Below are positions 1 through 64,000 of a stretch of 64,000 nucleotides of DNA, piece after piece. How positions within the stretch are numbered: the first letter of the stretch is position 1; every line of letters starts with the position of its first letter. The notes under the pieces are model-generated. The model was not told the DNA's origin. It saw only the letters and a program-made list of their open reading frames with translations, and did not search any database. Both the position numbers and the translations under genes were made by a program. The DNA is taken from positions 4,299,501-4,363,500 of the forward strand of contig NZ_CP012670.1 of the NCBI RefSeq assembly GCF_004135735.1, given 5' to 3'. Source of the stretch: Sorangium cellulosum. Lineage in GTDB: Bacteria > Myxococcota_A > Polyangia > Polyangiales > Polyangiaceae.

Positions 1-1675
1 CCGCCACCGCGATCTCGGCGTCGTAGCGGTCGATGTCGCGATCGCCGAGCGGGTGCTCCGGGTGCGCCTCGTACGGCTCGTGCGGCTCGAAGAGGTGCAC
101 CCAGAGGAACGCGCGCTGCTCCGGCGCGAGCCCGGCGAGGTACGTCCGCACCTGCTCGACGCGCAGCGACGCGCTCGCGAACTCGATCTTCTGGTACTCG
201 AAATCGAGCGCCCGATCCCGCAGCGCGCCGAAGCGCTCGCCGTCGATGAAGAACACGGCCGGCGGGTAGAAGCCCGCCGTCTTGTAGCCGTAGCGGCGGA
301 GGTGCTGCGCGAACGTCTCGGAGTCCTCCCCGAGCCCCTGCAGCACGAGCGGGCGGATGTACTTGCCCGTCATGAGCGACGACACCGCGTAGGACGTGTG
401 CGGCGTCGGCGTGTACGCCGCCTCGAAGCGCACGCCCTCGGCCGCGAGGCGATCGATGTTCGGCGTGATCTTCCGCTCGTAGCCGTACGCGCCCACGTGA
501 TCGGCCCGCAGCGCGTCGACGCTGATCAGCACGATGTCGCGCCCGCGCAGATCGATCGCGTGCCCGCTCGCGCGCTCGTCGAGCGGCGCGGCGTCGAGCG
601 GCTCCGGCGGCGAGAGCACGGCGGCGAGCCCCACCACGTGGCCGAGCAGCGGGCCGTGCGTCGCGTAGATCAGCCGGATGTTGTCCGCGAACGAGAGCCG
701 CTCCGCCGCGCCGGGCGCGAGCGCGGCGCCGAACGCGAACAGGACGAGGGCGAGCGCCGCGCGCGCGAGCCGCGGCGAGCGCCGCACGTCCCGGTCCCCG
801 TCGCGGGCGGCCCGCGCGGGCAGGGCCGGCGTCGCGAAGGTCGCCACCACGAGCGTCAGCGCCGCGAGGCCGAGGTGGAAGGCGGGGTAGAGCCGCGGCA
901 GCACGCGCGCGTTCGCGATCTCGAGCAGGACGACCGCGCAGGCCACGGCGAGCACGAGCCACCGGCCGAGGTCCGCGGCGCGCGCCCGCCGGAGCGTCCG
1001 GGCGACGCGCGGCGCGAGCGCGAAGGCCGCGCCGGCGCCGACGAGCGCCACCGCCGCGATGAACGGCGCGCGCCGGCCCCCCTCGAGCATGCGCCCGGTC
1101 GAGACCCCGAACGCCACGGCGCCGCCGAACGCCCCCGCGAGCAGCGTCGCGACGGCGCGGAACGCCGCGCGCTCGGCGCGCATCGTGACCTCGAGCACCG
1201 CGCCGAGGAGCGCCGCGCACGGCGCCGCGGCCGCGAGCGCGAGCGGCAGGAGATCGCGCAGGGCGCGGGCGAGCTCGTACGGGCCGACGAGCTCCCGCCA
1301 CCGCAAGGCCCCGACGACCAGGAGCTCGGCGGCCGCGAGCGCGGTGAGCGCGAGGTAGGCGTCCGCCATGCGCCACCCGATCTCGGTCTCCAGCTTGCGC
1401 GGGGGCGCGTCGGAGCCCCCGCTCGCGAACGTGGCGCGGCTCGCGGCGGGCGCCGGCGTGGACGGGCGCGCCGGCCCGGCCTGCGGGCGCGGGGCCGCCG
1501 GAGGCCGGCTCAGCCCGGCCTGCGAGGCGGACGCGCCCGCGAGCGCCTCCGCGCCGACGGTCGTGTCAGGCCGGCTCCCCAGGGCGGCTCGGCCGGAGGG
1601 CGTCGGCCCCCCGGAGAACCGGCCGCCCCCATGGCCCCGCGGGCGCATCGGAGCAGCCCCGTTGCGATCGGTCAT
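1..1675 (-). CDS. Sulfatase/phosphotransferase-fold membrane protein (3' end outside window)
   Basis: Reading the minus strand from the ATG at 1675 gives an open frame to the window edge, about 558 codons. After a Pro/Ala-rich N-terminus come several hydrophobic segments (roughly residues 100-320), then an alkaline-phosphatase-superfamily domain with the metal-binding block DIVLISVDALRADHVGAYGY split around residues 380-400. At the place where sulfatases carry Cys/Ser-x-Pro-x-Arg, this protein has TPHTSYAVSSL, that is Thr at the nucleophile position, as in LtaS/EptA-type phosphotransferases, so formylglycine activation is not expected. The start overlaps the greA stop as ATGA, which implies translational coupling. 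The substrate is unknown; the multi-span N-terminus suggests a periplasm-facing enzyme acting on lipids or glycans. Confidence 0.8.
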   Translation of the reverse strand, partial: MTDRNGAAPMRPRGHGGGRFSGGPTPSGRAALGSRPDTTVGAEALAGASASQAGLSRPPAAPRPQAGPARPSTPAPAASRATFASGGSDAPPRKLETEIGWRMADAYLALTALAAAELLVVGALRWRELVGPYELARALRDLLPLALAAAAPCAALLGAVLEVTMRAERAAFRAVATLLAGAFGGAVAFGVSTGRMLEGGRRAPFIAAVALVGAGAAFALAPRVARTLRRARAADLGRWLVLAVACAVVLLEIANARVLPRLYPAFHLGLAALTLVVATFATPALPARAARDGDRDVRRSPRLARAALALVLFAFGAALAPGAAERLSFADNIRLIYATHGPLLGHVVGLAAVLSPPEPLDAAPLDERASGHAIDLRGRDIVLISVDALRADHVGAYGYERKITPNIDRLAAEGVRFEAAYTPTPHTSYAVSSLMTGKYIRPLVLQGLGEDSETFAQHLRRYGYKTAGFYPPAVFFIDGERFGALRDRALDFEYQKIEFASASLRVEQVRTYLAGLAPEQRAFLWVHLFEPHEPYEAHPEHPLGDRDIDRYDAEIAVA

Positions 1676-2148
1676 GCGTAGGAGACTTCGAGGATCTCGT
1701 ACGTGCGCGGCCCCGCCGGCATCATCACGCGGACCTCGTCGCCGACCTCGTGGCCCAGCAGCGCGCGGGCGAGCGGCGAGGCGACCGAGATGCGTCCGAC
1801 CTTGAGATCGGCCTCCTCGGGCCCGACGATCTGGAAGCTCTGCTCCTCGCCCGTGTCCACGTTCGCGAGCTTGAGCTTGGCGCCGAACTGGACCTTGCTG
1901 CCGCTGAGCTTCGACGGATCGATCACCTCGGCGCGCGAGAGCGTCTGCTCGAGGAAGGTGATCCGCGCGACGATCATGCCCTGCCGCTCCTTGGCGGCGT
2001 GGTACTCGGCGTTCTCGGAGAGATCGCCGTGCTCCCGGGCTGTCCCGATGTCCTTGACCACCTGCGGCAGGTCGATCTCTTTCAGCCGTCGCATCTCCTC
2101 GCGGAGGCGCGCTTGTCCCTCGGGCGTCATCGGTACTTTCTCGGACAT
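1672..2148 (-). CDS. greA: Transcription elongation factor GreA
   Basis: 158 residues, the normal length for GreA. The N-terminal coiled-coil finger contains the conserved block around DIGTAREHGDLSENAEYHAA (residues 33-52), with the acidic tip residues that enter the RNA polymerase secondary channel and stimulate cleavage of backtracked RNA. The C-terminal FKBP-like domain is complete, with the segment VGRISVASPLARALLGHEVGDE. It sits downstream of bamD and a small ORF on the same strand and overlaps the following sulfatase-fold gene by four bases. Confidence 0.97.
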   Translation of the reverse strand: MSEKVPMTPEGQARLREEMRRLKEIDLPQVVKDIGTAREHGDLSENAEYHAAKERQGMIVARITFLEQTLSRAEVIDPSKLSGSKVQFGAKLKLANVDTGEEQSFQIVGPEEADLKVGRISVASPLARALLGHEVGDEVRVMMPAGPRTYEILEVSYA

Positions 2149-2243
2149 GGTGGGGACGCTTTTAGCATGGTCGGCGGCCGGTGGACGACGGCCCGGGCGC
2201 GCGGCCGCGGGAGCGCTCCGGACGCCCTGGCCCGAGGCCGCCC

Positions 2244-2558
2244 CTACCCGCGCCAGCGGACGATCTTCCGGGGTAACCGCCGCGCGTGGGCGTCCGCTGA
2301 CCTCGTCGCGCTGCGCACGAGGGCCGCTGCGCTCCGGGAGAGATCCTCGGGGCGCGGCCCGCCGTGCGGGACGGCGGCCGCGTCGACCGTCGCCGTGGCC
2401 GCGCCGCTCGCCTCCACGACCCGCACCTCGATCGGGACATCCGCGTCGGGGAGCCGCACGAGGCCGCGGTAGACGACCTCGCCGGGCGCGTGTCCGGCGT
2501 CGGAGCGCTCCAGCACGTAGCGGGCGCCGGAGGACGGTCGCCCGGCGGTCGGCGTCAC
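2244..2558 (-). CDS. Small conserved-looking protein of unknown function, coupled to bamD
   Basis: A 104-residue protein beginning MTPTAGRPSSGARYVL from a GTG codon at 2558. That GTG overlaps the bamD stop as GTGA, so translation is probably coupled. The only longer open frame through here extends antisense-like into the bamD gene and is a shadow; the overlap geometry is what decides the start. No signal peptide, membrane segment or known domain is visible. The middle, with VVYRGLVRLPDADVPIEVRVVEA, has an alternating beta-strand pattern; the C-terminus is Arg-rich. A role beside BamD in outer-membrane assembly is only a guess from position. Confidence 0.65.
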   Translation of the reverse strand: MTPTAGRPSSGARYVLERSDAGHAPGEVVYRGLVRLPDADVPIEVRVVEASGAATATVDAAAVPHGGPRPEDLSRSAAALVRSATRSADAHARRLPRKIVRWRG

Positions 2559-3424
2559 GGCCGCGCCCCCGCGCTCGCAGGATCCGACGCCGCCTTGGCG
2601 CGCGCGGCGGGCGCCCGGCGCTGCCCGCCGGCGCCCATCTCGTCGAGGAACCCCTGCGCCGTCACGGCGAACGGCCCGCCCCAGTCCCGGATGACCGACT
2701 CGAACACCGCGCGCGCGTCCTCCGTCCTCTTCATCTTGAGGAGCGTCTCCCCCTTGAGGACGAGCGCCTCCGGATCGAGCCCGGAGCCCGGGAACGTCCG
2801 CAGCGCGTAGTCGATCCGCGCGAGGGTCGCGTCGAACGCATCCCGCTTGAGGTAGTAGCGCGCCACGTAGAGCTCGTGGCGCGCGAGCCGCCCCGTCACG
2901 ACCTCGAGCATGTACGCCGCGTCCTCGCGGTAGCGGCTGCGCGGGAACTGCCGGAGGAACGTCCGGATCTCCCGGTAGGCCTCGAGCGTGGTCGCCTGAT
3001 CGCGCTCCTCGGCCGGCGGCAGGAACACGGTGTCGTCGATGTCCAGGAAGAGCGCCTTCGCCATCCTGTACTTCGCGTACTCGACGTTGCGATCCGTCCG
3101 GTGCTCCTGGATGAACGCGCGGTACGCGGCGATGGCGTCCGTGTACTTGCCCTGCTCGAACTCGAGGTCGGCGATCCTGAGGTCGGCGAGGCGGGCGTAG
3201 CGGCTGTAGGCGAAGCGCCGCTTGACCTCGGCGAAGAGCGCGCGCGCGTCCTCCCAGTCCTTGGCCCGGAAGGCGGCCATCGCCTCGTTGTAGGCGGCGC
3301 GCGCGTCCTCGGTGTACGTGAGGGTGGCCGTGCTGCCGTCGTTGAGTTCGAAGTCGCAGCCCACGAGCCCGCCGAGGGCAGCGAGGCACCCGGCGAGGGC
3401 GAGGACAGCGGCGGAGGGTCTCAT
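2555..3424 (-). CDS. bamD: Outer-membrane assembly lipoprotein BamD (YfiO/ComL family)
   Basis: 289 residues from the ATG at 3424. The signal peptide ends in the lipobox LVGC (Cys about residue 23), followed by TPR-type helices typical of BamD: AYNEAMAAFRAKDWEDARAL, then FEQGKYTDAIAAYRAFIQ and QFPRSRYREDAAYML. The last is the characteristic BamD phrase (phosphorylation-independent 'FP.S.Y...A' repeat). BamD is the essential lipoprotein partner of the BamA barrel in inserting outer-membrane proteins. The C-terminal 30 residues are an Ala/Arg-rich extension. It heads a minus-strand cluster with the small ORF, greA and the sulfatase-fold gene. Confidence 0.88.
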   Translation of the reverse strand: MRPSAAVLALAGCLAALGGLVGCDFELNDGSTATLTYTEDARAAYNEAMAAFRAKDWEDARALFAEVKRRFAYSRYARLADLRIADLEFEQGKYTDAIAAYRAFIQEHRTDRNVEYAKYRMAKALFLDIDDTVFLPPAEERDQATTLEAYREIRTFLRQFPRSRYREDAAYMLEVVTGRLARHELYVARYYLKRDAFDATLARIDYALRTFPGSGLDPEALVLKGETLLKMKRTEDARAVFESVIRDWGGPFAVTAQGFLDEMGAGGQRRAPAARAKAASDPASAGARP

Positions 3425-3553
3425 CGAGCAGGCCTCGTAGCCAATCCGGCGCCCGCGCGCCAGGGCTTCCGCCGGGGGCGACGCGCTCGGCGCCCTGGTT
3501 CCCGCGTCGTGGCGTGCGTGCTCCCGCGTCGTGGCGTGCGGCGGAGCTGGGGT

Positions 3554-5101
<1,548 letters not shown>

Positions 5102-5122
5102 GGATCTGCCACGCGGCCCCGC

Positions 5123-6655
5123 TCACCTCAGCGCCCTGCGGACGGCGCGCAGGAGCGACTCGGCCGTGAACGGCTTCGCGAGCACCGCGGCTCGAGGGGC
5201 GGCGGCGCGCGGATCGTCGAGCGCGTCGCCGGTGTAGCCCGACATGAGGAGCACCTTCATCTCCGGCCTGAGCTTCACGAGGCGCTCGGCGAGCTCCCTG
5301 CCGGACATCTCGGGCATCAGCACGTCGGTGAGCAGGAGGTCGACGCGGCCGCGCTGCTCCTCGCAGACGCGCACCGCCTCGCGCGGCCCGCGCGCCGTCA
5401 GCGTCGTGTAGCCGTGCTGCGAGAGGATCCGGCACGCGAGCGCGACCACCGCGTCCTCGTCGTCCGTGACCAGCACTGTCCCCCCCGCGCCGGGGCGCGG
5501 CGCGGCGCCGGCCGCGCGCCCGCGCCGCGAGGACGCCTGCCGCGCCGCGAGCGGCAGGTAGATCTCGACCCGCGTGCCCTCCCCGGGCCGCGACGCGAGC
5601 TCGATGTGGCCGCGCCACTGCTTGACGATCCCGTACACGGTCGCGAGCCCGAGGCCCGTCCCCTTCCCCCGCGGCTTCGTCGTGAAGAACGGCTCGAAGG
5701 CGCGCGTCCGCACGTCGTCGCTCATCCCGGTCCCGGTGTCGCTCACGACGAGCCGCGCGTACCTGCCAGGCGGGATCGCCGGGTGCGCGTCGTGCAGGCC
5801 CCCCGCGGCGCCGACGCGGACCGCGCGCGCCTCGATCGACAGCCTGCCGCCGCCCGGCATCGCGTCGCGCGCGTTCTGCGCGAGGCTCATCACCACCTGC
5901 TCGAGCTGCCCTGCGTCCGAGAGCACCCGGCAGCCCACGGGGCCGAGCCCGATCGCGAGATCGACGGCGTCGCCCATGGCAGCGCGGAGCGCGCCCTCCA
6001 CCCCGCGCACGACGTCGCGGAGGTCGAGCACGACCGGCTGCGCGAGCCCCCTCCGGCTCACCGTGAGCAGCTGCCGCGTGAGCGAGGCCGCGCGCTGCGC
6101 GGCGCGCTGGATCTCGGCGAGATCCTTCTGCGCGGGGCTCTGCTCGTCGAGCTCCTCCATCACGAGGCTCGTGTAGTTCAGGATGATCGCGAGCAGGTTG
6201 TTGTAATCGTGGGCGATCCCGCCAGCGAGCCGCCCCACCGCCTCCATCTTCTGCGCCTGGCGGAGCTCCTCCGAGAGATCGCGCCGGCGGTCCTCGGTGC
6301 AGCGCGACGCGGAGAGGTCGACGATCGCGCCCACCACGCGCCGCGCCCCGCGCTCCTCGATGACGGCCTCGGTCCTCAGCACCCGGGCGACCGAGCCGTC
6401 CCGGCGCATGAGAACGCCCTCGATCCCGGAGGTGCCCGAGGGCCCCGCGCCCGCGCCGCCCGCGACGCACGGGAGCGTGAGCTCGCGGGCAGCGAGCGCC
6501 TCCGCGCGCGAGCCGTAACCGAGCAGCCCGGCGAGCGCCTCGTTGCAATCGATGAGCTCGCCGTCGAGCGAGGCGACGTAGAGCCCCGCGGGCGAGCAGG
6601 CCGCGATCAGCGGGCTGTGCTCCACCGGGTCTCTCGAGGATCGTCCGCTGCTCAT
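5123..6655 (-). CDS. Hybrid sensor histidine kinase (PAS - HisKA - HATPase - receiver)
   Basis: 510 residues from ATG 6655 (a longer frame to 6790 has no convincing start). A PAS domain at about 15-125 is followed by a HisKA domain with the phospho-acceptor His in GGIAHDYNNLL near residue 147, then a GHKL ATPase with N box SLAQNARDAMP, G1 SDTGTGMS, F box FEPFFTTK and G2 GKGTGLGLA. A C-terminal receiver (about 390-510) carries the Asp in LLLTDVLMPEMSG. There are no membrane segments, so the signal is cytoplasmic. The H box has Tyr where most relatives have Phe (HDYNN for HDFNN). It is convergent with the sigma-54 regulator. Confidence 0.93.
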   Translation of the reverse strand: MSSGRSSRDPVEHSPLIAACSPAGLYVASLDGELIDCNEALAGLLGYGSRAEALAARELTLPCVAGGAGAGPSGTSGIEGVLMRRDGSVARVLRTEAVIEERGARRVVGAIVDLSASRCTEDRRRDLSEELRQAQKMEAVGRLAGGIAHDYNNLLAIILNYTSLVMEELDEQSPAQKDLAEIQRAAQRAASLTRQLLTVSRRGLAQPVVLDLRDVVRGVEGALRAAMGDAVDLAIGLGPVGCRVLSDAGQLEQVVMSLAQNARDAMPGGGRLSIEARAVRVGAAGGLHDAHPAIPPGRYARLVVSDTGTGMSDDVRTRAFEPFFTTKPRGKGTGLGLATVYGIVKQWRGHIELASRPGEGTRVEIYLPLAARQASSRRGRAAGAAPRPGAGGTVLVTDDEDAVVALACRILSQHGYTTLTARGPREAVRVCEEQRGRVDLLLTDVLMPEMSGRELAERLVKLRPEMKVLLMSGYTGDALDDPRAAAPRAAVLAKPFTAESLLRAVRRALR

Positions 6656-6995
6656 CGGCGCGCCGCCAGCGTGGGATCGTACAATCGTACAACGGAAGCG
6701 CGGATTTTCCTCTCTCGCAACGCCGTTCACGCCGGCACGAGCGCGGCCGTCGTGGGCGGGACGACCTGTCTCCTTCCGCCACGCCGCCACGCCTTGCGGG
6801 AGCGGCGGCCTGCCGCGATTCCTCGTCGCGTCGCGCCGGCGCGCGTGGGCGCGGGCGAGGCGCGCGACGCCGACGAGCCCGTCGTGACGTGACCGACCCG
6901 CCCGCGAGCTCGCGCGCGATGCTCCGCGACCCGGAGACCGAGGAGACGATCCTCGAGCTCAACGCCGCCAGGGGAAGCGTGCTAAGTAGCCGCGC
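6656..6995. promoter_or_regulatory. Divergent intergenic region with direct repeat
   Basis: About 340 bases separate the divergent histidine kinase and methyltransferase-glycosyltransferase genes. Close to the kinase start, at about 6674-6692, the octamer ATCGTACA occurs twice in direct orientation, nine bases apart, in a locally AT-richer patch. This could be a regulator site for the kinase gene. I see no other clear element or small gene here. Confidence 0.3.
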
Positions 6996-8552
6996 GTGAA
7001 CGCCGACCCCGGCAGCGCGCGAGCAGACGGAGCCCAGCGGGGGCCGCTCCCTCGCGAAGACGAGGACAGCCACGGCGGCCGCTCACCGGGCCGCGCCGCA
7101 GCCGCACGGGGAGGCGCCGCCGGGCGCAAGTACGTGGTCGAGGAGGTGAACCGGGCGCTCGTCGCCGCCGCGGGCCGGCCGCGCACGGTGCTCGACGTCG
7201 GCTGCGGGATCGGGCTCAACGGGGCGGCCATCAAGCGCACGGGCGCGCGCGTGACGGGGATCGAGATCGCGCCCGACGCGCTCGCGCGCGCCGGCGCGGC
7301 GCTCGACGAGGTCGTCGCCGCCGATATCACGAACGACGAGGCCGTGCGCGGCGCGCTCGGCGATCGGCGCTTCGACCTGCTCCTGTTCGCCGACGTCCTC
7401 GAGCACACGGCCGACCCGCTCGCCGTGCTCCGCCGCTTCCTGCCCCACCTCGAGGAGGACGGCCACGTCATCGTCTCGCTGCCCAACGTCGCCGCCTGGC
7501 CGGTGCGCCTCGGCCTGCTCGCCGGCCGCTTCGACTACGCGCCGAGCGGCATCCTGGACGACGCGCACCTCCGCTTCTTCACCCGCGCGTCGGCGATCCG
7601 CCTCGTCGAGCGCGCCGGCCTCGAGGTGCTCCGCGTCGCGCAGAACCCGATGATCGTCCGCGCCGCCAAGGAGCTCATCCTGCGCGGCCTCGGGCCGGGC
7701 GGGGACCCCACCGATCTCGCCCGCTCGCTCCCCTACAAGGCCTACCACGCGCTCGTCCGCCCGCTCGAGGACGTCGTCGCCGAGCGCGCGCCCGGCCTCC
7801 TCGCGTTCCAGAACGTGATCGTCGCGCGGAAGCCGCCGCGCCCCCGCCGCATGCGGCTCACCGTCGGCATGCTCACGATGGACGAAGAGGAGAGCATCGG
7901 CGCCATGATCGGCGAGATCAGGAAGGTCGCGCCCGACGCGGAGATCCTCTGCGTCGACAGCTCCACGCGGGACAGGACCCCCGAGATCGCGGCGCGGCTC
8001 GGGGCGCGCGTGCTCCGGCAGGTGCCGCCGCGCGGGCACGGCCCGGCCATGGAGCTGCTCATGTACAGCGCCGCCGCCCGGAGCGAGCTGCTCATCTACC
8101 TCGATTGCGACTTCACCTACCCCGCCGAGGACATCGCGGAGCTCCGGCGGCTCGTCGAGGAGGAGGGCGTCGACGTCGTGAACTGCGCCCGCACCCGCGC
8201 GAGGCCCGCGGCCATGCCCGTCCCGAACTACATCGCCAACCGCGCCTTCGCGGCCATGGCGCACGCGATGCACGGCATCCCCACCTGCGACGTCCACAGC
8301 GGCATGCGCGCCTACCGGTGCTCGGTGATCCGCGCCTTCGATTTCGATGGTGAGGGGGACGCGCTCCCCATCGACACGCTGCTCTTCCCTGCCAAGTGCG
8401 GTTATCGCGTGGTGGAGATGCCCATCGAGTACAACGAGCGCGTCGGCACGTCGAAGCTGCGCAAGCTGGCGGGTACGGTCTGGACGATGATTCGCCTCCT
8501 GCGCGCGCTCCCCGTGGGCGCGCGGCTCGGCGACCGCTACGAGCGCCGCTGA
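6996..8552 (+). CDS. Bifunctional SAM-methyltransferase / family 2 glycosyltransferase
   Basis: 518 residues from GTG 6996, the first start after an in-frame TAG at 6987. The N-terminal half is a class I methyltransferase: motif I VLDVGCGIGLNGA (about 65-77), the acidic motif II position IEIAPDA, and LLLFADVLEHTADPL typical of the Methyltransf_11/23 group. From about residue 287 a GT-A glycosyltransferase of the dolichol-phosphate-mannose/DPM1-like type begins (LTVGMLTMDEEESIGAMIGE) with the DxD metal site in YLDCDFTYP near 370. No C-terminal membrane anchor is seen. Both activities are normally separate proteins; the fusion suggests polysaccharide or lipid-linked sugar modification. Substrates are unknown. 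Confidence 0.88.
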   Translation: MNADPGSARADGAQRGPLPREDEDSHGGRSPGRAAAARGGAAGRKYVVEEVNRALVAAAGRPRTVLDVGCGIGLNGAAIKRTGARVTGIEIAPDALARAGAALDEVVAADITNDEAVRGALGDRRFDLLLFADVLEHTADPLAVLRRFLPHLEEDGHVIVSLPNVAAWPVRLGLLAGRFDYAPSGILDDAHLRFFTRASAIRLVERAGLEVLRVAQNPMIVRAAKELILRGLGPGGDPTDLARSLPYKAYHALVRPLEDVVAERAPGLLAFQNVIVARKPPRPRRMRLTVGMLTMDEEESIGAMIGEIRKVAPDAEILCVDSSTRDRTPEIAARLGARVLRQVPPRGHGPAMELLMYSAAARSELLIYLDCDFTYPAEDIAELRRLVEEEGVDVVNCARTRARPAAMPVPNYIANRAFAAMAHAMHGIPTCDVHSGMRAYRCSVIRAFDFDGEGDALPIDTLLFPAKCGYRVVEMPIEYNERVGTSKLRKLAGTVWTMIRLLRALPVGARLGDRYERR

Positions 8553-8662
8553 GCGTCCGCCCGGCGGCGCGCGGCCGGACGCGACCGGGCGAACCGGACA
8601 TGATGCATTGACGACGCGGCGCGGTGTCGCCCCTCCCGCGTGTTCATTGCATCGCCGTCGCC

Positions 8663-8668
8663 TATACT
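8663..8668 (+). promoter_or_regulatory. Possible -10 element TATACT
   Basis: TATACT lies 32 bases before the lipoprotein ATG at 8701 in an AT-richer patch. No good -35 hexamer sits 16-18 bases upstream, so this is a weak call. Confidence 0.25.
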
Positions 8669-8700
8669 CGGTTGTCCGTTCAACTCTCGAGGAGGCCCCG

Positions 8701-9690
8701 ATGCGATTATTGAATGGTGTTTACGTACTAGGTGTGTCCGCGCTGACGGGCGCCGCCGCGGTCGCCGGCTGCAGCGGCGACGACGGCGGCGCGACGAGCT
8801 CGAGCTCGCCCGGATCCAGCGGTGGGCAGGGCGAGGACTGCGATCTGCACGACGCCGTCTGCACGGCCGTCGCCTCGGACTGCATTGCCGTCCACGACAA
8901 TCAGGGCGCGACCCGGTTCGGGCTGCGCATGGCGCAGCTCACGATCACGAAGCCTGACGTGCTCGCGACCGGGTTCGTCGCCAACCTCGTCGCCGAGGGC
9001 TTAACGATGAAGCTGCCCCAGTGTTATCTGAATGGCACAGGGACCTTCTCCTGGTTGCTCGAGTTCGACACGATGACCGGCAAGCTGCGCACCGGCGGCG
9101 CCTTGCCCGCGGACGACCCGCGCCAGGGCTATTGCTTCGCCAACATGACCGTCGGCGAGTTCGAGATCGCGCCCACGGAGATCGACGCGCCCTTGGCCGA
9201 CGGGGCGTGGACCGGTGAGGTCGAGGCCCTCAACGTCCCGATCTTCCTGGATGCGAGCTCGGCGCCGATCATCCTGCCGCTGCACCAGGTGAAGCTCTCC
9301 GACGCGGCGGTGTCGGCCGACAACAACTGCATCGGACGCCGCAACGACGCGCTCGACCCGCAGAACCTGTGCCTCCCCGACGAGGAGCACCCCGCGTTCA
9401 TCAACGGCGGGAAGCTCGCCGCCTTCATCACGCTGGAGGAGGTCGACAAGGTGATCGTCCCCGACGTCAACCAGAGCCTCTGTGTCGTGCTCTCGGGCAA
9501 TATCGGAGAATACGGCAGCGGTGAGACGCCCAATACCTGCAAGCGGGACGAGAACGGCCAGATCGTGCTGAAGGGCGACTGGTGCAGCGCGACAAATTCG
9601 GTTGCGACGGCCGAATGCGCAGACGCCTTTGCGCTCGGCGGCGAATATGCCGCGAGCGCGGTGAAGATCACGGGTCTCTGTCCGCAGTAG
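8701..9690 (+). CDS. Secreted lipoprotein of unknown function
   Basis: 329 residues from ATG 8701, preceded by GAGGAGG at good spacing; the reading frame runs further upstream but the ribosome site and signal peptide fix this start. The N-terminus MRLLNGVYVLGVSALTGAAA ends in a lipobox VAGC and is followed by a Ser/Gly linker. The mature part carries several Cys residues spaced as in disulfide-bonded extracytoplasmic proteins and many beta-strand-like segments. No known domain is recognised. A second lipoprotein gene follows 105 bases downstream on the same strand and may be co-transcribed. The first codons use more A/T than the surrounding genes. Confidence 0.8.
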   Translation: MRLLNGVYVLGVSALTGAAAVAGCSGDDGGATSSSSPGSSGGQGEDCDLHDAVCTAVASDCIAVHDNQGATRFGLRMAQLTITKPDVLATGFVANLVAEGLTMKLPQCYLNGTGTFSWLLEFDTMTGKLRTGGALPADDPRQGYCFANMTVGEFEIAPTEIDAPLADGAWTGEVEALNVPIFLDASSAPIILPLHQVKLSDAAVSADNNCIGRRNDALDPQNLCLPDEEHPAFINGGKLAAFITLEEVDKVIVPDVNQSLCVVLSGNIGEYGSGETPNTCKRDENGQIVLKGDWCSATNSVATAECADAFALGGEYAASAVKITGLCPQ

Positions 9691-9795
9691 CGCTTGCGGG
9701 CGGCTCTCCGGACAGCGTACGATCTGCCGTGGCGTTGTGACGCCCGCTCGTCGCGGGCCCTGCGCTGCGGGTCGTGCTCCTCGGGAGGGTTCCTT

Positions 9796-12700
9796 ATGCC
9801 CCGCGTCATCAAGCATCTCGCCGCCGTCGCGGTTCTCCTCGTCATCGCCGGGTGCGCCGCTTCGGGCGGCGGGTGCGCCGGCTGTGGAATGCCCCCCTTG
9901 CCCGCGGGCTTCAAGCCCGCGGATCGCATCGAGAACGCGGGCGCGGCCCGGCTCACGCGGTCGGGCATCGAGTTCCTGGAGCAGAACCTGGGAGTCCTCG
10001 GGCGCGCGCTGCTCGGCGGCGGGGACGGGGGGCTCGTCACCTTCTCTATCCCGAGATCGCCGGGCTCCGTGCTCGGCGGGCTCATCGATTACGTCATCTG
10101 TCCCGACGGCGCCGATCCGGGGGCGACCCCCCCGGCGTGCGTGGCCGAGATCGACGTGGCGCGCGCAGCGCTGCAGATCGATCCCACGGCGCCGCACCAC
10201 CTGCTCATCCGGGGGCCGCTCCCGGTGCGGCTGCAGCGCCTGCCCATCTTCCTGGACGGCGGCCTCCTGGGTGAGAGCACCCAGTACGCCACCCTCAATG
10301 GCAACGACGCGTGCCCGCCCGACGAGCAGACCTTCACGAACATCGACGTCGAGGTCGAGCTCTCGGTCGAGATCGACGTGAACCCGCAGCACGCGCGGCA
10401 GGGCTACTCGCGCGTCAAGGTCGTCCGGCTATCCATCGACGACGATCGGCTCGCGTCGGGCCTGCACCTCCACTGCGGCGGCAGCTGGGTGGGCGATGCC
10501 CTGGACTTCGTGAAGCCGATCCTCACCACCGTCATCGGCTCCATGTCCAGCACGCTGAAGGCCCAGCTCGACCAGCAGCTCTGCCAGAAGGCCGATCCGA
10601 CCCAGGACCCGGCCTGCCCTGACGGCACCAACGACATCGGGGGCGTCTGCCGCTACGGCACGCAGTCGAGCGACGAGTGCGCCTCGATCCTGCTCGGCGT
10701 CGAGGGGCACCTCGATCTGGGTCGGCTGCTCGCGAGCATCTCCCCCGGCACGACGGGCGGCTTCGACCTCCTGCTCGCCGGCGGCGGCGCGAGCACGCGA
10801 GACGACGGCTCCGATCTCGCCTTTGGCGATCTCAACCCCGTGGACGGCGGGCTCACCCTCGGCCTCTACGGCGGCGTCGAGCCGCTGCCGACGTCGGGGT
10901 GCGTGCCGCTCTCGGACATGCCGTTGCCGACGGGCATCCCGATTCCTGATGAGCTCGTCGCCAACACTGCCCCAGGCTGGCCTGACGACCTCCCCGGCCC
11001 GCACCTCGGCATCGCGATCTCCGAGCGATTCGCGAATTACGCCTTGAACGGCGTTTACAACAGCGGATTGCTCTGCCTCGGGGTCTCCACGGATACCGTG
11101 CCGCTGCTCAACTCGGGCACGCTGGGCCTCCTGGCCGGATCCGTGAGAGACCTCACGCTCCAGCGCGAGTCGCAGCAGATCGCGCTCGTCATCCGTCCTC
11201 AGGAGCCGCCCCGGGTGACGTTCGGTAACGGCACGAGCGCCAGCGACGATCCGCTGATCCGCGTCCAGCTCGATCGGGCGAGCTTCGATTTCTATGTCTG
11301 GTCGCTCGATCGGTTCACCCGGTTCATGACGGCGACGTTCGATCTCGACGTGCCCATGAACCTCGCGGTCACGCCCGAGGGGCTCACGCCCGTCATCGAG
11401 ACGATCCGGGTCGCGAACGGCCGGGTGACGAACAACGGGCTGCTGCGGGAGAGCCCGGAGTCCATCGCGGAGGCGCTGGGAGCCCTCATCAGCGGTCAGG
11501 TCGGCCAGCTCATCGGGAGCGGGCTGCCCTCGATCGACCTCGACGGGCCGCTGTCGGGGCTCGGGCTCTCGCTGATCCTCCCCGAGTCGGCGTCGGGCGC
11601 GGGCTCCCCTGGCCTGCGGAAGCTCACCAAGGGGCAGGACAATTACCTCGGCATCTTCGCTGCCTTCGACGTGACGGCGCAGCAGCGGTCGCCGCGGAGC
11701 GAGACGCAGGCGGAGCTGAGCCACAAGGAGGTGCAGGCCGAGGGGCTCCGGCTCTCGACCATGACCCGCGACAACGGGCCGACGGCCCGGCTCGTGATGA
11801 GCTCGCCGCTCGACGACGGCACCCGGATCGTCGAGTACTCGTACCGCATCGACAGCGGCGCGTGGCGCCCGTTCACGCGCCAGCGCATCGTCGACCTGCG
11901 CGACGACTGGCTGCGGCTCCCGGGGCGCCACGTGATCTCGGCGCGGTCGCGCATCGCGGGCGCTCCCCTGTCGCTCGATCCCACGCCGGCGACCGTGGAG
12001 ATGGTGGTCGACGTCGATCCGCCGGTCATCGCGATCGGCGCCGAGGTGGACGGCCGGGTGCCGCTCGAGGTGCGCGACCGGGTGTCGGACGCGGAGCGCG
12101 CGAAGGTGCGCGTGCGGCTCGACGGCGGGGCGTGGTCGCCCTGGGCGACGGCGGCGGAGATGACGGCGGTCGAGGTCGGCGACGCCGTCGACATCGAGGT
12201 CGAGGCGGTGGACGAGGAAGGCAACCTGGGCACGGCGCGGCAGGCGATCCTCCGCGGGCGGGTCCCGCTCGACCCGTCGGCCGGCTGCGGCTGCGCCGTG
12301 GCCGGCGGCCCGAGCGACGGCCCGTCGAGCGGCCTCTGGCTCGGCCTCGCCGCGGTCGCGGCCGCCGTGCGGCTGGCACGGCGCAGGGGCGTCCAGGGCG
12401 CCCCCCCTCCCCGCGCGCTCGGCCGATGGGCGCGGGGCGCCCTGGCCGGCGTCGCCGTGATCGCGCTCTTCGGCGCGCACGCGGGCTGCTCGTGCGGCGA
12501 CGAGCCGACGACCGTGGAGGCGGGGTGCGTCGCGCCCGATTGCACGACCCTGGAGCACGGGCTCATCGGCGCCTACACGTCGGCCGCGGTCGCCGCCGAC
12601 AAGCGCACCGTGTGGGTCGCGGGCTACGCGGAGGCCGACTGGCGCAACGCGTTCCAGTGGGGCGATCTCGTGGTCGGCACGTGGGACGGCGCGTCGGTTG

Positions 12701-13923
12701 CATGGGAGGCGATCGACGGGGTGCCCGCGGAGCCCGCCGTGGACGCGACCAGGTTCGACGTGGAGGGGTTCCGCGGTGGCCAGACCGAGCCCGGCGACGA
12801 CGTCGGCCTCTGGACCTCGATCGCGATCGGCCCGGACGGCGAGCCGGCGGTGGCCTACTACGATCGGACGAACCGCGGGCTCAAGCTCGCGCAGCGGCAG
12901 GGCGACGCCTGGGTGGTGAGCTCGGTGCAGCGGGCGCCGAACAGCGACATCGGCCGCTACGCGAAGCTCCTGTTCGTGAGCGGCGTGCCCGTCATCGCCT
13001 ACCTGGCGATCGAGCCGGGCGACGACGGCGCGGTCACGTCGAGCGTCCGGCTCGCGACCGGAGAGAGCGCCACGCCCGAGGAGGGCGCGTGGCGGTTCGA
13101 GGACGTGGCGAAGGACGAGGCGACGCCGTGTCGCGCGTTCCTCTGCGGCGCGGGGGCGCGGTGCATCCGGACGACGGGGCGGTGCGCCGAGCCCCTCGCC
13201 AGCGGCGACTGCCAGCCGGGGTGCGGCTCCGGGCAGGCGTGCATCGACGAGGGCGGCTCCCCGGTGTGCGCGGAGATCTCCGACGGGAGCCGGCTCGACA
13301 CCTACCCCGAGGCGATCGGCGACTACATCGCGATGGCGCCGGACGGCGCGGGCGGGTTCGGCCTCGCGTTCTACGATCGCATCCGCGGCAACGTGATGAT
13401 CGCGGCCAGGTCGATGGGGCAATGGGAGACCCGGGTCGTGGACGGGGCGACGCCGGACGGGACGGACACCGGCGACGTCGGCATCGGGACGTCGCTGTTC
13501 ATCGATCGCGCGGGAGACTGGCACCTCGCCTATGCGGACGGCCTCTCGGAAGGGTTGCGCTACGCGCGGGTGAAGGGCGGCACCGAGGTGGCGCCGTCCG
13601 AGGTGGTGGACGATGGGCTCGGGATCGACGGAGTCCCCTTCGAGGACGGGCAGCACCTCGTCGGCGACGACGCGAACGTGGTCGTCACGGCGGCCGGAGA
13701 GGTGCGCATCAGCTACCAGGACGCGACGAGCGGGACGCTGCGGCTCGCGATCGGGGCGAAGAGCGGCGACGGCCACAGCTGGCGCGTGCGGGAGATCGAG
13801 CAGGAGGGGTTCGCGGGCGCGTTCTCGCGGATCCTCGAGGTGGACGGGCGGATCCTGATCGCGAACTGGTGGCGCGTCGGCGGGCGGACCGCGGAAGGAG
13901 ACGTGGCGATCGTCGAGCCCTAG
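9796..13923 (+). CDS. Giant double exported protein: lipoprotein with internal MYXO-CTERM tail fused to a second lipoprotein
   Basis: 1375 residues from ATG 9796 (GGGAGGG just upstream). It starts with a signal peptide and lipobox VIAGC, then a long beta-rich portion. Around residues 835-870 there is a textbook MYXO-CTERM tail: AGCGCAVAGG, a hydrophobic stretch LWLGLAAVAAAV, then LARRRG. Instead of stopping, the frame continues directly into a second signal-peptide-like segment (ALAGVAVIALFGAHAGC, lipobox HAGC) and another 470-residue secreted domain with a Cys-rich EGF-like patch near 13130-13270 and repeated propeller-like strands. No stop codon separates the halves. Either a stop codon was lost or two neighbours have truly fused. 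Function unknown. Confidence 0.82.
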   Translation: MPRVIKHLAAVAVLLVIAGCAASGGGCAGCGMPPLPAGFKPADRIENAGAARLTRSGIEFLEQNLGVLGRALLGGGDGGLVTFSIPRSPGSVLGGLIDYVICPDGADPGATPPACVAEIDVARAALQIDPTAPHHLLIRGPLPVRLQRLPIFLDGGLLGESTQYATLNGNDACPPDEQTFTNIDVEVELSVEIDVNPQHARQGYSRVKVVRLSIDDDRLASGLHLHCGGSWVGDALDFVKPILTTVIGSMSSTLKAQLDQQLCQKADPTQDPACPDGTNDIGGVCRYGTQSSDECASILLGVEGHLDLGRLLASISPGTTGGFDLLLAGGGASTRDDGSDLAFGDLNPVDGGLTLGLYGGVEPLPTSGCVPLSDMPLPTGIPIPDELVANTAPGWPDDLPGPHLGIAISERFANYALNGVYNSGLLCLGVSTDTVPLLNSGTLGLLAGSVRDLTLQRESQQIALVIRPQEPPRVTFGNGTSASDDPLIRVQLDRASFDFYVWSLDRFTRFMTATFDLDVPMNLAVTPEGLTPVIETIRVANGRVTNNGLLRESPESIAEALGALISGQVGQLIGSGLPSIDLDGPLSGLGLSLILPESASGAGSPGLRKLTKGQDNYLGIFAAFDVTAQQRSPRSETQAELSHKEVQAEGLRLSTMTRDNGPTARLVMSSPLDDGTRIVEYSYRIDSGAWRPFTRQRIVDLRDDWLRLPGRHVISARSRIAGAPLSLDPTPATVEMVVDVDPPVIAIGAEVDGRVPLEVRDRVSDAERAKVRVRLDGGAWSPWATAAEMTAVEVGDAVDIEVEAVDEEGNLGTARQAILRGRVPLDPSAGCGCAVAGGPSDGPSSGLWLGLAAVAAAVRLARRRGVQGAPPPRALGRWARGALAGVAVIALFGAHAGCSCGDEPTTVEAGCVAPDCTTLEHGLIGAYTSAAVAADKRTVWVAGYAEADWRNAFQWGDLVVGTWDGASVAWEAIDGVPAEPAVDATRFDVEGFRGGQTEPGDDVGLWTSIAIGPDGEPAVAYYDRTNRGLKLAQRQGDAWVVSSVQRAPNSDIGRYAKLLFVSGVPVIAYLAIEPGDDGAVTSSVRLATGESATPEEGAWRFEDVAKDEATPCRAFLCGAGARCIRTTGRCAEPLASGDCQPGCGSGQACIDEGGSPVCAEISDGSRLDTYPEAIGDYIAMAPDGAGGFGLAFYDRIRGNVMIAARSMGQWETRVVDGATPDGTDTGDVGIGTSLFIDRAGDWHLAYADGLSEGLRYARVKGGTEVAPSEVVDDGLGIDGVPFEDGQHLVGDDANVVVTAAGEVRISYQDATSGTLRLAIGAKSGDGHSWRVREIEQEGFAGAFSRILEVDGRILIANWWRVGGRTAEGDVAIVEP

Positions 13924-13927
13924 CGCT

Positions 13928-14089
13928 CCTGCGGGAAGTCGGGCCGCGAGGCGAACCGCCAGGACGCCAAGGGCGCCAAGAAACCAGGGAAGTCGAAGGG
14001 GAGAATGGAAGGACAACCCTCCCCCTCTCTTCTTGGCGTCGTTGGCGCCATGGCGGTTCTTCTGCTGATCCGGGGCAACTTCCCGCAGG
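13928..14089. repeat. Large imperfect palindrome (dispersed-repeat type)
   Basis: Five bases after the stop of the double lipoprotein gene, an outer 12-bp perfect stem (13928-13939 with 14078-14089) encloses a longer imperfect stem (13953-13982 with 14030-14059) built of GAACCGCCA and GACGCCAAG-type blocks. The loop is about 47 bases. It could act as a terminator-like RNA hairpin but looks like a dispersed interspersed repeat; a 32-base stretch related to one arm recurs at 52842-52873. Confidence 0.8.
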
Positions 14090-14131
14090 CCAGCGCGCTG
14101 TCATCCGAGCCTGTCCCTGGTCTCGTGGGGG

Positions 14132-14212
14132 GGGAGAATTTGAACCGCAGAGGCGCAGAGGAGGGAGAAGGAAACCTCTGTATCCTCCGCGCCGCTGCGG
14201 TTCCTTTCTCCC
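14132..14212. repeat. Second palindrome with GAACCGCAG arms
   Basis: Left arm 14132-14163 and right arm 14181-14212 are reverse complements with a few mismatches; both show GGGAGAA then GAACCGCAG. It follows the first palindrome by about 40 bases but has a different core, so the two are related in style rather than copies. No gene lies in 13924-14249. Confidence 0.75.
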
Positions 14213-14249
14213 GCGGATCCAGGGGCGAACCTGGGGGACGACCGCGCCG

Positions 14250-14498
14250 TCAAGCGCTCAGGGACGCGGGGTGGATCTCCGCCGTCGCCGGGCCGCTCAC
14301 GCGCGCGCGCTCCACGGCCACGATCTCCAGCAGCTCTTGCCGGGTCACCTGCCCGCTGTCGAGCAGCGCGCGCATGTAGCCGTCCATGTATCCCTGCGTG
14401 CGCGAGAGGCGAGGGGCGCTCTCCCCGCGCTCCCGCGCAGCCAGCATCTCGTTCAACATCCGCCTGAGCCCCGCCACCGTCTCGGTCTTCGAGCGCAT
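14250..14498 (-). CDS. Small hypothetical protein with GYMDGYM motif
   Basis: 82 residues from ATG 14498 (beginning MRSKTETVAGL), with GGGCGAGG at about nine bases; ATG 14504 and GTG 14507 are alternatives. The protein is mostly helical with the central phrase RTQGYMDGYMRALLDSGQVT followed by RQELLEIVAVERARV. No membrane segment or known domain. Good codon use and ribosome site suggest a real gene. Its function is not known. Confidence 0.65.
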   Translation of the reverse strand: MRSKTETVAGLRRMLNEMLAARERGESAPRLSRTQGYMDGYMRALLDSGQVTRQELLEIVAVERARVSGPATAEIHPASLSA

Positions 14499-14552
14499 CG
14501 CCATCACCTCGCCCGATCCGGCCTAGCGGAGAGGGCGCGCTCAGGCCAAGTT

Positions 14553-15827
14553 TCAGGCGCGCGGCAGCCTGCCCAGCGCGAGGTCCGCGGCCGCGCGGTC
14601 GATCCCGGCGAGCGCGACGGACGGCCCCTTCCGCGGGACGAGGACCACACGGCAGCGGCCCCGGGTCGCCGTCTCGAGGTGGGACAGCCCGAAGTCGAGC
14701 GCCGCGCCGACGGCGAAGACGAGCGCGCCCACGCCGAGCAGCTCCGGCGAGCCCGCCCGCGCGCCGTCGACGAGCAACGACACGCCGAGATACGTCCCCA
14801 GCCCCAGCGCGACGAGCCCCGCGTAGAGGCCGAGCCGCGGGTAACGCACCTCGCGCGTGGCCCGGAGGAGCGCCTCGACCGGGATGTACGTCTCCTGCTC
14901 CCGCAGCGCCCGGCCGAACAGCTCGGTCCGGCTCCGGACGATCACGCCCCTCGGGCTGATCTCCAGCGCGGCCGGCCTGCGGTACCGCAGCAGGCCCCGC
15001 CCCGCGAGCCGGACGAGGTGGATCACGAGCAGGATCCCCGTCGCCGCCAGCAGCACGAGCTGCACCGGCCCGCGCGGCGGCGGCGCGAGCTCGCCGGCGA
15101 GCCGCGCCGGATCCCCGGCGTCGCGCTCCGCCCCGCCGGCCGCCCACGGCGCGCCGCCGCTCGCCCCCTCGCCGCCGCCGGCCGCGGCGCCCGGCGCGCG
15201 GCTCGGCCGCCTGCCGGGCGAGACCGCGTCGCGGAGCAGCGAGCGCACGATGGGATCGCGCACCTCGTCGACCAGCGCCGCGGCCTCGGCGCGCGCGTCC
15301 GGCGACGTGCTCCCGCGCAGCGCCGCCGCCGCGAGGATCGCGCCCGCGCGCCCGAGCTCCGGCAGCGCGCCCTGGTCGGCGCGCCGCACGAGCGCGGCGA
15401 TCGCGCGCCAGAGCCCCGCGGCGCGCTCGCCCAGCGCGGCGTCCAGCGCGATCAGCGCGTCGACGGACGTGTAGGTCGAGAGCCAGACGAGCGCCTCGGC
15501 CACGCGCCCCTCCGCCTCCGGCCCCTCGGGCGGCGAGAGCGCGACGCCGCGCGCGAGGAGCGTGGCCAGGAGCACGCGGGTCGCGCTCCCCGCGCCCTCG
15601 CTGGTCCCGCGCTCGAGCGCGCGGATGACGTTCCCGAACCGGGTCTCGGCGTCGGCGGCCGACAGCCCCGCCCGGTCCACGAGCTCCGCGATGCCGGCGG
15701 CGAGCGTCGTCCGCCGCTCGTCCGCGGCGGCGAACGCCGCCGTGTGGACGACCCGCGCGAGGTCGTCGCCGTGGGGGTGTCCGGCAAGCTCATCGAGCAC
15801 GGCGTGCGGAGAGTGATCGGGCGTCAT
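14553..15827 (-). CDS. Membrane protein of unknown function with C-terminal PH-like region
   Basis: 424 residues from ATG 15827; a start further upstream (15896) cannot be excluded. The first half is helical and Ala-rich (about 1-215), followed by a Gly/Ser/Pro linker, a membrane segment VQLVLLAATGILLVIHLVRL (about 250-270), a beta-rich stretch with LEISPRGVIVRSRTELFG, and two further hydrophobic segments. The final 50 residues form short strands resembling a PH-like membrane-associated fold. No catalytic motif is visible. It shares the minus strand with the small ORF downstream. Confidence 0.7.
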   Translation of the reverse strand: MTPDHSPHAVLDELAGHPHGDDLARVVHTAAFAAADERRTTLAAGIAELVDRAGLSAADAETRFGNVIRALERGTSEGAGSATRVLLATLLARGVALSPPEGPEAEGRVAEALVWLSTYTSVDALIALDAALGERAAGLWRAIAALVRRADQGALPELGRAGAILAAAALRGSTSPDARAEAAALVDEVRDPIVRSLLRDAVSPGRRPSRAPGAAAGGGEGASGGAPWAAGGAERDAGDPARLAGELAPPPRGPVQLVLLAATGILLVIHLVRLAGRGLLRYRRPAALEISPRGVIVRSRTELFGRALREQETYIPVEALLRATREVRYPRLGLYAGLVALGLGTYLGVSLLVDGARAGSPELLGVGALVFAVGAALDFGLSHLETATRGRCRVVLVPRKGPSVALAGIDRAAADLALGRLPRA

Positions 15828-15945
15828 CGGCGCGGGCAGGTCGGATAACTGAACGCCGCCCCTTTGGCTAGTGTTCCGCGCGGGCAGGCGCCCCACAAGG
15901 CGCCGCAGGGCCCACCGCCCGTGCGGCCGCGCCCACCGCGTTTCG

Positions 15946-17247
15946 CTACTTCCGTTGCGCTGCGCTCTGGTCCCGCAGCGCCTGCTCCACGAAGCCCATG
16001 ATCAGCTTGAGCTGCCTGTTCGTGACGTGGAGCCTCGCCCAGATGACCTTCCCGTCGGCGTTGAAGGTGACCTCATCCAGCGCCTCGATCCTGGTGAACC
16101 CCAGATCGAGGGTCCGGATCGCGTTCAAGGTTTGCGTGAGCTCTCGCGCGTGATCCCGCGCTTCTTCAGGGGATCCGTCGCCCGCCGTGAGCGCCAGATC
16201 CGCGCCGCCGTCCCGGGTCGGCGTGACCGTGAGCCGCATCCACGCGAGGCTGCGCGGCAGCGCGTACACCCCGCGGAAGGCGTTCGCCGGCGTGAGCATG
16301 GAGAGGACGATGCCCGCCTGCGATGATTTATTGAAGGATTTCATTGCCTTCAACTTCGACAATTGATCTTCTTCATCAGCAGGAAGGACCACGAGCAACC
16401 GCCTGTCCGGCACCATCGCGAAGAGGCGCGGGTTGCGATCCGCGGTGGCCCGGGCGGCGGGGACGGGGGCGTCCTCGATCCACGACCCGTTCGTCCGCTC
16501 CACGAGGACGTCGATCGCGGCGCGCATGACCTCGGTGGGGGCCCGGTAGTCCATCACGGCGACGACCTTGCTGGAGTCGCGGAGCTGCGGCCCGGCGATG
16601 AGGAGGTGGTCGATGTCCCGGATCGGGTCGACGTTGGTGTTCCTGAAGAAGGACTGCCACTGGGGGATGCTCGTCAGGATGCGGCCGAACCACTCGCCGA
16701 GCGCGTGGCTGCGCAGCCGGTCGCCGGCGATGAGCACCTGCACGTTGGGGTCCTTCGACGCGAGCTTGCCCGGCGCCCCTGCGACGTTCAGCGGATCGCG
16801 CAGCTTCGGCTGATCGTCGCCGTCGCCCCCCTTCCCGGACGCGTCCGGTCCCGCATCGCCCGGCGGCTTGCGGCCCGCGTCCGGGGCGCCCGCGTCCGGA
16901 GCCTTGGGCGCGGCGCTCGCCGACGGCGCGGGAGGAGGCACAGCCGGCGGCGGTGTCGTGGGCGCCGGGGCGCCGGCTCCGGATGGCACCTCGGCTCCGT
17001 TCGCGGACGGCGCCGCCGCGACCGCGCTGGGATCGTCCGCGAGCAGGTCGAGATCGATCGGAACGATCGTCTCGCCCGCATCGTAGTCGGCCAGCTCACC
17101 CCGCAACGAGAACATCGCGTCGAGCCACGCGAACAGCGGGGTCGGGAGCAGGGGCAGGTGCAGGAGCACGGCGACGGCCAGCGCGGTCGCCAGCGCGCGC
17201 TGTGACGCGGCGCGAAGAAACGGGAGGGGCCCGGGGGGCCGATCCAT
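15946..17247 (-). CDS. Membrane-anchored protein of unknown function with Pro/Ala-rich linker
   Basis: 433 residues from ATG 17247 (GTG 17301 is an alternative). An N-terminal hydrophobic segment, ALATALAVAVLLHLPLL, would act as an uncleaved anchor or signal. A low-complexity linker of Ala, Pro, Gly and Asp covers about 85-165. The C-terminal 270 residues form a folded extracytoplasmic domain containing VQVLIAGDRLRSHALGEWFG and DPIRDIDHLLIAGPQL. I do not recognise the family. It lies divergent from the L,D-transpeptidase gene. Confidence 0.72.
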   Translation of the reverse strand: MDRPPGPLPFLRAASQRALATALAVAVLLHLPLLPTPLFAWLDAMFSLRGELADYDAGETIVPIDLDLLADDPSAVAAAPSANGAEVPSGAGAPAPTTPPPAVPPPAPSASAAPKAPDAGAPDAGRKPPGDAGPDASGKGGDGDDQPKLRDPLNVAGAPGKLASKDPNVQVLIAGDRLRSHALGEWFGRILTSIPQWQSFFRNTNVDPIRDIDHLLIAGPQLRDSSKVVAVMDYRAPTEVMRAAIDVLVERTNGSWIEDAPVPAARATADRNPRLFAMVPDRRLLVVLPADEEDQLSKLKAMKSFNKSSQAGIVLSMLTPANAFRGVYALPRSLAWMRLTVTPTRDGGADLALTAGDGSPEEARDHARELTQTLNAIRTLDLGFTRIEALDEVTFNADGKVIWARLHVTNRQLKLIMGFVEQALRDQSAAQRK

Positions 17248-17652
17248 GCGCCGAGGCGCAGTCGTGTTGTTCAAGCCACGCCACGGAGTCCGTTCCGCCA
17301 CGGCGGTACCCTAGCAGCAGCCGTCCGAACGGCATCCATGCTGCAAAGTCGGCCATCCGCGCCACACGGCGCGGCGCCACGGCGTGGCACGACCTTCGCT
17401 CAGGGGAAGGAGGATGGCGGAAGGCGGATGCCGGAAGGCGGATCGCCGATCGCCGATCGCCGATGGCGGATCGGGATGGGCATGGCGGACAGCGCCTACG
17501 ACGCCGCCCACGTCCGCGACGCGCCCCGCAGAGAAGTGGATCGACACATGAGCGACCAGGTACTAAGACCGCCGAGCCGACCCGACCCTACGGGCGGCTC
17601 AACAGACCGCGAGGATCCGGCACGCCGGTCCTCGCCCAACGCTGTGGATGCG
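17248..17652. other. Divergent intergenic region with short GGCGGA/CGCCGAT repeats
   Basis: Between the two divergent genes, 17409-17483 is made of short direct repeats: GGCGGA units and four near-tandem copies of CGCCGAT. The transpeptidase frame is open through here but reads as arginine-rich nonsense, so I treat it as non-coding. Any promoters for the two genes must lie here; none is obvious. Confidence 0.4.
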
Positions 17653-19602
17653 ATGAACCGCTCTCAGGCGCCCCGCCCTTCCGGGCAGAAGGACCTCGCA
17701 CGATCGCCATCGCAGAGGAGCGGCAACGTCCGCACCGGCGACGCGCGGAAGCTGCAACCTGCGCCGGGCGCCGGCCGCTCCGAGGGCGATGCCCGGCGCG
17801 CGTCGTTCGCCTCCAGCGCGCTCGGGTTCATCGCCGCGGCCGCCTTCGCGGGCACCGCGGCGTGGGCGAGCGGCTGCCAGGGCGAGGCGCCGCCCGGCCC
17901 GTCGACCGAGGGCGAGCCGCCCGCGCGCACGTCCCTGCCCCGCCCGACGCCGACGTCCTCCGCGCGCGTGACCGCGTCCGCCGAGCCCGCTCCGAGCGCC
18001 GCGCCGTCCGCGGAGCCGGAGCCGGAGCCGCCCGCTCCCGACGAGCCGTACACGGGGCCGCTGCTCGGCGCGATCACGCCTGTGGCGAACGTCTACGCGA
18101 AGATGGAGTTCTCCAAGGAGCGGCTCGGCTACATCCGCCTCGGCGGCAAGGTCCCGGTCGATCCGACCCCGATCAAGGGCGGGAGCTGCGCCAAGGGCTG
18201 GTACCGCCTCCTCGACGGCGGCTACGTCTGCGGGCGATCGGGCACGACCGACATGAAGCACCCGCACGTCCGCCTCGGCATCACGCCCCCGAGCCTCGAC
18301 GACGTGCTGCCTTACAAGTACGCGTTCAACACGACGCACGGCACGCCGCTCTACCGCTCCGTCCCCTCGAAGGACGAGATGGCGCGCTACGAGCCGTACC
18401 TCGAGTCCTCGAAGCGCAAGAAGAAGGAAGAGGAGAAGCGGCGCGCCGAGGAGTTCTACGAGCAGGCCGAGAAGGAGGTCGCCGCCGCGGCCGCCGCGCG
18501 CCCCGCGGCGAGCGCCGAGGGCGTCGCGAGCGCGGCGGCGGTCACCGGCGAGGCCCCTGCCTCGGCGGTGGCCGCGGTCGCCGGGGAGGCCGCGGCGGCG
18601 GAGGACAAGGCGGCGGCCGTCGCCGCGGCGGCGTCGCTCGGCATCCTCGATCCGGCGCCGGTCGAGGAGGAACCCGAGAAGCCCTGGTGGGAGAACGTCG
18701 ACGAGAAGGGCAAGCCGATCAACGTCACGCTCGCCGACCTCGACAAGGACGCCGACTCGACGATCGCGAAGCGGATGGTGAAGGGCTTCTTCGTCGCGGT
18801 CGACAGGACCTTCGGCTGGAACGGTCGCAGCTGGTACAAGACGACCGCGGGCCTAGTCGCGCCGAGCGACCGCATGTACATCATCAAGCCGCCCACCTCG
18901 CAGGGCATCGACTTCCCCGAGGGCGCCGAGTCGGTCGGCTTCATCCTCAAGAAGTCGGCGAGCAAGTACCAGTTCGACGCCGACATGAAGTCGGTCTCCA
19001 TCGTCGCCGGCAAGCTCGAGCGCTTCGCGGCGTTCGGCCTCACGGGCGAGGTGCACAAGCACAAGGGCACCAACTACCGGAAGACCATCGAGGGCTGGTG
19101 GATGAAGGGCACCGACGGGACCTACACCGCCCTCGGCGCGCCGCCGCCGGACCTCGCGCCGGGCGAGAAGTGGATCGACATCAACCTGTCGCGCAAGACG
19201 CTGGTCGCCGTCGAGGGCGACAGGCCCGTCTACGCGGCGCTCGTCTCCCCGGGGCGGCGCTCGAAGAACAAGAAGAAGGATCACCCGACGCTCACCGGCG
19301 TGTTCCGTATCCGCGAGAAGCACATCGCGACCACGATGGACGGCGACGGGACGGTGGCGGGCGATCTGCCGTACAGCATCGAGGACGTGCCGTACGTCGC
19401 GTACTACGACGGCTCGTACGCGGTCCACGGCGCCTTCTGGCACTCGGACTTCGGCCGCGAGAGGAGCCACGGCTGCGTGAACCTCTCGCCGCTCGACGCG
19501 AAGAAGCTCTTCTTCTGGAGCGAGCCCAAGCTGCCCCGCGGCTGGCACGGGGTCTGGGCGACGAGCGAGAACCGCGGCACGCTCATCTCCATCCACGAGT
19601 GA
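17653..19602 (+). CDS. L,D-transpeptidase (YkuD domain) lipoprotein
   Basis: About 649 residues if ATG 17653 is used; the frame is open further up (ATG 17548) but those residues look non-coding. A hydrophobic segment SALGFIAAAAFAGTAAWASG ends in Cys75 as a possible lipobox. A charged Lys/Glu-rich helix and an Ala-rich stretch cover about 255-335. The C-terminal YkuD domain has the catalytic signature HSDFGRERSHGCVNLSPLDA with Cys608, as in enzymes that make 3-3 cross-links in peptidoglycan or attach lipoproteins to it. The gene is preceded by a divergent membrane protein gene. The start is the main uncertainty. Confidence 0.9.
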   Translation: MNRSQAPRPSGQKDLARSPSQRSGNVRTGDARKLQPAPGAGRSEGDARRASFASSALGFIAAAAFAGTAAWASGCQGEAPPGPSTEGEPPARTSLPRPTPTSSARVTASAEPAPSAAPSAEPEPEPPAPDEPYTGPLLGAITPVANVYAKMEFSKERLGYIRLGGKVPVDPTPIKGGSCAKGWYRLLDGGYVCGRSGTTDMKHPHVRLGITPPSLDDVLPYKYAFNTTHGTPLYRSVPSKDEMARYEPYLESSKRKKKEEEKRRAEEFYEQAEKEVAAAAAARPAASAEGVASAAAVTGEAPASAVAAVAGEAAAAEDKAAAVAAAASLGILDPAPVEEEPEKPWWENVDEKGKPINVTLADLDKDADSTIAKRMVKGFFVAVDRTFGWNGRSWYKTTAGLVAPSDRMYIIKPPTSQGIDFPEGAESVGFILKKSASKYQFDADMKSVSIVAGKLERFAAFGLTGEVHKHKGTNYRKTIEGWWMKGTDGTYTALGAPPPDLAPGEKWIDINLSRKTLVAVEGDRPVYAALVSPGRRSKNKKKDHPTLTGVFRIREKHIATTMDGDGTVAGDLPYSIEDVPYVAYYDGSYAVHGAFWHSDFGRERSHGCVNLSPLDAKKLFFWSEPKLPRGWHGVWATSENRGTLISIHE

Positions 19603-19615
19603 GCGACCGCGCCGT

Positions 19616-19714
19616 CGCGCTCCCACCACCAGCGAGCGACCCCTCTCCATCGCGCTCCCACCACCGGCGAGCGACCCCTCCATCGCGCATCCCACGAGCG
19701 AGCGAGCCCTCCGT
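19616..19714. repeat. Three degenerate tandem repeats of 31-35 bp
   Basis: Units at 19616-19650, 19651-19683 and 19684-19714 each begin CGCGC(T/A)TCCCAC and continue with GCGAGCGA and CCCTC. They start right after the transpeptidase stop codon. The third is the most diverged. No function evident. Confidence 0.7.
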
Positions 19715-19817
19715 CACCCGGGCGCGCCGGCGGACGACCGCCTGCCCCGACCCGCCGGCGGGATCGCGGAATTTCCGGGGTTGGATCGGACCGGAACAGC
19801 CTGGCCGATCGCTTTGA

Positions 19818-19846
19818 GGGGGCTCCCTCTTGACTCGGGAGCCCCC
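19818..19846. promoter_or_regulatory. Perfect 10-bp hairpin in the leader of the TPR gene
   Basis: GGGGGCTCCC (19818-19827) and GGGAGCCCCC (19837-19846) are exact reverse complements with a nine-base loop, ending 23 bases before the ATG at 19870. Only two T residues follow, so it is not a canonical intrinsic terminator. Its position suits an attenuator or a translation-modulating leader structure. Confidence 0.6.
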
Positions 19847-19869
19847 TTCGCACACTTGTTGGAGCCGCC

Positions 19870-20895
19870 ATGGACCAGTTCTCGGCGCATCTCGATCGCG
19901 GGTGGGATCTCGTCCAGCGCGGGGATACGCGCGGAGCGGAGGCGTCGGCCCGGCGGGCGCTCGAGCTCGATCCAAATTCGCCGGAGGCCCACAACCTGCT
20001 CGGCTTCGTCGCCGCCCTCGAGGGCGAGGGCGAGGAGGCCATCGAGGCCTATCGCCAGGCCATCGCCCTCGACGACACGTACCTGGAGGCGATGCTCAAC
20101 GCCGCGGAGGTGTACATCCACCCGCTCGGCGACTACGACCAGGCGATCGAGATGTGCGACCAGGCGCTCGATCTGGCCGAGGTCGACGAGGAGATCATCG
20201 ACGCGCTCCTCCTCAAGTTCGACGCGCTCCTCGGCAAGGGCGACCTCGACGAGGCCGCCCAGGTCGCCGCCAGGATCCCCGAGGGCCCCTACGACAACCC
20301 GAACCACACCTTCCTGGTGGGTCGCGCCTTCTATGAGATCGGCCAGGCCGACAAGGCGGCGGCGCTCATCGAGGAGGCCGCGCAGAAGGATCCGCGCCAC
20401 GCCGAGGCCCACTATTACCTCGGGCTCATCCGCGACGAGCGGGGCGACGTCCGGGGGGCGACCCAGGCCTTTCTGCGCTCGCGCGAGCTCGATGTGGAGC
20501 TCGGCATGCCCCCCTGGGCGCCGAGCCGGGACGGCTTCATGGCGCTGGCCCAGAAGACGATCGCCGCGCTCAACCCCGTGCTGCGGCGCTACGTCGAGGG
20601 CGCGGAGCTCTACATCTCCGACGTGCCGGGGATGGAGCTCGTGGCCGAGGGCGTCGACCCCCGCGCGCTGGTCCTCCTGGACGGCCTCGCCGCCGACGAG
20701 CGCGAGCGGGGCCTGCGCGGCAGCGCCGAGGCCCACCCGTGCTCGCGGGTGTTCGTCTACGCGCTGAACGTCGCGCGCCTCGCGGGGAGCATCGAGGCGC
20801 TCGACCGCGAGATCAACCTCGCGCTCGAGCGCGAGATCACCGCGACGTTCCTCGAGGCCGAGCAGAACGAGCGGACCGAGAAAGAGCTGAACTAG
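19870..20895 (+). CDS. TPR protein with degenerate zincin-like metallopeptidase domain
   Basis: 341 residues; GGAG precedes ATG 19870. Residues 1-200 are TPR repeats (for example GDTRGAEASARRALELDPNS and GEEAIEAYRQAIALDD). From about 215 the protein resembles the minimal zincin family (Pfam Zincin_1): a segment ending in RVFVYALNVARLAGS then LDREINLALEREITATFLEAE. In active members the last part reads like HEIAHHFGL; here the first His is Arg and the second is missing, so the zinc site appears lost. The TPR part suggests a protein-interaction role. The family assignment is from memory of the motif, not a search. Confidence 0.8.
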   Translation: MDQFSAHLDRGWDLVQRGDTRGAEASARRALELDPNSPEAHNLLGFVAALEGEGEEAIEAYRQAIALDDTYLEAMLNAAEVYIHPLGDYDQAIEMCDQALDLAEVDEEIIDALLLKFDALLGKGDLDEAAQVAARIPEGPYDNPNHTFLVGRAFYEIGQADKAAALIEEAAQKDPRHAEAHYYLGLIRDERGDVRGATQAFLRSRELDVELGMPPWAPSRDGFMALAQKTIAALNPVLRRYVEGAELYISDVPGMELVAEGVDPRALVLLDGLAADERERGLRGSAEAHPCSRVFVYALNVARLAGSIEALDREINLALEREITATFLEAEQNERTEKELN

Positions 20896-20914
20896 CGGCC
20901 CGTTCGCGCCGTGA

Positions 20915-20945
20915 CCCCGCGCCGCGCGCACGCGCACGCGCGGGG
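20915..20945. terminator. GC hairpin between convergent genes
   Basis: CCCCGCG (20915-20921) pairs with CGCGGGG (20939-20945) between the TPR gene and the oppositely oriented stressosome operon. There is no T tract. A bidirectional Rho-assisted stop is plausible. Confidence 0.3.
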
Positions 20946-20986
20946 CTCGACCGGCGGCGCGCGCCGCGCGGCGCGCGACCGGACGC

Positions 20987-21466
20987 CTACTTCCACTTGA
21001 TGGCGATGATCTCGGTGCTGATGCCGGGCGACGAGCGGATGACGACGGAGCTCATCAGCCGGTGCACGGCGCCGAGCCCGAGCCCGAGCCCCTGACCGGG
21101 CATCCTCGGCACGAGCCGGGCGCCGGACGACGAGGACGGGCTGCGATCGCTCTTCGGCCCCACCTCTTCCAGCATCGCCAGCTTCGGGTCCAGGCCCGGG
21201 CCCGAGTCGCGCACGATCACCTCGACGCCCCACCGGCCGCCCCCCGCCTGCTGGTCCTCGCGGATCGCGCGGATGTTGATGCTGCCACCCCCGCCGTGGC
21301 GCACGGCGTTGGACACGAGCTCGGCGATCGCGATCGCGAGCTCGTGCTGCGCGCGCTCCGAGAGCCCCGCCCAGCGCGCGATGTGCGCGCCCTCCGCGGC
21401 GCAGGCGAAGCGGTCCTCCTCGCGCGTGACGGGGATGCTGAACACAGGCGGGATCCTCTGCGTCAC
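20987..21466 (-). CDS. Anti-sigma-factor-type serine kinase / GHKL ATPase (RsbW-like)
   Basis: 159 residues from GTG 21466, which overlaps the stop of the phosphatase gene as GTGA. It is a single HATPase_c domain: N box AIAIAELVSNAVRHGG, G1 VIVRDSGPGLDP, G2 GQGLGLGLGAVHRLM. Such proteins phosphorylate an anti-anti-sigma factor and bind a sigma factor in partner-switching systems. No sigma factor or RsbV-like STAS gene lies beside it. It is the last gene of the stressosome operon and therefore its likely output. Confidence 0.85.
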   Translation of the reverse strand: MTQRIPPVFSIPVTREEDRFACAAEGAHIARWAGLSERAQHELAIAIAELVSNAVRHGGGGSINIRAIREDQQAGGGRWGVEVIVRDSGPGLDPKLAMLEEVGPKSDRSPSSSSGARLVPRMPGQGLGLGLGAVHRLMSSVVIRSSPGISTEIIAIKWK

Positions 21467-22047
21467 GCCGGGGTCCTGTCGCGGAGCATGGCGACGACGC
21501 ACGTCGCGTCGTCGAACGACTTCTTGTGGGTCTCGACGATCTTGCGCGCCATCTGCTCCGGATCGAGATCGCGGAAGGCCGCGAGATCGAAGCCGCTGGC
21601 GACGCCGTCCGAGTGCAGCAGGACGACGTCGCCAGGCGACATGGGGAAGCGAAAGCTCCGGAGCCGACGCACGCGCCGCCCGAGGATCCCGGCGGAGCAG
21701 AAGATCGGCATGGCCGTCCGCGATATCGCCTTCATCGCGATGTTGCCGACGCCGGAGAACTCGAGCTCGCCCGCGCTCTCGTCGATGCGCAAGAGCGCCG
21801 CCGCGGCGCCGCGCGTCGACGCGATGTGCTCGCCGGCCCCGAGCAGGAGCTCCTCGAGCGGCATCGACGCGTGCTCCTCCACGTAACGACAGAAGGCGGA
21901 CGCCGCCTGCGCCGCGTGAGGCCCGTGCCCGAGCCCGTCCGCGAGGCCGATGAGCACCCAGGGAGGCTGTCGGACCACCACCGCCTCGTCGCCGGCGATC
22001 TCCTCGCCGGCGGCGATGCAGCAGGCCGTCCCGATCGCGACCGTCAT
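21463..22047 (-). CDS. PP2C-type serine phosphatase (RsbX/SpoIIE-like)
   Basis: 194 residues from ATG 22047, overlapping the preceding rsbT stop as ATGA. The PP2C/SpoIIE core is visible: GDEAVVVRQPPWVLIGLADG with GLGHGPHAA (metal-binding Asp-Gly), later FRFPMSPGDVVLLHSDGVAS and FDDATCVVAML. RsbX dephosphorylates the stressosome proteins RsbR and RsbS and resets the system; RsbU does so for the downstream antagonist. The compact single-domain form and the position right after rsbT favour an RsbX role. Confidence 0.87.
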   Translation of the reverse strand: MTVAIGTACCIAAGEEIAGDEAVVVRQPPWVLIGLADGLGHGPHAAQAASAFCRYVEEHASMPLEELLLGAGEHIASTRGAAAALLRIDESAGELEFSGVGNIAMKAISRTAMPIFCSAGILGRRVRRLRSFRFPMSPGDVVLLHSDGVASGFDLAAFRDLDPEQMARKIVETHKKSFDDATCVVAMLRDRTPA

Positions 22048-22826
22048 CCGAGATACTTCCTGACCGTGACGGTCGTCCCCGCGCCGGGGGCGGTCTTGAC
22101 GTCGAACGCGTCCATCAGCGCCTTCGTGCCACGGAGCCCCGCGCCCATGCCGTGGCGCGAGCGGTACTTGCCGCTCAGGATCTCCTGCAGGTTCGAGATC
22201 CCGGGACCGTGGTCCTGCGCGACGATCTCGATCGCGCGCATCGGCGAGGTGAGCGACCGGACGATGACCTGCCCGTTGCCCGCGTACCGGACGATGTTGC
22301 GCCCGAGCTCGGAGATCGCCGTGACGATCTTCGTCTGCAGGACATCGCTGACGAGGTGCTCGATGCAGAGCTCGCGGCCCGCAGACCGCGCGCGCAGCAC
22401 GTCCTCCTCGTTGCGCACCTCGATGGTGATCTCGCGCGGCGCAGGCGCCGCGTGATCGAGCTCGCCGAGCTCGGTGATGCACCGATCGAGCTGCGCCTGG
22501 TCGCGGACGAACAGCTTCACCCCGCGCTTGACCTCGACGAGCAACCGCCGGAGATCGCCCTCGCGCGCATAGAGCGGATCGACCCTCGCCTGACGAATGC
22601 CGCAGTCGATCACGCTCTTCCTCACCGCGGGCGAGAGGAACTGCGCCAGCACCGTCTCGATCTGATCGGTGATCGACCGACCGACGACCTGTGTGGGCGA
22701 CAGAGCGCCTCGCGCCGACGACGGAGAACCCGGCATGCGCGTCGAGAGCGGTCCGGGGGACCGGCTCGACGGCGGCCCCGTGGCGCCGCCGCTGGAGGGC
22801 GGTCCGTCACGAGGAGGCATCTTCAT
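22044..22826 (-). CDS. rsbT: Stressosome switch kinase RsbT with N-terminal extension
   Basis: 260 residues from ATG 22826, whose first 20 bases overlap the end of rsbS; GAGG lies about six bases upstream. The C-terminal 130 residues match RsbT: SELGRNIVRYAGNG (N box), EIVAQDHGPGISN (G1), and RHGMGAGLRGTKALMDAF (G2). RsbT phosphorylates RsbR and RsbS and, once released from the stressosome, activates a downstream partner. Bacillus RsbT is about 133 residues; here a Ser/Pro-rich leader and a helical block (about 45-125, ITDQIETVLAQFLSPAVRKS) precede it. That extension is unusual and could anchor or regulate the kinase. Confidence 0.88.
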   Translation of the reverse strand: MKMPPRDGPPSSGGATGPPSSRSPGPLSTRMPGSPSSARGALSPTQVVGRSITDQIETVLAQFLSPAVRKSVIDCGIRQARVDPLYAREGDLRRLLVEVKRGVKLFVRDQAQLDRCITELGELDHAAPAPREITIEVRNEEDVLRARSAGRELCIEHLVSDVLQTKIVTAISELGRNIVRYAGNGQVIVRSLTSPMRAIEIVAQDHGPGISNLQEILSGKYRSRHGMGAGLRGTKALMDAFDVKTAPGAGTTVTVRKYLG

Positions 22827-23226
22827 GCGACACCTCGTTCGTGAGCTCCGGAGGCACCAGGTCGTCCTCGGCGGACGGCGCGAGCATCTCGACGGCGCGC
22901 TCCAGGTTGAGCGCCGTCACGACGCCGGGGATCTCGAGATCCATCTCCACGAGGGCGATCGCCACCGCGGGGCGCAGGCCGCACACCGCCGTCCGGACGC
23001 CCATCAGCCTGGCGGTGAGCGCGATGTCACGGATGGCGCGGGTGAGATAGCTGTCGAGAATCTCGACACCGGAGAGGTCGACGATGAGACCGCGAGGCGA
23101 TCGGGACTCGATCGACCCCGTCACGTCGTCGCGCAGCTGCTCCACCTGGCCGTCGGTGAGCCCGCCCTGCACCGAGACGATTAAGTTCCCGAAGAGGCCC
23201 ACGATGGGGACCCTACCCGCTTGCAT
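22807..23226 (-). CDS. rsbS: Stressosome scaffold protein RsbS (STAS)
   Basis: 139 residues. The start is ATG 23226, sharing one base with the rsbR stop (TGATG). A single STAS domain: VPIVGLFGNLIVSVQGGLTD, then LIVDLSGVEILDSYLTRAIR with the conserved Ser phosphorylated by RsbT, and GVRTAVCGLRPAVAIALVEM. RsbS and RsbR co-assemble into the stressosome and trap RsbT. A C-terminal acidic tail of about 20 residues is additional. Confidence 0.9.
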   Translation of the reverse strand: MQAGRVPIVGLFGNLIVSVQGGLTDGQVEQLRDDVTGSIESRSPRGLIVDLSGVEILDSYLTRAIRDIALTARLMGVRTAVCGLRPAVAIALVEMDLEIPGVVTALNLERAVEMLAPSAEDDLVPPELTNEVSHEDASS

Positions 23227-24572
23227 CAAGTGGACGTCTCCTTCCTCGCGCTGAGCTGCAGCTGGTTCTTGGTCATGGGACCGCTGCCCGACGGATCGAA
23301 GGCGGCCTCAGGGCCGCCTGGGGTGAACGGGTGTCCTGCCGGCTGCTCACGGCCGTTCGCGGCGCCGCGACGGCCAATGAGGGACGAGAGCGTCGGCTTC
23401 TGCCCGGCGAGCGCAAGGCTCTCTCGCAGCGCGTGCTTGAGGTTGCGCGCGGCGCGCACGGCGCCGAGGTCGATGCCGAGCTCCACCATCGTCTGCGCGA
23501 CCGCGGGGCGGACGCCGGTGATGCGGCAGCGCGCGCCGAGCAGCTCGACCGCCTTCATCAGCTTCATGAAATGATCGGCCGTCCGCGTGTCGATCACCTC
23601 GACGCCCGTGACGTCGATGATGACATAGCGCGACTGGCGTCGGACGATCTCGTCGAGCAGCCGCTCCATGATCTGCGCGCTCCTGCGCGAGTCGACGACG
23701 CCGATGATCGGCAGCGCGAGGACGTCGTCCCAGAGCTCGAGGATCGGCGTCGAGATCTCGTCGATGGCGTAGCGGAGCCGCTCGACGAGCTCGCTCTTGG
23801 CGCTCTCGCTCTCGACGAGGTCGCGGTTCTTCGCCTCGAGATCCTCGATGAGGCGCTTCTTCTCGGTCGCGTCGCGGAAGACCGCGACCGCGCCGGAGAT
23901 CGTCCCGTCCTTGCCCCGCATCGGGCTGGCGCTGACCGTGAGGAACAGCCCCGGCGGCGGCCCCTGCTCGACGCGCGGCTCGGCGAACACCGCCGGCATC
24001 CGGACCGACCGCGGCTCGGCGTCGTCCGCCTGCGCCCCCGAGGCGGGGGCGAGGGTCGGCGCGCCGGCGCCGCTCACGCCCGCGCCACGGCGGAGGACGA
24101 TCGCGTCGGGCTCGGCGGGCTTCCTCGCGAAGAGCTCGATCTGATCGACCGTCTCGCCGCGCAGCGCGCGCGCGAGCGGGTGCTCGGACATCGGCCAGGG
24201 CGTCGCCTGATCGGGGAAGAACAGCGTCGCGTCCGCGGGCTCCGGTCCGTCGGACGCGGCGAGGTTGAGCGGCGCGCGGCCGAGCATGCGCTCCGCCGCC
24301 GGGTTGCGCATCAGCAGCTCGCCCTTGTCGTCCACCACCGCGACGCCATCGGCCATGCTGTCGAGCACCAGCTTGAAGATGCCCGCCTGGCGTCGCAGCT
24401 CCTCCTCCGCGCGGGCCAGCTGCTCCGCGCGCTCGCGCGCCTCGCGCTCGGCCCGATCGAGCAGCGCGGACCGCTCTCGCGCCACGCGCTCCTGCTCCTC
24501 GAGCTGCTGCCCGAGCGTCGCGACGCGCTCCGTGAGCCGCGCAATCTCCTGCCGCAGAGCCTCTTCGCTCAT
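23226..24572 (-). CDS. rsbR: Stressosome sensor RsbR-like (coiled coil - PAS - STAS)
   Basis: 448 residues; ATG 24572 is preceded by GGAG. A coiled coil covers about 1-60 (rich in Glu and Arg), a PAS domain with FKLVLDSMADGVAVVDDKGE starts near 66 and ends near 245 with a low-complexity insert, and a linker helix leads to the STAS domain (about 280-400) carrying IIDVTGVEVIDTRTADHFMK. The two Thr residues correspond to the RsbT phosphorylation sites of RsbR. The last 45 residues are Gly/Pro-rich. The N-terminal PAS instead of the Bacillus globin-like domain suggests a small-molecule, redox or light-type input; the ligand cannot be told. Confidence 0.9.
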   Translation of the reverse strand: MSEEALRQEIARLTERVATLGQQLEEQERVARERSALLDRAEREARERAEQLARAEEELRRQAGIFKLVLDSMADGVAVVDDKGELLMRNPAAERMLGRAPLNLAASDGPEPADATLFFPDQATPWPMSEHPLARALRGETVDQIELFARKPAEPDAIVLRRGAGVSGAGAPTLAPASGAQADDAEPRSVRMPAVFAEPRVEQGPPPGLFLTVSASPMRGKDGTISGAVAVFRDATEKKRLIEDLEAKNRDLVESESAKSELVERLRYAIDEISTPILELWDDVLALPIIGVVDSRRSAQIMERLLDEIVRRQSRYVIIDVTGVEVIDTRTADHFMKLMKAVELLGARCRITGVRPAVAQTMVELGIDLGAVRAARNLKHALRESLALAGQKPTLSSLIGRRGAANGREQPAGHPFTPGGPEAAFDPSGSGPMTKNQLQLSARKETST

Positions 24573-24775
24573 CGCGCCATCTCCATCGTAAGCCCGCTCC
24601 CGCCTCGCGCGGGCAGCGCGGTCCTCCAGGATGCGGCGCGGCGAATCACCTTGCGATCTCGCTCGAAATACGCGGAGTGGGAGGATGATGAGCCGCGCGA
24701 GGCGAGCAGGACGCTCGCCGAGAGCGCCTCGCTCTCCCGCGTCCTGTCCGTCCTTCGCATGCTCGTTGCGCTCAT
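24569..24775 (-). CDS. 68-residue leader ORF of the stressosome operon
   Basis: ATG 24775 has an excellent ribosome site, GAGGAG five bases upstream, and the frame ends in a TGA that overlaps the rsbR ATG (ATGA). The product, starting MSATSMRRTDRTRES, is Ser/Arg-rich and has no recognisable domain. The frame, the site and the promoter 60 bases upstream fit a small coupled first gene or leader peptide. It could still be a chance frame; composition is not strongly diagnostic. Confidence 0.5.
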   Translation of the reverse strand: MSATSMRRTDRTRESEALSASVLLASRGSSSSHSAYFERDRKVIRRAASWRTALPARGGSGLTMEMAR

Positions 24776-24842
24776 GTCGTCTCCTCGCGGGGTGCCATGT
24801 CCCGAAGGGGATCCGTGTTCAGCACCAGTCGAGAAACACAGC

Positions 24843-24871
24843 TTATCGCTAACCGGACATCCCAGCGTCAA
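24843..24871 (-). promoter_or_regulatory. Candidate promoter of the stressosome operon
   Basis: On the minus strand TTGACG (24871-24866) is followed after 17 bases by CGATAA (24848-24843), in a stretch that is clearly less GC-rich than the surroundings. A transcript would begin near 24836, about 60 bases before the small ORF start. The rest of 24776-25106 shows no gene. Confidence 0.5.
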
Positions 24872-25106
24872 GCTTCGCGTCAACCCTGCGCGTCACTTGT
24901 GGCGACGGCATCCGTAGTTGCCCAGACGAGGTAGCCCGTATCCTCACAACCTCGCCCGTGCCTTGCGTCACGATTGACGTTGCCAGCAGATCGTGCCGCG
25001 GCGCATCGTGGTCGAGCTCGACCGGCGAGGGCCCCCGCGCCCGCGCGCGGTGCCGCGCCTGACCGCCCTGTCGCGCACGTGCGCGACGGACCTGGAGGAC
25101 AACCCG

Positions 25107-25796
25107 CTAGTCGCCGAGGCTCTGGCGCTCGCGGGCTCGCCGCCGCTTGGTCTTGCGCTTCGAGTCGGCCGGCCGCCCGGGATCCGGCCTGCTCTCGCCG
25201 CTCGTCGGCGCGCCCGCGTCGAGCCAGCGCCAGAGCGCCATCTGGTCGGCCGTCGCCCCGTGGCGGATGGCGCGCTTCAGGATCTTCTTGGCGAGGACCA
25301 GCTTGCCGCAGCGGGCGAGCGCGTGGGCGTAGCTCGCCGCGATGTCGGCCTCGCCCGTCTGCGCGTCCGTGGCCTGCGCCAGGAGCGGCAAGGCGTCGTG
25401 CGGGCGGTTCAGGGCGACGTCGTAGAGGTGGCCGAGGTTATGCGCGTACCACGGGTTGTCCGGCGCGATGGCCAGCGCGCGCTCGTAGGCGCGCGCGGCG
25501 TAGCGGTAGTTGCCGAGCAGCGACTGCGCCAGGCCGAGCACCGCCCAGGCGCCGTCATCCTCGTCGTGGAACTGCAGCACGCGGCGCGCGAAGAGCGCGG
25601 CGCGCCACGGGTCGTGCTCGACGCCCATCTCCGCGAGGTGACGGTGCGCATAGATCCACGGCTCGCTCCCGGGCGCCGTCGCGCGGGCCAGGCGGGCGAG
25701 CAACGGGAGGACCCTGTCCGCGTCGAGCCTGTCGGCAAGCGCTCGGTCGATGTCCCGTCGAAGCCGGTCGATGTCCTCCGCTCCACTGCGCCCCAT
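25107..25796 (-). CDS. TPR-repeat protein of unknown function
   Basis: 229 residues from ATG 25796, with GGAAGG directly upstream. Tandem helices include AWAVLGLAQSLLGNYRYAARAY then ERALAIAPDNPWYAHNLGHL, a classical TPR pair, and EADIAASYAHALARCGKLVL. The last 35 residues are Lys/Arg-rich (SKRKTKRRRARERQ), perhaps binding nucleic acid. No signal peptide, so cytoplasmic. Not linked to a specific pathway by its neighbours, though it lies just upstream of the stressosome promoter on the same strand. Confidence 0.82.
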   Translation of the reverse strand: MGRSGAEDIDRLRRDIDRALADRLDADRVLPLLARLARATAPGSEPWIYAHRHLAEMGVEHDPWRAALFARRVLQFHDEDDGAWAVLGLAQSLLGNYRYAARAYERALAIAPDNPWYAHNLGHLYDVALNRPHDALPLLAQATDAQTGEADIAASYAHALARCGKLVLAKKILKRAIRHGATADQMALWRWLDAGAPTSGESRPDPGRPADSKRKTKRRRARERQSLGD

Positions 25797-26016
25797 CCCT
25801 TCCGTGATACGACCAGTGGGCGAGCTTGGCTAGCGCGTTGCGAGCCGCGGAGCTTCCGCGTGGACGCCTGGACGCCATCGCGCGCCGCCGCACACCAGCG
25901 CACGCTGGCGGGCGGCGTCTGGCGCGCGTGCCGCGTGGAGCCCGCCTCGTCGCCGCACCTCGCGGGCGGGCGAGGCGCCGGGCCGCGCGACCAGGCCGCG
26001 CGGCGCCCCCGAGCGA

Positions 26017-28467
26017 TCAGGCGTCCTCTGCCACCTCTTCGGCGCTTGACGTGCGCTCCCGAGCCTGCTCTGCGTGCGCCTCTTTCCCCGCGATGGTCGC
26101 GCCGTTCAGCGCTGCCACGACCCGCGCGAGCTCGGCCTTCGGGACGCTGACGAACGCGTTGCGCTCGCGCACCCGGATGCGCCGGATGTCGCCCTTGGCC
26201 ATCCCGGCGCGCTCCACGAGGGCGCGCTGGAAGTCCGCGGCGCGCGCGCCGTCGCGGCGCCCGAGGTTGATGAAGACCTCGACGAACTCGCCGTCCGCCT
26301 CCTCGCGAGGAGGCTCGGCGCGCGGCGTCTCGCCGGGCTCGCCGCTCTCGACGTCACCACCGGGCTCGCCGGCGAGCGAAGCCGCGGCGCCTCCGCGCGC
26401 CGCGGACGGGCCGGGCGGAGGCGAGGGCGGCTCGCCCAGGATCGGCTCGTCGTCGCCCTCCTCCTCCGGTGGCTGCCACATCGTGAAGTCGGCGTGACGC
26501 GAGAACGGCTGGCTGGACGCGCCGCCGTGGGGCCTGCCCGACGCGCCGGGGGGGCCGGCGATCGCGGAGCCACGGCGCGCGGACAGCAGCGACGCGGCGC
26601 CGGGCCGATCGCGCAGGCGCTCCCCGGGGCCGCGGGCCACCTCGCCCCGCGGCGGCTCGATCCGCATCAGCGGCTCGGGCCGCGTCAGCGGCTCAACCGA
26701 GACCGGCGCCTCGTCGCGCGGCCTCGACCCCTCGGCGTGCCGGCGCGGCTCGTCGGTCGCGAGCGCGTCGCCGCCGCGCGGCCCCCGCCGCGCCTCGTCG
26801 CGCCGGAGGCGCAGCGATCGCCGGTCGCGATCGCGCGCGCGGTCGCGCTCGCCCTCGCGCGCGGGCTCGCCCTCGCGCGCGGGCTCGCGCTCGCTGCTGC
26901 GCTCGGTCTCCGGCGAGCGGGGCTCGGCGGCGTCGGACGCGCGCGCCGTCGCCTCCCGCTCCCGGCGCTCGCCGCCCCTCCCCTCGCCGCCCCTCCCCTC
27001 GCCGCCCCTCCCCCCGCGCACCGCGGGCTCGGGCTTGGTCGAGGGGGCCGCCGCCGCGCGCTGCGGCTGCTGCGCGCGCCGCGCGGCGCTCGCCTCCTCC
27101 TGCGCCGTCGGCCGCGCGCCGAGGTGATCGCGCAACAGGCCCGCCACGATCGCCTCGGACTGGTCGTGCGTGAGCAGCCGGCGCGCGAGCGAGAGATCGT
27201 CCGGGTGCGTGCCCTTCGGCAGGAACGCCTCGGCGAGCATCGCGACGAGGTCGGCCTCGGCGCGCGTCTTGAGCTCCCCCTCCGTGGGGATCTGCTTCTC
27301 GAGCGGCCGGATCTTGTACGTCAGCCGCAGGATGTAGAGCGGCCCGACGTCCTGCGGCGTGATCAGCGAGATCGCCGTGCCGGTGCGCCCCGCGCGGCCG
27401 GTGCGGCCGGTGCGGTGCACGTAGGCCTCGGCGTCCTGCGGGAAGTCGTAGTTGATGACGTGCGTGAGGTGCGAGATGTCGATCCCGCGGGCGGCCACGT
27501 CGGTGGCGACGAGGAAGCGCAGGCGCCCCTCGCGCGTCGCGCTCATCACCTTCTCGCGGTCGGACTGAGGCAGATCGCCGTTCAGCCAGTCGGCGTCGTA
27601 GCCCTGTCGCTTCAGCGTCGCGGCGACCGTCTCCGTCTCGTCCTTCGTGTTGCAGAAGACGACCGCGTTCTCCGGGTTCTCCACCTCGAGGATGCGGATC
27701 AGCGCGGTCGGTTTGTCGCCCGTGACGAGGTAGACGTAGTGCTGGATCTGGAGGGCGCCGACCGCGTCGCCCGAGAGCGTGATGAACTCGGGCGAGCGCA
27801 GCTTGCTGCGCGCGATGCGCTCGATGTCGGGCGGGAGCGTCGCCGAGAACAGGAGCGTCTGCCGCTCGGGCGGCAGCTCGGCGAGGATCGCGGTGAGCTC
27901 GCGCTCGAAGCCCATCGAGAGCATCTCGTCGCACTCGTCGAGCACGAGCAGCCGGATGTGCTTGGGGACGATCGTCCCGCGGCGCAGGTGATCGAGCACG
28001 CGGCCGGGCGTGCCGACGATGACCTGCGCGCCCGCGGCGAGCGCGTCGATCTGCCGCTGCATCGGCGCGCCGCCGTACACGGCGACCACCTTGATGCCCT
28101 TGCGCTTGCCGAGCCGCTCGACCTCCGCGGAGACCTGGAGCGCGAGCTCGCGCGTCGGGCAGAGCGCGAGCACCTGCGCCTGCGCCTGCGACCGCTTGAC
28201 GGCGTGATCGACGATCGGGATCCCGAACGCCGCCGTCTTTCCGGTGCCGGTGCGCGCCTGCACCACCGCGTCGCGCCCGCGCGTGACCGGCTCCCAGACG
28301 GCGAGCTGGACCGGGGTCGGGTGGACATAGCCGATCTCCGCGAGCGTCTCGCGCAGCTCGGCCGACAGGGGCAGCACGTCGAAGGTCGGCGGCGGCTGGA
28401 GCTTTTCTCCGGTCTGCGCTTCGCCCGCCGATGGGGCAGGGGGAGAAGGAACGGTCATATCGGTCAT
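26017..28467 (-). CDS. deaD: DEAD-box ATP-dependent RNA helicase (DeaD/CsdA type)
   Basis: 816 residues. The RecA-like core (about 25-375) has the Q motif region PTPVQLAVW, motif I ARTGTGKT, Ia PTRELALQ, II as DECD instead of DEAD, III SAT, IV-V VATDVAARGID and VI HRTGRTGRAGR. A helical dimerisation-like segment is followed by a very long Arg/Glu/Gly/Pro linker (about 450-690) with repeats such as GRGGE. The C-terminus (about 725-800) is a DbpA/CsdA-type RNA-binding domain with EVFINLGRRDGARA and IRVRERNAFVSVPK. It likely remodels rRNA or mRNA structure, for example in cold or during ribosome assembly. The DNA encoding the linker has a threefold 15-bp tandem repeat near 26970-27018. Confidence 0.93.
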   Translation of the reverse strand: MTDMTVPSPPAPSAGEAQTGEKLQPPPTFDVLPLSAELRETLAEIGYVHPTPVQLAVWEPVTRGRDAVVQARTGTGKTAAFGIPIVDHAVKRSQAQAQVLALCPTRELALQVSAEVERLGKRKGIKVVAVYGGAPMQRQIDALAAGAQVIVGTPGRVLDHLRRGTIVPKHIRLLVLDECDEMLSMGFERELTAILAELPPERQTLLFSATLPPDIERIARSKLRSPEFITLSGDAVGALQIQHYVYLVTGDKPTALIRILEVENPENAVVFCNTKDETETVAATLKRQGYDADWLNGDLPQSDREKVMSATREGRLRFLVATDVAARGIDISHLTHVINYDFPQDAEAYVHRTGRTGRAGRTGTAISLITPQDVGPLYILRLTYKIRPLEKQIPTEGELKTRAEADLVAMLAEAFLPKGTHPDDLSLARRLLTHDQSEAIVAGLLRDHLGARPTAQEEASAARRAQQPQRAAAAPSTKPEPAVRGGRGGEGRGGEGRGGERREREATARASDAAEPRSPETERSSEREPAREGEPAREGERDRARDRDRRSLRLRRDEARRGPRGGDALATDEPRRHAEGSRPRDEAPVSVEPLTRPEPLMRIEPPRGEVARGPGERLRDRPGAASLLSARRGSAIAGPPGASGRPHGGASSQPFSRHADFTMWQPPEEEGDDEPILGEPPSPPPGPSAARGGAAASLAGEPGGDVESGEPGETPRAEPPREEADGEFVEVFINLGRRDGARAADFQRALVERAGMAKGDIRRIRVRERNAFVSVPKAELARVVAALNGATIAGKEAHAEQARERTSSAEEVAEDA

Positions 28468-28497
28468 ATCGTCCTGCGTGATCGCCGCGTCGGGGTA

Positions 28498-29031
28498 TTA
28501 TCTCGGGGACACGGGCCCAAGCTGGCCATCGACAATCGCCCGGACCCTGCGCCGGAGCGGAGCCAGATCGCCCGCCTCGCGCCGCGCTGCGTGCTCCTCC
28601 GCATAGCGGAGCCGCTCGATGGCGTCGAGAGCGCGCTTGTCCTCCTCGGAGCCCCGGCACGTGGCGGCGACTCCGTCCCGGTAGGTCCACTCCGGCGCCA
28701 GCTCGCTCCGGAACCGGGCGAGGGCGGCGTCCTCGCCGTCGGTCCCCGGGGCGGCTTCCCTGGCCCGCTCGACGGCCCGGACGAGCGCCAGCAGGCCCTC
28801 CCGGCAGCTCCCGTAGGGCGACGGCACGGTGGGCAGGAAGAAGACCTGCTGGATGATCTGGAGGGTGCTCGCGACGATGATGAGCGCGGCGACGCCGAAG
28901 TAGGCGACCTGGGCGACGCGCCGGCCGACGGCGCGAGGCCCACCGGGGCGCCGCCCCCCGCGGGGCGCTCCCGCGTCGGTCCCTGGCGAGGCCGAGGCAG
29001 GAACGAGGGGCGCGGGAGCTTGGGCGGGCAT
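28498..29031 (-). CDS. Single-pass membrane protein of unknown function
   Basis: 177 residues from ATG 29031 (a TTG at 29082 would add 17). An N-terminal Pro/Gly/Arg-rich cytoplasmic part precedes a membrane segment VAQVAYFGVAALIIVAST (about 40-58), then a helical extracytoplasmic domain with two Cys (SCREG and TCRGS) that could form a disulfide. Ends 30 bases upstream of the helicase start on the same strand, so they may be co-transcribed. Family not recognised. Confidence 0.72.
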   Translation of the reverse strand: MPAQAPAPLVPASASPGTDAGAPRGGRRPGGPRAVGRRVAQVAYFGVAALIIVASTLQIIQQVFFLPTVPSPYGSCREGLLALVRAVERAREAAPGTDGEDAALARFRSELAPEWTYRDGVAATCRGSEEDKRALDAIERLRYAEEHAARREAGDLAPLRRRVRAIVDGQLGPVSPR

Positions 29032-29237
29032 GGAAGCGGCGAGTCCTTGGGCGTGGTCGATGGGGGTTCGTCGAGGGGTCAAGGCGCGGCGGGCGGGCCC
29101 CTCCTTTCATGTCGTGAGGCGGGGCCCGGCCGCCGCGGGTGGAGCGGGGATCCGCTTCCGCGGTCCGCTCCGTGCGGGCCAGTGCTATCACCTCGTCGCG
29201 GGCGCGACGAGATGCTGTTGGACCGGAGCTGCGCGAC

Positions 29238-30692
29238 GTGACCGAGAAGACCGCCGCCCGCCGCGCCGTCGCGGCGCTCTGCGCGCTCTCGCTCGCCGCG
29301 CTGGCCCTGCCGGAGACCGCGTCGGCCCAGCCGCTCAGGGACAACAGCTACGCGATCGACCTCTTTCAGGGGCCGATCCTGGCGCCGCTGCGCGTCACCG
29401 GGATCGCCGGCGCCTACGCCGCCTACGCCGAAGGGATCGCCGGCATGGTCGCCAACGCCGCGGCGCCCGCGCTCCGCGAGCCCTTCAGCACGAGCTGGCT
29501 GGAGGTCGACGTCGCCGCCTCGATCTCGATCCCCATCGAGCTCTTCGAGAACAACGACTTCGACAACAGCGGCGACATCGACCTCGACTACTCGAACTTC
29601 GTCTACCTGACGCTCGGCGGCCAGCTCCAGGCGGGCGATGTCGGCGTGGGCGTCAACGCCGAGCTGCAGCGCTACCGGCTCACGGACGCGGACGGCGCCA
29701 CGACCACGGTCGTGATCGGCAAGTACCACTTCCTCGGCGGGCTCCGCCTGCTCGGCGACTCGCTCGTGGTGGGCGCGGGCGCCCGCGCGGTGACGCTCGG
29801 CCTCGGCGCCGAGGGGACCAACCTGACGATCGCCGGCGTCGCCCCGGAGCTCGGCGTGCTCGTCCGCCCCGACTGGGCGTCGTACCGCCTCGGCGCCACG
29901 TTCCGGTGGCCGGTCAACGGGGGGCGGCTGCTCGGCGCGGGCGTGACGCGCGACGAGCGCGGCGTCCGGCGCGGCGGCGGGCTGGTCCTGCCGAACGAGG
30001 TGGTCCTGCCCTGGGAGCTCGAGGTCGGGCTCGCCGTGCAGGTCGGCCCGCGCCCGCTCAACCCGGCGTGGATCGATCCGCGCGCCCAGGAGCGCGAGCT
30101 CCGCCAGGCCATCGCGCGCAGGCGGGCGACGCGGGAGGCGCGGAGGGCGGCCGAGCTCCGGGGCATCGGCGACCCGGAGGAGCGCGCCGCGCGCGCGCGC
30201 GCCTTCGCGCAGGAGCGGGCGCGCGAGGACGCGGCGGACGCGCGCGAGCTCGCCGCGGGGCCGGCCGTGCTCAAGCGAGAGCGGCGCGCCCGCTACTGGA
30301 ACTGGCCGCGCGAGCACCTGCTCATCACCGCGGAGCTCCTCGTCACGGGGGACGTCTCGAGCGGGGTGAGCCTCACGCGATTCCTGGCGCAGAACCAGCC
30401 GGGCAGCGCCTCCGTGGTGGGCACCTCGGGCGCGCACGTGAGCTTCTCGCCGCGGTTCGGCATCGAGACGGAGCCCATCCCCGGCCGCGTGCACACGCGG
30501 TTCGGCAGCTACTACGAGCCGAACCGCCGCGGGCACGTGGGGCGGCAGCACTTCACGTTCGGCGCGGACGTCCGCGTGCTGTCGACGTCGCTCTGGGGGC
30601 TCATCCCCGAGACCGCCTTCACGCTGCAGGCGTCCATGGACTTCGCCCCTCGCTACGACAGCGTGAGCGCCGGCATCGGCGTCTGGCATTAG
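29238..30692 (+). CDS. Probable outer-membrane beta-barrel protein
   Basis: 484 residues from GTG 29238 with GGAG ten bases upstream. A cleavable signal peptide (ALCALSLAALALPETASAQ) precedes alternating hydrophobic/polar strands, for example FVYLTLGGQLQAGDVGVGVN and LVVGAGARAVTLGLGAEG. A charged Arg/Glu-rich helical insert lies at about 285-360, after which strands resume to the end, IGVWH, which terminates in an aromatic-type barrel closure region. Reads as a transporter or porin-like barrel with a helical plug or periplasmic domain. No family assigned. Convergent with the next gene with only nine bases between. Confidence 0.75.
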   Translation: MTEKTAARRAVAALCALSLAALALPETASAQPLRDNSYAIDLFQGPILAPLRVTGIAGAYAAYAEGIAGMVANAAAPALREPFSTSWLEVDVAASISIPIELFENNDFDNSGDIDLDYSNFVYLTLGGQLQAGDVGVGVNAELQRYRLTDADGATTTVVIGKYHFLGGLRLLGDSLVVGAGARAVTLGLGAEGTNLTIAGVAPELGVLVRPDWASYRLGATFRWPVNGGRLLGAGVTRDERGVRRGGGLVLPNEVVLPWELEVGLAVQVGPRPLNPAWIDPRAQERELRQAIARRRATREARRAAELRGIGDPEERAARARAFAQERAREDAADARELAAGPAVLKRERRARYWNWPREHLLITAELLVTGDVSSGVSLTRFLAQNQPGSASVVGTSGAHVSFSPRFGIETEPIPGRVHTRFGSYYEPNRRGHVGRQHFTFGADVRVLSTSLWGLIPETAFTLQASMDFAPRYDSVSAGIGVWH

Positions 30693-30701
30693 AGCGGCGG
30701 G

Positions 30702-31772
30702 TCAGGCGGGGAACGCGCGGCGGCGGTGCTCGGAGAGGAGCGCGCGGAGGTGCGTCAGCCGGGCGGGATCGCGCCGCCCGAACTCGTCGAGCGCCGCGGC
30801 GACCGCGACCGGCGCGCCGCCGTAGGGCAGCTTCCGGAGCGCCTCGATCGCGAGCGCGATCGCCCGCGGGCGCAGCACCTCGTCGAGGCAGAGCCGCACC
30901 GGCGGCGGCCGGGGGGCGGCCTCGCGGTAGCAAGAAGGCCGCGCCGGCTCCGCGGCGGGCGCGAGGCCGTCGGCCTTCGCCTGCAGCGCGGCGAGGATCT
31001 CGCGCTCGAGCGCGCTGCCCTCCTCGCGATCGCCGACGCGCTCGATCGTGAAGATCGTGTGCGACGCGCGCCGCCGCGCGCCGCCGAGCCAGTCCTTGCG
31101 CCAGCGGACCGCCGTGGCCCTGCTGATGGTCGCCTCGCCGCGCGCGACGAGGCCGGTGAAGGCGCTGAGCATCAGCACCTCGAACGGCGTGAACGCGCGG
31201 CCGCCCTCCGCGCCGGCGAGGCGCGAGAGGTTCGCGGCCACGACGGGGAGCCCCGCCTCGATCGCGTCCGAGGCAGAGAGGAGCGTCGAGCCCGCCCTCG
31301 TCGGGTGGAGCTCCCGCAGGCTCACGCCCTCGCCGGCGCCGTACCAGCCGAAGAGCGTGCTCACCGTGCCCCAGCGCGCGCCGTCGGCGGAGCGGTAAGC
31401 CCACGTGGTGCCCCAGAGCTCGCACAGCGAGCGCACGATCCACCGCGAGAGCCTGAGGCCGGCCGAGAGGAACACGACGAGCATCGCCGCCGCCGCGAGC
31501 GATCCGCCGGCCGACTCGGCGAGCCCCGCCAGGAGCAGCGCGTAGAGCGCCGTGTACGAGAGCAGGAGGCCGCTCGTGATCGCGCAGAGGAACAGCTCGA
31601 TCCTCGGCGCCCCGCCGCGCCGCTCGCGGCGCTGCCAGACGGCGCGGATCGGCGGCTCGCCGCAGCGCGCGCAGGGGCCAGCGGCGCCGCGGCGCCGCCT
31701 CTCACCGCAGCCGAGGCAGATGTCGTTCGGGGGCGATCCGCTGGGCATCGGGTCCGATGCATAGTGCCGCAT
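30702..31772 (-). CDS. Zinc-ribbon membrane protein of unknown function
   Basis: 356 residues from ATG 31772 (ATG 31748 is an alternative). The N-terminus has a zinc ribbon: CLGCGERR and CARCGEPP, two CxxC pairs 14 residues apart. Two membrane segments follow (LFLCAITSGLLLSYTALYAL and LAAAAMLVVFLSAGLRLS), then a soluble domain with FTPFEVLMLSAFTGLVARGE and a long helical C-terminus. Such zinc-ribbon plus membrane helices architecture is common among bacterial proteins of unknown role. It is divergent from the TolC-like gene. Confidence 0.75.
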   Translation of the reverse strand: MRHYASDPMPSGSPPNDICLGCGERRRRGAAGPCARCGEPPIRAVWQRRERRGGAPRIELFLCAITSGLLLSYTALYALLLAGLAESAGGSLAAAAMLVVFLSAGLRLSRWIVRSLCELWGTTWAYRSADGARWGTVSTLFGWYGAGEGVSLRELHPTRAGSTLLSASDAIEAGLPVVAANLSRLAGAEGGRAFTPFEVLMLSAFTGLVARGEATISRATAVRWRKDWLGGARRRASHTIFTIERVGDREEGSALEREILAALQAKADGLAPAAEPARPSCYREAAPRPPPVRLCLDEVLRPRAIALAIEALRKLPYGGAPVAVAAALDEFGRRDPARLTHLRALLSEHRRRAFPA

Positions 31773-31907
31773 CCGCGCCCCGTTGACACGATCTGGCCGG
31801 CCGCGCCGACGCCCCGCCCACGGTCTCGCACAGGCGCGCAGGCGCGGGATCGCGCCCCGGCCGCTTCGGGCTTGTCGTCGCGCGCTGGACAGCGCATCGA
31901 GTCGCGC

Positions 31908-33359
31908 ATGCTCCGTCGCCGGTCCCGCATGCTCGCTGCCTGTCCCCTCGCCTTGCTTGCCCTGCTCCAGGGGGTCGCGCTCGCCCAGCCTGCTGCTCCC
32001 CAGACGCAGCCCTCGCCGGCGCAGCCCCCGCCGGCGACGCCGGCGCCGCAGCGCATCGCGGTGGACGACCCGGCGCTCGCGCCGGTCCCGCCGGCGCCGC
32101 GCACGCTCGCGAGCTGGGACGAGGCGCGCGCGATCATCGATCAGCGCTCCGCCGACCTGGTCATCGCGGTGCACGAGGTCGCCCGCGCCGAGGGGCTCGC
32201 GCGGCGGGCGCTCGCCGCGGCGCTGCCGAGCCTCGACGCGACCGGCCGCGCGAGCCATCAGCTGGCGGGCGACGAGGTCACGAGGTGGCCCGCCGGGACC
32301 CCTACGGGACCGGGCGCCGCGGGGGGCGCGGACGTCGAGCGAGCGCCGACGACCCTGTCGGGCTCGCTCACCCTCCGCCAGCCCATCCTCGCCCCGCGCG
32401 CCTGGTACGGCATCGGCACCGCCGAGCTCTCCGTCGAGGTCGCCAAGCTCAGCCTCGAGGACCGCCGCCGCGTCGTGCTCGGCGCGGTCGCGGACGCCGT
32501 CGTCTCGATCGTGACGGCCGAGCGGGCCAGCGAGGTCCGCCGGGTCGGCCTGCGCAGCGCGCTCGAGCTGCTCGAGCTGACGCGGCGGCGCGAGCGCCTC
32601 GGCACCGGCACCAAGCTCGACGTGGTCCGCGCCGAGCAGGACGTCGCGCTCGCCCGCGCGGCGCTCGTCGCCGGCGACGAGGGGCTGCGCAAGGCGCGCG
32701 AGGCGCTCGGCGCCGCGCTCGGCCTGCGCGGCGAGGTCGGCGTCCCGCAGACCTTCTCGCTGAACGGGATCGCGGCGGAGATGCGGTCGCGGTGCACCGG
32801 CGGGCGCTCGGACCAGCGCGCCGACGTCCGCGCCGCCCGCGCCGAGCTGGAGATCGCGGAGCGCAACCTGACGGACACGAAGCTCGCGTTCGCCCCCTAC
32901 GCCGAGCTCTCGAGCTCGCTCGAGGGCCAGACGTCGCTCGGGGACGACACCCAGGTCCGGAGCCGCTCCTGGGGGTGGTCGATCAGCGCCGTGCTCACCG
33001 TCCCCATCTGGGACGGCGGCGCGCGTTACGGCGACCTCCGGGTGAACCGGGCCGCGATCGAGCAGCAGCGGGCGCGGATCGGCGTGGTCGAGCGCGCGGC
33101 CGAGCTCGAGATCACGCAGGCCGCGCGCGCGGTCGCCGTCGCCGAGCAGGCGCGCGCGGTCGCCGAGCAGGCGCGCGATCTCGCGCGCGAGACCGCGCGC
33201 CTCACCCAGGTCGCGTTCGAGGCCGGCACCGTGACGAGCTTCGATCTGGTCGAGTCCGGCCGCAGGCAGCGCGAGGCCGAGCTCGAGCTCGCGCTGCGGG
33301 AGTTCGACGTGGTGAAGGCGAAGATCGCGGCGCTGCTCGCGTCCGCCTCGTGCAGGTAG
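31908..33359 (+). CDS. TolC-family outer-membrane efflux protein
   Basis: 483 residues from ATG 31908, or from ATG 31929. Signal peptide (LALLALLQGVALAQ) and a Pro-rich leader are followed by the two-fold OEP pattern: long helices such as LRSALELLELTRRRERLGTG (with TKLDVVRAEQDVA, the hallmark of the first repeat) and, in the second half, AFEAGTVTSFDLVESGRRQR. Strand segments with WGWSISAVLTVPIWDGGAR form the membrane part. It would provide the outer channel of a type I or RND export system; no inner-membrane pump or adaptor gene is adjacent. Confidence 0.9.
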   Translation: MLRRRSRMLAACPLALLALLQGVALAQPAAPQTQPSPAQPPPATPAPQRIAVDDPALAPVPPAPRTLASWDEARAIIDQRSADLVIAVHEVARAEGLARRALAAALPSLDATGRASHQLAGDEVTRWPAGTPTGPGAAGGADVERAPTTLSGSLTLRQPILAPRAWYGIGTAELSVEVAKLSLEDRRRVVLGAVADAVVSIVTAERASEVRRVGLRSALELLELTRRRERLGTGTKLDVVRAEQDVALARAALVAGDEGLRKAREALGAALGLRGEVGVPQTFSLNGIAAEMRSRCTGGRSDQRADVRAARAELEIAERNLTDTKLAFAPYAELSSSLEGQTSLGDDTQVRSRSWGWSISAVLTVPIWDGGARYGDLRVNRAAIEQQRARIGVVERAAELEITQAARAVAVAEQARAVAEQARDLARETARLTQVAFEAGTVTSFDLVESGRRQREAELELALREFDVVKAKIAALLASASCR

Positions 33360-33489
33360 GCGCGGGCGGGCGGCGCTGCGCGCCGGGGGCTCACCTCCGG
33401 GGCCTGCGTTCCGGCGGCCCCGCTCGTGGCTCGCCTGCACTCCAGCCCCTCCGGTGAGCCCCCGGCGCGCAGCGCCGCCCGCCCGCGCC
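33359..33489. repeat. Perfect 37-bp inverted repeat after the tolC-like gene
   Basis: 33359-33395 and 33453-33489 are exact reverse complements over 37 bases; the left arm begins with the last base of the TAG stop. The spacer is 57 bases. Transcribed, it would make a very stable hairpin, possibly stopping transcription before the aldehyde dehydrogenase gene on the same strand. Without a T tract it may instead be a mobile or dispersed palindrome. Confidence 0.92.
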
Positions 33490-33543
33490 GCCGCCGCGCC
33501 TCGGGGTTGTCTGGCGCGGCTGCCAGGGTAGGCTACGCGGCCG

Positions 33544-35133
<1,590 letters not shown>

Positions 35134-35185
35134 TCGCGAAGGCCGGGGTAGCTCTTCGAGAGGACTCTATGCTGAAGTCTCGGTC

Positions 35186-36730
<1,545 letters not shown>

Positions 36731-36814
36731 CGCGGCCAGCCCGGCCCGCAGGATCCCGGGGCGCCGCCCCGCCGCGCCCGGGCCACGGGCCCGCACGCCC
36801 GCACGCCGCCCCGC

Positions 36815-39553
36815 TCAGGCCACGGCCGGCGCCGGCGGCGCCTCGAACGCGGCGCGGAGCGCCTGCGCGCGCTGCTCGACGGCCGCCGACGCCGGCGGCG
36901 GCACCGGCTCCTCCGCCTCGGCCGACAGCGCCATGGCGAAGGCGTCGATCGCGGCCTCGATCACGCCCTCGATCGGGCGCGCCGCGAGCTCGTCCGGCGC
37001 GTCGTGCACCGCCACCATGCCCATCAGCACCGCGCGCACCTGGGCCGCCGCCCGCGGCGACGCCTCGGCGGCGGGCCGCGCCGCGTCCTCGCCGGCGCCC
37101 TCCGCGCCGCGCCCCCCCGGGCCCACGCCGTCCCGCGCCGCCCGCGCGATCTCGGCCGACAGCGGCCCGCTCAGCCGCGCCACGAGCCGCTCCTGCACGT
37201 AGGCGCGGAGGCCGGGATCCGTCCGCTTCCGCTCCTCGGGCAGCGCCGCGATCGGCCGCAGGTCCGCCGCGAGCTCCCGGCGCGCCGGCTCCAGCGCCTT
37301 GTCGATGGCCGCGGCGATCGCCCGCCGCTCGCGGTGCAGGTACGCCGCGCTCTCGCGGCGCCGATCGGCCTCCGCGCGCGCGCGGCGCACCGCCTCGCGA
37401 TCCTCGGCGGCGCGCGCCGACGCGGCCTGGGCGAGCTCGGCCGCGATGCGGCCCGCCTTGCGCCGGAGCGCGCGCTCGCGGAGCGCGTCGCTCGCGTCGA
37501 CGATCTGCTCGTCGAAGAGCGCCTCCACCTCGGCCCACCCCGAGGCCGCGAGCGCCGCCTCGTCGCCGAGCCGCCCCTTGAGCGACAGCCGCGCCGAGAA
37601 GGCGATCGGCGGCGCGAGCGAGGTGATCGCGCTCGCCGCGAGGCTGTCGCGCACGTGCGCGAGCACCTCGCCGAGGGCGTCGGGCCTGAGCCGGTCGGCC
37701 TTGTTCGCGAGGATCTGCACCGGCACGCCGAGCGCGCCGATCTCGGCGAGCACCCGCCGCTCCGACTCCTTCATCGCCTGGGGCGCGTCGAGCAGCCAGA
37801 CGGCGACGTGGGCCTCGTCGAACGCCCGCCGCGCCTCCGCGATGTGGTCGGGGTCCGGCGCGTTGAAGCCGGGCGTGTCGAGGATCTCGACGCGCTTGAG
37901 CCGCTCGATGGGCGCGTAGATGAAGACCCGCGCGACCCTGTCGCCCGCGGCCGCGAGCGCGCGCAGCGTGTCCTTCAGCGCCGCGTGCGGCACGACGCGG
38001 TCCTGGCCGCCGCGCACGACGATGCGCGCGAACGGGTCGGGCGCCCACGCGACCCAGTGGAGCGTCGCGGTCGTCGGCAGGACGCCGGTCGGCGCCACGT
38101 CCTCGCCGAGCAGCGCGTTCAGGAACGTGCTCTTGCCGGCGTTGAACTCGCCGACCACGGCGGCCCGGAGCGGGCGCTCCCGCTCCACGACGAGCGCCTC
38201 GGTCGCGGCGAGCAGGTCGAGCCGGTCGAGGAGCCTGGCCGTGCGCGCGAGCTCGCGCAGCACGTCGCCCCACGCGGCGGCCGCGGCGCGCGGCCCGGCC
38301 GCGCCGCTCTCCTCGGGGAGCCAGCCGCGCAGGATGGAGCGGCGGAGGTCGTCGGCCCACGCGGCGCCGTCGCCGGTCACGGCGTCGAGCGCGTCGAGCG
38401 CCGCGGCCCCCTGCCCCTCCGCCGCGAGCGCCGCGGCGTCGCGCAGCCGGACGAGGTCCGCCGAGAGCAGCGGCGCCGCCGCGCCCCCCGAGGGCGATCG
38501 CGCGGCGCGCGCGGCGAGCGCCTCGAGCGCGCCGAGGTCGCGCATCTCGACGGCCATGCGGAGGAGCGCCGCCGCGGCCGCGCGGTCGCCGGCGGAGAGC
38601 CCGCGCGCGAGCGCCTGCCGCGCGTCGTCGCGCCGCCCCTCGGCGAACGCGAACGCCGCGGCCCAGGTCGGCGCGTCGAGCGCGCCGGCCGCGCGGACGA
38701 CGCGGCGCACGCGGTCGACGACGAGCACGTCGCGGGAGGCGGCGACGAGCGCGGCGCAGAGCTCGTCGGCGCCGGGGACGTCGAGCACGAGCGCGCGGAG
38801 CCCGAGGTCGAGCACCCGCGCCACGTCGGCGGGCGCGAGCGCCGCCGCGCCGAGCGCGCCCGCGGCGGCGCTGGCGGCCGCGGCGCTCGCGGCGGCGCTC
38901 GCCTCGGCCAGCGTGAGCCGGGCGAGGACGAGGGCGGCGCGCCCCTCGATCGCGGCGGGCTCGCCCAGGGGGTCCGCGGCGGCGCGCGCGCCCTCGAGGT
39001 CGCCGCGCGCGAGGGCGCACTCGGCGCGGCGGAGGGCGACGTCGCGATCGGGCGTCGCCGAGAGCGGCGCCGGGATGCGGTCGAGCCAGCGCTGCGCGCG
39101 GGCCGGGTCGCCCGCGGCGAGGTCGAGATCGCACAGGTCGAGCAGCGCGAGCCGCGCCGCGTCGCGCTCCTCGGGCGCGGCGGCGGCCCGCTCGAGGGGC
39201 GCGGCGGCGGCCCGCTCGAGCGCGTCGCGCGCGCCGTCCCAGCCGGTGCGCTGCCCCGCGCGCCCGAGGCGGAGCCACACGTCGGCGCGCCAGGGCACGC
39301 GCCGCGCGAGCTCGGAGAGCGCGGCGACGACCTCGTGGTCGATCCACGCCTCCTCCGCGGCGTCGGCCCAGAGCGCGAGCCCGACGGCCGAGTCGGGCAG
39401 GACCGAGAGGATGGAGCGGGCGTGCTCGCGGGCCTCGAGCGGCATGCCCTTCGCGAGCGCGGCCTCGGCGGCGCTGCGCTCGTTCTCGAGGCCGAGCGCG
39501 AGGATCTCGACCCGGCCGAAGAATCGGTTCAGCGCCTCGACGAGCCTCGCCAT
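36815..39553 (-). CDS. Dynamin-like GTPase with N-terminal TPR-like region
   Basis: 912 residues. The first 440 residues are Ala-rich helical repeats resembling TPRs (for example WRADVWLRLGRAGQRTGW). The GTPase domain follows: G1 GEFNAGKSTFLNALLG (about 468), G2 Thr in VLPTTATLHW, G3 DTPGF, G4 NKAD. After it come long charged helices (about 650-800, with RRARAEADRRRESAAYLHRE), like the stalk and bundle of bacterial dynamin-like proteins. No predicted membrane insertion segment. Such proteins remodel or protect membranes; the added TPR-like region would bind a partner. It converges on the Ser/Thr kinase gene, with only 84 bases between. Confidence 0.88.
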   Translation of the reverse strand: MARLVEALNRFFGRVEILALGLENERSAAEAALAKGMPLEAREHARSILSVLPDSAVGLALWADAAEEAWIDHEVVAALSELARRVPWRADVWLRLGRAGQRTGWDGARDALERAAAAPLERAAAAPEERDAARLALLDLCDLDLAAGDPARAQRWLDRIPAPLSATPDRDVALRRAECALARGDLEGARAAADPLGEPAAIEGRAALVLARLTLAEASAAASAAAASAAAGALGAAALAPADVARVLDLGLRALVLDVPGADELCAALVAASRDVLVVDRVRRVVRAAGALDAPTWAAAFAFAEGRRDDARQALARGLSAGDRAAAAALLRMAVEMRDLGALEALAARAARSPSGGAAAPLLSADLVRLRDAAALAAEGQGAAALDALDAVTGDGAAWADDLRRSILRGWLPEESGAAGPRAAAAAWGDVLRELARTARLLDRLDLLAATEALVVERERPLRAAVVGEFNAGKSTFLNALLGEDVAPTGVLPTTATLHWVAWAPDPFARIVVRGGQDRVVPHAALKDTLRALAAAGDRVARVFIYAPIERLKRVEILDTPGFNAPDPDHIAEARRAFDEAHVAVWLLDAPQAMKESERRVLAEIGALGVPVQILANKADRLRPDALGEVLAHVRDSLAASAITSLAPPIAFSARLSLKGRLGDEAALAASGWAEVEALFDEQIVDASDALRERALRRKAGRIAAELAQAASARAAEDREAVRRARAEADRRRESAAYLHRERRAIAAAIDKALEPARRELAADLRPIAALPEERKRTDPGLRAYVQERLVARLSGPLSAEIARAARDGVGPGGRGAEGAGEDAARPAAEASPRAAAQVRAVLMGMVAVHDAPDELAARPIEGVIEAAIDAFAMALSAEAEEPVPPPASAAVEQRAQALRAAFEAPPAPAVA

Positions 39554-39869
39554 GGGCGGGATGAAAGCCCCGCCGGAGGGCGGTCGTCCAAGAAAAAACG
39601 AAGGCGGGCGGCGGCCGTGGCGCGGCGGGGGCCGGCCCGGCGCACGCCGGAGGGGCGCGCGGCGCCCTGAGTCGCCTCGCCGCGAAGCCAGCCGGGTGAC
39701 CGCGGCGCTGCGCGCAGGCCTCGGCGGGATGCGCCGCGAACGGCGCCGACGGACGGACGGGTGTTGCTACAAAAGGTACCCCGTTCCCGGACGCATGGAG
39801 TACCACGAGCTGCGGGCCGGCCACCGCGGGGCTCGGTGGCGCTCGTCCAGCGCGGGTAGAGCACTCGTC
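39554..39869. other. Divergent intergenic region at the left edge of the accessory block
   Basis: Contains an A-rich patch (AAGAAAAAACGAAG near 39591) just upstream of the GTPase gene and GTTGCTACAAAAGG near 39763, a possible weak promoter for the ATPase gene. Bases 39841-39862 resemble a tRNA D-arm (GCTC, then CAGCGCGGGTAGAGC). No complete tRNA can be folded. Confidence 0.3.
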
Positions 39870-41123
39870 ATGCCAGGCAACCGGATCACCGAGATTCACG
39901 TGGAGGGGCTGCGCTCGCTCGCCGATGTGCGGCTCCGGCTGGATGGGCTCACCGTCCTCATCGGGGATAACGGCAGCGGCAAGAGCAGCCTGATCGAGGC
40001 CTGCGCGCTGCTGCAACGGGCGGCCAGCGAGAGCTTCTCCGAGGACCTGAACAAGATCCACGGCGGTGTCGGGAGCCTGCTTCGCGCCGGCGCCGAACAC
40101 CTGGAGATCGGACTGGTCCTCGCGCCGGAAGGGGGCTCCTGCGAAAGGTTCGAGTACTCCTTCTCGCTCGACAGGAGCGGAGTCATCCTGCGCGAGCGAC
40201 TCGACTGGGTCCGCGGCGAGCTCGATGACAGCGACGCTGTCGCGGAACAGCGTATCGGCATCATCTCGCGCGAGGGAGGGCTCCACAGGAGCAGCTCGTT
40301 CAGCTTTCTGATCGATGAGAAAGGAGCTGCACCCGTCGAAAGAACCATCGATCCCAGGCGACTGGCGCTCTCTTCCTTCGGCGAGTTCCCCCCGCACTGG
40401 CTCCTACGTGAAGCGCTGGCCGCGCTTCGCGCGATCGACGTCCACGTTCCCTTTGACACCACGGCGCGCTGGGTGCAGCGCTCGCGCGGCCAGCCTTCAC
40501 CGTTACGCGGCGCGGCGACGATCGAGCCGGCGGAGGCGCTCTCGCGCTTCGGCGCCAACCTCCCCAACGCGTGGAGCGCCCTCAAGAACGATTTCTCCGA
40601 CGCGCACTGGCGGGAGACGATGGACTACGTCCGTCTGGGCCTCGGGCCCGACGTCGAATCCATCAACGTGCGCGCCGATCCTGGCGGCGGCTCGATCGCG
40701 CTGCGGCTCAAGTACGCCGGAATCGACGAGCAGATCCCCTCGTTCGCGATCTCGGACGGCACGCTCGCGTACCTCGCGTTCGTGGCCCTCTACCGGCTCA
40801 ACACGAAGAAGAGCCTCATCGCCTTCGACGAGCCCGAGATCCACCTGCACCCCGAGCTGCTCCAGCGCGTGCTCGGGTTCTTCGAGGCCATGGCGAAGGA
40901 GCGGCCCGTGCTGCTCGCGACGCACTCCGACCGGCTGCTCGACGGCCTGTCCGATCCCGCCGGTTCGGTCGTCCTCTGCGAGCTCGACGAGCGCCGCGCG
41001 ACGCGGCTCGTCCGCCCGGACCCGGAGGCCCTGCGGGACTGGCTCACGGACTACCGTGGGCTCGGCGACGTGCGGAGCGCCGGCCACGCGGCCTCCGTCA
41101 TCACGCGGCGAGAGGGAGAATGA
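39870..41123 (+). CDS. AAA ATPase of the OLD/RecF-like (AAA_21) type
   Basis: 417 residues from ATG 39870 (ATG 39795 would add 25). Walker A is IGDNGSGKSSLIEAC near residue 36 and begins an SMC/RecF-like fold (VEGLRSLADVRLRLDGLTVL). The C-terminal part has the ABC-like signature region FAISDGTLAYLAFVALY, Walker B SLIAFDEPEIHLHPELL and the switch His in LLATHSDRLLDGL. There is no TOPRIM domain, so this is the ATPase half of a two-gene arrangement. The downstream partner is decayed. Third-position GC is visibly lower than in neighbouring genes, suggesting transfer. Related ATPases often take part in phage defence. Confidence 0.88.
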   Translation: MPGNRITEIHVEGLRSLADVRLRLDGLTVLIGDNGSGKSSLIEACALLQRAASESFSEDLNKIHGGVGSLLRAGAEHLEIGLVLAPEGGSCERFEYSFSLDRSGVILRERLDWVRGELDDSDAVAEQRIGIISREGGLHRSSSFSFLIDEKGAAPVERTIDPRRLALSSFGEFPPHWLLREALAALRAIDVHVPFDTTARWVQRSRGQPSPLRGAATIEPAEALSRFGANLPNAWSALKNDFSDAHWRETMDYVRLGLGPDVESINVRADPGGGSIALRLKYAGIDEQIPSFAISDGTLAYLAFVALYRLNTKKSLIAFDEPEIHLHPELLQRVLGFFEAMAKERPVLLATHSDRLLDGLSDPAGSVVLCELDERRATRLVRPDPEALRDWLTDYRGLGDVRSAGHAASVITRREGE

Positions 41124-41200
41124 CCTCGCTCGCGGTGATCCTGTACGAGGATCAGCGAGGCGTGGAGTAAGGAGTCGGTCTTCACAACCTCGTCGTCGCG
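41120..41200 (+). pseudogene. Remnant of the ATPase partner gene
   Basis: The ATG at 41120 overlaps the ATPase stop as ATGA and encodes MTSLAVILYEDQRGVE before a TAA at 41168. Past that stop the same frame continues GVGLHNLVVAW, which reads like more of the same protein, and then degenerates into arginine-rich sequence. I read this as the N-terminus of a companion protein, interrupted by a stop and then truncated. No downstream part is recognisable before 41308. Confidence 0.45.
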
Positions 41201-41307
41201 TGGAGGCGACGGCAGCATCTGAACGTGGGCCGGCGCTGTTCCGGGGGCAGCGGGGTACACCCCCGCGCGATGGCGCGCGCTTGTTGCTTGTTTGATAGAG
41301 TGGCGCG

Positions 41308-43968
41308 GTGCCGCCGGACATCGTCACAGGGCGCGTCGACGCGCTGGTCGTGACCGCGCTGGAGGACGAGCTCGAGGCGGTGCTCGCGCTCGGCGACGGC
41401 GGCAGGGACGGCTGGCGCGAGGCGCGGGATCGCGGCGGCTTCCCGTGCTGGCTGCGCGAGATCCCGGGCGAGCGCGGCCAGCCGCTCCGCGTGGCCGCGG
41501 CGTGCTCCGGGCGGATGGGCGAGCGCGCGGCGGCGCTGCGGGCGCAGGGGCTCATCGACCAGCTCGACCCGGGGTGCCTCGCGGTTGCCGGCGTCTGCGC
41601 GGGCCGGCGCGGCGAGGTGGCGCTCGGCGACGTCGTCGTCGCGGACCGCGTCTACAGCGCCGGCGAGCGCGGCGAGGGCGCCGGCGAGCGCGCCGCGCAG
41701 GGCGACGCGGGCGGGCTCTTCCACGTCCTCGAGGCGTACGATCTCGAGCGGACGTGGGGCCTGGACGCCGCGCGCTTCGCGCAGGAGTTCGAGCGGTCGA
41801 CGGCGCTCGCGCGCGAGCGCCCGCCGTCGAGGAGCTCGCAGGCGCGCTGGCTCCTGCACGCGCTCCACGCCTTCCAGGCCGAGGGAGGTCCGCCGCCCGC
41901 CGCGCACCCCGAGCGCGCCCGGCGATGCCCGGGCTGGACCGAGCGCCTCGGCGAGCTGGAGGCCCAGGGGGTGCTCCGCATCGGCGACGGCGGCCTCGAG
42001 CTCACGGAGGCGGGCGTCGCGGAGGTCCGCCGCGATCGCCTGCTCCACCCGGACGGCCCGCCGCCGCCCCGGCCGTTCCGCGTGCACATCGGCCCGATCG
42101 CCGCGGGCGAGGCGGCGCACGCGGGCCCCGGGCTCTTCGAGCGGCTCGTGCCGGCCGGGCCGAGGGTGCTCGGCGTCGAGACGGAGGCCGCCGCGATCGC
42201 CCACGTCGCGGGGCGCCTCGGGCGCCGGTCGATCATCGCGAAGGCGGTCTCGGATCACGGCGACCACGACCGCGACGACGGCTTCCGCGCGTTCGCGTGC
42301 CGCGCCTCGGCGGAGTTCCTGCTCGCGTTCCTGCGCCGGCACCTGGAGCCCGCGCGCGACGGGCACGCCTCGCGCGACGGGCACTCCGCGCCCAACGGGC
42401 ACCCCCCGCGCGACGGGCGAGGCCGGAGGCTGCCCCGCCTCCCGGCGCGCGCCGGAGGCGTCCACGCGGGGCCGCGCGGCGACGACATCGTCCTGCCGGG
42501 GGAAGGGCGCAGCGACGATTTCCTCTCGCGCGTCGAGCGCGTGTGCAGGCTGCGCGAGCCCGAGGGCGTCGAGATCGAGTGGTTCGACGCCCCCCTCCCC
42601 TTCGGCTGCTACCTGCGCGTCGCGGTCAACGAGGGCGGCATCATCCGGATCGCGCCGCTCGCGGCGCTGGAGAGCGGCATCTCGACGGAGGCGGTCTCCG
42701 CGTTCCTGGAGAGCATCGACGCCTCGTACCGGCGCGACGATCCCGGCCTCGTGTCCACGCTGGTCTACGGCGGTGAGCCCGCGCCCGAGGCGCTCGTGCG
42801 CTACGCGAGCGCGCGGCGCGTGCGCCTCGTGCGGTTCCTGGAGTACCAGGGGCTCATCGATTTCCGCGGCTACCTCGCGTGGCAGAGCGCGCGGCTCGAG
42901 CGGGACCCGACCTACCCGCCGGCGCTCTACGTCGACCAGCGGATCGCGATCACGGTGGGCCAGGAGGAGACGCTGCACGAGCGCGCGCTCGACGCGTTCG
43001 CCGAGCTGCTCGACTCGGATCACGGCCGGTTCGTGCTGGTGCTCGGCGACTTCGGCACGGGCAAGACGTTCCTCTTGCACGAGCTCGCGCGGCGCATGGG
43101 CGAGGCGGGCGGCCCGCTGACGCCGGTGCTCATCGAGATGCGCGCGCTCGAGAAGGCGCGCGACCTGAGCGCGCTCGTCGCGCAGCACCTCGCGCTCGCG
43201 GGCCTCGGCAAGATCGACCTGCCCGCGTTCCGGCACATGCTCTCCGAGGGGCGGATCGCGCTGCTCTTCGACGGCTTCGACGAGCTCGCCTTCCGCGTCA
43301 CGTACGACCGCGCGGTCGAGCACTTCGACACGCTGCTGCAGGCGGCGCAGGGCAAGGCGGCGAAGGTGGTGGTCACGAGCCGGAGCCAGCACTTCGTCTC
43401 GGAGCAGCAGGTGAAGACCGCGCTCGCGGAGAAGGCCGCGCTCCTGCCCGGCTACCGGCTCGTGTGGCTCCGGCCGTTCACGGGGGCGCAGATCCGGCGG
43501 TTCCTCGTGAACCGGCTCGGCGGCGAGGAGGCGGCGGACGCGCGCCTGCGGCTGCTCGCGGACGTGAAGGACCTGCTCGGCCTGTCGGTGAACCCGCGGA
43601 TGCTCGGGTTCATCGCCGAGATCGAGGAGGCGCAGCTCCGGCAGGCGAAGGCGGGCGACGGGGAGATCACCTCGGCGGGGCTGTACAGGCTCCTCCTCGA
43701 CCGGTGGCTCGTCTGGGAGTACGAGCGCGCGCACCCGCGGGGCGCGCAGCCGGGGCTGTCGGTGGCGCAGCGGTGGCGGGCGGTGACGGAGCTCGCGACG
43801 CGGCTCTGGCACCGGACGGAGCAGAGCGTCAACGTGCGCGAGCTCTCCGCGGAGCTCATCGCGGCGCTGCAGGCGCTCGGGCGGCACGAGCTCGACGCCG
43901 GAGTGACGGCGCACCAGATCGGCTGCGGATCGACGGGCGGATGGGGCTCGGGGTGCGCGAGCGGATGA
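41308..43968 (+). CDS. STAND NTPase: nucleoside-phosphorylase-like domain - NACHT
   Basis: 886 residues. The N-terminus (about 10-340) is a purine-nucleoside-phosphorylase/MTA-nucleosidase-like domain: DALVVTALEDELEAVLAL, VAGVCAGRRGEVALGDVVVA, VLGVETEAAAIAHVAG and AKAVSDHGD with the catalytic acidic residue. A low-complexity hexapeptide repeat (DGHASR-type, about 351-372) and an unassigned domain (about 385-555) follow. The NACHT core has Walker A LGDFGTGKTFLLHE (near 580), Walker B RIALLFDGFDELA (near 650) and VVVTSRSQHF. The C-terminus ends abruptly after AHQIG with ten odd residues; homologues usually continue. Its TGA overlaps the ATG of the next gene. Likely a sensor-effector of an immunity system. 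Confidence 0.85.
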   Translation: MPPDIVTGRVDALVVTALEDELEAVLALGDGGRDGWREARDRGGFPCWLREIPGERGQPLRVAAACSGRMGERAAALRAQGLIDQLDPGCLAVAGVCAGRRGEVALGDVVVADRVYSAGERGEGAGERAAQGDAGGLFHVLEAYDLERTWGLDAARFAQEFERSTALARERPPSRSSQARWLLHALHAFQAEGGPPPAAHPERARRCPGWTERLGELEAQGVLRIGDGGLELTEAGVAEVRRDRLLHPDGPPPPRPFRVHIGPIAAGEAAHAGPGLFERLVPAGPRVLGVETEAAAIAHVAGRLGRRSIIAKAVSDHGDHDRDDGFRAFACRASAEFLLAFLRRHLEPARDGHASRDGHSAPNGHPPRDGRGRRLPRLPARAGGVHAGPRGDDIVLPGEGRSDDFLSRVERVCRLREPEGVEIEWFDAPLPFGCYLRVAVNEGGIIRIAPLAALESGISTEAVSAFLESIDASYRRDDPGLVSTLVYGGEPAPEALVRYASARRVRLVRFLEYQGLIDFRGYLAWQSARLERDPTYPPALYVDQRIAITVGQEETLHERALDAFAELLDSDHGRFVLVLGDFGTGKTFLLHELARRMGEAGGPLTPVLIEMRALEKARDLSALVAQHLALAGLGKIDLPAFRHMLSEGRIALLFDGFDELAFRVTYDRAVEHFDTLLQAAQGKAAKVVVTSRSQHFVSEQQVKTALAEKAALLPGYRLVWLRPFTGAQIRRFLVNRLGGEEAADARLRLLADVKDLLGLSVNPRMLGFIAEIEEAQLRQAKAGDGEITSAGLYRLLLDRWLVWEYERAHPRGAQPGLSVAQRWRAVTELATRLWHRTEQSVNVRELSAELIAALQALGRHELDAGVTAHQIGCGSTGGWGSGCASG

Positions 43969-46763
43969 ACCTCGCGGGGGCGGACCTGCGCGGCCAGGAC
44001 CTCTCCGGCAAGGATCTCAGCGGGTGCGATCTGCAGGGCGCTGACCTGCGGGAGGCGAAGCTCGTGGGCGCCAACCTGAGCGGGGCGCGGATGGCAGGGG
44101 CGCTGCTCGACGGGGCAGACCTGACGCGGGCGACGCTCTGCGGGGCAGACCTGAGGGGCGCGACGGCGGCGCGGGCGCGCTTTCTGGGCGCGGAGCTGAC
44201 GGGAGCGAAGCTCGCCTCGGCGAGGCTGCGCGGGGCGAAGCTCGTGGGCGCGCGGGGCGCCCGCTTCGAGCGGTGCGACACGTTCGGCGCGGCGATGCCG
44301 GAGGCGGCGACGCTCGCGCCGAGCTGGATGCAGGCCAGCCGGTGCAGCGCCGTGGCGTTCAGCCCCAGCGGCGCCCTGCTCGCCTCCTGCCACGTCCGAT
44401 CGATCGCGCTGTGGGACGCGGCGACCGGGAGCACGCTGCGCACGCTGGGCGGCCACGCGGACTGGATCACGAGCATCGCCTTCAGCCCTGACGGCGACAC
44501 CCTCGCGTCGGGCTCGGACGATCACACCGTCCGCCTCTGGGACGTGTCGACGGGGAACGTGCTCTGCGTGCTCAGGGGTCACACGAGCGAGGTGACCAGC
44601 GTGACGTTCAGCCCTGACGGCGAGGTGCTGGCTTCCGGCTCCTCCGACGCCACGGTCCGGCTCTGGGACATGGCCAACTTCCGCCAGCGCAGCGTGCTCC
44701 AGGGGCACCTGCAAGGCGTGAAGTCCGTGGCGTTCAGCCCTGACGGCGAGGTGCTGGCCTCGGGCGCTCACGACGCCACGATCCGCCTCTGGAAGGTCGC
44801 GACCGGCGACGTGCTTCGCGTGCTGAGCGGCCACCGGGGCGGCGTGCTCAGCGTCGTCTTCAGCCCTGACGGCGAGCGGCTGGCCTCCGGTTCCATCGAT
44901 TGCGACATTGGTCTCTGGCAGGCGTCGACGGGCGAGGCGCTGCACATGCTGCAGGGCCACACGCGGCATGTGAAGAGCGTCGCGTTCAGCCCCGACGGCG
45001 CCACGCTCGCCTCAGGCTCGGGCGATGGCTCGGTGCGGTTGTGGCATCGGTCCGGGATCACGTCGCACGTGCTGGAGGGCCATTCCGCCTCCGTGACCAC
45101 CGTGGCGTTCAGCCCTGACGGCGCCACGCTCGCCTCGGGCTCGAGGGACAGGACGGTTCAGCTCTGGCACGGTTCGACCGGCAGAGCCCTGCGCGTGCTG
45201 GAGGGCCCCCCGGGTGTGTCCATCTCCATCGCCTTGAGCCACGACGGCGCGACGCTCGCGGTCGGCGCCGAGGACATCGGTGTTCAGCTCTTCCGGGCGT
45301 CGACCGGGAACGCGCTGACGTCGTTGAAGGAGAGCGGGATATCCCTCTCGGCGCTCGCCTTCAGCCCTGACGGCGCGACGCTGGCGTTCGCTGCGCTCGA
45401 CCACACCGTCCGGCTCTGGCGGTTCGAGGCGGACCACGCGATGCGCGTGCTGAAGGGGCACTCCCATCATATCACCGATGTCGCCATCAGCCCTGATGGG
45501 GGAAAGGTCGCGTCTGGCTCCTTCGACAGGACGGTGCGGCTCTGGCGCACCGGGACGGCGGAGCTGCTTCGCGTGCTGGAAGGTCATGAGGACGACGTGA
45601 GGAGCGTGGCCTTCAGGCCCGACGGCGCGACGCTCGCCTCCGGGTCGGTCGATCGAACCGTTCGGCTCTGGAAGGTGGCGGGCGAAGGGCCGGCTCGCGT
45701 GCTGGCGCGTCACGAGGATGTCGTCCGGAGCGTGGCCTTCAGCCCCGACGGCGCGACGCTCGCCTCCGGGTCCTACGACAGGACCGTGCGGCTCTGGCCG
45801 CTCGTCGGTGACGCAGCGCCATGCACGCTGCGCGGCCACGCCGGCCAGGTGACGAGCGTGACGTTCAGCCCCGACGGGACATGGCTCGCGTCGGGCTCCG
45901 CCGACGGCGACGTTCGCCTCTGGCGCGCATCGACAGGCGATCTTGCGCGCGTCCTCGAGGGGCACACGGCCAGGGTCGAGCGCGTGGCCTTCATGCCGGA
46001 TGGCGGTACGATGCTCTCGAGCTCACTCGACAGCACCGTTCGTTTCTGGGACGTGCGCACCGGCGCGTGCCTCGCCGTGCTGCTCGTGTTTCCCGAGGGC
46101 TGGATCGCCTTCCGCCCCGACGGCCGGTACAAGCTCGGCGGCAACGTCGCCGGGGGCTTCTGGCACGCCGCGAACCTCTGCCGCTTCGATCTCGGCGAGC
46201 TCGACGAGATCGTCCCCGGCCTGCGCATCCCGGACGACGAGCCGCTGATCCCCGCGGCGCCGGACCGCACCGCCCCGACCCCTGCGGAGAGAGGCGTCCA
46301 GCGGACCCGGCCCATCCGCCTCTTCTTCAGCTACGCCCACCAGGACGAGGCGCTCCGCGACGAGCTGGAGACGCACCTCGCCCTGCTCCGGCGCGAGGGC
46401 CTCCTCGAGGGCTGGCACGACCGCCGCATCGCCGCCGGCGACGCGTGGGCGGGGCAGATCGACAGGCACCTCGCGGAGGCCGACGTGATCCTGCTCCTCG
46501 TGAGCGCCGACTTCCTCGCCTCGGACTACTGCTTCGACCGGGAGATGAAGCGGGCCCTGGAGCGCCACGACGCCGGCAAGGCCCAGGTCATCCCGGTCCT
46601 GCTCCGCCAGGCCGACTGGCGCAGCGCGCCGTTCGCCCGGCTCAAGGCGCTCCCGGAGGACGAGCGGCCGGTCACCCTCTGGCAGGACCGCGACGCCGCG
46701 TGGACCGACGTGGCCATGGGCATCCGGCGCGCGGTCGAGGCGCTCCGCGGGCAATCCGCGTAG
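43965..46763 (+). CDS. Pentapeptide repeat - 14 WD40 repeats - TIR protein
   Basis: 932 residues from ATG 43965, overlapping the NACHT stop as ATGA. Pentapeptide repeats (A/D-L-x-x types such as GADLRGQDLSG) fill residues 1-100. Fourteen WD40 repeats follow (about 127-708), each with SVAFSPDGATLASGS and TVRLW-like phrases, enough for two seven-bladed propellers; repeats 7-9 are the most diverged. The C-terminal TIR_2-type domain (about 782-932) reads IRLFFSYAHQDEALRDELE, later LLVSADFLASDYCFDREM. TIR domains often cleave NAD. In related proteins all parts, including NACHT, lie in one chain, so this gene and the previous one may be a split version. Confidence 0.9.
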   Translation: MNLAGADLRGQDLSGKDLSGCDLQGADLREAKLVGANLSGARMAGALLDGADLTRATLCGADLRGATAARARFLGAELTGAKLASARLRGAKLVGARGARFERCDTFGAAMPEAATLAPSWMQASRCSAVAFSPSGALLASCHVRSIALWDAATGSTLRTLGGHADWITSIAFSPDGDTLASGSDDHTVRLWDVSTGNVLCVLRGHTSEVTSVTFSPDGEVLASGSSDATVRLWDMANFRQRSVLQGHLQGVKSVAFSPDGEVLASGAHDATIRLWKVATGDVLRVLSGHRGGVLSVVFSPDGERLASGSIDCDIGLWQASTGEALHMLQGHTRHVKSVAFSPDGATLASGSGDGSVRLWHRSGITSHVLEGHSASVTTVAFSPDGATLASGSRDRTVQLWHGSTGRALRVLEGPPGVSISIALSHDGATLAVGAEDIGVQLFRASTGNALTSLKESGISLSALAFSPDGATLAFAALDHTVRLWRFEADHAMRVLKGHSHHITDVAISPDGGKVASGSFDRTVRLWRTGTAELLRVLEGHEDDVRSVAFRPDGATLASGSVDRTVRLWKVAGEGPARVLARHEDVVRSVAFSPDGATLASGSYDRTVRLWPLVGDAAPCTLRGHAGQVTSVTFSPDGTWLASGSADGDVRLWRASTGDLARVLEGHTARVERVAFMPDGGTMLSSSLDSTVRFWDVRTGACLAVLLVFPEGWIAFRPDGRYKLGGNVAGGFWHAANLCRFDLGELDEIVPGLRIPDDEPLIPAAPDRTAPTPAERGVQRTRPIRLFFSYAHQDEALRDELETHLALLRREGLLEGWHDRRIAAGDAWAGQIDRHLAEADVILLLVSADFLASDYCFDREMKRALERHDAGKAQVIPVLLRQADWRSAPFARLKALPEDERPVTLWQDRDAAWTDVAMGIRRAVEALRGQSA

Positions 46764-46778
46764 CTTGCCCGCACGCCG

Positions 46779-46879
46779 CCGGCGCGCGCGGCGCGTCCGC
46801 CCTCCGGCCGGGGCGGCGCCCTGGGACGCCGTGTCCCCGGCGCGCACGGCGCGTCCACCCTCCGGCCGGGGCAGCGCCC
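46779..46879. repeat. Two 43-bp direct repeats
   Basis: 46779-46821 and 46837-46879 are nearly identical (four G/A differences), each starting CCGGCGCGC and ending GCGCCC, separated by 15 bases. They lie between the TIR gene and the Uma2 remnant; the following 46895-46935 is a GCGTGC alternating stretch. Confidence 0.75.
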
Positions 46880-46938
46880 GAGGGGAGGGTCCGCTGTCCG
46901 CGTGCGCGTGCGCGTGATCCGCGTGCGCGTGCGCGTGA

Positions 46939-47412
46939 AAGGAGCGGCGACGGAGCCTCGAGACCAGCATCGCCGCCGACCTCCACGGCCCCTTTCAGAA
47001 GCGGCGCAACGGCCCAGGGGGGTGGTGGATCCTCGTCGAGCCGGGCATCGAGCTGCCTCGCGCCCCCGAGGTCTCGCCGGACATCGCGGGGTGGCGGCGC
47101 GAGCGGCTGCCTCGCCTGCCGGTGACGGAGCCGATCCGCGTCGTGCCCGACTGGGTCTGCGAGATCCTGTCCCTCCGGACGCGCGCCTACGATCTCATCG
47201 TCAAGCGGCGCTTCTACGCCGAGATCGGGGTGGGCCACCTCTGGTACGTGGACGCCGAGGCGAGATCGCTCGCGGTCAGCCGCCTCGTCGACGGCAGGTG
47301 GCTCGAGCTCGGCGTCCACGGCCCGACGGATCGGGTGCGCGCCGAGCCGTTCGAGGACGTGGAGATCGAGCTCTCCGTCTGGTGGGAGGACCTCGACATC
47401 GAGAGCGGCTGA
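46939..47412 (+). pseudogene. Uma2-family (DUF820) nuclease, 5' truncated
   Basis: The readable frame starts right after an in-frame TGA (46936-46938) with no plausible start before GTG 47122. It encodes DLHGPFQKRRNGPGGWWILV, SPDIAGWRRERLP, DWVCEILSLRTRAYDLIVKR, then FYAEIGVGHLWYVD, the core of Uma2 proteins (PD-(D/E)xK fold; Asp of PDIAGW, Glu of CEIL, Lys of VKR kept). About 45-50 N-terminal residues normally present are missing, their place taken by a GCGTGC-repeat stretch. A shorter protein from 47122 (96 residues) would lack part of the active site. Confidence 0.75.
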
Positions 47413-47423
47413 ACGCCGACGCG

Positions 47424-47675
47424 ATGTCGCGACATGCCCACCTGCCTCGCCGGCCAGCCCCCGGCCATGTCGCGACATGCCCGCCTGCCTCGCCGGCCAG
47501 CCCCCGGCCATGTCGCGACATGCCCGCCTGCCTCGCCAACCAGCCCCCGGCCATGTCGCGACATGCCCGCCTGCCTCGCCAACCAGCCCCCGGCCATGTC
47601 GCGACATGCCCGCCTGCCTCGCCGGCCAGCCCTGGGCCATGTCGCGACACGCCGGCCTGCCCCGCCCCGTTCGCC
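47424..47675. repeat. Six 43-bp units each containing the palindrome ATGTCGCGACAT
   Basis: Units start at 47424, 47467, 47510, 47553, 47596 and 47639, exactly 43 bases apart. Each begins with the perfect 12-bp palindrome ATGTCGCGACAT (the sixth ends in C instead of T) followed by GCCCGCCTGCCTCGCC and a stretch ending CCGGCC. Units 3 and 4 carry GCCAACCAG instead of GCCGGCCAG. Because 43 is not divisible by three, any reading frame cycles through all phases, so it is not coding. It lies 270 bases upstream of the lactate permease gene. It has no variable spacers, so it is not a CRISPR. Confidence 0.95.
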
Positions 47676-47940
47676 CTCACCGGCAGGGCCCTCCCCACCG
47701 CTCCCCGCGCATCTCTCCCGCGCCTCCAGCGGCGACGTTCGCGCGGCTCGCCCTGACCGCGGCGAGCTCGGGTGATCCAGGAAGACCTCGATTCCGATCC
47801 TGAGAGCCGCGGCCCACCCGCGATCCCCCAGCGATGGGCGGGCTCTCCAGGCCGCGCCGGATCGCCGCAACGCCTGGCGTTGGCGCGCATTTCCGGATAT
47901 TCGCGATTCGAGGAGCCCGCTGACCGCCGCGCCAGCGTCG

Positions 47941-49629
47941 ATGACGACTCCCGCCGGAGCCATGCTCGCAGCGCTCGCCTCGATCCCCATCCTCACCGCC
48001 CTCGTGCTCCTCGCCGGCCTGCGGTGGCAGGCGTCGCGCGCCATGCCGGTGTGCGCGCTCGCGGCCGGCGCGATCGCCCTCTTCGCCTGGCGGGTCCCGC
48101 CGATCCGGGCGCTCGCGGCGGTCGTCGAGGGGGGGTTCATCACGATCAGCATCCTGCTCATCGTCTTCGGCGCCCTCTTCCTGCTCGCCGTGATGAACGC
48201 GTCCGGCGCGATGGGCGCCCTCCAGACCGCCCTCGCCGCGGTGAGCCGCGATCGCCGGGTGCAGGCCGTGCTCATCGCCTGGCATTTCGGCTCGTTCATC
48301 GAGGGGGCCGCGGGCTTCGGCACGCCGGCGGCCATCACCGCGCCGCTGCTCGTCGGGCTCGGCTTTCCGCCGCTGGCCGCGGTGGTCGTCGCGCTCGTCG
48401 GCGACAGCACGGCCGTGTCGTTCGGCGCCGTGGGCACGCCCATGATCGTCGGCATGGGGCAAGGCCTCGTCGGGCTCGCGGAGCGCGCCGGCGCGGGGGC
48501 GCTCGCTCCGGACGCCGCCGCCATCGGGCAACGGATCGCGCTCCACGACCTCGCGCTCGGGACGTGCATGCCCGTGGTGATGGTGCTGTCGCTCACCGTC
48601 GGCTTCGGCGGCCGGAGCAGCCTGCGCGACGGCCTCCGCGCCGCGCCGTTCGCGCTGGCGACGGGGCTCAGCCAGGCCGCCGCCGCGGCGGCGGTCGCCT
48701 GGGCCCTCGGCCCCGAGTTCCCGAGCCTCGTGGGCGCCACCGCGGGGCTCCTGGTCGCGCTGCTCCTGGCCTCGCGCGGGCTGCTCGTGCCCGGGCAGAC
48801 CTGGGACTTCCCGCCCGCTGCGGCGGAGGCCGCGGCGCTCCCCGCTCCGGCCGACGCCACAGCGCCCCCCGGGGCGCCTCCGCCCTCACGCGAGGCGCCG
48901 GCGCGGCCCGGTCCGAGCGTGGGCCGCGCGCTCGTGCCTTACGTCGTCCTGGCGGCGCTGCTCTCCCTCACGCGCGTGCGGGCGCAGCCGTTCGGCGCGG
49001 CGCTCGAGCGCGTCGCCGTCGGGCCGGGAGAGCTCTTCGGCACCGGCATCTCGGCCGCGCTCCAGCCGCTGCACTCGCCCGGCGCGGTCTTCGTGGTCAC
49101 GACGCTCGTGGCCGCGCTGCTGCTCGGCCTCTCCCGCCGCGCGCTCGGGCAGGCCGTCGTCGAGGCGGGCGGCGTCGCGGCCCGGACCGCGGTGCCGCTC
49201 GTGGCCGCGGTGGTCACGGTGCGCCTGTTCATCCACTCGGGCGTCAACGCGGAGGACCTCCCGGCGATGCCGCTCGCGCTCGCGGACGTCGCCGCGCGCA
49301 GCCTCGGCGGCGTGTGGCCGATCGTGGCGCCATGGGTCGGCGCGCTGGGCTCCTTCATCGCGGGCAGCGCCACGTTCAGCAACATGCTGTTCGCCCTGTT
49401 CCAGCACGGCGTGGCGGTCGACGCCGGCCAGGATCCGGTCGCGATCCTGGCGCTCCAGGGCATGGGCGCCGCCGCGGGCAACATGGTCTGTGTCCACAAC
49501 GTGGTCGCGGCGTGCGCCGTCGCGCGCATCCTCGGCCAGGAGGGCCAGGTGATCCGGCGGACCGCGGCGCCCATGGTCGCCTACATCGTGCTGGCCGGGC
49601 TGCTGGGCTGGGCGCTCCAGGCGAGCTGA
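47941..49629 (+). CDS. lldP: L-lactate permease (LctP/LldP family)
   Basis: 562 residues; ATG 47941, or ATG 47962 which has GGAG close upstream. The family signature region is clear: [20 protein letters not shown] followed by [12 protein letters not shown] and [18 protein letters not shown], and near the end [19 protein letters not shown] with [18 protein letters not shown]. About 13-14 membrane segments. A Pro/Ala-rich cytoplasmic loop lies at about 300-325. It imports lactate (or glycolate) with protons. Nothing else for lactate use is nearby. The palindrome array upstream could be its control region. Confidence 0.93.
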
Positions 49630-49644
49630 CCCGGCGCCCTGCCT

Positions 49645-49720
49645 CGACCTACCCCCTGCCCCGCCGGCGGGCCTCGGACGTCGCCGCGACCTACCCCCCT
49701 GCCCCGCCGGCGGGCCTCGG
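49645..49720. repeat. 33-34 bp direct repeat pair
   Basis: 49645-49677 and 49687-49720 both read CGACCTACCCC, then CTGCCCCGCCGGCGGGCCTCGG, the second with one extra C. Located just after the permease stop. A possible -10 hexamer TATACT lies at 49843-49848, 28 bases before the peptidase start, with no clear -35. Confidence 0.75.
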
Positions 49721-49876
49721 CCAGCAAGCAGAGCTGCCGGTCGATCCTGTGCGCCCAGCGATTGGGGGCGGGACACGCCGAGACGAGGTAGTCCGCATCG
49801 GTCGTGGCGACGCTGCGGCGGAACCTCGGCGAGGGGTGGAGCTATACTTCACCGGGGGCACAAGGAGACCTCCGCG

Positions 49877-50785
49877 ATGGAGCTGCGACGCACGAAGGCC
49901 GTGAGCCACCAGGGCAGCCTGATCGATGCGCTCGCATCGGTCAGCGAGGCGGAGCTGCGCGACGCGGTCGTCGCGCTCGCGAGGCCGCGGCACATGCTCC
50001 GCCAGCGCGCCGAGAACCGCCGGGCGGCGCGCTACGTCGCAGGCGCGCTGGAGGAGCGGGGCTACGCCGTCGAGATCGAGGGCGAGCTCGGCAACGTGGT
50101 CGCGCCCCCGCGGGGCCCGAGCGATCGCCCGATGATCCTCGTCGGGGCGCACTACGACAGCGTGCCCGACACGCCGGGCGCCGACGACAACGCGAGCGGG
50201 ATCGCCGCGATGCTCGCCTGCGCGAGGGCGCTCGCGCGCCTCGATCCGGCCCTCCCCGTGGGCTTCGTGGCCTGGAACGGCGAGGAGGACGGGCTGCTCG
50301 GCAGCGTCGAGTTCGTGGCGCGCCGCCGATCGCAAGGGGAGGCGCCGATCGCCGCCGTGCACGTGCTCGAGATGGTCGGCTACGCGAGCCGCGAGCCGGG
50401 CTCCCAGCGGATGCCGGTCCCGGTCCCCGGCGCGCCGGAGGTCGGCGACTTCATCGGGCTGCTCACGAACCAGCGCTCGAACCACCTCGTGGAGCTCGCC
50501 GCGAAGCAGGCGGAGGCGATGGTGCCCGAGCTGCCGGTCGTGGGTCTCAAGGTCTACCTCGGCCTCGAGGGCTGGCTCCCCGTGCTGCACCGGAGCGATC
50601 ACTCGCCGTTCTGGAGGGCGAAGATCCCCGCCATGCTCTGGACCGACACCGCGGAGTTCCGCAACCCGAACTACCACCGCCCGACGGACACCCCCGAGAC
50701 GCTCGACTACGGCTTCATGCGGCGCGTGACGCAGCTCGCCATCGCGACGGTGGCGCGGCAGGTGCGAGCTTTCTACGACTGCTGA
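49877..50785 (+). CDS. M28-family zinc aminopeptidase
   Basis: 302 residues; AGGAG about nine bases upstream of ATG 49877. Zinc ligands and catalytic residues of M28 are present in order: His in VGAHYDSVPDTPGAD (first His-x-Asp), Asp in ADDNASG, Glu-Glu in AWNGEEDGLLGS, a later Glu/Asp in LEMVGYAS, and His in NYHRPTDTPETLD. No signal peptide, so probably cytoplasmic, unlike many M28 enzymes. It would remove N-terminal residues from peptides or hydrolyse related amides (the family also includes glutaminyl cyclases). Confidence 0.92.
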   Translation: MELRRTKAVSHQGSLIDALASVSEAELRDAVVALARPRHMLRQRAENRRAARYVAGALEERGYAVEIEGELGNVVAPPRGPSDRPMILVGAHYDSVPDTPGADDNASGIAAMLACARALARLDPALPVGFVAWNGEEDGLLGSVEFVARRRSQGEAPIAAVHVLEMVGYASREPGSQRMPVPVPGAPEVGDFIGLLTNQRSNHLVELAAKQAEAMVPELPVVGLKVYLGLEGWLPVLHRSDHSPFWRAKIPAMLWTDTAEFRNPNYHRPTDTPETLDYGFMRRVTQLAIATVARQVRAFYDC

Positions 50786-50896
50786 GCGCCGCCGGGCCAG
50801 GCAGGCCCTGAGACCGCCGCGCCGGCGACTCGCTCACGCGGCGGTCCATGGCCGATTCTTTGTGGCTCGGCGCCGGAGCTGGCACCATCGCGCGAC

Positions 50897-52633
50897 GTGA
50901 TCGCCATCCCCAAGACCCTCGAGAACGCGCTGCGGGATCGCTACGTCGTGCCGTTCGTCGGCGCCGGCGTGTCCATGGCCGCGCAGGACCGGAACGGGGA
51001 GCGGGTGTTCCCGAGCTGGGCAGAGCTGCTCTCCGGGGCAGCGACGCGCCTCCGCGAGGACGGCAAGCGGCCCGAGGCCAACGTGGTGGAGGGGCTGCTC
51101 GAGAAGCGGACGCCCGACTACTTCGAGGCCGCCCGCTACGCGCGCGAGGGCATGGGGCCGGGCTGGTACCGCTACCTCCGCGAGGCGCTGGATCCGCCGA
51201 GCCACCGCATCGATCCCCGCTCGCTGTCGCTCGCGCGCGCGGTCTGGCAGCTCCCGAGCAAGCTGGTGATCACGACCAACTACGATCAGATCCTCCGCCA
51301 CGCGCTCGACGACCCGAACGATCTGGTGCAGCTCAGCGTGGACGCGACGGCGGAGCTGTCGGCCATGCTGCGCGACGAGATCGATCGGCCGACCGTCTGG
51401 CACCTGCACGGCTTCATCCAGCAGCCGCAGCGGCTGATCCTGACGCCGGACGGCTACCGCGAGCTGTACCCGAGCCAGGAGGACGAGGTGCGGTACCGCG
51501 CCGCGCTCCAGGCGTTGCGCCACCTGCTCGCGGCGCGCACCTTCCTGTTCATCGGCTTCAGCCTGGACGACGCGCTGTTCGGCAACCAGATCGCCTGGGT
51601 CCAGGAGGCGTTCGGCGGCGCCGCGGGGCCGCATTACATGCTCGTCCGGGCGCACGAGCTGCGCGACTCGCAGCGGCGGCTCAAGGACCTGAGCTGCATC
51701 GAGTTCCTGCCGTTCGAGGGCTTCGGCGCCCCTCTCGTCGCGCTGGTGCAAGCCCTCGGGGCCGCCGGGCACGAGCGCTACGCGGCGGCGCCGCCGGCCG
51801 CGGACGTCCCTCGGGCCCCCTCGGCCCGAGCGCCCGCTCCGGCCGAGCGCACGTCGCTGGTGAACGAGGCCGCGCCCGCTCAGCCCGTCGTCGCGCCCGG
51901 TCGTCCCGCTCCCGCGCCCGCCCCACCTGCCGGCGCGCCCGCCCCGCCCGCCGCCGCGCCCGCCCCACCTGCCGCCGCGCCCGCGCTCGTCCCACCCGCC
52001 GCCGCGAGCGCGCCCGTCGCCGCCGATCCACCAGCGACCGACGGCGCCATGGATATGTCCCTCGTCAGGCAGAGCTACCGGCTCGTCTACGAGTACCAGC
52101 GCTGCGTCTTCGATCGCCTGGCAGAGCTGTCCGATGGGCTCGCCGCCGTCGGGCTCACATTCCAGCGCTGGGATCCGACCCTGTTCTCACGTCACGCCAA
52201 GTCGAGCTCGGAGTTCTTTCGGCGCAAGTACTGGGCCTGGGATTTCCTGCCCGCGTATCGCCTCCAGCTCGTCTGGCAGTCGTCGGCCAAGATCTCGCGG
52301 AGCCTGGTGCTCGAGGTGGTGTCGGACTCGGGGTTCACGCACATTCGCGGCGAGGAGCCGGATCCGACCAGGTTCGGCGACGTGCGCGCGGCGCGCTCCG
52401 AGCTGCAGATCAGCCTGCTGCGGTCCCCCGTCCCGAACCTGTCGTGGACCCAGCTCTGGTCGTCCTTGAGCGTCGAGGACGACACGATTTACGACGGAGA
52501 AGATCACGAGCTCGACGCCGGCGGGAAGCCGTGTACCTACCGGTACCTCAACGTCGCGCTCGAGGATGCGCTGGACCGAGATGCCTTCAGGGAGCGCGTC
52601 ATCGCGCCTGTCCGCGCCTGGCTCGATCGCTGA
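50897..52633 (+). CDS. SIR2-type NADase-like protein with linker and unknown C-terminal domain
   Basis: 578 residues from GTG 50897. The N-terminal 290 residues form a SIR2-like domain: VVPFVGAGVSMAAQD (NAD-binding GAGxS), VITTNYDQILRHAL, TVWHLHGFIQQPQRLILT and FLFIGFSLDDALFG. Such domains act as NAD-consuming effectors in several phage-defence systems. An Ala/Pro linker (about 298-384) follows. The last 190 residues, beginning SLVRQSYRLVYEYQRCVFDR, are a compact domain with many aromatic residues (FFRRKYWAWDFLPAYRLQLV) that I do not recognise; it could be the trigger-sensing part. DNA for this last part is less GC-rich than the rest. It stands alone, with no obvious partner. Confidence 0.85.
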   Translation: MIAIPKTLENALRDRYVVPFVGAGVSMAAQDRNGERVFPSWAELLSGAATRLREDGKRPEANVVEGLLEKRTPDYFEAARYAREGMGPGWYRYLREALDPPSHRIDPRSLSLARAVWQLPSKLVITTNYDQILRHALDDPNDLVQLSVDATAELSAMLRDEIDRPTVWHLHGFIQQPQRLILTPDGYRELYPSQEDEVRYRAALQALRHLLAARTFLFIGFSLDDALFGNQIAWVQEAFGGAAGPHYMLVRAHELRDSQRRLKDLSCIEFLPFEGFGAPLVALVQALGAAGHERYAAAPPAADVPRAPSARAPAPAERTSLVNEAAPAQPVVAPGRPAPAPAPPAGAPAPPAAAPAPPAAAPALVPPAAASAPVAADPPATDGAMDMSLVRQSYRLVYEYQRCVFDRLAELSDGLAAVGLTFQRWDPTLFSRHAKSSSEFFRRKYWAWDFLPAYRLQLVWQSSAKISRSLVLEVVSDSGFTHIRGEEPDPTRFGDVRAARSELQISLLRSPVPNLSWTQLWSSLSVEDDTIYDGEDHELDAGGKPCTYRYLNVALEDALDRDAFRERVIAPVRAWLDR

Positions 52634-52950
52634 CGGGGCCGGCGACGAGGTGTCCTGGACCGGCGCGCCCGCGCGGGTGTGAATCGAGCAGCTCGTCTCG
52701 ACCACGCCATCGCGCTCGGCCGCGTCTCCGAGCGCACCTCCGAGGACGGCAACCTCGTCGCGACTTACGAACCGAGGTGCCGCGCGCGTCCATCGCGTCG
52801 AGGTGGCCGCGCTCCGCGGTCGAGCCGTGGCGCTTCGTGGTTTTCCTGGGGTCCTCGGGGCCTTGGCGGTTCGAAGAAAACGCCCAAGGACCTCGCCGCC
52901 CACAAGGGAGGCACCGGCCTGTCGCCGAGCACGGAGGAGGAACATCCAGG
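52634..52950. repeat. Intergenic region with a dispersed-repeat fragment
   Basis: 52842-52873 aligns without gaps, 26 of 32 bases identical by hand, to the reverse complement of 13952-13983, one arm of the palindrome after the double lipoprotein gene. Here the opposite arm is not clearly present. GGAGGAGG close to 52935 leads into the LanC-like gene. I see no gene in this stretch. Confidence 0.6.
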
Positions 52951-54171
52951 ATGACTGCGCTGTTCGATCGGGATCGTCACGAGCCGCTGGCCGGCCCCGT
53001 GTGGGACGCTGGCGCGGCGCGCGCCGCGATGGAGCGAATCGTCGAGGACGCCCGCAAGGCCTTCGCGCCGGACGGGCTGTGGCCGATCCACCCGGCGGAC
53101 GCGGAGGACGGCGAGTCGGGCCCGCTCACCTCGCTCTACTTCGGCGCGGCCGGCGTCGTCTGGGCGCTGGACCACCTCGCGCGCGAGGGCGCGGTCGGCC
53201 CTGGCCCCACGTTCGCGGAGCACCTCGCCGACATCGAGGTCAGAAACCGCCAGTTCCTGGAGTCCGAGCCTTTGCGCGTGGCCCTGGGCGCCGGGTGGCA
53301 GACGCGCTCGTGGCTGCTCGGGGACGCGGGCGTCTTCTTCACGCGATGGAAGGCCGCCGCCGAGGAGGCGGTCCTGCCCGCCCTGGCCGAGGTGATCGCC
53401 CGGAATACCCACGATCCGGCGCTGGAGCTGATGTGGGGCGCGCCGGGCACCATGCTGCCGGCCCTTTCGCTCCACCGGTCCACCGGCGCGGCCTGCTGGG
53501 CGGATCTCTATCGCGCCGGCGCCCGGGCCCTGGAGGGATCCCTGGCCCACGACGAGCGCCTCGGCGCCGACGTCTGGACGCAGGACCTCTATGGCAGCCG
53601 CGTCCGGTACCTCGGGGCGGTGCACGGCCTCGCCGGGAACGCCTGCGCCCTGATCGCCGGGCGCGAGCTCCTGGACCCGGGCGCGTGGAGGTCGCTGTCG
53701 TCGCGCCTCGCGCGCACCCTCGAGGCCTCCGCGATCCGGGGGGCGTCCGGGGTCAACTGGCCCGCGTTCGTCGACCAGCCCCCGGACAGGCCGCTGCTCG
53801 TGCAGCACTGTCACGGGGCGCCGGGCATGGTGACCGCCCTGGCCGCCCTCGATCAGCCCATCGACGAGCTCCTGAACGGCGGCGGCGAGCTGACCTGGGC
53901 CGCCGGCCCGCTGGTCAAGGGCGCCAACCTCTGCCACGGCACGGCCGGCAACGGCTTCGCCTTCCTCAAGCTGTTCGAGCGCACCGGCGACGACCGATGG
54001 CTCGCCCGCGCCCGCGCCTTCGCCATGCACGCCGTTCGCCAGAGCGAGGCACAGGCGGAAGAGCTCGGCCGCCGGCGTTACTCCCTGTGGACCGGCGACC
54101 TCGGCCTCGCCTGCTTCCTGTGGGAGTGCGTCCGGGCGAGCGCCCGGTTCCCGACCGTGGACGTGCTCTGA
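52951..54171 (+). CDS. LanC-like cyclase-family protein
   Basis: 406 residues. Repeated Gly-rich double-helix turns of an alpha/alpha-barrel: SGPLTSLYFGAAGVVWALDH, MWGAPGTMLPAL, YLGAVHGLAGNACAL, HCHGAPGMVTAL and CHGTAGNGFAFLKL. The zinc ligands of LanC are conserved: Cys287 in QHCHG and Cys328-His329 in LCHGTAG. LanC cyclises dehydrated peptides onto Cys; stand-alone LanC-like proteins also add glutathione to dehydroamino acids in damaged proteins. No LanB/LanM dehydratase, transporter or precursor peptide was seen in the window, favouring the orphan class. A ribosome site GGAGGAGG lies 10-15 bases upstream. Confidence 0.92.
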   Translation: MTALFDRDRHEPLAGPVWDAGAARAAMERIVEDARKAFAPDGLWPIHPADAEDGESGPLTSLYFGAAGVVWALDHLAREGAVGPGPTFAEHLADIEVRNRQFLESEPLRVALGAGWQTRSWLLGDAGVFFTRWKAAAEEAVLPALAEVIARNTHDPALELMWGAPGTMLPALSLHRSTGAACWADLYRAGARALEGSLAHDERLGADVWTQDLYGSRVRYLGAVHGLAGNACALIAGRELLDPGAWRSLSSRLARTLEASAIRGASGVNWPAFVDQPPDRPLLVQHCHGAPGMVTALAALDQPIDELLNGGGELTWAAGPLVKGANLCHGTAGNGFAFLKLFERTGDDRWLARARAFAMHAVRQSEAQAEELGRRRYSLWTGDLGLACFLWECVRASARFPTVDVL

Positions 54172-54451
54172 ACGTCTCCGGATCACGCCGGGATGATCTT
54201 CTTCCTCCTCCGCGGCGCGCCCCTCGCGCTCGGCCTGCGCAGGACGCGCCCGCGAAGACCGACCTGGCCCCCGGCGGGAGCGCGATGGCAGGACACGGGC
54301 ATGGATCCCGGAATGACGCCGTCTCGGGCCGGAAACGGCCTGATCCTGCGATCCGCGCCCGGGCGTTCGAGCTCGCCTGCGCGAGGGCCGAGGTTATAGT
54401 GCGCCCCCGCAGCGCAATCGGACCACCCCTCGAAGGTGAAGAGGTGAAGAG
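54172..54451. other. Non-coding stretch before the MbtH-like gene
   Basis: Nothing gene-like was identified. The last part (54436-54459) is a threefold 8-bp tandem repeat GTGAAGAG that ends in the start of the next gene. Confidence 0.4.
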
Positions 54452-54673
54452 GTGAAGAGGAGCCAGGGAGCGCGACAGGGCGCAGCCACCCATCGCGTCG
54501 TCGTGGATCACGAGGAGCAGTACGCCGTCTGTCCGGTCGAGCGCGCGATCCCGCGCGGGTGGCGGGAAGCCGGCAAGCAGGGATCCATCATGGAGTGTCT
54601 CGCTTATATCGACCAGGCATGGTCCCGCCTGCACGCCCCGGTGGACCCAGGCGCCCCGGCGCAGATCGCCTGA
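54452..54673 (+). CDS. Orphan MbtH-like protein (diverged)
   Basis: 73 residues from GTG 54452. After a short leader it follows the MbtH pattern: HRVVVDHEEQYAVCPVERAI, then PRGWREAGKQGSIMECLAYI and DQAWSRL. MbtH proteins bind and support the adenylation domains of non-ribosomal peptide synthetases. Differences from the usual consensus: Asp for the first Asn, and Cys in place of the first invariant Trp (VCP for SWP), and no TDMRP ending. No NRPS gene lies in the window. It may be a decaying copy or act in trans. Confidence 0.7.
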   Translation: MKRSQGARQGAATHRVVVDHEEQYAVCPVERAIPRGWREAGKQGSIMECLAYIDQAWSRLHAPVDPGAPAQIA

Positions 54674-54777
54674 TCCGGGGGCGCGCGAATCGGGGGAACC
54701 GGAGCCAGGCGGCGGCGCGGCTCGGGCTGTCGCGCCAGGGGCTGCTCGACGAGATGGATCGGGACGGGCGGGAGTGA
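54674..54777 (+). pseudogene. C-terminal helix-turn-helix fragment of an NtrC-type activator
   Basis: In a frame different from the MbtH gene, the sequence encodes GNRSQAAARLGLSRQGLLDE followed by MDRDGRE and a TGA at 54777. This is the Fis-type DNA-binding helix-turn-helix that ends sigma-54 activators. No receiver or AAA+ domain precedes it, so only the tail of a former gene remains. Confidence 0.6.
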
Positions 54778-54848
54778 GCCCGGCCGCGCGCGCGGCGGCG
54801 AGCCGGTCATGCGGCGGGAGCCAGCGCGACGGGCGGCTGGCGTATCCA

Positions 54849-54885
54849 TGACACGCGGCGGTGACAGTGTAAGGGGAGCGTGTCA
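54849..54885. promoter_or_regulatory. Inverted repeat TGACACGC / GCGTGTCA in a long leader region
   Basis: The two 8-bp halves (54849-54856 and 54878-54885) are exact reverse complements 21 bases apart. TGACACG recurs in direct orientation at 54994-55000 and 55154-55160. All lie in the 400-base gene-free stretch (54778-55184) before a lipoprotein gene, so an operator role is possible. Confidence 0.35.
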
Positions 54886-55184
54886 GCGAGGATGTCACGC
54901 GCGCGCGACAGCGACGCGCCCGGCGCGTCGATCGCTCGACGCGGACACGCGCGCTCCTCGCCTGATCGCGCCCGATCCGGCGGCCCGTGCCCCTGACACG
55001 GGGCAGCGCGGGCGCTGGTCTCGCCGGGGGGGGCGCACGGCACGTGCGTTGCAGTCGCATTTCGACCGTCAACACCACGACCGACGTCCCATCGAGGTCG
55101 CGGGAGCGGACGGGCCACGAGAGCGAGGCGCTGCCCTCGGGCTCGCATGTCGCTGACACGAACCCATTCACAGAGGGAGAGAAC

Positions 55185-56093
55185 ATGCTCGCACGAAACA
55201 GCATCATTCTGAAGTCCGGGTTGGTCTGGCTCACGCTCGCGCTCGCCGCGTGCGTCGCTCACGACGACGGCGGAGGTTCGGACGACACCAGCGGTTCGGA
55301 GGCGGAGGCGGTCGGCGTCTCCGACGAGCCCTCCCCCGCGGACAGCCTGCCGGCCGCTGAGGAAGAGATACAGCGCACGGAGCTGGCGACGCTGGAGTTC
55401 CCCGATCGACGCAGCATTCGGTTCTCGGTCGACGAGGACGCCCACGCCATCGTCGTGGAAGAGCACGGGCCGGTCGCGGAGGGGGTGGGCATGCCCCTCC
55501 TGATGCGCGCGCCCATGAGGGACCTGGACGCCCTGCAGGTCTACATGGCGCTGACCCCCGCGGACCGGGAGGTGCCGCGCGCGCTGTACGAGCTCGGCGT
55601 CCCCGAGGGCGCTCGACCGGCCCTCACGCAGCGCGCGCTCGTCGACTCGCTGGCGCCGATGCCGGCGCACGTGGTCAGCTACCGGCTGGTCGACACGGAC
55701 CAGGACGCGGAGTACATGCCCTCGCTCTGCGGCGCCAACGGCAGTACCGCCTTCCAGGCGCTCTGCAGCACGTCGAACGCGCCCGAGCAATGGTGCGCGT
55801 CCGGCAAGCACACCTGGCATGGACGCGAGAGCAGCGGTAATTACAACAAGAGCGAGGGGCTCACCGTCTCGTGTCAGGCGAGCGTGCAGACGACCCATCG
55901 GCGGAAGGTCGCCCTCACCTGGTGGGAGAACACCTTCAACATGGACACCGACCAGTACTGGCACTTCACGCGCGTGGAGAACTACGCTCCGGCGTCGAAG
56001 TACAAGCGGTACGTTCGCATGGATCGCTACAACCCCACGAGCGTCGACACCTCGGTCTCGTACATTCGCTCCTGGATCGGCTTCCGCAACTGA
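55185..56093 (+). CDS. Secreted lipoprotein of unknown function
   Basis: 302 residues from ATG 55185, preceded by GAGGGAGA. The signal peptide ends in lipobox LAAC, followed by an acidic Ser/Gly/Asp linker. The C-terminal part (about 175-302) contains four or more Cys and many aromatic residues (WHGRESSGNYNKSEG, TWWENTFNMDTDQYWHF), like a small secreted disulfide-stabilised domain. No known domain recognised. The serine protease gene follows 70 bases downstream on the same strand and may be co-expressed. Confidence 0.8.
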   Translation: MLARNSIILKSGLVWLTLALAACVAHDDGGGSDDTSGSEAEAVGVSDEPSPADSLPAAEEEIQRTELATLEFPDRRSIRFSVDEDAHAIVVEEHGPVAEGVGMPLLMRAPMRDLDALQVYMALTPADREVPRALYELGVPEGARPALTQRALVDSLAPMPAHVVSYRLVDTDQDAEYMPSLCGANGSTAFQALCSTSNAPEQWCASGKHTWHGRESSGNYNKSEGLTVSCQASVQTTHRRKVALTWWENTFNMDTDQYWHFTRVENYAPASKYKRYVRMDRYNPTSVDTSVSYIRSWIGFRN

Positions 56094-56163
56094 CGCTCGA
56101 TGAGGCGAGGCCGCGCGCTCCTCGGCCCTGGAGGAGCGCGCGGCGCCCGCCGTGGAGGTCTCG

Positions 56164-57195
56164 ATGAAGGCCAGACGTGCCGCCGGAGCGCTCGCCGCCC
56201 TCGCGCTCGTCGGCTGCTCGGGCGACCTCGACCTGGCGCCTCCGCTGCCAGGCGTCGCGCTCGAGGCGGCGGACATGGACCGTGAGCCGGATCGAGCGCA
56301 CGGGGCGGTGTTCGCCCTTCGACGCAGCGACCCCTCCGGGCCGGCCACGGGCCCGGCGGGTCCCCGGGTGATCTGCTCGGCCGTCTTGCTGTCGCCGGAT
56401 GTGCTCATGACGGCCCGGCACTGCGTGGCGCGCGTGGAGTCGACCGTCGTGGCGTGCGGTCATTCGCCCTTCGGCGCGCTCCTGCCCGCGGAGGGCCTCG
56501 CCGCCTCGAACGAGCCTGTGCCGCGCGAGGACGCGGCCTGGTTCCCCGCGTCGGAGATCGTCGTGCCGGAGGACGGCGACGACGCGTGCGGCTTCGACGT
56601 CGCGCTGATCGTGCTCGAGCGACCGGTGCCCGCCGCCGTCGCAACGCCGGCGAGCCCCAATTTCGAGGCGCCGGTGAGCGCCGGCGATGCCGTCACGGTC
56701 GTGGGTTACGGGCGATCGGCGGGAGCCGACGCGCCGGCCGTTCGAACGGCGCGCCCGGACCTCGAGGTCGTCTGCGTCGGCGCAGAATGCGGCGATGGCG
56801 TCGCCGGCTCGGAGTTCATGACCAGCGGGGGGCCGTGCGAAGGCGACTCCGGGGGCCCCGCGCTGGACGCCTCCGGCCGGGTCGCCGGGATCCTCGCGCG
56901 CGGGAGCGACCCGTGCGCCACCCCCATCTTCGCCTCCGTGCCGGCCTGGCAGGAGCTCCTCCTCGATGTCGTCGACCGCGCCGCCGAGTACCGCCGCGAC
57001 CCCGCGCCCCACGGCGGCGCGGGCAGCAGCGCCGGAGCGGAAGGCTCCGACGATGGGTCGTCGGTCGGGTGCAGCCTCGGCGAGCCTGCGCCGCGGCAAG
57101 GTCGCGGCGCGGCGGGATGGAGCCTCGCGTTCTTCGCCGCCGCGGTCGCCGCCCGTGCGCGGCGCCGCGCCGCGCGCGCGCCGCGCGCTCGCTGA
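56164..57195 (+). CDS. Trypsin-like serine protease with MYXO-CTERM tail
   Basis: 343 residues; ATG 56164 with GGAGG five bases upstream, chosen over GTG 56152. The signal peptide ends near VGCSG, a possible lipobox. The S1 triad is visible: His in LMTARHC, Asp in DACGFDVALIVL and Ser in CEGDSGGPAL. The C-terminus is SSVGCSLGEP, a hydrophobic stretch and ARARRRAARAP, the MYXO-CTERM sorting signal that anchors proteins at the myxobacterial surface. Having both a lipobox-like site and a sorting tail is unusual; one may not be functional. A role in predation or surface processing is plausible. Confidence 0.9.
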   Translation: MKARRAAGALAALALVGCSGDLDLAPPLPGVALEAADMDREPDRAHGAVFALRRSDPSGPATGPAGPRVICSAVLLSPDVLMTARHCVARVESTVVACGHSPFGALLPAEGLAASNEPVPREDAAWFPASEIVVPEDGDDACGFDVALIVLERPVPAAVATPASPNFEAPVSAGDAVTVVGYGRSAGADAPAVRTARPDLEVVCVGAECGDGVAGSEFMTSGGPCEGDSGGPALDASGRVAGILARGSDPCATPIFASVPAWQELLLDVVDRAAEYRRDPAPHGGAGSSAGAEGSDDGSSVGCSLGEPAPRQGRGAAGWSLAFFAAAVAARARRRAARAPRAR

Positions 57196-57229
57196 CCCGG
57201 GGGCGCGCGCCGTGGCGCATCGGGGCGTG

Positions 57230-58521
57230 CTACGTGTCCGGGAACTCGCTCTTTTCGAACTCGAGGAGCCGCGCGAGGTTCGCGGGATCGGTGCGCGACG
57301 GCGCGAAGCCGATCCACTGGAGGCCGCTGGCCCTCGCCTTTTCCCAGGTCGCGCGGCATGCCGCGAACCAGTCACGAACGAGCGCGTCCCGGCTCTCCCG
57401 GTACTCCTCCGGCCGGTACATCATGGATCGATAGGACTGGAGCATGACGAGCTGCTCGATCGTCGACAAGTCGACGTCGCGCGGCATCTCGTCCGACCAG
57501 GCCAGCATTCCCTTGGTCAGCTCGTAGCTCACCTGCGCGTTCGGATCCTCCGTGAGCGCCTCGATCTTCGCCCGGTCGGCGGGCGGAAACAGATCGTTCG
57601 AGTCCCTGTCTTGCGGCGGCGACGGGGCATACGACCCCTGCGGCGGCGGAGCGTACGGCCCATGGGCCGGCGGCGCGCCGTGCGCCGGCGGCTGGGCGCC
57701 CGGGCGAGGCTGCGCGGCGCCCGCCCGGAGCGGCCGGCCGGGGCTCGCCGCGGCGCGCCGCCGGACGACGCCGCGGAGCGCGTAGTACAGCGCCGCGATG
57801 AGCGCCGCGAGCAGCAGCAGCGTGGGGCCCGCGGTCGCGAGGATGACCGCGCTGCCCACCGCGAAGGCCCCCGCGTTCTCGATCCCCTCCCTGGCCGCGC
57901 GGGCGATCTTGCCGCCGGCGCCCGCGGCCTCCTCGCCGTGGCGCGCGCTGACCGAGATCTTGACCGTCGCGTACGCGATCTGGCCCTCGAGCAGCCGCTC
58001 CTGCGCCTCGATCTGCTCGATCGTCTCGCGCACGCCGCCGAGCTGCTTCTCGACGGCGACCACGTCCGCGAGGCTGCCGGTCCTGTCCGACAGGAGGTCG
58101 AGCAGCCGCTTCTCCTGGGCGCGGGCGTTGCGGAGCCGCGCGCCGATGTCCGCGCGCTGCTCGGTCACGTCCTCCGCCTTTCGGCGTCGGCGACCACCTC
58201 GCCGATCGCGGCCACCGCGGCGCGGAACGCGCCGACCCTCGCCGAGGGGACCCGCGCCTCGAGCGCCGCGCTGCGGTGCTCTCCGAAGTACACCCGGGCG
58301 TCGCTCACGTAGCCGCCGTGCTCCTCGACCGCGGTCCGGAGCCGCTGCATGGCCGGCTCGAACGCGTCGACCTGGATCGTGGTCTCGACGGTGATCCGCA
58401 TCGCCCGCTGGGCGAGGGGCGGCACCCCGGGCGGCGACGGCTGCGCCTTCAGGGAGTCCTCCTGCGGGGGCCCTCCGCCGGCGGCGCAGGTGCGATGTCC
58501 CCTCGCCTCGCTCCCGGACAT
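57230..58521 (-). pseudogene. DUF4349-family membrane protein, frameshifted
   Basis: The first frame, from 58521, encodes AMRITVETTIQVDAFEPAMQ to EVVADAERRR and stops at 58165. The continuation in another frame reads KAEDVTEQRADIGARLRNAR, then the coiled coil and a membrane segment (SAVILATAGPTLLLLAALIA), a Pro-rich linker and a helical C-terminal domain, to 57230. Joined across about 58170-58180 they make an ordinary DUF4349 protein (strand pair, DVT motif, coiled coil, membrane helix). One base appears missing in the GAAAGG run. The N-terminus also lacks the usual signal peptide. Either a broken gene or a sequencing error. Confidence 0.75.
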
Positions 58522-58568
58522 GGATCGGGATCCGGTTCGCCGTGATCTTCATGAGCGCTCCGTCCAGC

Positions 58569-59204
58569 TCAGCTCTCGAAGGGGGCGCCCTCCAGGAGGG
58601 CGCTGGCGTCGAAGGGCTGAAAACCCGGCACGTAGCGGCGGCCGTAGTCCGAGAGGAAATTGCCGACCGCGGTGTGCGGCTTCCGCTCCACGACGCCGCA
58701 GAGGGCGCGCCGGAGCTCCTGCTTCATCTCGAGCCGCGGATAGGCCCTCAGGATCTCCTCGACCGCGCCGCGCGGCAGCGCCTCGAGCCCGACGCCGCCG
58801 TAATCGATCGTGATCCCGAGATGGGCGACGGCGACCTCCGGCTCCTTGTGCGGGGCGATGCCCAGGCTGGTGTGCAGCGCGATGGCGTCCCACACGAGGG
58901 ACGCCTTCTCCCGGGGCAGGCCGCGGCCCTCGAGAAAGGCCCGGGCGGCGTTGGCGCCGTCGACCTCGAAGCGCTCGGGGCCGGCGAAGCGCTCGGTCAG
59001 GCCGAGGTCGTGCAGCACCACGGAGAGGTAGAGCAGCTCGCGGTCGCAGGCGACGCCGCGCTGCCGGGCCGCGAGCTCGCCGAAGTAGTACGAGCGCATC
59101 ACGTGGTGGAAGAGGTAAGGGGCCGAGACCTCGCGCGCGAGCGCGGTCGCGTCCTGGGCAAGGCGCGTGTCGGGGGCGTGGATTCCGGCGATCCGTGTGG
59201 TCAT
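58569..59204 (-). CDS. HD-domain protein (cyanamide-hydratase-like)
   Basis: 211 residues from ATG 59204, AGGAG eight bases upstream. HD-type metal residues are present: His in FHHVMRSYYFG, His-Asp in LSVVLHDLGLTERF, and His in AIALHTSLGIAP and VAVAHLGITIDYGG. The arrangement matches the HD proteins that include fungal cyanamide hydratase and many bacterial metal-dependent hydrolases. Substrate unknown. The GlxA-type regulator gene lies immediately upstream on the same strand and may control it. Confidence 0.88.
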   Translation of the reverse strand: MTTRIAGIHAPDTRLAQDATALAREVSAPYLFHHVMRSYYFGELAARQRGVACDRELLYLSVVLHDLGLTERFAGPERFEVDGANAARAFLEGRGLPREKASLVWDAIALHTSLGIAPHKEPEVAVAHLGITIDYGGVGLEALPRGAVEEILRAYPRLEMKQELRRALCGVVERKPHTAVGNFLSDYGRRYVPGFQPFDASALLEGAPFES

Positions 59205-59285
59205 GGCGTGGGCTCCTGTCTGCCGGCGAAGGCCGAGCGAGAGGAGGGTGCGCGCTCGCCGGCCGGGCGCCCTGCCGAGCTGCGG

Positions 59286-60293
59286 TCATTTCCTGCCACG
59301 CCCGCGGGCGCTCCCGGAGAAGCGCTCCCGGTACTCGAGCGGCCCCACGCCGAGCCGGCGCAGGAAGGCGCGGCGCAGGTTCTGCTCGTCGCCGAAGCCG
59401 CACTGGTGGGCGATCCGCTTGAGCGGGAGGTCCGTGCCGGCGACGGCCTGGCAGGCGGCCTCGAGGCGCATGGCCGCGACCACCTTCGCCGGCGTCTGCC
59501 CGAGCGCGGCCGTGTACGCGCGCGCGAAGGTGCGCGGGCTCATCCCCGCCTGCGCGGCCAGGCGCTCGACGCGGAGATCGCCGGCGAGGCGGTCCGCCAT
59601 CCAGGCATGCAGGTCGGCGAAGGTGCCGCCCTCGGCGGCCTGCGCCGCGAGCGGCGCGCTGAACTGCGACTGCCCGCCAGGCCGCTTGAGGAACACGACG
59701 AGCTGCCGGGCGACCGCCATCGCCGCGCGGTGCCCGAGGTCCTCCTCGACGAGCGCGAGGGCGAGGTCGATGCCGGCGGAGATGCCGGCCGAGGTCCAGA
59801 TCGAGCCGTCGCGCAGGTAGATGGAGTCCGCGTCGACGCGGACGCGCGGGTGGCGCTCCGCGAGGAGCGGCGCGGAGCGCCAGTGGGTCGCCGCGCGGCG
59901 ACCGTCGAGCAGGCCCGCGGCGGCGAGGAGGAAGGCGCCCGTGCACACGGCGCAGGTGCGGCGCACGCGCGGCGCGCGGCGGGCGAGCCAGGCGACGAGA
60001 TCCGGCGGCACGGCCGGGGCCTCCGGCGGCCCGCTGCCCGGCACGATCAGGGTGTCGATGGCCTCGTCGTCGAGCGCCGCGAGCGGCTCGGCGCAGGCCG
60101 CGAGCCCGGTCGTGGTGCGCACCGGCCCGCCGGCCGCCGAGGCGACGATCGCGCGGTACGGCGGAGGAGCGCCCGGCGCGCGCAAGGTGGTCGCCACGGT
60201 GAAGGCCTCGAGCGGTCCGGCGAGATCGAGCAGCGCGACGCCCTCGAAGGCGAGCAGGACGACGAGGCGGGGCTGGGTGAAGCTCGCTGTCAT
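59286..60293 (-). CDS. GlxA-type transcriptional regulator (DJ-1/PfpI + AraC)
   Basis: 335 residues from ATG 60293. The N-terminal half is a DJ-1/PfpI-like domain (VVLLAFEGVALLDLAGPLEA to TWRSAPLL region) with the Cys of the elbow in RRTCAVCTGAFLL. The C-terminal 100 residues hold the two helix-turn-helices of AraC: VERLAAQAGMSPRTFARAYT and LKRIAHQCGFGDEQNLRRAF. Such regulators respond to small metabolites. It is divergent from the glutathione S-transferase gene, 150 bases apart, and upstream of the HD gene, so either could be a target. Confidence 0.93.
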   Translation of the reverse strand: MTASFTQPRLVVLLAFEGVALLDLAGPLEAFTVATTLRAPGAPPPYRAIVASAAGGPVRTTTGLAACAEPLAALDDEAIDTLIVPGSGPPEAPAVPPDLVAWLARRAPRVRRTCAVCTGAFLLAAAGLLDGRRAATHWRSAPLLAERHPRVRVDADSIYLRDGSIWTSAGISAGIDLALALVEEDLGHRAAMAVARQLVVFLKRPGGQSQFSAPLAAQAAEGGTFADLHAWMADRLAGDLRVERLAAQAGMSPRTFARAYTAALGQTPAKVVAAMRLEAACQAVAGTDLPLKRIAHQCGFGDEQNLRRAFLRRLGVGPLEYRERFSGSARGRGRK

Positions 60294-60442
60294 GACTGGC
60301 ACGATGGGACAGGTAGATAGATCAAGGCGGGCCAGGCGGGGGCGGCGGCCATCTGGCGCCGCGCCCAGCGGGGCCGGCCTCTGGTAGCCGCCGCCGCGCC
60401 GCCGACCGACCGGCGGAGACGAACGGAGAAAGAGACACCACC

Positions 60443-61072
60443 ATGGCCATCGTTCTTTACCACCACCCGTTTTCACGCGCCGCCAACACGGTGTGGATGC
60501 TCGAGGAGGTCGGCGTCGAGTACGAGCTCAAGCTCGTCGACATCATGGCCGGCGACCAGAAGAAGGAGGACGTCACGAAGCTCAATCCGATGGGCAAGCT
60601 GCCCTTGCTCGTCGACGGCGCCACCGTCGTCACCGAATCCGCGGCGATCGGCCTCTATCTCGCGGTTTGTTATGCCCCGGGCCGCCTCGCGCCGAAGCTC
60701 GACGACGCGGCGCGCGGCACCTATTTTCGCTGGTCGCTCTTCGCCCCCTCGGTCATCGAGCCCGGCTCGATGGGCCAAGGCCGGCAACTGGGAGTTTCGC
60801 GCCGGCTCCGCCGGTTGGGGCAACTACGACGACATGATCGCGACGATGGAATCGGCCATCTCTGGCCGTGACTCCGTCCTCGGCGAGGCGTTCTCGATGG
60901 CCGACGTCATCTTCGGCGGCACCATCGCGTCCATGCTCGATTTCAAGATGCTCGAGCCGCGCCCGAGCTTCGCCGGATATGCCGAGCGGGCCAAAGCCCG
61001 CCCGGCGTACGCGAAGAGCGCGGCGCGCAACAAAGCCGTGATGGGCTCCCGCCGCGGCGGTCGACCCTGCCC
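60443..61072 (+). pseudogene. Glutathione S-transferase, frameshifted
   Basis: The first frame encodes MAIVLYHHPFSRAANTVWML through NPMGKLPLLVDG and VVTESAAIGLYL, the thioredoxin-fold N-terminal domain with the GSH-site Glu-Ser. At about 60771-60774 the frame shifts: the helical domain continues in the +1 frame as KAGNWEFRAGSAGWGNYDDM to ARPAYAKSAARNKAVMG. An extra G in the run ATGGGCC would explain it (ATGGCC restores MAKAGNWEF). After 61072 there is no nearby stop in that frame, so the end is damaged as well. It is either a real frameshift or a homopolymer sequencing error. Confidence 0.78.
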
Positions 61073-61241
61073 CCATTGCCACCGGCCCAGGCGGCGGCTA
61101 CCAGACACCCGGCCCTCCGGGGCGAGGCAGGAGGTCTCTCGCCCGTGGCGCAGCGGGTCAGGGCGAGCAGGAGCGAGAGGCGGGCGGAGCAACGGAGCAG
61201 CGACATCCGACCACCGCAAGACGCGGCGCGGTCCGGCGCGA

Positions 61242-61934
61242 TCACGGCACAACGAGGTCTCCGGCCCGGCGCGGCGCGACCTCGTAGGTCTCCTCGTACT
61301 GCGCGGCGAGGCCGGTCACCTCGATGACCTGATCGACGGTGAGCGACGCCATGTCGATGATCGGTTGACCCTCCACGAGGTGCACGTAGACCTGGACCTC
61401 GCCCGAGCCGTCGTCGATGTACACCTGGAACCCGTAGGGCTGTTCGTCCACCACGGCCCTGGTCACGCTGCCGCTCACGCGCACCAGCAGGCCCTCGATC
61501 GGCTCTCCGACGTCGCCGGTCGTCACGTCCCTCGGCTCGACGGGTTCCGTTCCATCGAGCGCCGCGACCGAGGCTGCCTCGGTGTTCAGCACCGTCTGCT
61601 CGGCCGTCTGACCGAGCCGCCCCGAGACGCGCACGCGGCGATCGAGGTCGAGATCGAGCGCGTCGGGCAGGCTCACGTAGATGCCCCCGGTGGTGTCCTG
61701 CAGGGCGAAGCCCTGGTCTCCGGTCGCCGAGTTGAACGTGCCGGGCGCGACGGTCACGACCCCCTCGACCGTCGCCACGGAGCCCTCGGCCAGGCCGCGG
61801 GCCTCGGCGACCGTGACGACGGCCTCCTGTTCCGGAGAGGCTGGCTCTCCGCTGGAGCCGCAGCCAGCAGTCGCGAGGATCCAGGTGGCGGCGGCGATCG
61901 CGACGGGCTTGCGGGCCGAGAGGTGTCTACGCAT
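61242..61934 (-). CDS. Lipoprotein with OB-fold-like domain
   Basis: 230 residues from ATG 61934. Signal peptide with lipobox TAGC, then Ser/Glu linker. The mature domain is all-beta, with strands like ATVEGVVTVAPGTFNS, GFALQDTTGGIYVSLPD, RVRVSGRLGQT and LLVRVSGSVTRAV, suggesting two tandem OB-fold-like modules as in bacterial secreted nuclease-associated or DUF5689-type proteins. The family name is uncertain. The gene lies antisense to the run-on tail of the broken transferase. Confidence 0.78.
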   Translation of the reverse strand: MRRHLSARKPVAIAAATWILATAGCGSSGEPASPEQEAVVTVAEARGLAEGSVATVEGVVTVAPGTFNSATGDQGFALQDTTGGIYVSLPDALDLDLDRRVRVSGRLGQTAEQTVLNTEAASVAALDGTEPVEPRDVTTGDVGEPIEGLLVRVSGSVTRAVVDEQPYGFQVYIDDGSGEVQVYVHLVEGQPIIDMASLTVDQVIEVTGLAAQYEETYEVAPRRAGDLVVP

Positions 61935-62133
61935 CCGTGGTCCCTAACGCCGGTACGCGCAGGGGACAACGATGGCGGAAGCGATGGCGACGAGAGCATC
62001 GTGGACCGAGCGGGTGGACCGATGGGCGAGAAGCGGGTTCGCAACCTGCAGCACGCTCCCAACCGAGACGGGCGGGTCGCGCCCGCCTGGCGGCAAGCGC
62101 AAGCCGACTGGGCGTCGCGACCTACGCGAGGCC

Positions 62134-62431
62134 GACCTCCCGGAAAAAACGCATCGAGCTGACCGACCCGCTGCTCGAGGGCTCCGCCCCGAGGATCGGC
62201 TGGGAGGAGAGCTGTCAGCTCGCCTGGCGGCGCCCGAGCCTCGTCCGCATGGTCATCGCCCGCGCCACGTACCGCGACGCCGGCGCGGCGGACACTGCCG
62301 AGCCGACGATCGTGACCGCACCGCTGCCGCCGCAGATCCTGCCGCGCGCGCTCGCGACACCTTCGCTCCTGGCGCACATCCTCAGCGACAAGTTCTGCGA
62401 CGGCCCGCCGTTCCATCGCCAGGAGTGGTAG
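62134..62431 (+). pseudogene. IS66-family transposase (TnpC) remnant
   Basis: The frame encodes SRKKRIELTDPLLEGSAPRI, then a stretch ending PPQILPRALATPSLLAHILS and DKFCDGPPFHRQEW before TAG. This matches the region of IS66 transposases just before and at the start of the catalytic DDE core (the phrase like L..hVl..KF.dh.P.yRQE). Both ends are missing and no terminal inverted repeats were seen. An IS66 element once inserted here and was mostly deleted. Confidence 0.75.
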
Positions 62432-62440
62432 ACTCGCCGC

Positions 62441-62998
62441 ATGGGACTCTTGACCTTCAGCATCAACGTCACCCTGGACGGCTGCGTCGACCACCAGGAG
62501 GGAATCGCCGACGACGAGACACACGCCTTCTTCACCCGCCTCATGGACGAGGGCGGGGCGATGCTGTGGGGCCGCGTCACCTACGAGATGATGGAGAGCT
62601 ACTGGCCGGCGGTCGCCCGCGGCGACGAGGAGGCGCCGCCGGTGATGCGCGCGTGGGCGGTCAAGCTGGAGGCCAAGCCGAAGTACGTGGTGTCGTCGAC
62701 GCGAAAGGACTTCCCGTGGACCAACAGCCACCATATCGCCGGCGACCTGCGCTCGGGCGTGCAGAAGCTCAAGGACGCGACCCCGGCCGGCGTGCTCCTC
62801 GGGAGCGGCAAGCTCGCGACCGAGCTGGACCAGCTGGATCTGATCGACGAGTACAAGTTCCTCGTCCACCCCAGGATTGCCGGCCACGGCCCGACCCTGT
62901 ACCAGAGCGGGCTGCCCAGCACGCGACGGCTCGAGCTGGTCTCGGCGAAGCCGCTCCGCAGCGGCGCGGTCGCCATGCACTACCGGCGCGCGCGCTGA
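62441..62998 (+). CDS. Dihydrofolate-reductase-like protein (RibD C-terminal family)
   Basis: 185 residues. Matches the RibD_C/DHFR-like family: TFSINVTLDGCVDHQEGIAD at the N-terminus, GGAMLWGRVTYEMMESYW for the NADPH-side loop, VSSTRKDFPWTNSHHIAGDL and VLLGSGKLATELDQLDLIDE, then LVHPRIAGHGPTLYQSG. Members reduce NADPH-linked substrates of mostly unknown identity. It starts nine bases after the IS66 remnant and survives intact. Confidence 0.92.
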   Translation: MGLLTFSINVTLDGCVDHQEGIADDETHAFFTRLMDEGGAMLWGRVTYEMMESYWPAVARGDEEAPPVMRAWAVKLEAKPKYVVSSTRKDFPWTNSHHIAGDLRSGVQKLKDATPAGVLLGSGKLATELDQLDLIDEYKFLVHPRIAGHGPTLYQSGLPSTRRLELVSAKPLRSGAVAMHYRRAR

Positions 62999-63138
62999 CT
63001 CGGAGCAGCCCCATTGCGCCCAGCTCGCGGGCCAGCGCGTCGTCGGGAGCCTTCTCGCCGCGCAACACGGCGTACCCGCTGCACGAGCCCCGTCTTGAGC
63101 ATGACCGGCTGAGCGGTGCAGGGTGCAGGGGATGGCGG

Positions 63139-64000
63139 ATGCAGCTACGTGGAAGAATGGTGTGCGTGCTCGAGCCGCTGGGCGCCTGGGCGGTGAGCCG
63201 GTACGCCGATGTCATCGCCGTCCTCAAGAGCCCTCAAAAATTCTCGTCCGCTGGCAACGTCGACGCCTTTCACCCGCCTTGGCTCTCGAGGCAGCCGGGG
63301 GCGCACTCCCTGCTCTCCATGGACCCGCCGGAGCACACGAAGCTCCGGAACCTCGTCAGCCGGGCCCTGGGTCCCGGGATCATCACGAGCATCGAGCCCA
63401 GGGTCCGCTCCATCGCCGAGCGCCTCACCGACGCCCTCCAGTCCAGGGGTGAGTCCGATTTCCTCGCCGACTACGCCGTCCCGATGACAGCGGGTGTCAT
63501 CGGCGAGCTCCTCACCCTGGATCCTTCCCTCCACGCCAATTTCAAGCGGTGGGCGGACGACATGCTCAGCGTCACGCCCGTCCCGCAGAGCCCCGAGCAT
63601 GCCGAGCGCGTGCGCGCGTCCGTCGCCGCGATGGAGCGCTACCTCGGGGACGTCCTCGACGCGCGGCGGCGAGCGCCCGGCGACGATCTCGTGAGCGCGC
63701 TCCTCCAGGCCGAGATCGACGGCCACAAGCTCACCCCGGAAGAGCTCATGTCCTTCGTCTTCGTCCTGGTTCCAGCGGGGTTCGACACCACATCCACGTT
63801 GATCAGCAAATCGATCATCACCCTCGCCAAGCGCCCCGCGGACACGGAGCGGCTGCGCGAAAACCCGGCGCTCATCCCTCGATTCATCGAAGAAATGCTC
63901 CGGTGGGACCCGCCTACCCATAACCTCTTCCGCAAGGCGATGCCCGGAGCGGAGGTGGGCGGCGTCAAGGTGCCCGCCGGCGCTCCAGTGACCGTCATCC
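63139..64000 (+). CDS. Cytochrome P450, N-terminus lacking, 3' end outside window
   Basis: From ATG 63139 the frame runs open to the window edge (287 codons). It reads LGAWAVSRYADVIAVLKSPQ, then HSLLSMDPPEHTKLRNLVSR (C-helix), the I-helix FVLVPAGFDTTSTLISKSI, and the ExxR of EEMLRWDPPTHNLF. The heme Cys loop lies beyond the window. Bacterial P450s have about 50-60 residues before this point; here only 14 precede LGAW, so the N-terminal strands are missing or the gene is broken at its 5' end. The minus-strand frame over the same span is a shadow. Confidence 0.85.
   Translation, partial: MQLRGRMVCVLEPLGAWAVSRYADVIAVLKSPQKFSSAGNVDAFHPPWLSRQPGAHSLLSMDPPEHTKLRNLVSRALGPGIITSIEPRVRSIAERLTDALQSRGESDFLADYAVPMTAGVIGELLTLDPSLHANFKRWADDMLSVTPVPQSPEHAERVRASVAAMERYLGDVLDARRRAPGDDLVSALLQAEIDGHKLTPEELMSFVFVLVPAGFDTTSTLISKSIITLAKRPADTERLRENPALIPRFIEEMLRWDPPTHNLFRKAMPGAEVGGVKVPAGAPVTVI

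Follow-up and report, generated by a model that had tools for sequence, protein, structure and literature searches.

Type III toxin-antitoxin systems contain ToxI RNA arrays, short tandem runs of structured repeats of ~35-40 nt, which are a likeness to the arrays described here. The present arrays differ in having no common downstream toxin gene and in lying behind unrelated genes. They also resemble REP, BIME and REPIN elements in being short, palindromic, extragenic, often clustered and often found at gene 3′ ends, and in some arrays in a clear potential to form hairpins, which is weak in others (see below); small elements that appear inserted in some units (see below) count as a further likeness. 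However, REP elements are dispersed through the genome in >100 copies, whereas the present arrays occupy few loci per genome, and their direct head-to-tail tandem arrangement with 0-2 bp junctions is unlike that of REP, BIME or REPIN. One end of a REP element also bears an unpaired tag, GTAG or CGTC (PMC3733652); there is no GTAG/CGTC tag here, the junctions being 0-2 arbitrary bases. A further difference is that a Y1 transposase-like gene, itself a weak match, was noticed near one array only (see below).

The sopC site (parS-F) of the F plasmid consists of twelve 43-bp tandem repeats with 16-bp inverted repeats that are bound by ParB (PMC6238139). The locus studied here shares with sopC the tandem 43-bp units with one palindrome each, but the palindrome is a different one, a chromosome has several arrays, parAB is absent from the scanned neighbours, the spacers differ between arrays, and the dyad gap varies. 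Searches of papers found no description of this repeat, and Rfam gave no match at gathering score at the arrays.

Our preferred reading, to which we assign a probability of roughly 0.45, is that these are tandem arrays of what may be a REP-like palindromic gene-end element, i.e. a terminator or 3′-end hairpin that is possibly partly neutral. Extragenic palindromes would thereby gain a tandem, low-copy type that is linked to the ends of genes, and this in soil bacteria with very large genomes, in which transcription termination has been little studied.

The window array and its neighbours

The stretch of DNA that was analysed (the window) comprises 64,000 nt of a Sorangium cellulosum chromosome. 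The features at and around the array are:

47122..47412, plus strand: C-terminal part of a Uma2-family gene; 12 nt separate its stop codon from the array
47424..47650, no strand: tandem array of six 43-bp units, each starting with the palindrome ATGTCGCGACAT, the last with ATGTCGCGACAC
47431..47600, no strand: first four of five GACAT...ATGTC units in the hairpin phase (41 nt, with GC between them), inner stem weak (z ~ -0.9)
47603..47643, no strand: fifth GACAT...ATGTC unit, which folds best among the window units (-17.5 kcal/mol)
47678..47722, minus strand: what is left of the 3′ end of an arrestin-like gene, reading ...REMRGERWGGPCR-stop, beside the array
47941..49629, plus strand: L-lactate permease gene (Lactate_perm), 291 bp downstream of the array and not its conserved partner

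The original prediction of six 43-bp units with a palindrome was confirmed by Tandem Repeats Finder (47424-47666, period 43, 5.7 copies, 95% matches, score 416) and by counting the motif: six copies of ATGTCGCGACAT with at most one mismatch are found in the window where 0.12 are expected, a count that none of the shuffles reached. As had also been predicted, the palindrome is identical in five units (starts at 47424, 47467, 47510, 47553 and 47596) and changed by one base in the sixth (ATGTCGCGACAC, at 47639). Across the genome, a single contig of 11,261,481 bp, there are five copies of the unaltered 12-mer, all five inside the window array; the eight additional one-mismatch copies outside it are about the number that we estimate from base composition. 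ATGTC/GACAT dyads with any gap of 0-2 bp number 16 in the genome, compared to 3 for the reversed control, and cluster at the array sites only.

The perfect register of the units on one face of the helix, on the other hand, had been overstated. At 10.5 bp/turn, 43 bp correspond to 4.10 turns, so that the sites rotate by ~34 degrees per unit, and related arrays have periods of 42-44 bp with a dyad gap of 0-2 bp. This bears on the main functional rival to a gene-end element, namely a sopC-like array in which a dimeric DNA-binding protein would recognise each ATGTC-N-GACAT and the tandem spacing would allow a larger assembly to form, with a centromere-like or nucleoid-organising role or that of a titrating decoy. 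The restriction of exact ATGTCGCGACAT to the array, the dyad excess over the control, the conservation of the dyad core alone between genera (see below) and the precedent of the ParB-bound F plasmid repeats (PMC6238139) all speak for such a protein. However, half-sites would rotate relative to each other with a gap that varies from 0 to 2 bp between arrays and from 1 to 2 bp even inside single arrays, and the arms differ among arrays of one genome. Together, the variable gap and the differing arms argue against one rigid dimeric binding protein. Furthermore, partition genes are absent among the scanned neighbours (a Pfam scan of 17 proteins, 15 of them from the window between 36.8 and 63 kb, found no ParA or ParB), the plasmid and phage searches were without match, and the window locus is degenerate or absent in two other Sorangium genomes (G002 and G003). 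We consider a sopC-like array less likely than a gene-end element, but a serious rival to it. Cooperative binding of a dimer, as first proposed, is possible in principle, but the strict helical phasing that went with it is not conserved. The suggestion of an iteron-like origin or centromere-like site is weakened by the lack of a partition gene in the scanned neighbours, the presence of several arrays per chromosome, and the lack of plasmid or phage matches. A plasmid or phage origin of the array was also rejected, as no match was found in plasmid records, phage records or viral contigs.

The array lies upstream of the permease gene and had been taken as a candidate operator cluster for it. A search of the five other Sorangium genomes found no permease homologue at E≤1e-60, although arrays of this kind are present in at least four of the five, which shows the array family to be independent of the permease. 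In addition, a scan restricted to the sigma-70 type found no such promoter between array and gene, and the array is tied to the 3′ end of a different, arrestin-like gene whose other copies carry an array. The operator is thus unsupported and highly improbable; a striking palindrome beside a transporter gene need not be that gene's operator.

Only the last codons of the arrestin-like gene survive in the window, where the minus strand reads ...RGERWGGPCR-stop. In full-length relatives, which end ...RGERRGGPYR-stop, the stop codon is followed by an array or by what remains of one; the relatives in G001, G002 and G003 have either an array or a decayed remnant there. The relatives of the Uma2 gene in G002 and G003 are without an array. 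The array of the window is the one that usually follows the arrestin-like gene.

Related arrays in other genomes

Searching with the window array revealed a second array in the same genome, at 8854502, and related arrays in other Sorangium genomes. What they have in common is the dyad ATGTC-N1-2-GACAT (N0-2 when arrays of other genera are included) and a period of 42-44 bp, while the spacer of ~31 bp is nearly uniform inside one array and unrelated from array to array. With a covariance model of the unit, for which the best 150 candidates per genome were scored, each Sorangium genome has a handful of loci, and not the hundreds of scattered copies expected of a generic repeat; the genome of the window has ~24 matches (both strands counted) at about five loci.

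The pattern ATGTC-N0-2-GACAT-N28-34-ATGTC extended the set of arrays to other genera and other families within the order (G014, G015, the Byssovorax genome G051, G116 and G130). Its control gave one match in 108 genomes of the family and, with slightly narrower spacing, none order-wide. Among 373 genomes of the phylum, repeated matches occur solely in this order; those outside it have isolated chance matches only. A stricter pattern applied to the GTDB collection matched Sorangium, Byssovorax and two Deltaproteobacteria MAGs; matches were also spread over other phyla, there as single pairs or arrays of different period. Matches in Bacteroidales, Streptococcaceae, Anaerolineales and other groups were not counted as relatives, being mostly isolated pairs or arrays with a ~21-bp period. 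Arrays in G090 and G094 (ATGTCGACAT, gap 0) overlap a ~21-bp repeat of the GTCGACA type and were set aside as probably belonging to a different family.

When arrays from different genera are compared, nothing but the dyad core is conserved. Inside one genome the arms can differ from array to array and yet mostly pair (ATGTC/GACAT, AGGTC/GATCT, AGATC/GACCT), and in G003 they are ATATC/GATAT.

These comparisons also bear on the possibility that the arrays are neutral minisatellites, in which case quasi-palindromic sequence would promote slippage and hairpin-templated repair, and palindromic tandem repeats would form and decay without any function. Copy number and presence do vary between species at the same place. 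Moreover, the reversed control CTGTA-N29-33-TACAG-N1-2-CTGTA matched a genome outside the class (G185) seven times each way, apparently at an unrelated palindromic array of similar period, which suggests that palindromic arrays of other cores with a similar period may be common. Neutral origin does not account readily for the same ATGTC/GACAT core in several genera of different families, whose units are otherwise unrelated, or for an array kept behind one gene across two genera (see below), and we regard it as about as likely as a sopC-like array, again a serious rival.

Small elements, GTGCTCAA...TTGAGCAC and GGTCGCGTTT...AAACGCGACC, are inserted within or at the edge of array units at several loci, as if targeting the loop:

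L059, ~4320-4460
L060, 4150-4200
L127, near 6630 and 12290
L210, ~3780-3860

At a distance of 1.3 kb from one array, in G015, L122 5777-6721 encodes a protein with a weak likeness to Y1 transposases (Y1_Tnp E 0.0019); none was noticed near the others.

Gene ends and hairpin folding

Arrays tend to begin directly after stop codons. About 11 of the 16 array loci are within 100 nt of a stop codon, compared to 28% of intergenic positions in the window, a figure that is rough and indicative only, given automatic gene calls and loci that are not fully independent. Arrays far from any stop codon include those of L208 and L209 and arrays b and c of G015, and the arrays do not all point the same way with respect to the gene beside them. 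One orthologous gene in five Sorangium genomes (G000, G001, G002, G003 and G005) and Byssovorax (G051) has an array that starts 15-30 nt behind its stop codon, each opening with a GACAT-like half. The gene encodes a protein TLRNLTIGDLKLALRDLL..., for which no Pfam family was found. A conserved place behind one orthologous gene makes a function directly testable.

Folding is possible when a unit is taken to run from GACAT to ATGTC. Behind the TLRNLTIGDLKLALRDLL gene, the first unit forms a long hairpin in 6/6 genomes, and 5 of its 18 pairs are changed on both sides among the six. Its covariation score of 0.259 compares with at most 0.129 when the unit is slid, and is reached by 14 of 500 shuffles. 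Units of G130, G014 and the first array of G015 (G015a) also fold well beyond shuffled interiors. Folding of the window units does not exceed that of shuffled interiors (z -0.9; p 0.23 for the most frequent unit), covariation is absent from an alignment of 32 Sorangium units (no pair changed on both sides), and no intrinsic terminator, i.e. a G+C-rich hairpin with a U-run, is present in 47100-48000.

For a gene-end element, the relevant unit would be GACAT-(~31 nt)-ATGTC, of ~41 nt with 0-2 nt between neighbours, and the ATGTC..GACAT palindrome would mark where two units meet. Each unit could form a hairpin when single-stranded, whether as RNA or as DNA. The first unit after the stop codon, which is predicted to be the best hairpin, probably terminates the upstream gene's transcript or protects it. 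The additional units form a pattern of homogenisation within each array, and they may have arisen by unequal crossing-over or slippage. The window element would once have been the 3′ end of the arrestin-like gene, since lost, and is here probably a relic with little present function.

The GACAT/ATGTC core is more constant than pairing alone requires, and such an invariant core suggests that something beyond pairing is kept. In a related and more tentative proposal, which we hold to be doubtful, the element would be new, specific to the order and defined by its unchanging GACAT/ATGTC core; it would be retained after certain genes in more than one genus, be amplified in tandem, and act through a dedicated protein or RNA mechanism (3′-end formation or array-based DNA organisation).

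Other sequences in the window

At 46897-46938 there is a perfect 21-bp tandem duplication (TCCGCGTGCGCGTGCGCGTGA), and similar sequence occurs many times elsewhere in the genome. The open reading frames in 41308-46763 specify a PNP-NACHT-iREase3 protein and, after it in a different frame, a pentapeptide/WD40 protein whose C-terminus is TIR-like. Together they resemble a STAND protein of the defence type, and a frameshift has perhaps split a single gene. Near these STAND genes, a SIR2_2-domain protein is encoded at 50897-52633, possibly another defence gene.
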